Source: Bathymodiolus brooksi
Taxonomy: Eukaryota > Mollusca > Bivalvia > Mytilida > Modiolidae
Direction of reading: 5' to 3'
NCBI GenBank assembly: GCA_963680875.1
Contig: OY804575.1
Coordinates: 108,651,005 to 108,715,004 of the forward strand
DNA: 64,000 nt
Shown here: positions 1-64,000 of the stretch, piece by piece
Numbering within the stretch: the first letter of the stretch is position 1
How the letters are laid out: each line of letters opens with the position of its first letter
Notes under the pieces: generated by a model
Told to the model about the DNA's origin: nothing
Databases searched by the model: none
What the model saw: the letters and a program-made list of their open reading frames with translations, nothing else
Translations under genes and position numbers: made by a program

Positions 1-45
1 GCTGAAAGTGGCATTAAACACAATAAATCAAATCAAATCAAATCT
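1..45 (+). repeat. SINE-B 3' tail
   Basis: The first bases match the 3' end of a dispersed repeat that recurs in this window (here called SINE-B). It ends in a GTTGAAAGTGGCGTTAAAC-like motif followed by an A-rich AATC/AAAC tail. Only the tail lies inside the window. Confidence 0.6.
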
Positions 46-161
46 TACAAACTTGCCTGTTTCTTTTATATTCTCTGAGGCAATAAACATTTTTTTTAGG
101 AAAATGCCATTGAGTTATATTTTCTGTGTTAAATATGTTTATTATAACATGAACATTTCAG

Positions 162-3100
162 GAATGGGATGGTCTAGTAAGAATTTGTTTTTCAAGGAAA
201 AATAAAACAATTGGGGCTGCTTTTAGGTATGTATAGTTGATTTATCATTACATTTAAAACAGATCCATTGTGTTTTAAGATTCATGTATATACAGAATCA
301 CTCCATCACAAGTATCAATGTCAGGAAGGTGTAATATTGTATAATGAGGAGGATGTGTCCGAGTGGGACAACATGTCTATCCGCGGACTTGTTTCAGTGA
401 TCTAGCACTATAAAAATCCAACTAAGCGTGTTGGTCTAGTGCAAAGCGGACCTCATCATCATTCCATTGAAAATTAACTTGTTCTCGCCATGATATAGCT
501 GACAAATTGCTGAGTTGGCATTAAATAACAATCACTCATTTACTCACTCACTCCATTTAAGAGTAAGAGCAACACTCTTTTAAAAGTGCATTGAATGGCA
601 ATGTTCAAGAGTTTTTATTCTGGTACTATTCTGTAAAATAATAATCAAGTTTTAATTGATGGTAGTACAGTGTCTGAAATGAGGGCCAGCCTTTGGCTGG
701 TCCAAAAAAATAATTTTGGGCCAGTAAAATATTAAGAGTCACTGGTCCAAATGGCATAATGGTGACCCAAACATTTTGTGACATTTTTTTTTATGAAAAA
801 AAGACATCAGATATCAATATATAAACAGTTTTCAGATTAAATGTTTTTTTATCAATATCATTAAAATTCATTCTTTCACTAATCTCACGGGGGTTGGGGG
901 GAGGGGGCTCTTCAAGGTAATTTTGGTAGGTACAGGTGTGCAGCTGAAATTGTGAAAACATCCCAATGCATATATTGCTATCAAATGAAACCTGAATTTA
1001 CTTGTTATAACCTTTTTGACAACCTTGACGCCATTGACTAGGGTGGTCTTAAGAAACGATGCTAGTTCATCAGATGGGGACAATAAAAGGCTGTTTTGTG
1101 TAAGGGGAGATCAATGCCAATTCAACACATTGAAGTTTAGAAGTATCCTGTAGATGTAGATCACATTAAAGACATCCGGAAAAGAGTAGACTAATGCCAC
1201 TACAAGGACCGCTCTTGCACTCCCCAGAGTGAAGAGTGACATCACTTGTTTCAATCCACTATGAAGAAGTGATTTTAAAGTAAAATAACTTCTCAGTTCG
1301 GGGTAATGTCAGTTGGTTATTCATTCCAAACAAGTATTTCACTTTGTTGAAATAACAAACGGTGCTGTCATTTTCTGTTATATAAACAACTGTTAACTTT
1401 TCCTGTTATTTTTTAATTTGTAAACAAACGTTCTGGTTCCAAAAAAGAAAACCACTCCCAATTGTCATTAAAATGTAGCCGTGTACATGAACTATGAAAA
1501 GTTTAAAAGAAGTGACAGGCCAGATCATTTCCGTAGTTTGACATTACTGTCAGCGATTTTCTCTCCGTTGTTGGGGAAAAGTTTTTCAATGATTACCTAA
1601 GGATTGACACAAAAAGGTTTCCGATTTCTGTAAAATGAAAATCGTACATGTAGTGTACATTTTGCAGCAAATTAAATGAATAAATTTCCGAACCGTGGAA
1701 GATACCAGATCGCAAACATTATAAGTTGACAGAATTCTCTTTATTGTTCACAACTTTCCACTTCGTCCGTGATTTTTAACAATTTTAATAATTAAATCAT
1801 AAAGAAACAAAAAAACACGTTTCTTTTCTAATATTTAGTGAATACTTGTGTATTACATGAAAACGTGTAGGAAACGTGTATTGATTGGGACGATAGAAAT
1901 ACATAATTGGGGAGAACAGTAAATTACATTAGCTGTGTATTCATTGGCTACAAAAATGTATTTGGACCAATTGCTGTGCTCGTAACAAACTGTTTTCAAC
2001 TAGAACAGAAGAGTTATCTACCGTTGAAATTACAGTTTATGTCCGGTTTCGGTAAAACAACAATTTTTAACGGTCTTTTAGGCAATCGCCCAAACGTTTT
2101 TTGTTGGGCCAGTGACTACTTAATTTGGAGCAGCTTTTGGTCGCCCGAATAAGATATTAGTCGCATTTGGCGACTGGGCGACCGTCCATTTCAGGCACTG
2201 TAGTAGAGTCGAAAACCTATATTTTGAGTGTCTAAATCCCTGCAACTTGCCTAGATGAGGCCTGGACTTCCCATTTTCAGCTGGGACACAACAATTTTTT
2301 TAGATTTTTACAATGGTTGGACTCGCCTATATTTTTGGAAATGTCTTCTAGACTCATCAAGATAAATTGGTACAAGTATCCTGGAAAATGTTAAAAAATG
2401 CCAGCTACCTACATTGAATGTTTCTAGTCGAGTGTAAGGTTTATTCACTCAAGTTACATTCCACTTCACACAACATATTTATACCAATTTAATTCAATTG
2501 GTTAAATTTTATACAAAATGTATCTTGCTTTGTTGCTCTCTAAAAAGCTATATATTTTTTAAAATATTTAATTATAAAATGTAATACTAGGGTATATGAA
2601 AACATCTTACCAGAATGAAATTATTCATATGTAAACTTTAAGCATATTTGCTGTTTTGTCCAATGAAATGCAAAGAAACAGCAATATGCAAATTCAAATG
2701 GAATTTGTTTCTTATTTTATTACTCACTTTGCCATCACTTGGCGTCCGTCGTCTGTTAACTTTTCACATTTTAATCTTCTCTGAAACCCCTCAGCCAAAT
2801 AAACTGAAACTTGGTAGGAAACATGTATAGAAGGTCCTCTATAAAGATTGCTCATTTTGTCCCGATCCATTAACAAACATGGCCACCACAGGCAATTCTT
2901 GTTTCTGATTGGCCGATTTTTTAAATTCTTCTCCTCTGAAACCCTTTGGCCAAATGAACCGAAACTTGGTAGGAAGCATCTATGGGCGGTCCTCTCTAAA
3001 GTTTGAATATTTTGTCCCGATCCATTAACAAAAATGGCCGCCACAGGCAATTCTTGTTTTTAAAAATCTTCTCCTCTGAAACCACTTGGCCAAATTAACC

Positions 3101-5307
3101 GAAACTTGGTAGGGAGCATCTATGGAAGGTCCTCTATAAATATTTGTCATTTTGTCCCGATCCATTAACAAACATGGCTGCCATGGGCAATTCTTGTTTC
3201 TGATTGGTTGATTTCTAAAAAAAATCTTCTCTGTTAAAAGAAGGATAACTCTTGTCTAAACTGTTAAAAGAAAGATAAACTCTTGTCATTATCTCCCTTA
3301 GAAATTAACTAATGCTGATATAGTGTAACATGTTTATTCTATACATTACAAGTAGGTATTCACATTTTAATATTCTCTTTAGCAAACCTTGCCAAAGGCA
3401 ATATGAGCTTTTGCCATCACTTGGTGTCCGTTGTCCGTCATCCGTTTACTTTTCACATTTTAATTTTCTCCTCTGAAAACCCTCAGCCAAATGAATTGAA
3501 ACTTGGTAGGAAGCATCTATGGAAGGTCCTCTCTAAATAGTGCACATTTTGTTATGATCCATTACGGCATTAGCAAACATGGCCACCACAGGCAATTCTT
3601 GTTTCTGATTGGCCGATTTTTAAAAATCTTCTCTGAAACCGCTTGGCCAAATGAACAGAAACTTGGTAGGAAGCATCTATGGAATGTCCTCTATGAAGAT
3701 TGCTCATTTCGTCCTGATCATTAACAAACATGGCTACCACCGAAACTTGGTAGGAAGCATCTATGGAATGTTCTCTATGAAGATTGCTCATTTCGTCCTG
3801 ATCGGTTAGCAAACATGACCACCACATGCTATTCTTGTTTCTGATTGGTCGATTTCTAAAAAATCTTCCTTTGAAACTGCTTAGCCATATGAACCGAAAC
3901 TTGGTAGGAAGCATCTACATGTATGGAAGGTTCTGTATTAAGTTTCATCAAAGCAGAATGAAAGGTGAGCGACACTGAGCCGCTAGTATTATTTTAAGAT
4001 TGATGTTTATTTTTTATCTATATTGCAGGTACACAAAAATATTGGAATTATTGGAAAAAAATTATAAAACAAGATGTTCATTAAAATCAATTGTAAGTAC
4101 ATGTATCTACAGTATCTTAGAAATTATGTTGTTCTTGTTTTTAGGGGGGGGTCTATGATGTTTAACACCACTTTCAACAATATTTCAGTTATATCGTGGT
4201 GGTCGGTTTTATTGGTAGAGGAAACTGGAGTACCCGGAGAAAACCACCGACCTGTCGCAAGTCGCTGACATATACAGTCAAACCTTGATATCTAGAAAAC
4301 ATGGACAAGTTATTTTGTTGGGTAATAGAGAATTTGGTCCATTCATAGTACAGTCAAACCTGTATTAAGAGGTCACCTATGGGACAAAGAAAAAGTGGCC
4401 TAATAAGAAAGGTGACCTGTTAAAAGAGGTTCGATTCTTATGACAGGACAAGAAAAAGGTGACCTTTTAAGACAGGTGACTGCTTAATAGAGGTGACTGC
4501 ATGGGCAGGTTTGACTGTAATTGTTATTCATGTAATATGAAAAATTTGCTATTTTGAACAAAAATAGATGGTCTCCTCAACTTCAAAATACCATCACCCA
4601 ATTGCAAACAAAAATATTTTGGCAATGTCTTAATTAGAAACACAAGGTATATCTGTATGTAATTCAATAATGTTCTATATTACAGCCAGTACCAACAGAT
4701 TTTAACGTTAAGACAAAAGTAGAAGAACTTTTAGTGAAAAACGAATTTGCTAAAAAGCGTTCTAGAACCATGGATATTGATGATTTTCTTGGGTAAGTTT
4801 ATATTAGATGAATTCTTTACTCTTATTTATGTATTATATGACAAATGTTGCTCTGAATTTTTTTTTATTATAGATGTTCAAAAAAATAATAGTATTTTTA
4901 TGTCACATGTGTAGTTGAGCAGACATACAGTGATAGGTCAAAAGTATTTCAGCACTAATATATTTCCCTATATATTTTATATACGTAAGACCATGATTTT
5001 TAAAACAAATTCTTGTCTGTAATTTCTTATTTCATTTTCATGAAATTTTCAGCATTAAAAAAACCCAGAAATAAATATTGTTTCTTTTTCTTCTAATATA
5101 TACATGTAACTTTATTTCTAATTTTCCTTAAAACATAATTTAATCTCAAGGTTTAATTTTTTTTTCCACCAAAATCTTTCTAAATAATCGTGAGGTGGAT
5201 CAATTGACTAGATAAAAATGTACAAATTAAATTTATTGGTCACAAATTATTTTTCTTTTTTCAGGTTGTTGAATTGTTTTAACACCGAGGGATTTCATTT
5301 TACCTGA
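162..5307 (+). CDS. DIMT1: DIMT1, last four coding exons (18S rRNA dimethyladenosine transferase)
   Basis: This is the 3' end of the KsgA/Dim1 methyltransferase gene, which dimethylates two adjacent adenosines near the 3' end of 18S rRNA in the nucleus. Exons are 162-226, 4029-4092, 4686-4792 and 5265-5307. Each is bounded by AG acceptors and GT donors, and the phases join cleanly (65, 64, 107 and 43 nt). The first exon reads [16 protein letters not shown], matching the conserved EWDGL..I.FSRKNKT segment of eukaryotic DIMT1. The third holds [11 protein letters not shown] and the last ends in FNTEGFHFT then TGA, like the ...MDIDDF...FN.EGIHF C-terminus of the animal protein. The catalytic domain lies upstream of the window. 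Introns hold SINEs, an hAT-like element and repeat-C copies. No clear AATAAA follows the stop; ATTAAA-like motifs occur near 5535-5575. Confidence 0.93.
340..545 (+). repeat. SINE-A, 5'-truncated copy
   Basis: This copy has the body and 3' end of the tRNA-derived SINE family seen full length at 18638-18986. It shares the block reading GTTGGTCTAGTGCAAAGCGG, the GATATAGCTGA motif and the terminal ACAATCACTCA. The tRNA-like head is missing. Confidence 0.75.
668..2200. mobile_element. Non-autonomous hAT-like element with TAGTA duplications
   Basis: The left end CAGTGTCTGAAATG and the right end CATTTCAGGCACTG form terminal inverted repeats. They are flanked on both sides by TAGTA (663-667 and 2201-2205), a plausible 5-bp target duplication. 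The interior has no transposase that I recognise. Word-like GGGCCAGT/GGCGACTGGGCG motifs lie just inside the ends. CAGTG-type termini suggest hAT, but most hAT families make 8-bp duplications, so the superfamily is tentative. It sits in a DIMT1 intron. Confidence 0.6.
2725..3235 (+). repeat. Repeat-C tandem units (CACTTGGCGTCCGTCGTC family)
   Basis: Two to three imperfect units carry the same series of phrases: a CACTTGGCGTCCGTCGTC head, GAAACTTGGTAGGAA, a GGTCCTCTA block, AAACATGGCC and CAGGCAATTCTTGTTTCTGA. The same family recurs at 3370-3995, 14085-15170 and 60170-60410, and is related in layout to the array at 48447-52805. Short open frames here are by-products of the repeat. Confidence 0.8.
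3370..3995 (+). repeat. Repeat-C, second block
   Basis: About three diverged units of the same family as at 2725-3235. The block is introduced by a hairpin-like AGCAAACCTTGCCAAAGGCA segment and closes in AAAGGTGAGCGACACTGAGC. It lies in the same DIMT1 intron, just before the exon at 4029. Confidence 0.8.
4145..4275 (-). repeat. SINE-B, truncated copy
   Basis: The 3' half of SINE-B lies in reverse. On + it reads TTTAACACCACTTTCAACAA, then TTATATCGTGGTGGTCGG and the GGAGAAAACCACCGACCTG segment. The tRNA-like head is absent. Confidence 0.8.
4351..4517. mobile_element. TA-flanked MITE (CAGTCAAACCTG ends)
   Basis: A 167-bp element with inverted ends CAGTCAAACCTG and CAGGTTTGACTG, each bordered by TA. 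The interior has repeated AGGTGACC-type phrases. The layout fits a Tc1/mariner- or pogo-type MITE. A diverged relative is at 25016-25210. It sits in a DIMT1 intron. Confidence 0.7.
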
Positions 5308-6589
5308 AGCAGACATTTACATAAATAAGAAACCTGTGATATTATACCAGACACATGTATTAATCCACATCGTGGATTGAGGTTAAGGAGAAGTGGATTG
5401 TTGTGAATTCATGTTCTTATATCATCAGCTACCAATATGATGGGAATTTCACTTAGTTAAACTTTCCATGGATAATCTTGATCTTGGATAAATGGGGGAA
5501 GAAAAGATTGGAGTGATCGTGGATACATGTACTCATTAAATGTCCTTGAGATGTAGTCAATTATAACCTCATTAAACATTAAAGAATTTCATTTATGTAT
5601 TAATCACAGTGAATATTTGAGTTATTGTGTATTTGTAAAATCATGAAAATTATAGAACTGACATAATTAACGTTCCCTCTAATCAGCAGATTTTTTTTTA
5701 ATTGCTTAACATCCAGCATGCAGTATTTTAGCTTTATTTCAGGACGAGAACAAGTTCAACATTATCTAAAAACTATATAGAAATGAGGGAAGGGATGGGT
5801 CAACCGGGTCAAAGATTTGACAGTCACTGAAAAAGTAGGGACGAAAGACCAAAAAAAATGTAGTCTTTAGTAGCAGCTATAATGTAACTACTCTTTTTCG
5901 AAATTGACAAAAGATGTATTTAGTGTGCAGGGAGCATGGTACTCTTCAAACATGTTACCTACTATGGTCCACGGTCATGCTTTCCATATTATAACCTGAC
6001 AACCCCTATCCACCACCCAGGGACGCACTGAGTAGCTCTGTGGGTTAGAATCCTCCAAACCTTCACCAGTACCCAGTCTTTTTTTTTATAAACAAAATAT
6101 TTGGGGAAAAAATGTACCCAGTCTTTATTTTTAAAACAAAATATTTTGAAAAAAATGTGTCTAACTTGGTACAAATGGCTAGAAAATGAGTATATTTGAA
6201 CACTGTATGAGGGGTTTCATTTTTCCCATCAGTGAGCACATATTTAGTTTGTGAATAGAAGGTGCATATGGTTGCACTAATTTAAAAATAAGGTCAAATT
6301 GATATACATTTTATTCTTCAGACTTCAATTGAGAATACATGTAGTATCTACATATACAACCATTGATAATCATTTATGAGTACAAATCTAAAATAGTATC
6401 ACTATTATTACCTAGTTTATTCTTTAGAAATTATGGTTAAGTTTAATGTTAATTTGTATGTCAACATAGCTTGTTATGCTGGAATCATTAATACAATTAA
6501 AAAATTATAAAAAAATTTGGATTATTTATTTCAAACATGTACCGGTAGTCTTGCTATACATACATGTGTACCACTAAACATTATCAAGT

Positions 6590-6792
6590 AACGAGTTGTG
6601 AGTTTGAATACAGCTCATGGCGGGTTGTACTTGATACAACATTATGTGATAAAGTTTGTCTATGTCAGGCTTGTGACAGGACGATGGTGTTCTCTGGTAC
6701 TCCAACAATAAAACTGACAACCGCAATATAACTGAAATACTGTTGAAAAGTGGCGTTAAACTACCATACGATCCCGACCACGACGGCCCCTG
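6590..6792 (+). repeat. SINE-B copy with reversed head fragment
   Basis: The body and 3' end lie on + (GTTGTGAGTTTGAATAC, ATATAACTGAAATACTGTTG, GTGGCGTTAAAC). They are followed directly by a short piece of the SINE-B head in reverse (TACCATACGATCCCGACCAC). This looks like a rearranged or fused pair of copies. Confidence 0.7.
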
Positions 6793-7084
6793 TATTCTCT
6801 TATATCATTTCCTCATCTTTTTGGAATAAAATACATATGTAATATCAGTCAAGATTATGACTGTATATATCAACAGTTTTAAAAATACTGCTTAAATATC
6901 ATAATTCTGTTAGAGAAAAGTCTCTTCTCCCTTTTTTTATTTTTTGGGGGTATATTCCAATAGAATTTTGGTGACCTTATGATGCTAAAAAATTATGTCA
7001 TAACACAAGCAGGATAATTAAATAATTATTAAAGAATGCACTTTTTCTTGCTTATTGACATCACACAATCTTTAAAATTATTGA

Positions 7085-7345
7085 TTGTTTGTTTGATGGT
7101 GTTTAACGCCACTTTCAACAATATTTCAGTTATATCGTGGTGGTCAGTTTTATTGGTTGAGGAAACTCGAGGACCCGGAGAAAACCACCGACATGTCTCA
7201 AGTCACTGACAAACTTTATCATATAATGTTATACACCTCGCCCTGATCGAGATTCAAACTCACAACATTGGTGGTGATAGGCACTGATTGCATAGGTAGT
7301 TGTAAATCCAAGTACCATACGACGACGGCCCCTCCTTTTCTCATT
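7085..7345 (-). repeat. SINE-B, near full-length copy
   Basis: Read on -, it starts GGGGCCGTCGTCGTATGG and continues through a tRNA-like segment with GTGAGTTTGAATCTCG, where GTTTGAATC resembles a pol III B box. It ends in TGAAAGTGGCGTTAAACACC. This is the best reference copy for the family in the window, about 255 bp. Confidence 0.75.
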
Positions 7346-7414
7346 GACATCAAACAATCTTTAATATTAAAAGTCATGTACATTATAAAACTTTAATAAT
7401 ACAAAAATGTAATG

Positions 7415-21525
<14,111 letters not shown>

Positions 21526-22685
21526 CTGTAAAGAAAATAGCATTACACATGTTAATACATCTGATAACAATTATCACAATGAAACCATCATGGCTGTTAT
21601 CGTGATAAAGTGTGTCAGTGACTTGTGACATGTCAGTGGTTTTCTCCTGGTCCTTCGGTTTCCTCCACCAATAAAACTGATCGCCACGATATAACTGAAA
21701 TATTGTTGAAAGTGGCATTAAACACCATCAAACAAACAAACACAATGAAACTGTCATTGACAATACATTCCTGTCTGTAAATGTTATTTTTCTCTTCTCA
21801 GCAGCCTATGCATTATTAATGATTAAAATTTTGGGTTCAGAAAACTTAGCGAAACTGCAACGTCCCAAGCTAGGTCGGATCAACCGAAGGTAACTGTGCA
21901 TGCTCTATCAATTATGCTAAAGGAGACCTCCACTAGATCAACTAGCAGAGGGTATTTAAATCTATGATACTTGAATGGCCAGGCTATTAAACTAATTTCA
22001 TTATAAAACTCTCCCAAAATATTTGCTTCCGTAGTTTTATATATATAATGAACACCACATACAACTACAAAGGCTAGTGTAATAAAAGACAGACACTAAC
22101 ACTATATTACTGGAACTCCATTGGTTAATGGGAAGAAAAATAGTGTCAGTGGAGGATGCGACAGAAAAAAAAGCTTCCAATTCAAAAACCAGCAAAAATG
22201 TAAACAGTTCATCTTATATTTGTTTGTACCGGTATTAACGTTTTCGTATTAAAATCGAGATATCTTTCTCTGTCTGGATTAATTGGAAATAAGATAAAAT
22301 AGATAAATGTTCTAGTTACCAATAAAATGGTGAAAGGCACCCAATAACAGAATAAGGACAGTCATATGATACACCAACACAAATTGGTTGTACCACCACA
22401 ATAGAATTAATATTGAAAGCATTTAGTACCTGTGACAATAGTGACTGGCATCTATCGATTTAAAGTACATATGGTTGGTACATGTGATGAACCCCTGTAT
22501 TGAAATATTAGCGAATAATCGATTATCAATGAAAAAAATTCACACATTTACTTGTCTGATTTTCTTTACTTCTTAGTTCTTAGTTCTGTGTTGCTATTAT
22601 GATGTCTGCATAAAAATGGTGATCGGTTTGTCTTTACATCCAGTTGTTTGTAGGAGGGTTCATGTCTAATTTACATTATTTTGGT
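21526..22685. other. Upstream flank of TTC4
   Basis: AT-rich sequence upstream of the TTC4 start-codon exon. It presumably holds the first TTC4 intron and a non-coding first exon, which I cannot place. It contains a SINE-B copy (21598-21742) and otherwise nothing I recognise. Confidence 0.5.
21598..21742 (+). repeat. SINE-B, 5'-truncated copy
   Basis: The 3' part of SINE-B: GTCAGTGGTTTTCTCCTGG, CGATATAACTGAAATATTG and GTGGCATTAAACACCATC, followed by an AAACAAAC tail. It lies immediately upstream of the TTC4 start-codon exon. Confidence 0.85.
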
Positions 22686-22689
22686 ACCA

Positions 22690-23282
22690 GGTCAAATTGC
22701 CCCACTGCAAAATCGCCCCCACTTCAAAATCAGAAGAATTACACTGCATATTGAAACACATTTTGAACAAATATTTGCAATTACAAATAACATCATTCAC
22801 AAATGACATTTCAAACAATATTATACATTAAAATATTAAACACTGTTGCAGTCATTGGATGTAGCTAGCGCAATCACTGGAGACAATTACCCCTTTGGTA
22901 TCTTCAAACTCTTCTTACGAGCGGCCAATATTTCAATTAAAACACCACCAAGATACACAAAATATGATTAAGTTGGAAAGATATTATGCATTAAAATCAT
23001 CAAACTGATTTACAAACAACAATGTATCATGTAAAAGTATTGAATTAAAGTTTAACTACCTTATAAAACAATTAAAGGTCGGATCTCTCATACTTTTTTA
23101 ATGAAAACTTATATGAAACATAGAGGGAAAAATCATTGTAAATAACTCCATTTTCTAATCAAATTAATTTCTTCATTTCATTAATTAATGGGGGCATTTT
23201 TGTCTGTGATTAATGTCGGGGTGATTTTGTATGGGGGCGATTTTGTTAAATGTGGGGGTGATATTGACAGGGGCAATTTGAC
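22690..23282. mobile_element. Inverted-repeat element with AAATTGCCCC / GGGGCAATTT ends
   Basis: The left end GGTCAAATTGCCCC and the right end GGGGCAATTTGACTT are inverted. Further CCCCC/GGGGG-GCGATTTTG motifs are clustered inside both ends. The interior is AT-rich without coding sequence. I could not define a target duplication. Similar GGCCCC-AAATC clusters occur at 42010-42080. Confidence 0.6.
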
Positions 23283-23336
23283 TTGAATTGCATTACTTGT
23301 GTTTGTTTGTGTATAGTACTGGTAGTCCTTACAAGT

Positions 23337-24245
23337 TGTTTCGGCCTTATGACAGATTCGGCCATAGTTGATTCGGCCTTAGTTGATGCGGCCTTACGCA
23401 AATCCGGCCTTATATAAAATTGATGTTCCAGCCTTATCATATATTTATGCGGCCTATGGCAAATCCGGCCTTATATCAAATGGAAAAGAATAATTAAAAA
23501 ATAAAAGTTCTATTTAAATTTAAAATATTATTTAAATATTCATGGATATGATGAATAAAATATTGGAACTTGTAGTGTTTTCACAAGATTTACTCGTAAC
23601 TCAATATGAAAAGCCATAATAAATCGTTATTATTTTAACAATTTTTTAATTAGTAATTTTTGGTAATAATGACGGAAATCATTTCCATTGAAGTTGATGA
23701 TTAGAAAAACAATTCAGGTTGATATACCAAGCTGTCAACAAGCGAAATTCCTTAGATGTTCTCTTGCAATTAATTATCATTTGTTTAATAGTTGTATAAT
23801 TGCACTGGCAGTATGATTATAAGGGTTAACAAAAAGTAAAAGGAAGCCATACTATAAATTACTCAAAAAGTACTCCAATTCTTTTGATGAAACCGCACTA
23901 ATATATGCACATTTTGGTGATGGTCCTACCATTTTCAAAACTATCAACTATGTCGTTTCCTTGTATTGTGTGTGAGCAGAACGTCCGTCCAAAGCAGCAT
24001 GCTTTAGAGTGTGACAGTTGTTTCCAGTGGCAACACAGACTATGTAATTGTAGGACCATCACTTAATTATTTACTCAAATCATCACAATGTGTCGTTTTA
24101 TTGTATATATCATATATATCCATAGATACACATCATTCTTAACTGAGGCCGCATTAATTAACCAAGGCCGTATCAACTAAGGCCGCATTTGTTTAAGGCC
24201 GGATTTGCATAAGGCCGAATAGTTTTCAGGCCGAATCAACTCGAA
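23337..24245. mobile_element. Deletion-derivative element with clustered AAGGCCG ends
   Basis: Both ends carry five or more TTCGGCCTTA/AAGGCCG words in opposite orientation, for example CAAATCCGGCCTTATA on the left and TAAGGCCGGATTTGCATAAG on the right. The AT-rich interior retains one short zinc-finger exon (23950-24066) of the kind that starts mollusc MULE-type transposases. This looks like a non-autonomous derivative. Boundaries are approximate. Confidence 0.6.
23950..24066 (+). pseudogene. Zinc-finger first-exon remnant of a MULE-type transposon
   Basis: A 38-residue frame with CIVC, then CDSCFQWQHRLC, i.e. CxxC...CxxCxxWxHxxC, the spacing of a PHD-like zinc finger. In related animal elements such a finger is the N-terminus and the rest of the transposase follows. 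Here a stop comes soon after and no transposase core is present in the element. Confidence 0.55.
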
Positions 24246-25534
24246 AGCCTGGTAGTGTCCAACACATATTGCATTGTGGTTTTTTTTGTCTTCATTTTGT
24301 GTACCCAATTTTGCCAGTTTCTCTGAATTGTCCATTCTTGATAAATGTTTACCACTTCGGATTTCTCTATGTATGACTCTAATTTGTGATGTTACGATAT
24401 TATTCCATACTAACACGTATTTAGAAGAAAGTGTGGGAACAACCAAAAATTCAACGTACGAGGACTAGCGCGTACGAGCACAGGACCAGGTCCAGGGCCC
24501 GAGCAGGGGCTTGATTTGTTTTATCCCTCCACTGAGAGTTCAGTCGAGGGATAGAAACAATTGTTAACAACCCCCTGTGGTACGAGCACTCTTTAAACTA
24601 TCAATCAAAGAATTACCTCAATCAAAATGGTATGACAAAGTAGTTGTATTTTTGTGTCAAAACATGTGGACGTTTTTCATTAACAGGAAGTGCATTGATT
24701 ATATTAAATTCCTGAACAATACCGGAATATGAGAATCTCCGGGTAAGCTCTCCAAACAACACGATGATTTTTCCAGGAAATCAAATTTTTATCACTAACA
24801 TTTTTTTTCCCATATGGATACGACTTGGTTTTTTTTCTTTTTATTGTTTACTGTAGTTTTAGAAATCAGCGTAAAAGGTTAAAAATGAAAAACATAGAAA
24901 GAAAGAATCAATCATTAACGATAAAATATTGATTTTCGGAAATCGAAGATGTGACATAGTTTTTCCCCATGTGAGGTTACAACATAAAGAGTAGAATTTA
25001 CATGTGATAAATATGCAGTCATACCTGTATATAACGGCCATCCAAGGAACCCGAAAATATGGCCTTAATGAGCAGTTGTCCTTTATATACAGATAACTAT
25101 TATATACACTATTCACGAATGGGGAAAATGAGACTGCCTATCACTGTCTATTTGGCCTTTATAGACAGTGATTTGTAATATAGAGGTGTCTTTTAAGGCA
25201 GGTTTGACTGTATTTGTACAAATAAAATCCGTGCCATTCGCAATTAAAGTTGTGACTTCATTTACTGCCTGTAACTAGGGGTATTGGATCCACTTTTATT
25301 TGTCAGCGATTTGCGGTAGTTACTCCGGTTTACCTACACTGATGTTCCAAACCAATAGTTGGAACCAATTAAATTGAGTAAATATTGAAGAAAAAAAACA
25401 TATTACATGTGTATGCAGTAACTATATTCTAGAAGAACCTCTTTATCAATGTAAATTAAACAATACTACAATAACTAGAGAGCTGTGCGGATTACATGTT
25501 TTTCACATCACTCCAACAATATTTCAATTGTATT
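24246..25534. other. AT-rich intergenic stretch
   Basis: No supported gene. It contains one MITE (25016-25210). A palindrome-like TCCCTCCACTGAGAGTTCAG segment with its inverted echo CTGAACTCTC... was looked at near 24520-24555 and not resolved further. Confidence 0.5.
25016..25210. mobile_element. Diverged MITE related to 4351-4517
   Basis: The ends CAGTCATACCTGTATA and GGCAGGTTTGACTG are inverted and similar to the MITE at 4351-4517. The interior has a second short inverted pair, CACTGTCTAT..GCC / GGCC..ATAGACAGTG. Confidence 0.6.
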
Positions 25535-25785
25535 GTCGTGGCCGTGATCGCATTGTAGTTAGATTTACAAATACCTATGCAAGCAGTGCCCATCACCACT
25601 GATGTTGTGAGTTCGAATCTCGACCACTGCGAGGTGTACAACATTATGTGGATGTCAATGACTTGCGACAGGTCGGTGGTTTTCTCCCGGTCCCCCGGTT
25701 TCCTCCTACAATAAACTGACCGCAACGATATAACTGAAATATTGTTGAAAGTGGCGTTAAACACCATCAAACAAACAAGTTATAT
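25535..25785 (+). repeat. SINE-B, near full-length copy
   Basis: The head GGCCGTGATCGCATTGTAG and the B-box-like GAGTTCGAATCTCG are followed by GGTCGGTGGTTTTCTCCCGG, CGATATAACTGAAATATTG and GTGGCGTTAAACACCATC plus AAACAAAC. Confidence 0.85.
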
Positions 25786-26378
25786 CATGGTGGCCAGTTT
25801 AACGCGACGCTACTGTTATATCGAGTACACATCCCCAGTGGCGTAGGAAGGAGTTAATAAAAGGGCACACACGGGGGTTTGGAATTTTGCTCCAAGATAT
25901 ATGGGTACCAGGGTTTCGCCCAGAGAGAAATTTGGAATATTTGATAAATAGAAAGCAGGAAAATCTATTTAAAACTACTTTTGATACCCTTTAATCATGT
26001 TAATAATGGAATAGATGTTTACGTACACATGTCACAAGTCAAAAGCATTTGTCTGTGTTTTATTAAACTTGTCTACGACTGTATCAAATGAAAGCTGAAT
26101 GTTTCTATGTATATGCCAGTACCAATGCCAAAGGTGAGTCTGTCCTGTCCCATTATGGAGAGTAAATATGTCTTTACACGTTTCAAAACGCTGAAAGATC
26201 TGCATTGTAAGCAACATTTTCAAAATTTGCAGATCTGTCCTATTAGCATCATAAATATGCGATTCGTCCTCATGTTTTAGTTTGCTTAAATTGACCGGTA
26301 TCAATAATTGTGCCAGAAATCAATCTTCGTTTTTCACCAAAAATCCCCATAATCGTTTAACCAGTGATCTAGAAACTG

Positions 26379-26589
26379 GTAATACAGTGTAATCCGCCAG
26401 TAATACAGTGTAATCCGCCGGTAATACAGTGTAATCCGCCAGTAATACAGTGTAATCCGCCAGTAATACAGTGTAATCCGCCAGTAATACAGTGTAATCC
26501 GCCGGTAATACAGTGTAATCCGCCAGTAATACAGTGTAATCCGCCGGTAATACAGTGTAATCCGCCGGTAATACAGTGTAATCCGCCAG
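26379..26589. repeat. 21-bp minisatellite, about 10 copies
   Basis: The unit is GTAATACAGTGTAATCCGCC plus A or G, repeated without spacers. Copies differ mainly at the last base. It lies inside the hAT-like element next to its transposase remnant. The open frames through it are period artefacts, since 21 is a multiple of 3. Confidence 0.95.
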
Positions 26590-26675
26590 TAATCCTAGGT
26601 TTTCTATCGGTTGTCCGCGGCTTAGACAAGACAACACTATATATACAGCTTCATCATATTAAGTGTTGTAAATAC

Positions 26676-27209
26676 TTATGTCATTTCTCTCAGTCTCAAA
26701 ATGTTAAAGCAACTCAGCAAGATATGCACCGGTAGTTTCGCTTGCCCCCACAAAACCAAGAAATTCCTCACGAAGAGTGACTTTAATTTACCACCAGTAC
26801 ATTCTACAAACCTTTCACACACGGAGACTTGTTCATGTGTTGAAACATCAGTTGTTTCATCACCAATTAAAACAAAGTCTTCAGAATCATTACACGTTCT
26901 ACCAATTGTTTCACGTACCATTTCGCGGCTAATTCCAATTATATCCTTCTGTATATCTGGAGATATGTATTTTATCCTTGAATTAGGTACTGAGTTATCC
27001 AGGTGAGACTGTAGTATTTCGTCGTGTTTGAACACATGACGCAAAATTGCCATGAAATTACTATTGCTATCCGTATGCCCCCCAATTGCAATATTTTGAC
27101 GAACACAAAGAATCAATACATCGATTATCTCCCATTTCTGGTAATAACCTCTTTGTGCTGAGATGATAGAATTGAAGTAACCTCTCTGATGTTTTGGACT
27201 TAACATCAA
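26676..27209 (-). pseudogene. hAT transposase fragment (DUF4371-like)
   Basis: A 177-codon frame with VRQNIAIGGHTDSNSNFMAI, then IQKDIIGISREMVRETI, then DFVLIGDETTDVSTHEQVSV and CERFVE. This order matches the DUF4371 part of ZMYM/hAT-type transposases (RQNI.LRGH.D...N......DE.TD.S..EQ.S...R.V). Both the N-terminal BED-finger region and the C-terminal dimerisation domain are missing. A second frame at 26032-26304 on the same strand may be a downstream piece of the same gene. Confidence 0.82.
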
Positions 27210-27664
27210 GAAAATGAGTGGATGACTGTGTTGACTAGCTATATGAGAACCCAGTACTTCGTGTTGTTTTATTTAGTTATGAATGTTTGACCAGTTGTTT
27301 ACCTGGGTAGATACAAAAGTTCTGTCTGTACTAGCCTTACTGGCAAATATAACACAAGAAGAGCAATAAACAGCATCCTTTGAAATTGAACACAGAAGCC
27401 AAGGAGTATTTCTAAGACACTGAATAGAACATTTCCTTTTGACTGCACATATTTACAGTATTTGATTAAAACTCGTACAATTAGTTAATATATTGGTTTA
27501 TTTGTATTTCTCCCATCATTACGGCGTTTTAACCCCGCTGAACCAGGGGTGGAAAAATCTGTAATCCTCTAGAGGATTAAAATGTCTCGTGCCTTTCCCC
27601 GCATGTTGCCAAATCGGTAATTGGCTAGATTTTGAAATAAAGTTCGTGTTAAATAATGGGAGAA

Positions 27665-27828
27665 ACAAATTCTCCTTCAGTTGCCCATGTGGGTTGCGAT
27701 ATTTCTCCACTCTCGAAAGTTAAATTTAAACTTTTTAACCACTCGCCTGACGGCTTGTGGTTAAAATTTTAAATTTAACTCTCTTGTGTGGAGAAATATC
27801 GTAACCCACAGGCAACTGAAGGAAAATC
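27665..27828. mobile_element. Foldback element
   Basis: The arms TCTCCTTCAGTTGCCCATGT...ATTTCTCCACTCTCGAAAGT and their inverted partner (ATGGAGAAAT-like, CCCACAGGCAACTGAAGG) enclose a 30-bp loop around CGCCTGACGGC. It lies inside the hAT-like element, near its right end. Confidence 0.75.
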
Positions 27829-27918
27829 TATATATCTTACTTCAAAATGTAACATTGTTTTTGCTGATTTGTTTGTGCACGCAAATGTGTCGTTGCGTCA
27901 ATGGTAGCTACGCCACTG

Positions 27919-28427
27919 ATCCCTGAGCGCAAACATTGTGGAACGTGATTTGTTTTCGATTACACGTCGCCATGAGCGGGATTAAAACTCACAACTTTAA
28001 AACCAATAATACACATCATCAGAAAAGTTATAATATCTAATCGGGAAATAGCAGAAACAAAGACAAAATCGATACCCATAACATGACCGTTTACTCTGCT
28101 GGCCTGGTACAGGCATTTCGAGAAAAAAGTGGCGGGGTCAAACTAGTTTTATGGGCCCAAAACTTACCTCTTTGTAAAAGTGTTCAATAGTGTTACTCTA
28201 AGAAATAAGTAATACATTACATGCATTAAAATGTGATTAAGAAAGTAGTCTGCTAATAACATAAAAACACATGGAATGACAGAGATTTCTTGTGAGGTCG
28301 AATTTATTTATATGTGCTGCTTTCACCTATAAATGGTCATGGGTGTTTTCGTCTTTATAGGTGGAACTCTTTATTTCTAGGGGGTGTTTTCATCTTTATA
28401 AGTGCTTATTTTCTTTATATGCCCGGG
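27919..28427. other. Intergenic sequence without recognised content
   Basis: AT-rich with no supported gene. Only short imperfect repeats of a GTGTTTTC.TCTTTATA phrase are seen near 28340-28410. Confidence 0.5.
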
Positions 28428-28512
28428 GCCGTCGTGGCCGTGATCGTATGGTAGTTGGATTTACAACTACCTATGCAATCAGTGCCTATCACCACTGATG
28501 TTGTGAGTTCGC
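28428..28512 (+). repeat. SINE-B head, 3'-truncated
   Basis: Only the first part of SINE-B is present: GGGGCCGTCGTGGCCGTGAT to ACTGATGTTGTGAGTTCG, ending at the B-box-like region. Confidence 0.85.
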
Positions 28513-28694
28513 CCGTGATTCTTTCCTCATTTATCAAGGGATTTTTATAAATAATAACACCACGCGTGCCACTAGTAGAGCAAGAACAGCTTATCCTCCC
28601 GGAACACCTGATATCGTGTTATATCATGGCGAGTTGACGGGAAAAGTACAGAAACTAATCCTATGTCGATTAACTCATCCTGACGTTCACACAA

Positions 28695-29021
28695 GACCGG
28701 TGGCGTAATGGTATAATTTAAGCGTATTCGCCCTGAGTGCAGTAGACAGCGGGTTCGAGCACAATTTGCTGCTTTTCCGCTAAGAACGCAGTATTATAAA
28801 GAACAAAGACTGGTTGGCTCGGAATCAGAATAATGGAGCGATATGTCTATACCTGCGGACTATTGTTTCAGTGAGCTAGCACTATACATTTCCAGCTCAG
28901 CATGTTGGTCTAGTACAAAGCGGACATCGTCATTATCATCTCATCAAAATGTAACTTGTTCCCGCCATGATATAGCTGAAAATTGCTCATTTGGCATTAA
29001 ACAACAATCACTCACTCACTC
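28695..29021 (+). repeat. SINE-A, near full-length copy
   Basis: The tRNA-like head GGTGGCGTAATGG with GGGTTCGAGCAC has small changes. It is followed by the SINE-A body and the ACAATCACTCACTCAC end. A piece of a different tail (CTGAATATAGCTGAAACACT...ATCAATCAATCAATC) follows to 29083. Confidence 0.85.
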
Positions 29022-29433
29022 GTCCTGAATATAGCTGAAACACTGCTCGCTGGACGTTAAATAATTATCAATCAATCAATCAATATAAATGTTCGTCAGT
29101 CTTGGCACTAAAACAGGATTCATATATAATACTAATAGTAAAAACCTAGCCTGTTTTAGTTCCACCCTTTATGTAAAAATTATAAATTTTCTATAGGGGT
29201 GGGAACCAAAACAGGATCAATATATTCTTTCTTATAAAAAAAAATCTCAGGGAAAGGCATAGTTTTCTTTTGGAATTACAGAAAGGTAAATTCCACCTTT
29301 AAACAAGATTATGCCATTATAAATAAGGGGTCACGTATGGCCTTATAACAAGTGTTTACAAATTAACAATTTATGTTATCAATGGAATACATTATTATAT
29401 ACAAAATAAATATTTATTGTGTTTGATTCATGG
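29022..29433. other. Intergenic stretch
   Basis: No gene supported. It holds a short inverted pair, CCTGTTTTAGTTCCACCC / GGGTGGGAACCAAAACAGG (29149-29214), that could form a hairpin. Confidence 0.5.
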
Positions 29434-30003
29434 ACAGAATCTATAAAGTCTCGCCCAAAATATGTCTTGATGCATCATAACATTTATTCAATTTATTGTG
29501 CATTATACACAAAATCATATCTTTGATCCATTGACAGAATCTATCTAGTCTCGCCGAAAATATCTTCTGACATATTATAACATTTATTCATTTTATTGTA
29601 CATTATACACAAAATCATGTGATTCAATGACAGAATCTATAGTCTCGCCGAAGATATCTCCTGATATATTATAACATTTATTGTACACTATACGCCAAAT
29701 CATGTCTTTGATTCATTGTCAGAATCTATCTAGTCTCGCATAAAATATCTCTTGATATGTCATAACATTCATTCAATTTATTGTACATTATACACAAAAT
29801 AATGTCTTTGATTCATTGACAGAATCTATAGAGTCTCGCCGAAAATATGTCTTGATGCATCATAACTTTTATTCATTTTATTGTGCATTATACACAAAAT
29901 CAAGGATTTGTATACTATCTAAATCCTTGACAAAACCATGGCTTTGATTCATTGGCAGAATCTATAGAGTCTCGCCGAAGATATCTCCTGATAATATTAT
30001 AAC
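29434..30003. repeat. 97-bp tandem array, left part
   Basis: About six diverged units carry GACAGAATCTATNNAGTCTC, GCCGAAAATATCTC, ATAACATTTATTCA and CATTATACACAAAATCATG. The spacing is about 91-99 bp. The array resumes at 32330-32448 on the far side of a retrotransposon, so the two parts were probably continuous. Confidence 0.88.
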
Positions 30004-30009
30004 ATTTAT

Positions 30010-32320
30010 TCTTTATTTGCATAATAATACACCCATGTGGGTCAAGCAAATACAAATACAAACAAACAAAACATAGAAAACATAGAAAATTACAATTTGA
30101 TCATAATATAGGATACACAAAATAAATTCTATTAATTAATATTATATTTTTCACATGTCACACCTTTGACCGACAAGGACCTCATTTTTGCAATTCTGTA
30201 GATTGCTTTATAAAGTCTCCTACTTCTGCCAAAAGTTCAGAATTTGAATCTAACAAATTTTCATTTTATCTAATGGTATTTCTTCAATAAAGTCTGGTTT
30301 GTTTAATATTATTTTGTTAAATAAATTGTTTCTAAGAGAGTGGTTGGCTGTGCATTTTAAGAAAAAGTGGTATTCATCCCCTATTTCATTAAAATTACAA
30401 TTTTTACATTTTCTTTCTTCCCTTGTTATATTTTCATACCTCCCCGATTCAATCTCTAATCTGTGATCACTCACTCTAAATTTTGTAAATAATTGTCTCA
30501 TTTTGAAGTTAGAGAAGAATAATAAATAGTTTTCAAGTTTTAACTTTGATTTTATTTTACTGTAAATATACAGTTTGGAAGTTTCATTGAAAGATGAAAG
30601 TTTTTCTAATGTTTTTTTTACTATATGAGTCATTTATTACTTTCTTAATTTTTTTCTTCAGTAAATATTTTATAGATACCAAAGGTCTGGTGAAATTTTC
30701 AAAATCTGTGATTTCAAGATCTAATTCCTTACAAATATTTCCTATGAAACTATACCAAGTATAGATTCCATCAGAATCAACAGATTTACAGAGGGAAAAT
30801 GCCTCTTTAAGTAGAGGGTTTATTGGATCTGTTTGTAATCTACAAAAATATAGTATAGATTGTGTTTTGATATAGTCTGTTATAGGAAATCTTCCTAGTT
30901 CAGACTTGGCCGAAATATTACATGCAATCTTCTTTAAACCTAAAATATATTTACAAAATTTATTGTGTATCTTTTCATAACCAAATTTATCTTCAAGTGA
31001 CAATGTATCACAGACATAACCACTCTGTTCTGATCTGGATATTGCTCTACTGATAGAAAAATAGTCATCCATAAACCAAATTTCACTATTGTAGGTTAGA
31101 ATTGGTCTTATAAGTATATCAAATAATTTACAGGACAGATTTACTGGAATTGAGTTAAAATTCATATATCTATTTTTTAGTGAGAATAGAACTTTTAGTC
31201 CTTTCTTGCTCAGCTCTTGTGTAGCCTTTTTGAAACTTCCCTTGAAATCAATGACATTGCCAAGGAAATTGTATTCTTTGGTCTCAGTCAAAAGAACATT
31301 TTTGTAATAAAAGTTAGGGGAGGGTGATTGTGTGTTCTGAAAAATCATCACCTTTGTCTTTTTCGTATTAACGGTCAGTTGCCAGTCATAACAATATTTT
31401 TCTAGCTTATTTAAGGAGTTTTGAAGTCCTTCTGAAGTATTTGAAAGAATGACAAGATCATCGGCAAAGCTAAGGCTAGCCACTTTTGATTTTTCTAAAA
31501 CAAGGGGGGTACATGTACTGTCAAAAATATCATGCAAATCATTTGTAAAATAATTGAACAGGGTAGCTGATACTGCCCCCTTGTTTAACCCCTCTCTCTA
31601 AATTAAGAAAAGATGAAATTTTGTTTTGAATTTTTATAGCCGATTGACTACAATTATACATATTATTTATAATGTTTAAAAATTTTACACCAATCCCGTT
31701 GATCATTAACTTATATATAAGCCCATTATGCCATAGGGAGTCGAAAGCTTTGCGTAAGTCTACAAAGCAGGCATATATTTTTCCTTTATTTTTCTTCAAA
31801 TATTTTGAGATCAAAGATTTTAGAATAAAAAAAACTATCTGTGGTCCTATGGTTGGCTCTGAAACCAAATTGAGAATCAGAAAAGATTTTTTCATAATGT
31901 TGAATTAATCTGTCATTCAATACTGCACTGAACAATTTGGTCATACAGTTTTGCAAAGAAATATTTCTGTAATTATTTAAATCTGATTGATCTCCAGATT
32001 TAAGCACTGTATATGATTTTCTCCACTGTTTTGGATATTGTTCTAATATTAAATTGAAAAGCTTAGTTATAGCTTTACAAGTAATGCTACTACTAAATTT
32101 TATTATTTCATTGCCTATAAGATCAGGCCCTGCACTTTTGCCAATTTTGAGTTTATTAATACATATCTTTATTTATTTGACACAGAAGGGTTTGTCAGTT
32201 AATTCATTATAAACTAAAGTATTTTTTATAATTTTCAATATATTCTTTCACTCTTGAAGTGAAATCAACATTAATATTCTCAGGCTTCCCTTGAGACTGA
32301 AAATGTTGGGTAATGCAAAA
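30010..32320 (-). mobile_element. 5'-truncated non-LTR retrotransposon (LINE)
   Basis: The reverse-transcriptase remnant on - is followed by a 3' end with AATAAAG near 30010-30020. The element is inserted inside the 97-bp tandem array. No endonuclease domain is present, so the copy is 5'-truncated, which is usual for LINEs. The target duplication was not resolved because the flanks are repetitive. Confidence 0.85.
30250..32007 (-). pseudogene. Non-LTR reverse transcriptase, broken
   Basis: An RT remnant in three main frames. It shows NNYRNISLQNCMTKLFSAVL, FGFRANHRTTD, ACFVDLRKAFDSLWH (catalytic Asp), GVKQGGSIS, then SFADDLVILS at about 31457-31468 (the catalytic DD pair) and a long thumb/connection region. 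The end carries CKNCNFNEIGDEYHFFLKC, the C-terminal CCHC-like segment common in jockey/CR1-type LINEs. Frame breaks occur near 31540-31570 and 31790-31890, and again near 30590-30630. The clade is not certain from sequence alone. Confidence 0.88.
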
Positions 32321-32329
32321 TCATGTGCT

Positions 32330-32448
32330 TGAACCATTGACAGAATATCTAGTCTCGCCGAAAATATCTCTTGATATGCTATGACATTTATTGGGTCATT
32401 GACAGAATCTATACAGTCTCGCCGAAGATATCTCCCGATATATTATAA
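32330..32448. repeat. 97-bp tandem array, right part
   Basis: Somewhat more than one unit of the array at 29434-30003, with GACAGAATATCTAGTCTCGC and GACAGAATCTATACAGTCTC. Confidence 0.85.
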
Positions 32449-32864
32449 TAATAATTAGCTCATAATTTGGCGTGTAAAGCTCAAATTATTACATTATCTT
32501 TTGATTGAACGACGAGGGAGTATTTGTTGTCCTTCCATTTTGTCTAGACACTCAACTCTTCCTTCTTCTCATTTCTAAAGCTTCCTCTATAGCTCTATCA
32601 CTTCAGAACGACTGTTTCTTGAACACAGGCACTTGTTTCATTCAAAAAATATATGCCCCCTCCTCTTCCTTACTTCAAGATAAACATCTACCCTTTTCCC
32701 CCTCCCCACTTCGCATCAATATTTTTCGCTCATTTGTGATCCTTTCGCTGACCCAATTATATCGTTACACTTCCGAGATATTTCTCTAATTTTCAACTGC
32801 CACATTTAAATATACCTACCGGGCCCCCCTCAGACGAATTGGACAAGAATAGTCAGCGAACGTG
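32449..32864. other. Intergenic stretch
   Basis: No gene supported. The open frame at 32505-32789 is C/T-rich and has no recognisable domain. Confidence 0.5.
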
Positions 32865-33064
32865 AGGAATGCGTTAAAATTAAACCAATAGTTCTTTGAA
32901 GGGTTAAAATATCGTGATTGATCAGTCATGAGTTGAACAATTCGCTTCTTATGAGCTGACAAAAACATATTATCCGACAAAATTAAGACTCAAAGTCAAG
33001 TTTTTTTGGTCTGATAAAAATGGTGTGGTTGGTTCAAAATTGTCGTTCAAATAAATGTCTGTAA
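32865..33064 (+). repeat. Target repeat, left half (interrupted by the Polinton)
   Basis: This is a dispersed repeat whose uninterrupted copy is at 43750-44149. Shared phrases are AACCAATAGTTCTTTGAAGG, CAAAATTAAGACTCAAAGTC and TTCAAATAAATGTCTGTAAT. It continues at 41746-41889 on the other side of the Polinton insertion. Confidence 0.92.
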
Positions 33065-33070
33065 TTCCTC
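33065..33070. repeat. 6-bp target-site duplication, left
   Basis: TTCCTC directly abuts the AGTAGT left terminus and is repeated at 41740-41745. The undisturbed repeat copy has TTCCTC once (43996-44001). Six base pairs is the duplication length known for Polintons. Confidence 0.95.
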
Positions 33071-33717
33071 AGTAGTATATGGGGACAGCTCAGTTATCAT
33101 TTGAGGGGGATCGATGGGGACCGTGACGTCACCGGAAGTTGCATCACAGGAAATGGCATCACAGGAACCGGAAGTCGTGAACCGGAAACGGGAAATGAAA
33201 GGGAGATCATTTCCCGCGCTTTTTTTACCCGTATTTCCCGCGCTTTTTTTTAACCCGTATTTCCCGCGTTTTTCCCGGAACTCCTCTAGATTCTAGGTAC
33301 GAACAATGGAATTGTGAATCCAACCTGTATCGGGTCACTATAGACCTATTACCCCCCTATGTTAAACCATTTTCCCTCCTGATTTGTGCAATCAGCCGTG
33401 ATTAATTGACTCAGTGGTATGTGTATGCAATATATGACTGCATTTTCTATGTTCTTTTGTTTGTTTGTTGTTTTCGTAAATAAAATGTTATTCATCATAC
33501 GGGGCTTTACATTATAACAAAACGCAAAGTACATTTTCTAAGCTTTATTGATAAGACGATGCACAAAAGTCTCGACTATGTCTGTGGCTTCTCTCGGATG
33601 TCTCAATGTTGTCGTAGCATCACCCATGGATTTTCCGGCACATCTGTGTATCAGATAAAATATACAGTGGTGTCCGCATACAGTGGAGCCTTCTTCTTGA
33701 ACTCTAATGGTGTTGTA
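33071..33717. repeat. Polinton terminal inverted repeat, left
   Basis: This repeats in inverted form at 41055-41739. The innermost 180 bp or so (33538-33717) is an antisense copy of the 3' end of the protease gene and differs from it at about four positions. The middle part holds GC-rich TTTCCCGCGC tandem words and the outer part CRE/ETS-like sites. The 5' AGT matches the AG start typical of Polintons. Confidence 0.95.
33124..33267 (+). promoter_or_regulatory. Cluster of CRE-, ETS- and E2F-like sites in the left TIR
   Basis: TGACGTCA (33124-33131) overlaps by one base ACCGGAAGT (33131-33139). A second ACCGGAAGT is at 33167-33175. TTTCCCGC occurs three times (33210-33217, 33234-33241, 33260-33267). 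These equal the consensus sites of CREB/ATF, ETS/GABP and E2F. The mirrored sites are in the right TIR (TGACGTCA 41658-41665; GCGGGAAA 41505-41512 and 41563-41570). A role as promoter/enhancer for the outermost genes is inferred. Confidence 0.55.
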
Positions 33718-33730
33718 TGGCTTTCATAAG

Positions 33731-33790
33731 GTAAGTCAATATATTAATTGGATTTTCGAATACCTTTACACGTGTATTATACTTGTACAG
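33731..33790 (+). other. Possible 60-bp intron before the CARD gene
   Basis: CATAAG is followed by the consensus donor GTAAGT at 33731. TTATACTTGTACAG ends at 33790, directly before the ATG of the CARD frame. Removing it would leave an untranslated leader derived from the left TIR. There is no transcript evidence, and a plain start at 33791 works without splicing. Confidence 0.4.
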
Positions 33791-34750
33791 ATGCAATCCG
33801 AACACAAATTTGCCCTAACCAAAAATTACGTGTTGTTGATGAATGAAACCCCGGTTGATGACATATTGGACGAACTTCGTCAACAACAGATAGTAAACGA
33901 GGAGCAGCGAGAATTCATTGCTCGACAACCCACCCAAAAAGGAAGGACTAGGGCTCTCTTAGAATTATTGCCCAGAAGGGGACCGAAGGCGTTTCACGCT
34001 TTCTGTTATGCTCTGTTGGCCCGTCACAAGAACGAGTTGGTATCAGTGCTAACCGACCCAGAAAAAGAAGACATGGCAGTGTGCTTCCCAGAACATTCCA
34101 TTTTTCATCTGGGTGGAGAAGTGTATCTGAGGGCAGAAAAAGAAATCACTCTTAAGCAAGGAGCAATAGAAATGTGTTTCCCCTTGATTCGTTGGTAAAT
34201 GTTTGAAACGTATTTGGAAGACGTGGACGAAGCGGTCGAACAAATAAGAAACAACAGATATTCTAGCGTGATAGAACATTTGGGTGGAAACGTGTACCTG
34301 ACTGTGGATAATAACGATAAAACTGACTGTTGTGTAGATATAAGATATCGCTGGTGCTCTCCCATCGACCATAAGATGTACCCCACACCACAGGGACTGT
34401 CTCTAACATTCGAACATTTCGATAAACTGAAGGACGTAGCCAAGGTGTTACGGATCTCATTCCCGATCTGAATACGACCCTTCCTTGTTACATGTCCCAC
34501 CAAAACGTATAGGGAGATATATATTGTGGTGAATGTAATCCCAACGGACCCGATTTCGACTAGGCGTATCTCTGGCACATTCCGACAAAAGTGACATTAG
34601 TATTTAGGGAACATATCTTAAAGGACAAAACGCAATATAATGGAAAGGACGCTAGAAATGTCACAGATTGTATTAGATTAACTGTACAAACAAAGGATCG
34701 GCAGTTCAATACTACTTTGTGTAGAGTGTCTACCGAACCATTAAACATTT
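33791..34750 (+). pseudogene. CARD domain fused to PC4-like domains, interrupted
   Basis: The first ~95 codons form a caspase-recruitment domain: VDDILDELRQQQIVNEEQRE, then LLELLPRRGPKAFHAFCYAL, matching CARD helices 2-5 (e.g. the ILP.RGP.AF signature of RAIDD/CRADD). A GGEVYL-type segment and a second PC4-like unit follow (HLGGNVYL...PTPQGLSLTFEHFDKL). A C-terminal part of unknown fold (34480-34750) includes CGECNPNGPDF. Breaks are an in-frame TAA at 34196-34198, a frameshift near 34452, and two further stops (about 34510 and 34561). I chose ATG 33791 because the CARD starts there; the frame is open back to 33707 inside the TIR. In cells CARDs assemble death and innate-immune signalling complexes; an element-borne CARD could interfere with them (inference). 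Confidence 0.82.
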
Positions 34751-35495
34751 AAATCTGGGATATAAACTGTAAATTGTGTAAATAATAGACTGTTTAAGAT
34801 TTTAAAAATGTTTACCTGTAAAGTTCTAGTTGAATATAAAGGAAAAAATAGTTAAATTGAGGTCAATATTTTCTTTTAAATTGATTTTCCTTAAAAAAAA
34901 TTCATTGTACAATGTTGTATATATTTGTATTTATAAAATAATTGAAATTGTATAACGGTGTTGGGTCTTTCATATGGATGATCAAAGATTGCATTTGAAT
35001 TTTAACGCCACTTTCAGTTATATCGTGGTCAAATATTTTATTTGGTGTTGAACGCCACTTTCAGTTATATCGTCGTCAAAGATTGTATTTGGTGTTGAAC
35101 GCTACTTTCAGTTATATCGTGGTCAAATATTTTACTTGGAATTTAACGCTACTTTCAGCTATATCGTGGTGGAGGAAACTACCGACCTAACGCAAATTCA
35201 CTGACAAACTTATTTCAAAGATGAGGTGTCTAGACGGACATTATTTGATCTTATGCATATCTTATCTTGAAAACTGATCATGCCTATTATACAAAGAAGA
35301 GTTTGAAAATACCAAAGGGGTAATCAAAATCGAAGGACAACAACATACACATACAACAAAAGACAGCACATTAAAGTACAGAGTATGAGCCCCAAAGTAC
35401 AGAGTATGAGCCCCACAGGGACAAAGGACAGCACATTAAAGTACAGAGTATGAGCCCCACAGGGACAACACAACGACCACGTCAAGTTTAAAACA
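34751..35495. repeat. Repeat-filled gap inside the Polinton
   Basis: The first 230 bp are AT-rich. At 34985-35215 there are four partial reversed SINE-B 3' ends in tandem (AACGCCACTTTCAGTTATAT, spaced about 55 bp) plus a GGAGGAAACTACCGACCT piece. At 35290-35480 a retroelement-like tail has three direct copies of AAGTACAGAGTATGAGCCCC. These are host repeats that accumulated inside the element. No gene is seen. Confidence 0.75.
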
Positions 35496-35786
35496 ATGGC
35501 GTGGTCAAAAGCCTATGAAAACAGAAAAAGGGAAAATAGATATCATTCAGACATGGACAACGATAGAGTACAGACGTATAGAAGGATTGCGTCTACCATG
35601 TTCAATGACGGTTTTATCAACATGGGTCGAGTTCTAGTGTTATTTGCCTTCACGAGTCAAATGGGGCAACAGTATCCCACCGATGCATGGAAGTTTTGGG
35701 ACATTTACCATGCCGTTCTTAAAGGGACAGAATACGAATACTTCAATCGATCGCTCATCCACCAATCAGAAAGCTCCATTTCATAA
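35496..35786 (+). pseudogene. Bcl-2-like protein fragment with BH1 motif
   Basis: A 96-codon frame contains MFNDGFINMGRVLVLFAF, which follows the Bcl-2 family BH1 pattern (LF.DG.NWGR...FF.F) with Met in place of the usual Trp. The preceding RVQTYRRIAST segment is where the helix before BH1 lies. The frame ends without the BH2 motif (W....GGW), and no BH3 or C-terminal membrane anchor is visible, so the gene is truncated at both ends or partly lost. Its last codons overlap the first CCAAT box of the next promoter. Bcl-2 homologues encoded by DNA viruses usually block mitochondrial apoptosis; that role is inference here. Repeats lie directly upstream. Confidence 0.6.
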
Positions 35787-35937
35787 ACAACTGACCAATC
35801 GAAACACAATGACTGTCCAATCAGATACGACGTTACGAAAGAAATCGACCAATCAGATACGTGGTTATTATTATTCATCTTGGATATAAGATGATGTAAC
35901 TAGAACTCTGCGTCATTTACTGGCTGGAACCCGCAAC
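35762..35937 (+). promoter_or_regulatory. CCAAT x4 and TATA promoter
   Basis: CCAAT boxes are at 35762-35766, 35795-35799, 35817-35821 and 35849-35853, all in the same orientation and mostly in the context CCAATCAGA. TATAA is at 35885-35889, and the next gene's ATG follows at 35938. Spacing and order match an NF-Y-driven TATA promoter. It would serve the tandem-PC4 gene and perhaps the packed genes after it. Confidence 0.7.
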
Positions 35938-36607
35938 ATGCCAAGTCAAAAAGGTAAAAGAGCCAAAGGCGTTCAGATGACAGAACAGCAGCCTAAAACC
36001 CCGCAGATAATTGATATTGTAGAGATGCCACCAACTGCAGATATCGTAGATACCAGCAACCCAAGATATCGTACAGAGTCCACCGACACAAAACGGCTCA
36101 CAGACGCCCGATACCGCACAAATAGAAGATATCTTGCAGATGGCAGCCCAGATGGTCGACATTCAGCCGCTCAAACGAGCCATGGGAGGAAACATATACT
36201 TGCAGTTAACAGAATGGAACGGATCCAAGAGAGTAGACTTACAATTCTGGAAGGATGGCACAGTCCCTACGAAAGAAGGAGTGAGCTTACATTTGGATCA
36301 ATGGAAAGCCCTGTGCAACATGTCGGACGTCATAGACGATTTGCTTACCAGAGTCATAGAAAAAGAACCAGTAGAGTGGCGATACCATATCGGAAACGAT
36401 GTTTTCGTGACGATCAAGGCACCGTTTCCCTTCGTTCACATCAGAAAGCACTTTATTCCCGCCGATGAATGGACCTACCGTCCTACCAAGAGAGGTGTGG
36501 CTTTACACATTGGAGAATGGAAAGAACTGAAACAGATCATCCCATTGTTGGAAGAAAGAGAGCCAGAACTGAGACAGTTAGTTCCCTTGTATAGAACAGA
36601 CTTGTAA
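35938..36607 (+). pseudogene. Tandem PC4-like (ssDNA-binding coactivator) protein, one frameshift
   Basis: The N-terminal part is Pro/Thr/Gln/Asp-rich with repeated DIV..PPT words. Two PC4-like units follow. The first is GGNIYLQLTEWNGSKRVDL... with PTKEGVSLHLDQWKAL; the second is GNDVFVTI... with RPTKRGVALHIGEWKELKQI. PC4/Sub1 domains end in the strand-turn-helix pattern P(T/G)(K)(K/R)G(I/V)SL...W..L, seen twice. The start at 35938 lies just after a TATA promoter. The N-terminal frame and the PC4 frame differ, so a one-base insertion (or two-base loss) lies at about 36046-36060. Cellular PC4 binds single-stranded DNA and aids pol II transcription. AATAAA overlaps the region just after the stop. 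Confidence 0.75.
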
Positions 36608-36613
36608 AATAAA
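36608..36613 (+). terminator. Polyadenylation signal
   Basis: AATAAA directly follows the TAA of the tandem-PC4 gene (36605-36607). This suggests that its transcript ends before the ATPase gene. Confidence 0.6.
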
Positions 36614-36665
36614 AGTTAGAAATGTATTATTTGTTTGTTATAAATATGCCCCCCATCTACCCTAA

Positions 36666-37666
36666 TTCAGTCAGTCGTATCCAAACCGTCAAAGAGGAAA
36701 GACGTGTGAAATGGAATTTTCGAGAAGAGATGTCATGTTGAGACATAAAAGAAATAAGCATGGAACAACTCATCCGTATCCACAGAGCAGTGATGCGTAT
36801 CAGCCGCTGAGAGAGGGATATACGCCGCCTCCGCCCCAGCAGCAGCCACCACCAGCAGCAGCAGCAGCCGCGGCGCTGAGAGAGGGATATACGCCACAGC
36901 CGCCGCCGCCGCCGCCGCCGCTGAGAGAGAAATATACGCCACAGCCGCCGCAGCCGCAGCCATACTCACAGAGTAATGAAGAAGAACCTTATTATATTTT
37001 GAAAACCAACAATCCTTACACATTTTACGTTCCAGACGGATACGATCCCGATCATTTCATGCCGTGGGTCCATCCATTTACCAGTGTAATCTCGGGACCA
37101 ACCGGAAGTGGAAAATCCGTCTTTGTCAGGAGATTCGTACACAATATCAAACACATGATGACCCCAATACCGGATCGCATCTTGTGGTGTTATGGAGAAT
37201 ACCAGACTTTATACGGAACCGTAGATGGAATGGACTTTCAACAAGGATTGCCGGACTTGGACACCCTCGACCCCAGAGAAAAACATTTAATAATCCTAGA
37301 CGATCTCATGGATGAAACGGATCAAAGAGTAGCTTCTCTGTTTACGAAGAAGAGTCACCACAGAAACATCAGTGTCATGTACATCGTTCAGAATCTGTTT
37401 CATCGAGGAAAACACCATAGAACCATAAGTCTCAATGCCCATTACATGGTCGTCTTCAAAAACCGAGAGACGTATCGCAGATCATGGCCTTGGCGCATCA
37501 AATGTATCCCCAAAGGACGAAATACTTGTTGGAAGCCTACACTGCAGCCACTGCTCAACCCCACGGCTATTTAGTCATCGATATGAAACAAGAGACACCG
37601 GACATCTTGAGACTAAGAGGTCATATCTTTCCTGGTGAGGAACAGAAAGCGTACGCCGATATTTAG
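36666..37666 (+). pseudogene. Genome-packaging ATPase (FtsK/HerA-A32 type), one frameshift
   Basis: The translocase that packs DNA into Polinton/adintovirus capsids. The frame starts with half of a zinc finger (TCEMEFSRRDVMLRHKRNKH; the second Cys and both His are present, the first Cys is not). Then come three proline-rich LREGYTP repeats with poly-Ala/poly-Pro (about 36805-36965) and the ATPase core: Walker A GPTGSGKS at 37095-37118 and Walker B HLIILDDLMDE near 37285-37320. The frame shifts at about 37461 by an apparent one-base loss, and the rest (MALAHQMYPQRTKYLLEAYT...) reads in another frame to 37666. The first ATG is 36711; the open frame begins at 36666. The protein is therefore truncated as it stands. 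Confidence 0.9.
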
Positions 37667-37726
37667 TTATATATCCCAGTCTATCCAAGATTAATTCAGC
37701 TTTAAGAGAGATGCGGAAGCAGTAAC

Positions 37727-38062
37727 ATGGTCTCTCAGCGCTTAAAGAAACACGCCAACGAGTTAGTGTATTTACAAAAAGCAAGACCGTGTATTCGTAA
37801 ACACCTCATCACCAAAGCCGATCGCAGTCTCGTCGACTGTCTGTGTGAGTGTGCCGATAACATTTTAAGAGGGAACGTCCCGTTAACTAAACCGCAGAAG
37901 GAAAAACTTGCGAGAAATAAGGCCGGATTGAGAGCACTGACGAAAAAGTCGGTCTCTCTCAAAAAGAAGAAAGCGATCTTACAGAAAGGTGGATTTTTGG
38001 GATCCCTACTAGCACCGATTGCCTCTGTAGTAGCACCGTTGCTCTCTACTTTGTTTCAATGA
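37727..38062 (+). CDS. Small conserved Polinton protein, basic with hydrophobic C-terminus
   Basis: An intact 111-residue frame. It has LVDCLCECADNILRGNVPLT in the middle, a Lys-rich helix (LTKKSVSLKKKKAILQ) and a GGFLGSLLAPIASVVAPLLS tail. I recognise the same architecture (CECA.NIL.GNVPL..., then K-rich, then GGFL hydrophobic end) from small proteins that accompany capsid genes in animal Polintons/adintoviruses. A basic, membrane-active or DNA-condensing virion component is a reasonable guess. It overlaps the next gene by 4 nt (ATGA), a coupling typical of compact viral genomes. Confidence 0.72.
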   Translation: MVSQRLKKHANELVYLQKARPCIRKHLITKADRSLVDCLCECADNILRGNVPLTKPQKEKLARNKAGLRALTKKSVSLKKKKAILQKGGFLGSLLAPIASVVAPLLSTLFQ

Positions 38063-38580
38063 AGGAACTAACCTTAATGAATAGATACCACCAGACTCAA
38101 GGGCGCCCAAAACCTCCAGTGGAACAACGTGTGAAAGTCATGGACACCTTGGATAAAAAGATGGAATCCATACTAGAAAGAGAAGACCTGTCGACAGACG
38201 AGCGTCTCAAGCTATACGACCAATCGTTCACTCGATATTTGAACGTCCACGACGATTACAGGCCCAGACCCGTGGTATCTAAAGTGTCGACATCACCACC
38301 CGCAGTGATCGAAACGGAGACAAAGGACGCGATAGAAGAGGAAATATTGGAAAGCGTTCCGAAAACTATGAAAATCAAGGCCGAGCTATTGGTACGGAAA
38401 ATGAAATCAGACCCTAACATTGCCTGGAGCGAGAAAGGGGAACTGAAATACAAGGGAGAAACCGTCAGAGGGAGTAACGTGGTAGATTTAGTGAACGACG
38501 TGCTGCGCAAAAGGAAATACTTCAATCCACAAGGATGGGAAACATTCGGAGAAGCCTTACGAGAAGCAAATGTTCCATAA
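38059..38580 (+). CDS. Conserved Polinton protein of unknown function
   Basis: An intact 173-residue frame. The N-terminal half is helical and charged (VMDTLDKKMESILEREDLST), followed by an acidic linker. The conserved C-terminal domain has KIKAELLVRKMKSDPNIAWS, then GSNVVDLVNDVLRKRKYFNP and a GWETFGEALREANVP end. The LVND.L..RK.FNP.GW pattern is familiar from uncharacterised Polinton proteins located next to the capsid genes. There is no membrane segment. Its start overlaps the preceding stop. The function is unknown; a virion or assembly role is suggested only by position. Confidence 0.72.
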   Translation: MKELTLMNRYHQTQGRPKPPVEQRVKVMDTLDKKMESILEREDLSTDERLKLYDQSFTRYLNVHDDYRPRPVVSKVSTSPPAVIETETKDAIEEEILESVPKTMKIKAELLVRKMKSDPNIAWSEKGELKYKGETVRGSNVVDLVNDVLRKRKYFNPQGWETFGEALREANVP

Positions 38581-38656
38581 GATTTGATTGGTCACGAGGA
38601 CCGCTGGGTCGACTTTTAAAACGGAGGTTGAGACCACGAAGGGAGCAGTTGTAAAC

Positions 38657-39075
38657 ATGGAGTCGACCTATTATAATGTAGTTGCTCCCGCCAGTTATGG
38701 AGGACTGAGTAAATTTAAGCTGAAAGGTTATACGAAGAAAGAAGTCAGAGAATGGTTACAGTCTCAGGACACGTACACGTTGCATAAACCAACTAGACGA
38801 AGATTCACCAGGAGACGCGTTGTAGTCTATGGAATTGACCACCAGTGGCAGGCGGATTTAGTGGATCTGGCAAAATTGTCTTCTTACAACAAAGGATTCA
38901 AGTACTTGTTGACATGTATAGACGTGTTATCGCGATATATCATGGGTCGTTCCATTGAAAGACAAGACGGGGAAGACTTTGAAAGACGCGTTTCAGGTCA
39001 TTTTCAAATCGGGGTGGCGCCCGATACGTTTACAGACAGGCAAAGTGACACTTCACTGCAGAAAGAGAAAGGAGT
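38657..39075 (+). pseudogene. Retroviral-type integrase (rve), truncated
   Basis: Polintons insert with an RNase H-fold integrase. Here the N-terminal part has STYYNVVAPASYGGLSKFKL, LQSQDTYTLHKPTRRRF, then GIDHQWQADLVDL (first catalytic Asp) and KYLLTCIDVLSRY. At about 38934-38941 the frame shifts; the continuation in the other frame has WVVPLKDKTGKTL and IFKSGWRPIRLQT. The second catalytic Asp that should follow LQT is changed, and the Glu-bearing and C-terminal regions are absent. The sequence runs directly into the next gene. ATG 38657 was chosen because MESTYYNV is the usual start; an upstream in-frame ATG exists at 38588. Confidence 0.82.
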
Positions 39076-39085
39076 CGTATCTAGA

Positions 39086-39499
39086 ATGAAGCAAAGACAC
39101 AATCCAGACGCTAGAGCGTATCACGAGTACTACTTGAATCAGGTAGGAAGGGGATATCCCGTGTACGTTGGAACACGTTATCAGAGAGGACATGGACTAA
39201 GAAGTATTTTCGGAAGTCTGTTCAAATCGGCTGTTCCTTTATTAAAGATAGGAGCCAAAACTTTGGGTCGCGAAGCTTTGAAAACAGGTCTGAACCTAGC
39301 ATCGGACGTCATGGAAGGACAAAACGTCACACAAGCAGTCAAATCCAGATTGAAATCGACGGGACAAAACTTACTCCAGAAAGCTATGGACACCGTGGGA
39401 CCTCCCGGTGAACGATCTATAAAACGAGCTGCAAAGCGGAAAAAGCCCAGACGTCGTCAGACGAAGCTACGGAACACATCGAAAGACATCTTCGGTTAA
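39086..39499 (+). CDS. pVI/pX-like minor virion protein
   Basis: A 137-residue frame from ATG 39086. It has AYHEYYLNQVGRGYPVYVGT, YQRGHGLRSIFGSLFKSAVP, then an amphipathic Gly/Ala-rich stretch (LLKIGAKTLGREALKTG) and a strongly basic end (RAAKRKKPRRRQTKLR). This layout (YY..Q.G.G.PV..G..YQRGHGLGS.FG.LFR...P) is characteristic of the adenovirus-like minor protein encoded just before the capsid gene in Polintons/adintoviruses. The amphipathic helix suggests membrane lysis, and the basic tail suggests DNA or capsid contact. It is in frame with the integrase remnant by chance of the deletion. The stop lies 2 nt before the capsid ATG. Confidence 0.85.
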   Translation: MKQRHNPDARAYHEYYLNQVGRGYPVYVGTRYQRGHGLRSIFGSLFKSAVPLLKIGAKTLGREALKTGLNLASDVMEGQNVTQAVKSRLKSTGQNLLQKAMDTVGPPGERSIKRAAKRKKPRRRQTKLRNTSKDIFG

Positions 39500-39501
39500 A
39501 A

Positions 39502-40788
39502 ATGGCTCTAGTACACCAAAACTCTTGCGAATGTACGAAATCGGAATTGGATTTGTTTGGAGTACCACCGTCTCAGACCAGTGTGGAACATGGCTATTGG
39601 GAGCAAAAAGGGCTGACATCGACCCTAACGGACCAAGGTCCTTATGAATTTGCAGTCAGTGGAGCTGGAGATGTTTACATCGACCTGTTCAACACTTACT
39701 TGTTTGTGGAAGCACATATCGTGAATACCGATGGTTCTAACTTAAAACCCGATACGGACGTTGGACCCGTCGATTTGTGGATGCATTCACTGTTCAGTGA
39801 CGTCAGCGTTAGCCTAAACGAAAAATTAATTTCGCCACCGACCAGCATGTATCACTACAGGGCGTACATATAAACTCTTCTCAATTACGGACCAGCGGCT
39901 AAAGAATCTCAGTTGACGGGCGTGATGTGGTACAAGGACACTCCGGGACAGGAGGACAAGAGAACGACGGATAACAAGGGATTCACGGCAAGGAAAAAAT
40001 TGACCGCCCTAAGCAAGTCCGTACAAATGATGGGAAAACTACATTTGGGTCTGTTTTGTCAAGACAAATACTTACTCAACCACGTGAATCTGAAAATTAA
40101 ACTGAGAAGAAGTCGGGACGCTTTTGCTCTCGTGGCAGACGCGGCCAATTATAAAATCAAGATCAAGGAAATGGCTCTGTATGTGAGAAAGGTACAACTG
40201 AGTCCCGCCGTTAGAATGGGTCACGTGAAAGCATAGGAAAAGACCAGCTGTAAATACCCCGTCAGACGAGTAGAAGTAAAAGTGGACACGGTACTCACCA
40301 GCAACATGCATTACGTTCAGGACAATATATTTTTGGGACAGCTGCCAAAGAGACTCGTCATTGTCTGTGTAGACAGCGATGCACTGAACGGCGCTATTGG
40401 GAAAAATTCGTTCGATTTCAAACACTACAAGATCAATTTTATGGCACTCAACGTTGACGGACGACAGATTCCAACCAAACCGTTACAGCTCGACTTCGAA
40501 AACAATGGCTACATCCGAAGTTATATGGGACTCTACACCAGTACCGGAAAAATGGATCAAGACGAAGGAAATACCATTTCGAGAAAAGATTATGCCAAAG
40601 GATTTGATCTCACACCCGACATGTCTGAAGTTGGAGCCTTTCAGCTGATAAAACAAGGCAACTTGAGAGTGGAAATTCATTTCGCAGACGCCCTTACAGC
40701 TACCATCAACGTGATCATGTATGCAGAATTTGACAACGTCATTGAAATTGATAGAAACAGACAAGTCTTGTTTGACTACAGTGCTTAG
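39502..40788 (+). pseudogene. Major capsid protein (hexon-like double jelly roll), two in-frame stops
   Basis: A 428-codon frame, a normal length for this class. It starts MALVHQNSCECTKSELDLFG and includes IDLFNTYLFVEAHIV, DVSVSLNEKLISPPTSMYHY, LKIKLRRSRDAF and a conserved C-terminal part ([33 protein letters not shown]). These match the F54H12.2-like family that was shown to be the Polinton/adintovirus major capsid protein. Two point nonsense changes interrupt one continuous frame: TAA at 39871-39873 and TAG at 40234-40236. No frameshift is seen, so the breaks are few and probably recent. The stop TAG (40786-40788) abuts the protease ATG. Confidence 0.93.
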
Positions 40789-41234
40789 ATGAACACCTTA
40801 GAGATTGACCACGTACTGAAAACACACCCAAGTACCAGAAACGTTTTCAAAGGAGTATACGCCAGAAACAGACTACCCAGAAGTTTAAACGTACCTTCGG
40901 CCTTGATAGGGAACACGGACCCGGACGATCGACACACTGGGTAGCCCTATACATCGATGCCAACTCTAGAGGAGAATATTACGATCCCACAGGAAGACCA
41001 CCCTTTTTAAGGGCTTACGTGAACTTTATGAACAAACATTGTACGAGTTGGACTTACAACACCATTATAGTTCAAGAAGAAGGCTCCACTGTATGCGGAC
41101 ACCACTGTATATTTTATCTGATACACAGATGTGCCGGAAAATCCATGGGTGATGTTACGAGAACATTGAGACATCCGAGAGAAGCCACAGACATAGTCAA
41201 GACTTTTGTGCATCGTCTTATCAATAAAGCTTAG
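40789..41234 (+). pseudogene. Adenain-like cysteine protease (maturation protease), one frameshift
   Basis: The maturation protease of Polintons/adenovirus-like particles (C5/Ulp1 fold). The N-terminal frame from ATG 40789 has the usual MNTLEIDHVL start but ends at TAG 40942. The catalytic part is in another frame from about 40935: HWVALYIDA (His), YYDPTGRPP (Asp), IIVQEEGSTVCGHHCIFYL (Gln and nucleophile Cys), to TAG 41232-41234. A small deletion at about 40925-40935 explains the break. The last 180 bp or so lies within the right TIR and is therefore duplicated in reverse at the left end. AATAAA occurs at 41223-41228, just before the stop. Confidence 0.9.
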
Positions 41235-41739
41235 AAAATGTACTTGGCGTTTTGTTATAATGTAAAGCCCCGTATGATGAATAACATTTTATTTACGAAA
41301 ACAACAAACAAACAAAAGAACATAGAAAATGCAGTCATATATTGCATACACATACCACTGAGTCAATTAATCACGGCTGATTGCACAAATCAGGAGGGAA
41401 AAATGGTTTAACATAGGGGGTAATAGGTCTATAGTGACCCGATACAGGTTGGATTCACAATTCCATTGTTCGTACCTAGAATCTAGAGGAGTTCCGGGAA
41501 AAACGCGGGAAATACGGGTTAAAAAAAACAAAAAAAAGCGCGGGAATTACGGGTAAAAAAAAGCGGGAAATTATCTTCCTTTCATTTCCGGTTGTCGGTT
41601 CACGACTTCCGGTTCCATCATTTCCGGTGATGCCATTTCCGGTGATGCAACTTCCGGTGACGTCATATCCGGTGATGCAACTTCAAGTGTCCACACTGCT
41701 CCAGCTCAAATAGGACTTGAGCTGTGCCCATATACTACT
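41055..41739. repeat. Polinton terminal inverted repeat, right
   Basis: The inverse of 33071-33717. The inner end begins in the protease coding region (TACAACACCATTATAG) and the outer end is CCCATATACTACT. It is slightly longer than the left copy because of extra CCGGTGATGCAACTTC words and small insertions in the poly-A/GC-rich part. Confidence 0.95.
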
Positions 41740-41745
41740 TTCCTC
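41740..41745. repeat. 6-bp target-site duplication, right
   Basis: TTCCTC follows the ACT right terminus and is identical to 33065-33070. Confidence 0.95.
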
Positions 41746-41889
41746 AAACCCTCAGAGCTTCAGGGGGGCTTCGTCCCCCTGGGCCCCCTACTAGGGCTCT
41801 GCCCTGGACCCGCTGGGGACCTTAAGCGGTCAGCAGACCCCTCTCCTGCTCACGCACCCCCTAACCACAAATCCTGGATCCGCCCCTGG
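41746..41889 (+). repeat. Target repeat, right half
   Basis: This continues the repeat interrupted at 33064. Shared with 44002-44149 are the phrases TCTGCCCTGGACCCGCTGGG, AGCGGTC..CAGACCCCTC and CAAATCCTGGATCCGCCCCTG (split here as AAATCCTGG ATCCGCCCC). Confidence 0.92.
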
Positions 41890-42424
41890 CCATGTCACAT
41901 CGAACGATTTTCATTGGCTACTCATCGGGTACAATTCATCTTCCAGGATACCTACAAAGTAACAAATCATTGGATGGTATATAATATTTGAATTGACCAG
42001 AAAAAGGGTAGCAGGTAAATCGGCCCCAAGTCAAATCGCCCCTGTTCAAGTCGGCCCCAGTCAAATCGGCCCCATGTTATATATATAAATAATTAAATGG
42101 AAATACAGATATCTGACTTTGTTCTTTCTCCCTAATGCTACGTGCTTGTTGGAGAAACAAAAATACCAATTTTTACAGTCTTTGGTTTGAAAAGATAAGT
42201 AACATAAATAACAAGAGTATAAATATATATTACAGACAATAAAGTTTGTAATAAAAGTATCCCCAAAAATAAAATTTCTTAAAAGTTATATATAGATTTT
42301 GTTTGATTAAAAAAGTTGAATGAAATCAACATTAAAACACATATATATAAAACTAAGTTGATAAATATTTTTCAGTAATAAATTTCTAAAAGCATCTTCA
42401 ATAGGGGAGCGACCATTTAACTTG
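41890..42424. other. AT-rich stretch with GGCCCC-AAATC word cluster
   Basis: At 42010-42080 four near-direct repeats of AAATCGGCCCCA/AGTCAAATCGCCCC occur. They resemble the ends of the element at 22690-23282, so this may be one end of a related element whose partner I did not find. Otherwise nothing is recognised. Confidence 0.45.
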
Positions 42425-42680
42425 AAGGGGGGGGGGGGTTATGGTTTTTTTCTAAAAAAAATATTCTGATTCCCAATGTTGCTGAACAAAATATTCTGAT
42501 TTTGGTGGAGGAAAAAAAAAATAATCTGATTCAGAGTTTTTGTCATATAACCTAATATTGAATTATGGAAAAAAATTTCGCGCTTTGCGCGGCAAAAAAA
42601 ATAAATATTCTAACTCTTGTGTTGTCCGAAAAAAAAATTCTGAACGAAACAAAAAACCATAACCCCCCATCTTTTTTGTT
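42425..42680. mobile_element. Small inverted-repeat element with GGGGTTATGGTTTTTT ends
   Basis: The left end GGGGGGTTATGGTTTTTT and the right end AAAAAACCATAACCCCCC are inverted, with repeated AATATTCTGATT words between. It is a MITE-like block of about 250 bp. The target duplication is unclear because of the poly-G. Confidence 0.65.
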
Positions 42681-43411
42681 TAAGTGTAGACATTGTAGAC
42701 ATTGTATTTTGACCATAAACTGGACGCAAGTTTTTATGCGCTGTGGGGTTCTGCCTAGGGTCGCGGAACCCCTTAAGATTTTTTTTATTGTACAGTATTT
42801 TATTCATTCTATATGTGGAGATCCTGGTCACAAGTGATCCTGGTAAACTTTTATTTCAGCTTTTTCTAAGCAAAAATATACTATAAAAATTTAACACAAT
42901 CATTCCATTGTTTGTTTATTTGCAGGCAGTAAACTATGGATATTCAGCATTAGTATGTGTTGCCAAGAGAGAAGCCGAGCTGATGCCAGGGTTACACTAA
43001 TGTCCTGAAAATTGACCTGAAATGTCCTGAAAAGTACATAAAGGCTTATATCTTTTTTATTATCCAATGGATTGAGTTCAAATTTGAAAATCTTAAATAC
43101 ATTAGCATATATTTAACGAATATTGAAAAAAACAATTAAAAAAAATATTTTTAGGTGGAAATAATTTGACCTGAAAATTGTCATGAAATGTCCTGAAAAT
43201 GTCCTGAAAAGTACATAAAGGCCCCCCCCCCCCCCCCCCCCTAATATTCGCAAAGCATATGTTATACAACGTTAATTAAGCAGTTCAACAAACAACTGTT
43301 TCATGAATGGTTAACTCGTGACCCGTAAGTCAAAATGAATAGTAATGATATTAGGAGTAAATTTGGGATATCATTCTAAAAAGCTCCACCCATTGATAAA
43401 TGATCAGTATA

Positions 43412-43692
43412 CTGTCCGTCCGGATGAAGCTTTTTCGTTTCGCCGTTGGTTCATTCATTGAAAAAGTATGATTCGTTCTTGTTTATAGACAAACAAAGGC
43501 GAATATGTTAGCATTAATGCTGCATGAAACGATTCTGTTCATCTAATTTAGTTACGTTAGCTTATCAGAAATCAACAAGTTTATGTATTGACAATTTCCG
43601 CTTTTGTTTGTCTATAAATAAGAACGGTCGAATCATACGTTTTCAATGAATGAATCAAACGACGAAAAGAAAAGCTCCATCCGGACAGACAG
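43412..43692. mobile_element. Foldback element, about 90-bp arms
   Basis: The left arm CTGTCCGTCCGGATGAAGCT...GTTTATAGACAAACAAAGG is repeated in inverse on the right (TTTGTTTGTCTATAAATAAG...GCTCCATCCGGACAGACAG). It is nested in the MULE. Confidence 0.8.
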
Positions 43693-43749
43693 TAATGACT
43701 AGAACCACCCGAAAAGACAAGCACCGAAAGTACAGACCAATTAGTGAAA

Positions 43750-44149
43750 TGAGTAATGCGTTAAAACTAAACCAATAGTTCTTTGAAGGGTTAAAATATC
43801 GTGATCGATCAGTCACGAGTTGAAAAATTCGCATCACGGTTGTTCAAAAAAAGTTTTACTTTAGGTTCTTATATTTTGACAAAAACATACTGTTAACAAT
43901 TATCCGACAAAATTAAGACTCAAAGTCATTTTTTTGGTCTGATAAAAATGGTGTAGTAGTTGGTTCAAAATTGTCGTTCAAATAAATGTCTGTAATTCCT
44001 CAAACCCCAATTAAGAGCTTAAGGGGGGCGACAAAGCCCCCCTAGGCCCCCTACCAGGGCTCTGCCTTGGACCCGCTGGGGACTTTAAGCGGTCCCCAGA
44101 CCCCTCGCTTACTCACGCCCCCTAACCACAAATCCTGGATCCGCCCCTG
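43750..44149 (+). repeat. Uninterrupted copy of the Polinton target repeat
   Basis: This matches 32865-33064 and then 41746-41889 as one continuous stretch, with TTCCTC present once at 43996-44001. It therefore shows the pre-insertion structure. It has about 50 bp of extra sequence near 43840-43890 relative to the left half. The GC-rich second half (TCTGCC.TGGACCCGCTGGGG) and the CCTGGATCCGCCCCTG end resemble the end of a larger repeat family. Confidence 0.9.
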
Positions 44150-44537
44150 ATATCCCTCTTAATTGGCTATTAATTATTGTCAAGACATATTCACGTGTTT
44201 GTTTATTGGTTTATTGGTCTCTTTTTTAAATTTGATTTTACCTTAATTAGACTGGCATGGCTAGACATAGTGACAGGTGGGCTGGGCAGTTTTTATTTTT
44301 AATGAATGGTTACAATTACATTAATAAATAAACATAATACATTTATAAGTCATAGAAAATCAATGCACAAACATATAAAACATGTGAAAACATAACAACA
44401 CCTTTTTTTATTTAATTTCACATGTAAAAACGACAAGTTCAGTAAAAATACATAAAACAGAAAATTAAAAATTCTAAACATCAACATGTCATTTATTTAA
44501 AAATGATACAATTGAAATATTAATACATGTAGCAGAA

Positions 44538-45600
44538 TCAACGATGTTCATCCCAAAACCAATCCCCTGAAACCCCTGAAGAACTCTGGTGTACCGATTT
44601 ACTGCATTTAACTCTACCTCGTTTTGCCTCACTGACATCCAACCATATTCTGGAACACATCAGGTTTACCACAATAACAAATAGATTCAATTTTCCTTGT
44701 ATATAATTTGATAACCTCAGTGTTTGATGATGTAGATTGTGGAAATGGGGAGAAATGGCCCTTCTCAAGACATGCAATTAGATGTGATCTCAGATATCTC
44801 TCAATGTAATGTGTGTGTTTTTTGTGTGTTGTATGTACCACTGTAACAAAACTCAACCAAGTTTGCCAAAGCATAAACCCCACAATCATAACCATTTGTC
44901 TGTTGTTGGACCTCGGGAAGTTTAATAAGCAAGTTCGTTTTCCCCTGTCCATAAATAGCCGACAGCTGAATCTCCAAAGATGGTGTAAGTGTGAAAGTTT
45001 TACTGTAACTGTCTAAAACATAAACTGTACCGTCCTTTTTATCCTGTAGCGATGTAACCCATTGTGATTTTCCTGTGTGTTGTATTTGTACTTGTCAATT
45101 ACCCATTTTCCACAATGTTTTAATATATCTTTGTCCATTTTTTGGAAATACGACACAATGGGTTTGGACCACTTACTCGTTAGCACTGTGTTCTTCTCTT
45201 TGTATTCTTCTTCACTATTGCACCTAAGTAATTCTTTAATGTTTGTCACATAAACTGCTATGTTGGTGTGGTCAGCTCCCATCTTTTGTAAATTGAACTT
45301 GAAGTCATTAATCAAATGGTTCCAGCACATAATAACGTCACAATTTGGAAAGTTCTTGTCAATAGCATTTACTAATCCAGTTTCTCGATCTGTCACAAAC
45401 GGAACAAATTTTCTATTTAATTTGGGAAAAACTGATGACACAAAGTCGAAAAATCTTGCCTGCACTTTTTCTTTCTTCCTTCCATGTATAAGAAAAGCTA
45501 CTGGCATAATTGGACTGTACTCAAATATGATGTTACGGAACACTAGAGGTGACACTTAAACATCTCCTAGTTTAAAAGTTGTATCATAAAAGGAGCAGTA
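44538..45600 (-). pseudogene. MULE transposase with Ulp1-like protease and PHD-like tail, broken
   Basis: On -, from about 45592: DTTFKLGDV (first catalytic Asp), a stop, then MSPLVFRNIIFEYSPIMPVA, FVTDRETGLVNAIDKNFPNC (second Asp) and MCWNHL, the MULE core order. After a frame change come WVTSLQDKKDGTVYVLDSYS, then QQQTNGYDCGVYALANLVEF, the Asp and Gln/Cys blocks of a C48 (Ulp1/SENP) peptidase; Gln replaces the usual His before WV. Further frames give CYCGKPDVFQNMVGC and GVSGDWFWDEHR, remnants of a PHD-type finger. The N-terminal part is replaced by a minisatellite. At least three frame breaks are present. Confidence 0.72.
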
Positions 45601-45825
45601 GGGTTAGAGACAGGAGCAGGAGGGTTAGAGACAGGAACAGGGTTAGAGACAAGAGCAGTAGGGTTAGTGACAGGAGCAGGGGGGTTAGAGACAGGAGCAC
45701 GGGGGTTAGTGACAGGAGCAGGGTTAGAGACAGGAGCAGGAGGGTTAGAGACAGGAACAGGGTTAAAGACAGGAGCAGTAGGGTTATAGACAGGAGCAGG
45801 AGGGTTAGAGACAGGAACATACTGA
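45595..45825. repeat. Minisatellite with 18/21-bp units
   Basis: The units GGGTTAGAGACAGGAGCAGG/A and a shorter GGGTTAGAGACAGGAACA alternate without order, about 11-12 copies. It truncates the MULE transposase. Unit lengths are multiples of 3, which explains the long open frames on both strands. Confidence 0.93.
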
Positions 45826-46322
45826 TTACTATCTATCAGTTAACAGTACTCACAACAAGCCATTAGCAGTCATATTCTTTTGTTCTGTTCATTTTTATGT
45901 TCTCTAGCTTTCTTTTAAGTTGTATTTTTATTGGGATACATTTTTCCAAACTTCTTTAGGTAAGTCTGTTTTCTTTTTCAACTTGTTCATTTCCAACATG
46001 CATTTCCAGTCGATCCAGGCCATATTATTTATAAAAATAAACATTAAAAAAAAAAATCTTTAAATATATGCTAATATCTATAACATTTCCACATTTGAAC
46101 TGAATCCATCGCATCATAACAAAGAGGACAATTTTCAGGTCAAATTATTTCCACCTAAAATTAACTTTTTTTATTTTTTTTTTAAATATTCGTTACATAT
46201 ATGCTAATGTATTTAAGATTTTCAAATTTGAACTCAATCCATTGGATAATAAAAAAAGATATAAGCCTTTATGTACTTTTCAGGACATTTCAGGTCAATT
46301 TTCAGGACATTTAGTGTAACCC

Positions 46323-48417
46323 ACATTAGGTGCGTAGGGAAGGCTAGAATAGAGGCACTAAAAGGGAAAATATTTAATTTAATGAAAATAACGAAAATCA
46401 CAAAGTGTACCCGAGTGCCTGTGGGTAAAACTGATATAAACCGGTTATAATGACCCTATATATTGTAAGATATGTAAAGAATACCATATAACTATACAAT
46501 ATGTAAAGAATATCATATAACTAATATTTGAGAAGCTTCTTTGTTTATTTTCAAACGAAGATAAGGGATTATTTTTTATACGGTGATCAGTTATACAGCG
46601 CTGTTCTTACACTGGTAATATTTTATAAAACGGAAACCAGTTTAAAGCAAAGGTAGACTACTTTTTAGACGTTGACAGAGATTGGATAGAGTGTAAGGAC
46701 CGACAACTCTGGGTAGAGATTGACTTACATAATACAAATTACAATACAGTCTATGTTAAAACTCCCGAAATTCATATATATCCTTCCTGGTCATGATGTA
46801 GTTCTTTCAAAAAAGATGAAAAACAAATAATATTGAAGTAAGTAATAAGTATTTATTAAGTTCATTTCTTGTTTATTTTATTCTAGTAAACGTGACTTAG
46901 TGAGTGCAATTGCACTATGCCGGTCAAAAGCCCACTACTGGCACTAGGGCTTGTGACGTTGTGTTGTATTGTTATTTAAATATGCCGACTATAAATAAAA
47001 CTTATCTTATCTTATCTTATTATTTTACCGTTACTGCTAATATTATTTACCTTGAAATGCAATATTCGTAGACGACAAAGATGGAAAATGTCAAAAAAAT
47101 TTACATCATAATAATATTCAATCCTTATTCAGTGGTCTGTTTTGTCTACCTATTAATTTTTACATCTAAGAAAAGTAGTCACTTAATCACAAATGCACAA
47201 AAAAGGAACCTGTTATGGTTACCTTTCCTTTTCTGAAGCCTGTGCCGTCGTATTTTGAGAAACCAGAGTTCATATTCTATTTTAGTATTTACCAAAACTG
47301 GCAAAAGTGGGAATGTAATACAGATGGTTTATGAAAAAGCATGTGTTGTATTTTATGCCACCAAATTGCAAAACTTCAATGGCAAATCGGTCAGTATGAA
47401 GTCTCCTGTTGCCTGACGAATCTGGTTAACTGGTCAGGCAAAAGGTATTCCTGAAGCGATAACAAGAGATATTTTTAGCATAATCGCTAACAATGTTTTA
47501 CCACTGCAGTGTTACAACTTTCTTCTTCTAGTAAACAAGTGTGGACACAGAAATGTGCTGTCCAAAAGGCAAGTGTGGATGTCAATATTTCATATTATTA
47601 ACTTTAAAAAAAAAAAATCATGGACACAGGGTCCTGGATTTTTTTTTAATAAAAAAACTAATCCTGGATTATTATTTTTGCTTAAAATCCGGTCCTGTGT
47701 TTTTATTTCAAATTTTCATCATAGCCCCCCTCCCCCTCCCAAGGGATATAAAATTGTATCATTAATAATAAATTAATAAATAATAAATTCAGATTTTCTA
47801 TTTAAAATAAATCTCATTTACAAAACCACTGATATTTGTTCAATTTTTAACACTGATTTAAGCTTTAGTCGCAACAAATTTTTATTTTTCTCTTTAAACT
47901 GTGGAAACATAAACATTTATTTAACTGTAAAATTCACAAATAAAATTCCCCCCCCCCCCCCCCTTTTTCCCTGTTTAAATCAATGATCAACAATATTCCA
48001 GAATCAAACAAATGAATAAATATAACAGATTTCTTTTTTATGCATCTTTTTACCATGCAGAGTCAGTGTGTTTTAAATCGGTCATCCAATCAGGACGCTC
48101 ATTATTCTTGTCCAAGATAAAAATACATTGCTAAAGTAAATTTACCTGTGGTTTCAGAGTAGAAGATTTTTAGAAATCGAACATAAAATTTCCCCACTTC
48201 AACTCGTAAATTTACATAGAAATCGGAGATATTTCGTCATAAAACTTCACACATGGTTTTGTCTATCATATTTCTTGAAGACAAACATAAAATTTTATTG
48301 CATTTATCAATATTTTATGAGTATCAACAGCTTTTTCAACACTGTATCTGTTTCTCGATACAGCCGCCCGATTACAGTGACCCGTTACCCAGATTAGCAG
48401 GTTCCAGCAGTTTTTTA
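46323..48417. other. Intergenic stretch with LINE tail
   Basis: No gene supported. At 46880-47030 a retroelement 3' tail reads GTGAGTGCAATTGCACTATG, ATGCCGACTATAAATAAAAC and then TTATC repeats. At about 47590-47710 a T/A-rich inverted pair (ACACAGGGTCCTGGATT / AATCCGGTCCTGTGT) is present. Poly-C runs occur at 47947-47963. Confidence 0.5.
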
Positions 48418-48446
48418 GTTCACCTGGACCAAAGGTCCAGGTGAAC
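48418..48446. repeat. Perfect 13-bp hairpin at array start
   Basis: GTTCACCTGGACC, AAA, then GGTCCAGGTGAAC: a perfect stem with a 3-nt loop, followed directly by the CACTTGGCGTCCGTCGTC head of the repeat family. The repeat-C blocks start with an analogous hairpin built on GCTCAC..TTGCC/AAA/GGCAA..GTGAGC. ACCAGGTGAAC recurs at about 52783, at the end of the array. Confidence 0.85.
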
Positions 48447-51400
48447 TATTGCCATCACTTGGCGTCCGTCGTCTGTCGTCTGTAGTCTGTCGTCTGTAAA
48501 CTTTTCACATTTCAAGCTTCTTCTCCGAAACCACTTGGCCGATTGGAAACGAACTTAGCAGGAATGTTCCTTGGATGGTCCTCTACAAAGTTACTGTTTT
48601 TCGTTCCAGTCGGATATTCAATATGGCTGCCAGGGCCAATAATATGCTCTGATTGGCTGAAATTTCAAAGATCTTCTTCTCCGAAACTAATGAACTGACT
48701 GAACCCAAACTGTAAAGGAATGATCATTGGAATGTCCTTTACCAAGTTACTGTTTTTTATGCCGATCGGAAATCCAAGATGGCCGCCATCGCAGGACATA
48801 GATTAACATTGGACCCTATGGGAAAATGTTCAAATGCCTTCTTCTCAGAAACTACAAATATGATTAAAGCCAAACTGTACATGAATGTTCATTGGATGGT
48901 CCTCTACAATCTTAAGGTTTTTTGTTCCGATATGAAATTCAAAATGGCGGCTACGGCAGAACTTAGTTTAACATTGGACCCTATGGGGAAAATGTTTCAA
49001 AATGCTTCTTCTCTGAAACCACTTGGACAGTTGAAACCAAACTGCCCAGGAATGATCATTGGAAGGTCCTCTACAAATTTTTTGTTTTTTATGCCGGTCG
49101 GAAATCCAAGATGGCCGCCACCGCAGGACATAGATTAACATTGGACCCTATGGGAAAATATTCAAATGCCTTCTACTCAGAAACTACAAATATGATTAAA
49201 GCCAAACTGTACATGAATGTTCATTAGATGGTCCTCTACAAACTTTACGTTTTTTGTTCCGGTATGAAATTCAAAATGGCGGCTACGGCAGGACTTAGTT
49301 TAACATTGAACCCTATGGGAAAAATGTTTCAAAACGCTTCTTCTCTGAAACCACTTGGATAATTGAAACCAAACTGCCTAGGAATGATCATTGGAAGGTC
49401 CTCTAGAAATTTTATGTTTTTTATGCCAATCGGAAATCCAAGATGGCCGCCACCACAATACATAGATTAACATTGGACCCTATGGGAAAATGTTCAAATG
49501 CCTTCTTCTCAGAAACTACAAATATGATTAAAGCCAAACTGTACATGAATGTTCATTGGATGGTCCTCTACAATCTTAAGGTTTTTTGTTCCGATATGAA
49601 ATTCAAAATGGCGGCTACGGCAGAACTTAGTTTAACATTGGACCCTATGGGAAAAATGTTTCAAAATGCTTCTTCTCTGAAACCACTTGGACAGTTGAAA
49701 CCAAACTGCCCAGGAATGATCATTGGAAGGTCCTCTACAAATTTTCCGTTTTTTATGCCGGTCGGAAATCCAAGATGGCCGCCACCGCAGGACATAGATT
49801 AACATTGGACCCTATGGGAAAATATTCAAATGCCTTCTACTCAGAAACTACAAATATGATTAAAGCCAAACTGTACATGAATGTTCATTAGATGGTCCTC
49901 TACAAACTTTACGTTTTTTGTTCTGGTATGAAATTCAAAATGGCGGCTACGGCAGAACTTAGTTTAACATTGGACCCTATGGGAAAAATGTTTCAAAACG
50001 CTTCTTCTCTGAAACCAAACTGCCTAGGAATGATCATTGGAAGGTCCTCTACAAATTTTATGTTTTTTATGCCGATCGGAAATCCAAGATGGCCACCACC
50101 GCAATACATAGATTAACATTGGACCCTATGGGAAAATGTTCAAATGCCTTCTACTCAGAAACTACAATTATGATTAAAGCCAAACTGTACATGAATGTTC
50201 ATTAGATGGTCCTCTACAAACTTTACGTTTTTTGTTCTGGTATGAAATTCAAAATGGCGGCTACGGCAGGACTTAGTTTAACATTGGACCCTATGGGAAA
50301 AATGTTTCAAAACGCTTCTTCTCTGAAACCACTTGGATAATTGAAACCAAACTGCCCAGGAATGATCATTGGAAGGTCCTCTACAAAGTTTCTGTTTTTT
50401 TATGCCGATCGGAAATTCAAGATGGCCGCCACTGCAGGACATAGATTAACATTGGACCCTATGGGAAAATGTTCAAATGCCTTCTTCTCAGAAACTACAA
50501 ATATGATTAAAGCCAAACTATACATGAATGTTCATTGGATGATTCTCTACAAACAATACGTTTTTTGTTCCGATATGAAATTCAAAATGGCGGCTACGGC
50601 AGGACTTAGTTTAACATTGGACCCTATGGGAAAAATGTTTCAAAATGCTTCATCTCTGAAACCACTTGGACAGTTGAAACCAAACTGCCCAGGAATGATT
50701 ATTGGAAGGTCCTCTACAAAGTTTCTGTTTTTTATGCCGGTCGGAAATCCAAGATGGCCACCACCGCAATACATAGTTTAACATTGGACCCTATGGGAAA
50801 AATGTTTCAAAACGCTTCTTCTCTGAAACCACTTGGATAATTGAAACCAAACTGCCCAGGAATGATCATTGGAAGGTCCTCTACAAGGTGTGTGTTTTTT
50901 ATGCCGATCTGAAATCCAAGATGGCCACCACCGCAGGACATAGATTAACATTGGACCCTATGGGAAAATGTTCAAATGCCTTCTTCTCAGAAACTACAAA
51001 TATGATTAAAGCCAAACTGTACATGAATGTTCATTGGATGGTCCTCTACAAACTTTGCGTTTTTTGTTCCGATATAAAATTCAAAATGGCGGCTACGGCA
51101 GGACTTAGTTTAACATTGGACCCTATGGGAAAAATGTTTCAAAACGCTTCTTCTCTGAAACCACTTGGATAATTGAAACCAAACTGCCCAGGAATGATCA
51201 TTGGAAGGTCCTCTACAAGGTGTGTGTTTTTTATGCCGATCGGAAATCCAAGATGGCCACCACCGCAGGACATAGATTAACATTGGACCCTATGGGAAAA
51301 TGTTCAAATGCCTTCTTCTCAGAAACTACAAATATGATTAAAGCCAAACTGTACAAGAATGTTCATTGGATGGTCCTCTACAAACTTTACGTTTTTTGTT

Positions 51401-52805
51401 CCGATATGAAATTCAAAATGGCGGCTACGGCAGGACTTAGTTTAACATTGGACCCTATGGGGGAAATGTTTGAAAACGCTTCTTCTCTGAAACCACTAGA
51501 ACAGTTGAAACCAAACTGCCCAGGAATGATCATTGGAAGGTCCTCTACAAATTTTATGTTTTTTATGCCGATCGGAAATCCAAGATGGCCGCCACCACAA
51601 TACATAGATTAACATTGGATCCTATGGGAAAATGTTCAAATGCCTTCTTCTCAGAAACTACAAATATTATTAAAGCCAAACTGTACATGAATGTTCATTG
51701 GATGGTCCTCTACAAACGTTAGGTTTTTTGTTCCGATATGAAATTCAAAATGGCGGCTACGGCAGGACTTAGTTTAACATTGGACCCTATGGGAAAAATG
51801 TTTCAAAACGCTTCTTCTCTGAAACCACTTGGACAATTGAATCCAAACTGCCCAGGAATGATCATTGGAAGGTCCTCTACAAAGTTTCTGTTTTTTTATG
51901 CCGATCGAAAATTCAAGATGGCCACCACCGCAGGACATAGATTAACATTGGACCCTATGGGAAAATGTTCAAATGCCTTCTTCTCAGAAACTACAAATAT
52001 GATTAAAGCCAAACTGTCCATATGTGTGTACATTGGATGGTCCTCTACAAACTTTACGTTTTTTGTTCCGATATGAAATTCAAAATGGCGGCTACAGCAG
52101 GACTTAGTTTAACATTGGACCCTATGGGAAAAATGTTTCAAAACGCTTCTTCTCTGAAACCACTTGGATAATTGAAACCAAACTGCCCAGGAATGATCAT
52201 TGGAAGGTCCTCTACAAGGTGTGTGTTTTTTATGCCGATCGGAAATCCAAGATGGCCACCACCGCAGGACATAGATTAACATTGGACCCTATGGGAAAAT
52301 GTTCAAATGCCTTCTTCTCAGAAACTACAAATATGATTAAAGCCAAACTGTACATGAATGTTCATTGAATGGTCCTCTACAAAATATACGTTTTTTATTC
52401 TGATATGAAATTCAAAATGGCGGCTACGGCAGGACTTAGTTTAACATTGGACCCTATGGGAAAAATGTTTCAAAATGCTTCTTCTCTGAAACCACTTGGA
52501 CAGTTGAAACCAAACTGCCCAGGAATGATCATTGGAAGGTCCTGTTTTTTATGCCGATCGGAAATCCAAGATGGCTGCCACCACAGGTCATAGTATTAAC
52601 ACAGAACCATATGGGGAAAATACAGAAATATATTCTTCTCTGAAGCTATTGCACTGATTGAACCTAAACTGTGCATCAATCATTGGAAGGTCCTTTACAA
52701 ACTTTGTGTTTTTTATGTTGATCGTAATTCCAAGATGACGCAGGACATAGTTTTTACATAGGACCAATTGGTTTTTTTTATTACCAGGTGAACGATACAG
52801 GCTCT
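48447..52805 (+). repeat. 332-bp dimeric tandem array (two 166-bp monomers)
   Basis: The marker CATAGATTAACATTGGACCC starts at 48797, 49129, 49461, 49793, 50107, 50440, 50939, 51271, 51603, 51936 and 52270, i.e. steps of 332-334 with one 314 and one 499. Each 332-bp unit consists of an A monomer (CATAGATTAACATTGG...) and a diverged B monomer (ACTTAGTTTAACATTGG...), each about 166 bp. Both contain ACATTGGACCCTATGGG, a CTTCTTCTC.GA block and AAATGGCGGC/AGATGGCCGC. At 50773 a B monomer follows B directly (499 = 332 + 167). The 119-146-codon frames through it come from the repeat and are not genes. Confidence 0.95.
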
Positions 52806-53264
52806 TGAGAGCCTCTGGTTTCTTAATAATGTTGTTTAACAATATTTTAAAATACATTTTTTTTGTACAGGAAAGAAAAGGAATTATGTTGCCACATTAT
52901 ATGAACTCTAAACAAATTACTTATTTAGTTATTATTTCTATGAGTATGACCATTCTTGAATGCAACTAAGTTTGTACCTGCAACTAGCTCTTGTGGTCCT
53001 CATATGATGTTTATTTGATAGGTGTGGACCTGTCAAAAAACATCATAAAGGACCATAAGAACTACAGTTCCACAGCTACCAAGTTTGCTTACAGGAAAGT
53101 GATATTTATCAGTTGAAGACCAAAATTGATATAAAATTTCAGATCATTGTGACTAAAGGAGTTGTTGGTTCCACTGCTGGGAACACAGAATGAGTGAGTG
53201 ATTGTTGTTTAACGCCAATATACAATTATACTATCTTTAAAACATAAATTGAATTAAATTTCAG

Positions 53265-56200
53265 ATTGATGGTTATATAGTAAAACAGACAACTAACTGT
53301 CATGGGATTTGGAACACAGCTACGGTTACTTTTGTGGAAAAACTTTACCTTAAGAAAAAGACAGAAGGTGAGATTAATGATAAATACTTGATAACACACT
53401 CACTGCTTGAATTAATATAAGACATTGTTGTCTAGACGACTAGATATAAATTACTTGTCAGTAAAAAAATAAAAGAATACTTTTTAGTTCAGCTAACCCA
53501 AAGTCATGTTAGCTGATGTCTCTGATGTTCCCACCAATCATCCAGCATGACTTCTGTTAGTATTAGATAGTTTGTTTGGGTAACATGTATGACTTCTGTT
53601 AGTATTAGATAGTTTGTTTGGGTAACATGTATGACTTCTGTTAGTATTAGATAGTTTGTTTGGGTAACATGTATGACTTCTGTTAGTATTAGATAGTTTG
53701 TTTGGGTAACATGTATGACTTCTGTTAGTATTAGATAGTTTGTTTGGGTAACATGTAATGGTCATTACTTTGCTTTCATATTGTTTATAAATTAAAATTA
53801 GCCTCCCACAACTGTTATATTTATGATGAAAAAAACATCTACACGAGCCAATAATGCTACATTTTTCTGCCTAATGAGCTGATATATGTATGCATTGCCA
53901 TATATATATGAACAGTGGTTCCATTTAAATGAAAGGTACAAAAACTCTATGTTATAACAGGGATACTTGCAATTGCAGCAATTTAATTTGATGAGTCTAG
54001 AAGACATTTCTGAAAATTTTGGTTATATTTTTTATAAAAGAATCTAAAATTTGAAATTTTTGGGGAGTCCCAACTGAAAATGGCGAGTCCAGATTCCAGA
54101 ACTCGTCTAGGTGATTTGCAAGGATCTCTGCTGTATGTTACAGTTTTTGCTGAAGCATCATGCATTTTGCTTAGTATTATCTGAAGGGAGCACTTGGTTT
54201 TATTTATGTTTGTTTTATTATTTTGTGATGTAATGTTAGGCACATTGATGAAAATTGATGGTATATGTATTTGTGATTACTTCACATGTTTATTGTGATA
54301 TTACTTCACATGTTTATTGTGATATTACTTCACATGTTCAGGGCTTCCAATATTTTTTCAAAACTACCAGTACTTCATTATTTACAGGCAATACTTTTTA
54401 TTAAATTTTGAACAATTTTCATGAATATCTTATGCAACACTCTTTAAAATCAGGAGGTACCAAAGACCATTTAGGCAGGTAAAAGTACCTGGTACCGCCC
54501 CTTATTGAAAGGCCTGCGATGTTTATTGTGATATTACTTCACATGTTTATTGTATCTTGTTGATAACTCTGTATCTGGATACAAAATGGACATACAAATG
54601 TATCAATTAAAATCAGAATGACAAAGAAAAAGGCTAAGAAGTAGTATTATATCAACCAAAAGTAAAGAATCACTGTCCAATTTCAGACTGGCAGTAGTGT
54701 CACACTCACTTGAAGAAATGTTCATCGTTCAAGTCTACTGTCACTGTTAGATGAAGAACAACAATAAAAACTAGTGTTGTTCTTTTTCTTTAATTTATTC
54801 CTATGTATCAAATGGATTTTGTCTCATTATCTAAAGAAAGTTTAAACGATGATGGTCCATTGCAATTCCATCAATAACCATAAAATGAACAACTATCTCT
54901 CACCTCAAATCATGGAACATAAAAAGGCAAAGACATATGTCTATAGAAATTTATTTCCTTGATTGGGGGCAGGCACAAAAGTGTGGCGGGATTAAAACAG
55001 ATAAAGTGATTACAACGCCCCTCTTGATTATTGAAACTCCACTAGTAATACAGATATAAACATGCATGTTAATTTCTAATTTCCACCCATATACCTTCAT
55101 ATGATATGTCTCTATCACCACTATCATGTGGTAGTCTCAATAGTCTGTAACTATCAGTATCACCTCTACCATTTGGTAGTCTGTGACTATCACCGTTATC
55201 ATTTGGTAGTCCATGACTATCACCACTATCATGTGGTAGTCGATCAGTGACTGTCACCACTATCGTATGGTACATTTTTGTAGTTAGATTTTCTTCTACC
55301 TTTGTAGTCACTACATTTCACCACTATCATGTGGTAGTCAATCAGTAACTATCACCACTATCATATGGCAGTTAGATTTTCTCCTATTTATATATAATCA
55401 GTGGCTATCACCACTATCACATGATACATTTTTGTAGTTACATTTTCTTATACCTTTAATTTGTAGACAATACCTTTCACGACTATCATAATTGTTAACT
55501 GATCAGTGACTATCACCTATGGTAGTATTATTTTATTCTACCAATATATATAGTTACTGTCTATTTATGGTTTATAAGTTCATCTCATGCTTGTTAGTTT
55601 TTGCATGTACGTGATGTTTATCAGTGACAATTCAACTTCTGTCTGTAAGGAGGTGCGTTCGATATAACCATATGTGATAAAGTTTATCAGTGACAATTCA
55701 ACTTCTGTCTGTAAGGAGGTATATACTCAATGCAATCACATGTGATAAAGTTTATCAGTGACAGTTCAACTCTTGTCTGGGGGGAGGTGCACTCAATACA
55801 AAATGTATTAAATTTATCAGTGACACTTCAAATCCTGTCTGTTATTGGGAGGTGCACTCAATACAAAATGTATTAAATTTATCAGTGACACTTCAAATCC
55901 TGTCTGTTATTGGGAGGTGCACTCAATACAAAATGTATTAAATTTATCAGTGACACTTCAAATCCTGTCTGTTATTGGGAGGTGCACTCAATACAAAATG
56001 TATTAAATTTATCAGTGACACTTCAAATCCTGTCTGCTATTGGGAGGTGTACTCAATACAACCACATTGATAAAGTCCATCAATGACTTGTAGAAGTTTC
56101 ATGTCCTCTAGATCAGGTTTCCTCTATTCATATTATATTATATTGACGACAAAGACATATCGGTACATGTACCGGGTAACTTTCTGAAGTATTGTTCACA

Positions 56201-59200
56201 GTGGTGTAAAAATCCAAAATTTCAGACGAACATGCATGTATCTGTATTTATAAACCTATAATTTTACAGGTACAATTATTTGATTCAAAAGCATATCCAT
56301 AAACTGATCTTTAAGTATTACAAATGGTTGAAGTAACTTAACAGATAATTATCTGGTAAATCCTGGTGCATTTCGTTGACATGGGGACATTTAAAAAGCT
56401 GTATTAAAAAGGATATCTATTTAGAATTTTTTATAACAAAGTGATCATGACTTCTCGGGTTATATACAGGTATATGCCTTTTATAAAACAATTTTATTCA
56501 AGGAGAATAAATAGAATTTATAATATTGACATTGTATAATATTAGTATTGATTTCCCATGCCTCTTTTATTAGCTATAAATGTGTCAGGTGTAATATGGG
56601 TAACTTACATCTGTGTGAATTCTGAATTATGTATAATCTACACCCATATTATTTTAGCTAGAAATAGACAATACATGTAATTAAATAGGACTATAGGGTT
56701 ATTGATTAACTTTCATACTTTTTTCCAACAACATGTACAAAAAATGTACATTATACTACTAGTCATGCTAGAGTTGATAGTGAGAAAAGCCCAGCTGTAA
56801 GGGAGGTGTCTTGAAACTGTCCCAGTTATCTGTGATGTAGCTAATTAGGAGATAATATCTATAGAATTATATTGGTTTCGTTGATATACATATAAATTGT
56901 CCTTCTGCTACCAGTGGATTATGATATTTCTCCTTTAGAGATAGATAAATTTTCAAATTTTTAATCTCAAGCTTTAATTAGGTCTTTAAAATTTGAAAAT
57001 TTAGTTATCAAGATTGGAGAAATAAAATGTATTTTAACCCACTGGTAGTCAGGATAATCTGTTTCTCCTTGGACCACAACAACAAAAATATTTTTACAAT
57101 TGTTAATTTCTGTCGTTAATGACTGTAAGAAAGGAAATTCTCATTCAGAAATTTAACCACCAATGCAAGGTACCATGTTTAAAAATATTAGGAACATTTA
57201 ACAAAGTCATAAACATACTAAGAATAGGAGAAATCAGTATAATAAATATTAAATATAGTATAACTAATCGTAGATTTTGAATATCAAAATAAGACCACAG
57301 GTGGCCGAAGTACGCATAAGGATTAAATGAGTTCCACCCACAAGTTTAATCATTAATGCATATTCGGTCACGATTGGTCAAGTCTTATTTTGATATTCAA
57401 AATGTATGATTTAGTTATACTGTTTGTTATATAGACTTTCAAAATTTCTTATTTACTATTTTTTTTATTTGTATATTTCATTCCACTCGTATGAATCTAC
57501 GAGCAATGATACTAAGGGGTTCAGCTGGAAGGATCTGCCATCTTGAAAATCCTACATGTCATATTTACAACAATGCACAAAAATAATTAAAATGTTTACC
57601 TTGAAAACTTATTTTAGTTAAATTAGATCATAATTGAAGCATACACGAAGCCAAATAACGTCTAATCTTTACATTTCGAACTGGAAGTCTTCATATGACG
57701 TCATGTTGGTTATGTGCTAAAGTCGTCAATAACATTTCGTGGATTTTTTTCAGTTTACAATTGTATGTCACTATGTGTATTCACCGTAACACAGCAAGGG
57801 ACGTAACCACCACACTTATAGTTGTGTAAAAGTAGTTCCGGTGGGAAAAAAACTGATATCTCACATGTGAGATACCGGAATTTATTTCACGGATAAATCC
57901 CCATAATTCACACCTATCTATATAATAATCTTTTTTTCTTCACTCTTTTCTCTGTTATTGTATGTTGATTGGTTTAGTCATTAATAGATGCATTGTATCT
58001 ACATTTACTGTACTACAAGAGTGAATAATTAAATTGGGACCCCATTAGCCAGGTTTAATTACACCAGTTCACATGGTTCTCATGGGTTGCATTTTGTAGA
58101 GCCTAGATTACCCTCAGCTTAAAATTATTTATTTTTCTTCATGTTTTTTAATTGAGACAAAGTGTGACAGAGGAATATTGGGTCATGATGAGTGTAGAAC
58201 TAAATTTCTCTTTCAAATCTATATTGACATTAGTCCTGTCTGCATTGTAATTCTGTGTCCTGTCTGCTTTGTAGTTCTATGTCCTGTCTGCTTTGTAGTT
58301 CTATGTCCTGTCTGCTTTGTAGTTCTATGTCCTGTCTACTTTGTAGTTCTATGTCTTGTCTACTTTGTAGTACTGTCTCCTGTCTGCTTTATAGTTCTGT
58401 GTCCTGTCTTCTTTGTAGTTCTATGTCCTGTCTACTTTGTAGTTCTGTGTCCTGTCTACTTTGTAGTTCTGTGTGCTGTCTACTTTGTAGTTCTGTGTCC
58501 TGTCTACTTTGTAGTTCTGTGTCCTGTCTACTTTGTAGTTCTGTGTCCTGTCTGCTTTGTAGTTTTATGTCCTGTCTACTTTGTAGTTTTATGTCCTGTC
58601 TATTTTGTAGTTCTATGTCCTGTCTGCTTTGTAGTTCTATGTCCTGTCTACTTTGTAATTCTGTGTCCTGTCTACTTTGTAGTTCAGTGTCCTGTCTACT
58701 TTGTAGTAATATATCCTGTCTGCTTTGTAATTCTGTGTCCTGTCTGATTTGTAGTTCTATGTCCTGTCTACTTTGTAGTTATATGTCCTGTCTACTTTGT
58801 AGTATGTCCTGTCTGCTTTGTAGTTCTATGTCCTGTCTACTTTGTAGTTCTGTGTCCTGTCTACTTTGTAGTTCTAGTCCTGTCTGATTTGTAGTTCTAT
58901 GTTCTGTCTACTTTGTAGTTCTATGTCCTGTCTACTTTGTAGTTCTATCTCCTGTCTGCTTTGTAGTTATATGTGCTGTCTGCTTTGTAGTTCTGTGTCC
59001 TGTCTGCTTTTTAGTTCTATGTCCTGTCTACTTTGTAGTTCTGTGTCTTGTCTACTTTGTTGTTCTGTGTCCTGTATACTTTGTAGTTCCGTGTCCTGTC
59101 TTCTTTGTAGTTCTGTGTCCTGTCTATTTTGTAGTTCTGTGTCCTGTCTGCTTTGTAGTTATATGTCCTGTCTACTTTGTAGTTCTGTGTCCTGTCTACT

Positions 59201-60137
59201 TTGTAGTTCTGTGTGCTGTCTACTTTGTAGTTCTGTGTCCTGTCTATTTTGTAGTTCTATGTCCTGTCTGCTTTGTAGTTCTATGTCCTGTCTACTTTGT
59301 AGTTCTATGTCCTGTCTGCATTGTTGTTCTATGTCCTTTCTGCTTTGTAGATCTATGTCTTGTCTGCTTTATAATTCTATGTCCTATCTTCTTTTCTATT
59401 TATTCCAGTCTTCAGTGTTAGTAATTTTTTCTATAAATTCTGAAGCGCATTGGTAGCGTAATGGTATAATCAGTATTTAGACAGGTATATTCTTCTACTT
59501 GTTCAACAAAAGAACTATCTATAAGTATGACTGAAATTTTGCATGCAGTCAAAGGAGGACTACTATCATACTATGACAAAGTATATTCACGTGGTAACAT
59601 CAATCAAAAGCACCACATCGGTGGCGTAATGGTTAGCGTGCTCGCCTCGACTGTGGTAGATCGTGGGTTCGAGCCCTCGTCGGGTCACACCAAAGACTAT
59701 GAAATTGGTATTTGTTGCTTCTCCGCTAAGTACGCAGCAATAAGGAGAAAGAGCAACGACTGGTTAGCTCGGAATCAGAATAATGTGTCTGAGTGGAGCG
59801 ACATGTGTAACCGTGGACTGTTGTTTCAGTGAGCTAGTACTATAAAAATCCAACTCAACGTGTTGGTCTAGAACAAAGCAGACCTCATCATCAGCTCATT
59901 GAAAATTAACTTGTTCTCACCATGATATAGCTGAAAAATTGCTGAATTGGCATTGAACAACAATCACTCACAGAGAATAATTGTGTATAGCTCATAAAGA
60001 GTTGTGCAAATTTGAAAATATTTTTATATTATTTTTTCAGTTTCGACTGGTTGCTGAGATAGTCTTTCCTCTGGCACTATTTTTAATTCTTGTGATTGTG
60101 AGAACAAGACCAGATCTAAAAGTTTATCAACCAGAAT
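53265..60137 (+). CDS. ABCA-subfamily transporter, first two coding exons
   Basis: Exon 53265-53367 has the ATG at 53302 and reads MGFGTQLRLLLWKNFTLRKR before a GTGAGA donor. Exon 60041-60137 reads FRLVAEIVFPLALFLILVIV and ends KVYQPE before GTAAGT. Joined in phase 0 they match the N-terminus of ABCA1/ABCA4-type lipid exporters: a cytoplasmic LRLLLWKN..LRKRQ segment, the first membrane helix, then the (Y)..ECHFPNKA extracellular start, whose Cys would complete on the next exon. Full-length ABCA proteins exceed 2,000 residues, so nearly all of the gene is beyond the window or in unplaced exons. No further exon was found between 60138 and 64000. The intervening intron is 6.7 kb and repeat-rich. 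Confidence 0.85.
53546..53757. repeat. 42-bp minisatellite, 5 copies
   Basis: The unit begins TATGACTTCTGTTAGTATTA and ends GTTTGGGTAACATG. Copies are essentially identical, which suggests recent expansion. It lies in the ABCA intron. Confidence 0.95.
54280..54560. repeat. Short tandem words (TTTATTGTGATATTACTTCA)
   Basis: ACATGTTTATTGTGATATTACTTC is repeated about three times at 54280-54340 (unit about 27 bp) and once more near 54520-54545. No gene. Confidence 0.7.
54840..55020 (+). repeat. Copy of the 11396-11830 dispersed repeat
   Basis: Shares TCTCTCACCTCAAATCATGG, GAACATAAAAA, GGGGGCAGGCACAAAAGTGT and GGCGGGATTAAAACAG with the block at 11396-11830. Confidence 0.55.
55095..55530. repeat. 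Diverged tandem repeat (CACCACTATCATGTGGTAGT)
   Basis: About ten imperfect copies of CACCACTATCATNTGGTAGT, separated by variable 10-40-bp spacers. Each unit is itself partly palindromic (ACTATCATGTGGTAGT). No gene. Confidence 0.8.
55640..56085. repeat. 65-bp tandem repeat
   Basis: Units share AAATTTATCAGTGACACTTC, AAATCCTGTCTGTTATTGGG and AGGTGCACTCAATACAAAAT. The four central copies (55810-56069) are spaced exactly 65 bp apart and nearly identical. The two to three copies before them are diverged. Confidence 0.92.
56900..57052. mobile_element. Foldback element
   Basis: The arms CTGCTACCAGTGGATTATGA...TTTCTCC and GGAGAAATAAAATG...CCACTGGTAGTCAG enclose a second inner pair, AAATTTTCAAATTTTTAA / TTTAAAATTTGAAAATTT. 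The plan is similar to the foldback at 27665-27828 (shared GGAGAAAT block). Confidence 0.75.
57254..57423. mobile_element. Foldback element
   Basis: The arms AGTATAACTAATCGTAGATT, TTGAATATCAAAATAAGAC and their inverse GTCTTATTTTGATATTCAAA...TTAGTTATACT enclose a 75-bp centre. Confidence 0.78.
58230..59400. repeat. 24-bp minisatellite, about 48 copies
   Basis: The unit is TCCTGTCTACTTTGTAGTTC plus TGTG or TATG, with scattered variants. Because 24 is a multiple of 3, frames of 185-210 codons run through it in more than one phase. Their Cys-rich SCLLCSS/PVCFVVLC translations are artefacts. It lies in the ABCA intron. Confidence 0.95.
59616..59971 (+). repeat. SINE-A, full-length copy
   Basis: The tRNA-like head CATCGGTGGCGTAATGGTTA and GGGTTCGAGCCCTCG precede the standard SINE-A body. 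It ends ACAATCACTCACAG, 69 bp before the second ABCA exon. Confidence 0.88.
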
Positions 60138-60169
60138 GTAAGTGTATCATGTACTAACTATCTATATTT

Positions 60170-60410
60170 TTAGCTCACCTTGCCAAAGGCAACGTGAGCT
60201 TTTGCCATCACTTGGCATCTGTCGTCTTTTCACATTTTAATATTCTCCTCTGAAACCTCTCAGCCTAATGAACTGAAACTTGGTAGGAAGCATCTATGGA
60301 AGGTCCTCTATAAAGATTGCACATTTCATCCCGATCCGTTAACAAACATGGTCACCACAGGCAATTCTTGTTTCTGATTGGCCGATTTGTTTAAATCTTC
60401 TCCTTCGAGA
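60170..60410 (+). repeat. Repeat-C, single unit with hairpin head
   Basis: It starts AGCTCACCTTGCCAAAGGCA followed by ACGTGAGCT, a stem-loop. CACTTGGCATCTGTCGTC, GAAACTTGGTAGGAAGCATC and CAGGCAATTCTTGTTTCTGA follow. It is just downstream of the second ABCA exon. Confidence 0.85.
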
Positions 60411-61329
60411 TCAAAAGCAAAATGTCAAAATTAACGATAAAGAATTATTACAGCATACACAATTTTTAACATGTAGGGGAAAAAAAGTTATTATTAAATT
60501 GTATAGAATATTGATTATAATCGCAATATAAATATTAGATTTAAATAATTTAATGAATACTGTACATGTTAAAATGGAAATATAAAAAAAATGATGAAAA
60601 GGTATAGATTTGTTTAAAATTTGATGCTTATCCAAAATTTATTTCCAATTCTTTATGAATGTAGTATTTGTTGATCATGCATAACATGGTATTGTGAAAT
60701 GTAGTATTTGTTGATCATGCAAAACATGGTATTGTGAAATGTAGTATTTGTTGATCATGCATAACATGGTATTGTGAAATGCACTTAAACAACTGGGAAG
60801 TACAAGGGTCTTAATGGTTAAGTTGAAGAATTAGAATGCTACATGGAATGTTGCATTTAATTTAATTCATGTACATTGTGATGTAATTTTAAAATTTAAC
60901 ATTTAAGTTAATTATATGCTTACAAGCTTAAACTAATTTGTGAAAATAAAAGGTTGTTTGTTTCATCAGGTTCCTATATCCTGTATATATAGTTCATATA
61001 TAAATATATATATATATATAATTCAAGTGTACATATATGTACAAATAAATATGAGCTTTTAGGTAAATAGAAAGCGATCAATGATTAAAGAGGGGGAGGT
61101 GTTAAGGTGCAAAATTGGCCCCACATTATATTAAAAAATAATGCTTGACATAGAATAAAAACAATTTACTAATTTAATTGTTATATAAACAAAATTTCAA
61201 AAAATATATCTTTCCGTGAAATTGAGTGTGTTATGACGTCATAATTAGACGGATAATGCTAAAAAATGGACTATAAACGATATATTTAAGGTACATTTTA
61301 GCTATTTTATATGAGATATTCCACCAACA

Positions 61330-61800
61330 CCAAATTGAGCAACCCCCCTCATAGATGGTGTGCCGGGGGTAGAATATGCACCAGGTTTCTCCGCCCTAGA
61401 GGCACTAGTCCTCCAAAAGGGGTCAACCCCGCGGGAACCCCTGGGTATAGAAATGGGACCGAGAGCTTCTTCGGCTTGAAGGGGCGTCCGTCGGTTGTGC
61501 GGGATGTAGAAATTCACAACCAACCCGTCCTGCGGATGAGACGTAAATAAAACCGAGATCCCGTGTTGAGAGATTGCCACCATCTCCGCACGTTAAAGAA
61601 CCCAGTGTTACAGCTCATTATGAGCATTATGCTCATGGTGAGTGGTCCATAAGAGACCTGTTGCACTGGCAAAATTATCCGTCCATACCCATCACCTTTC
61701 CTTGTTTCGAGTCCCTTGGCGTTTAAATTTTTAAATGTTCTCGTCCTGAATATAGCTGAAAAATTGCTCCCTGGACGTTTAAACACCAACCAAACAAACA
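61330..61800 (+). repeat. GC-rich dispersed repeat (retroelement 3' region-like)
   Basis: A block with GGGATGTAGAAATTCACAAC, CGGATGAGACGTAAATAAAA, CCGAGATCCCGTGTTGAGAG and ACGTTAAAGAACCCAGTGTT. It ends CTGAATATAGCTGAAAAATT and then an AAACAAAC tail. This phrase order is common in mollusc retroelement/SINE tails (from memory). The open frames on both strands here are not supported as genes. Confidence 0.6.
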
Positions 61801-62344
61801 AAAAACAAACAAACCAAATTGAGCAGTTGTTTTGAGCATAGAGGATTAATGATTGTATCAAAATATTTTGTTGGTGGAGGATTGTGGAGGTTGTTAAATA
61901 TTAATTTATTTATAACCTCGGCCAGACCCTTAAAAATCAATATTTTCACTCTTCTGATTGTATGAGAGTAGAGACCATTATGTATATATACACAATCTCT
62001 GTATATTTAATGAAATTCATCAGTAAATTACTTATGTTTCTGTAAATAATTGTATTTATTTTAAATACAGTTTGTGTACATTGAAACCAGGAGAAAAACT
62101 CAGTGCATGCAATCCGACATCAATGCTATAAAAAGAACTGGGGATTATAAGTACCATATATGGCCCCATATTTAATGAATCATTATCTTAGAAAATATTT
62201 GATTAAAATTTGATGTGTTTTATTTTATAGGCGACATGATACTTTTGATGTTAAAACTTGTTTCCAACAAAATCGATACGTATTTGACGTCATTGTGATG
62301 TCATGAGCGTTATTTGTTTTCTGTATTTCATGGAATATTGCCCG

Positions 62345-62497
62345 CGATATTTCGACGGTTTTCGAAGAAATTAGGCACCTCCGCAGTCGTGCACCAGAAA
62401 ATTATTTGACCAGATTATTAAAATAAATAAAACACAAATACTGTTAAAGTATTTTTTTGGTGCACGAGGTGTTAAATTTCTTGAAAAGCGACGGGAA
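62345..62497. mobile_element. Foldback element
   Basis: The arms CGACGGTTTTCGAAGAAATT...GCACCTCCGCAGTCGTGCACC and the inverse GGTGCACGAGGTGTTAAATT...AAAAGCGACGGG surround an AT-rich loop. Confidence 0.7.
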
Positions 62498-62825
62498 AAT
62501 GTTCAAATATTACAAGTGCTTAGATGACGTTTTGATGTTTGAGAAGCAATCTTTGCCGTAAAAAACGATGATATGTCGGCACGTAACAGTTATATAAGAT
62601 AAAAATAAAATAAACACCACTTCATCCAAAATAGTTTTTTTTCATAAGCCCCCAATTATTGATTATATATTTTCTTCCGGGATACTGAAATAGTTATTAC
62701 TACCAGGATATTGAGGTAGGTTTAATGGTCTATCGATGCTATTTCTAAAATGAAGTAAAATAGTTTGATCCAAAAGGAGTAGATATTTTTTGGGCACAAT
62801 CCAACAGATTTAGCTCTCACATTTT

Positions 62826-63989
62826 CAATTACAAGGTCCTTTTTCAAGGAGCTCTCCAAAGCAAAGGACAAATACCCCGATTTTAAATATATAGATATTT
62901 TAAATTCCCAATTACAATCATTTCAGTTAAAATTCACAGAGAGACTTGAAAACAGACTTTCAAGTAAGACTATTAAAGTTTTGTTATCAAATAGAAAATT
63001 GACAGGGAGGAAGCGAATTGCTTTTGATAGTAATGTGCATAAGATCACAATATTCTCAGATGAGTTAGAAAATGTAAAACAATTAAATTTTAGTTTACAA
63101 AAGTTTGAAAGCGACAACATAGAATTTGAAAAAAAGTGTTCTGATTTACATAATAGTTTACAGGAAGAAATATGTCTTTAGGGGGTTTTACTAGCAAAAA
63201 ACCAAAATCTGTCAAATCAACTTGACAGTCTGAAAGATACGAACAGTCGCCTTATAGATTATGTAAAATCAATCAATAAAAAAGTTGGAACCGCGAATAG
63301 TGGAAAAGAGTTTTCGGAAATTACCGAAAATAACAAATCAAGGAAAATAAAAAAATTTAATTCGAAGGCTGAGACTGCGCTTTGGTTTGCAGAGTCCTAT
63401 GGCCTTGTACCCCAGTAATTAAAATTAGAAAGTACTGATGGGCAGACTGCTAAAGTCGATTTCAATCTGTCGTCCAGCAAATCTTCATACCAAGATTTGC
63501 CTGAAGAAGAAAGACAAAAAATTAAAGATTTGTTATTTATTTTAGAAAAATTTAATGTTAGCGAGAGCGCTTATAGGGAACTGACAGCATTTTGTGATGG
63601 GTTACCACGAAAATATCTGGTTTCATCAATGCCAGGAAGATATTAACAGTTTATATCATTTTGAAAGAATTCCGGGAAATATCCCTGGTGCATATGTTAG
63701 TCTAGAAAGCGAAATTATCCGGTACATCAAGTATCATGTAAATCCTGAAACAGACAAGATAAAAATAGAAATTTCGGGAGACAGGTCAAAAGTTAGTAGA
63801 ATTTCAAACTTTGTCGTGTTGTCCTTTTCTGTAATTACCCATGATTTGACATTATCATCAAAAGATCAAAATGTTTTTTGCATTGTAAACTGTAAAGAAG
63901 ATTATGATCATTTAAAACTTGCTTGCAAACCCATTTTTCAGAAAATAAACACATTATACGAAAAAGTAAGTATTGAAGTGTCGAAGTGA
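62826..63989 (+). pseudogene. Conserved gene of unknown function, broken copy
   Basis: One frame runs from about 62826 through a coiled-coil-like part (LENVKQLNFSLQKFESDNIE), a TAG at 63179-63181, ALWFAESYGLVPQ, a TAA at 63416-63418 and LPEEERQKIKDLLFILEKF to CDGLPRKYLVSS. It then shifts by one base near 63600-63640. The next frame continues NSLYHFERIPGNIPGAYVSL, ISGDRSKVSRISNFVVLSFS and NVFCIVNCKEDYDHLKLACK to a stop at 63989. I recall this architecture (ALWF...YGL; ISGDG..V.R.SNFI.LSFS; NC.EDY) from multicopy genes of molluscs, cnidarians and fish, but I cannot name the family or a function. Multicopy, intronless and broken suggests a mobile origin. The final part may be truncated. Confidence 0.6.
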
Positions 63990-64000
63990 GGGGTAACATT

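What the first reader, a model, noticed from the sequence alone, without database searches (positions are those of the whole stretch)
33791..34750. Polinton-borne CARD domain fused to PC4-like domains
Seen: the first gene of a TIR/TSD-bounded Polinton encodes a clear CARD (VDDILDELRQQQIVNEEQRE ... LLPRRGPKAFHAFC), followed in the same frame by one partial and one fuller PC4-like segment. Known: CARDs mediate apoptosome and innate-immune assemblies (e.g. RAIDD, ASC, MAVS); PC4 domains bind ssDNA. I do not know of a described CARD-PC4 fusion. Inference: a decoy CARD tethered to nucleic acid could sense or blunt host signalling. Bivalves carry many CARD genes, so host capture is plausible.
Basis: partly seen in the sequence, partly recalled or inferred. 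Interest (0 to 1): 0.9.

Follow-up and report, generated by a model that had tools for sequence, protein, structure and literature searches.

The report
Virus-like transposon carrying apoptosis-type CARD gene
A virus-like mobile element carries a cell-death signalling domain next to DNA-binding modules and a fragment of a Bcl-2-type cell-death regulator, which suggests that its lineage once interfered with the host cell's suicide response, although this copy is broken.

Summary

New here: a Bcl-2-type BH1 segment downstream (1.3e-6, just under cut-off), and a second gene with two PC4 units (3.2e-16). Grouper iridovirus also pairs a CARD with a Bcl-2-type protein, and its CARD lowers caspase-8/-9 activity (PMC4457926, passages).

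Best reading: a host-type CARD captured by a Polinton/adintovirus-like element and used as an anti-apoptotic decoy. The mechanism is inferred. 8 of 8 viral-contig scans found no relative, and no animal genome could be searched. New variant of a known kind.

The parts
33065..33070 (.). left target-site duplication, TTCCTC
   Evidence: Read at both outer ends of the repeats.
33071..33717 (+). left terminal inverted repeat, beginning AGTAGTATATGGG
   Evidence: Local alignment with the reverse complement of 41055-41739. Inner part 444 aligned, 5 substitutions, 2 gaps; outer part 200 aligned, 18 substitutions, 7 gaps.
33731..33790 (+). possible 60-nt intron just before the CARD start codon (donor AAG|GTAAGT, acceptor TTGTACAG|ATG)
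   Evidence: Consensus-like sites only; AGGTAAGT occurs twice on the + strand of the window. No transcript data: inference.
33791..34198 (+). CARD open frame up to and including its stop; CARD proper is 33815-34057
   Evidence: Pfam CARD 1.5e-13 over residues 9-89; best PDB sequences CED-3 1.2e-4, caspase-1 1.5e-4, RAIDD 1.6e-4; structure lists.
34055..34195 (+). truncated first PC4-like unit in the CARD frame (weak)
   Evidence: 8.1 bits, 2 of 20,000 shuffles higher; DNA 34106-34130 matches 34277-34301 at 21 of 25. Against: nothing in Pfam and barely above an unrelated piece.
34196..34198 (+). in-frame stop codon that cuts the CARD frame inside the first PC4-like unit
   Evidence: Sequence.
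34199..34471 (+). fuller PC4 unit in the same frame as the CARD (core about 34262-34468)
34982..35170 (.). four tandem copies of a 47-bp unit between the CARD/PC4 region and the Bcl-2-type frame
   Evidence: Tandem Repeats Finder.
35496..35786 (+). Bcl-2-family fragment with the BH1 region (35541-35675); the Pfam match covers profile positions 23-66 of 100 only
   Evidence: Pfam Bcl-2 1.3e-6, 29.3 bits against cut-off 31.4; BAX 2.7e-4 in PDB sequences.
36134..36607 (+). second PC4 gene with two PC4 units (36158-36358 and 36359-36574)
   Evidence: Pfam PC4 3.2e-16, 59 bits, 2 stretches; 1pcf 0.024 by sequence.
36711..37574 (+). packaging-ATPase-like gene; similar-looking sequence continues in another frame (37421-37666), so probably frame-broken
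   Evidence: Pfam Pox_A32 8.9e-6 (25.8, cut-off 22.8) and Adeno_IVa2 6.4e-5 (22.4, cut-off 21); overlap of frames.
38588..39499 (+). integrase-like fragment (match 38840-38983) that runs into unrelated sequence
   Evidence: Pfam rve 1.1e-5, 26.0 bits, below cut-off 32.6, profile 6-52 of 102; PHROG transposase 8.3e-4.
39442..41234 (+). frames in the position of capsid and protease genes; identity by eye only
   Evidence: No Pfam, PHROG or PDB support.
41055..41739 (-). right terminal inverted repeat
41740..41745 (.). right target-site duplication, TTCCTC

Best explanation
A Polinton/adintovirus-like element acquired a caspase-type CARD and placed it in front of a PC4-type gene of its own, in an early position next to the terminal repeat. 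In intact relatives the CARD would bind the CARDs of host initiator caspases or their adaptors and stop productive caspase assembly (a decoy), while a Bcl-2-type protein encoded downstream would act on the mitochondrial step. The PC4 units would bind single-stranded DNA, which protein-primed strand-displacement replication exposes, and might hold the CARD at replicating DNA. Shown here: CARD, PC4 and BH1 sequences lie together inside one TIR/TSD-bounded element, and the CARD frame runs into PC4-like sequence. Inferred: capture from a host gene, decoy action, DNA tethering, early expression. This copy is broken and probably inactive.
For: CARD Pfam 1.5e-13 and BH1 1.3e-6. Best CARD matches are caspases and a caspase adaptor, and no caspase protease domain was found in the + strand frames of the element given to Pfam (19 references). 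Top four viral structure matches are viral CARD proteins. Grouper iridovirus carries both a CARD-only gene and a Bcl gene, and its CARD reduced caspase-8/-9 activity by 36% and 34% (PMC4457926, passages). The frog virus 3 vCARD knock-out triggered more apoptosis (PMC4974522, passages). Adintoviruses of mammals are said to carry anti-apoptotic homologues (PMC11071296, passages).
Against: One damaged copy and no relatives: 8 of 8 viral-contig scans gave none. The stop lies inside the first PC4-like unit, and that unit is weak. The BH1 segment is partial and below Pfam's cut-off. A CARD can also promote caspase or NF-kB signalling. No selection test and no expression data.
Confidence: 0.5

Rival explanations
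1. Two neighbouring genes, not a fusion: a CARD-only decoy gene that ends shortly after the CARD, followed by an independent PC4 gene. The short similarity between them is chance or a fragment left by recombination.
For: The CARD frame ends at 34198. The first PC4-like piece has no Pfam match and scores 7.4 against 7.2 for an unrelated piece of the element. Known viral CARDs in iridoviruses are CARD-only (PMC4457926, passages).
Against: 8.1 bits with 2 of 20,000 shuffles higher, DNA identity 21 of 25 with 1 of 1,000 shuffles reaching it, no break in frame between the CARD and the HLGGEVYL motif, and a model helix at the start of the next frame piece (residues 2-17) where a first unit's helix would be expected.
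Confidence: 0.3
2. A host CARD fragment picked up by a dead or non-autonomous element as passenger DNA, with no function for the element.
For: No polymerase match in the + strand frames scanned and too little room for one. The integrase match is partial and the ATPase appears frame-broken.
Against: The CARD core is uninterrupted over 81 residues, lies beside a second apoptosis-type domain in the same orientation, and continues into PC4-like sequence related to the element's own PC4 gene. Codon third-position GC of the CARD (0.46) is near that of the other frames (0.48-0.54), though this is weak.
Confidence: 0.15
3. A sensor or signalling switch rather than a decoy: PC4 units bind single-stranded DNA and bring CARDs together, so that viral DNA triggers CARD assembly, for example to activate NF-kB-like survival signalling.
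For: Architecture: CARD plus PC4-like units. From recall, herpesvirus E10, which appears as a structural match, is a CARD protein that activates NF-kB.
Against: No functional data. DNA-contact residues of PC4 are only partly kept in the units seen. The Bcl-2-type neighbour fits simple death suppression equally well.
Confidence: 0.1

Closest known systems
Iridovirus CARD-only proteins (grouper iridovirus GIV-CARD, frog virus 3 vCARD)
   Same: A DNA-virus-type element with a CARD resembling caspase CARDs. GIV also carries a Bcl gene (PMC4457926, passages). Structural matches include cod iridovirus and lymphocystis disease virus 3 CARDs.
   Different: Those are CARD-only. Here the CARD frame runs on into PC4-like sequence, and the carrier is a small integrating element. 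No sequence relatedness to them was tested.
Equid herpesvirus E10 (viral CARD protein)
   Same: Viral CARD with further sequence behind it; ranks 3 and 4 among viral structures.
   Different: Large herpesvirus genome; no PC4 unit is known to me in E10 (recall).
Polintons/Mavericks and adintoviruses
   Same: TIRs, 6-bp duplication, integrase-like and packaging-ATPase-like stretches. Adintoviruses of mammals are said to carry anti-apoptotic homologues (PMC11071296, passages).
   Different: 8.7 kb and without a polymerase match. CARD and PC4 genes did not turn up in the paper searches made (and the part listed).
PC4/Sub1 family, including the phage T5 PC4 homologue
   Different: Units are tandem in one chain (36134-36607), and one follows a CARD frame. 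Key residues are only partly kept (numbering from PMC4350104, passages).
Human CARD-only decoys (ICEBERG, COP, INCA)
   Different: Host genes, no PC4, not on a mobile element.

Membership tests
CARD (death-fold superfamily) | sequence match to the CARD profile above the curated cut-off | tested here: met
   51 bits against 23.9, E 1.5e-13.
CARD (death-fold superfamily) | helical-bundle fold of the CARD kind | tested here: met
viral CARD decoy | CARD without a caspase or NTPase effector domain, carried by a virus-like element | tested here: met
   Inside the TIR/TSD bounds. No caspase domain among 19 + strand references scanned; the only NTPase-type matches are in the ATPase gene.
viral CARD decoy | inhibits caspase activation | not testable with these tools
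   Needs binding and cell assays.
PC4/Sub1 | profile match above cut-off (second unit, 34199-34468) | tested here: not met
   19.1 bits against 25.
PC4/Sub1 | profile match above cut-off (double unit, 36134-36604) | tested here: met
   59 bits against 25.
PC4/Sub1 | four to five strand sheet followed by one helix | tested here: met
PC4/Sub1 | DNA-contact residues (F77, R86, W89, R100, K101 of human PC4) | tested here: inconclusive
   First unit of the double gene: W at 89, W for F77, K for R100, E for K101, gap at R86. Second unit behind the CARD, aligned by eye: R86 and W89 equivalents kept, R100 and K101 not.
Bcl-2 family | profile match above cut-off with BH1 and BH2 | tested here: not met
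   29.3 bits against 31.4, profile positions 23-66 of 100, BH1 part only. By eye no BH2-like sequence follows in any + frame to 35960.
Polinton/Maverick | TIRs and 6-bp target duplication | tested here: met
Polinton/Maverick | retrovirus-like integrase and packaging ATPase | tested here: inconclusive
   ATPase-type profiles above cut-off (Pox_A32, Adeno_IVa2); rve match partial and below cut-off.
Polinton/Maverick | protein-primed DNA polymerase B | tested here: not met
   No polymerase match in 19 + strand references that cover most of the interior. Filed therefore as a deleted, Polinton-like element.
Polinton/Maverick | jelly-roll capsid proteins and adenovirus-type protease | tested here: inconclusive

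The most novel reading that the evidence does not exclude
An animal integrating DNA virus lineage encodes a CARD tethered to tandem single-stranded-DNA-binding PC4 units, together with a Bcl-2-type protein. It would be a DNA-anchored death-fold decoy that gathers host caspase-activating CARDs on replicating viral DNA and silences them there, a two-step block of mitochondrial apoptosis in an element of transposon size.
Probability: 0.2. Interest if true: 0.8.

Novelty: new variant of a known kind. Interest (0 to 1): 0.5.

Why it matters
If intact relatives exist, Polintons that look like transposons would carry a death-suppression kit like that of large DNA viruses. That supports the view that they replicate as infectious viruses in animals, since an element that never leaves the germ line has little need to stop cell suicide. 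It would also give the first death-fold domain joined to a PC4-type DNA-binding unit known to me, and make a simple prediction testable: bind host CARDs, bind single-stranded DNA, or both.

Tried and rejected
Pattern matches were 1, 9, 3, 10, 173, 2, 1 and 4; none was confirmed as a relative. This says little, because IMG/VR holds few animal elements as far as I know (recall) and single-sequence queries reach close relatives only.

Rejected: chance CARD (E 1.5e-13). Rejected: CARD lying outside the element (bounds). Not rejected: CARD-only gene followed by a separate PC4 gene. A third PC4-like unit after 34471 was considered because of short PC4-like strings in two frames; DNA comparison gave no support (S3 against S1, S2, A and B gave 131, 218, 303 and 329 of 1,000 shuffles) and Pfam found nothing in 34591-34749, so it is not claimed. 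Length of the CARD frame alone is poor evidence: 5 of 500 shuffles of 33718-35900 hold a stop-free run of at least 165 codons, observed 163. DNA comparison of the first PC4-like piece with the two units of the double gene gave 450 and 167 of 1,000 shuffles, which does not support it. Protease by sequence: the only PDB match is an unrelated peptidase at 0.04. Integrase frame in PDB sequences: 0 matches.

Paper searches: 10 of 10 used. 'polinton' with 'CARD domain' 0 papers; 'adintovirus' with 'Bcl-2' 0; 'polinton' with 'caspase' 4, none by its title about Polinton genes; 'polinton' with 'PC4' as whole words 0, which misses the plural; a looser search held 166 papers of which 20 were listed, none of them with 'polinton'. 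Starrett et al. 2021 on adintoviruses is not held and is recalled only, so Bcl-2 or CARD genes described there would have been missed.

Full report
What was claimed.

The element. The left repeat runs 33071-33717 and the right 41055-41739, beginning and ending with AGTAGTATATGGG-type termini. The six bases outside both ends are TTCCTC, so the element is 8,669 bp with a 6-bp duplication. The inner repeat parts differ at 5 of 444 aligned positions plus 2 gaps, the outer parts at 18 of 200 plus 7 gaps. Its GC is 0.43 against 0.353 for the window. On the + strand it holds an ATPase-like frame (Pox_A32 8.9e-6 and Adeno_IVa2 6.4e-5, both above cut-off) and a partial integrase-like match (rve 1.1e-5, below cut-off; PHROG transposase 8.3e-4). 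The 19 + strand references given to Pfam show no polymerase, and 8.7 kb leaves little room for one. Frames at 39442-41231 sit where capsid and protease genes would be expected and look like them by eye, but no profile or PDB sequence supports that. I therefore call it a deleted, broken, Polinton-like element.

The frame 35496-35783 matches the Bcl-2 family over its BH1 part (1.3e-6, 29.3 bits, cut-off 31.4), with BAX the best solved sequence (2.7e-4). It is a fragment; by eye no BH2-like sequence follows in the + frames to 35960. CARD and Bcl-2-type sequences in one element point to interference with apoptosis.

How it most likely works. Iridoviruses give the closest working model. Grouper iridovirus has a CARD-only gene and a Bcl gene; the CARD inhibited apoptosis in HeLa cells and lowered caspase-8 and -9 activities by 36% and 34% (PMC4457926, passages). 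Frog virus 3 without its vCARD triggered more apoptosis (PMC4974522, passages). Adintoviruses of mammals are said to carry anti-apoptotic homologues (PMC11071296, passages). By analogy, I infer that the ancestor of this element used its CARD as a decoy for caspase or adaptor CARDs. The PC4 part may have placed it at single-stranded replicating DNA; that step is the least supported. The copy here is broken and probably does nothing now.

Limits. One copy, no relative found, host not identified, no animal genome searchable, literature searched only in the open library with the gaps told under Tried and rejected.

Verdict. New variant of a known kind (viral CARD decoy), interest 0.5.

Noticed in passing
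33731-33790: Consensus-like splice donor and acceptor 60 nt apart, the acceptor ending directly at the CARD start codon; a first exon would lie in the terminal repeat.
   Followed up: partly
34982-35170: Four tandem copies of a 47-bp unit between the CARD/PC4 region and the Bcl-2-type frame; possible regulatory or replication element, function unknown.
   Followed up: no
35938-36468 and 36050-36607: Two overlapping frames share a repetitive DIV-rich leader before the double PC4 units, suggesting that this gene is frame-broken near its start.
   Followed up: no
30250-32172, - strand: Reverse-transcriptase pieces (Pfam RVT_1 3.7e-12 and 1.5e-8), a broken retroelement just outside the element.
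   Followed up: partly
44801-45555, - strand: MULE transposase-like (1.1e-4, below cut-off) and Ulp1-type protease-like (3.3e-5) pieces side by side, flanked by near-perfect inverted repeats at 42999-43182 and 46127-46311.
   Followed up: partly
26676-27209, - strand: DUF4371 match (1.5e-9), as found in hAT-like transposase genes (recall).
   Followed up: no
48716-52593, + strand: Long array of repeated frames with the string LTLDPMG; satellite-like, no Pfam match in the one frame tested (51109-51609).
   Followed up: no
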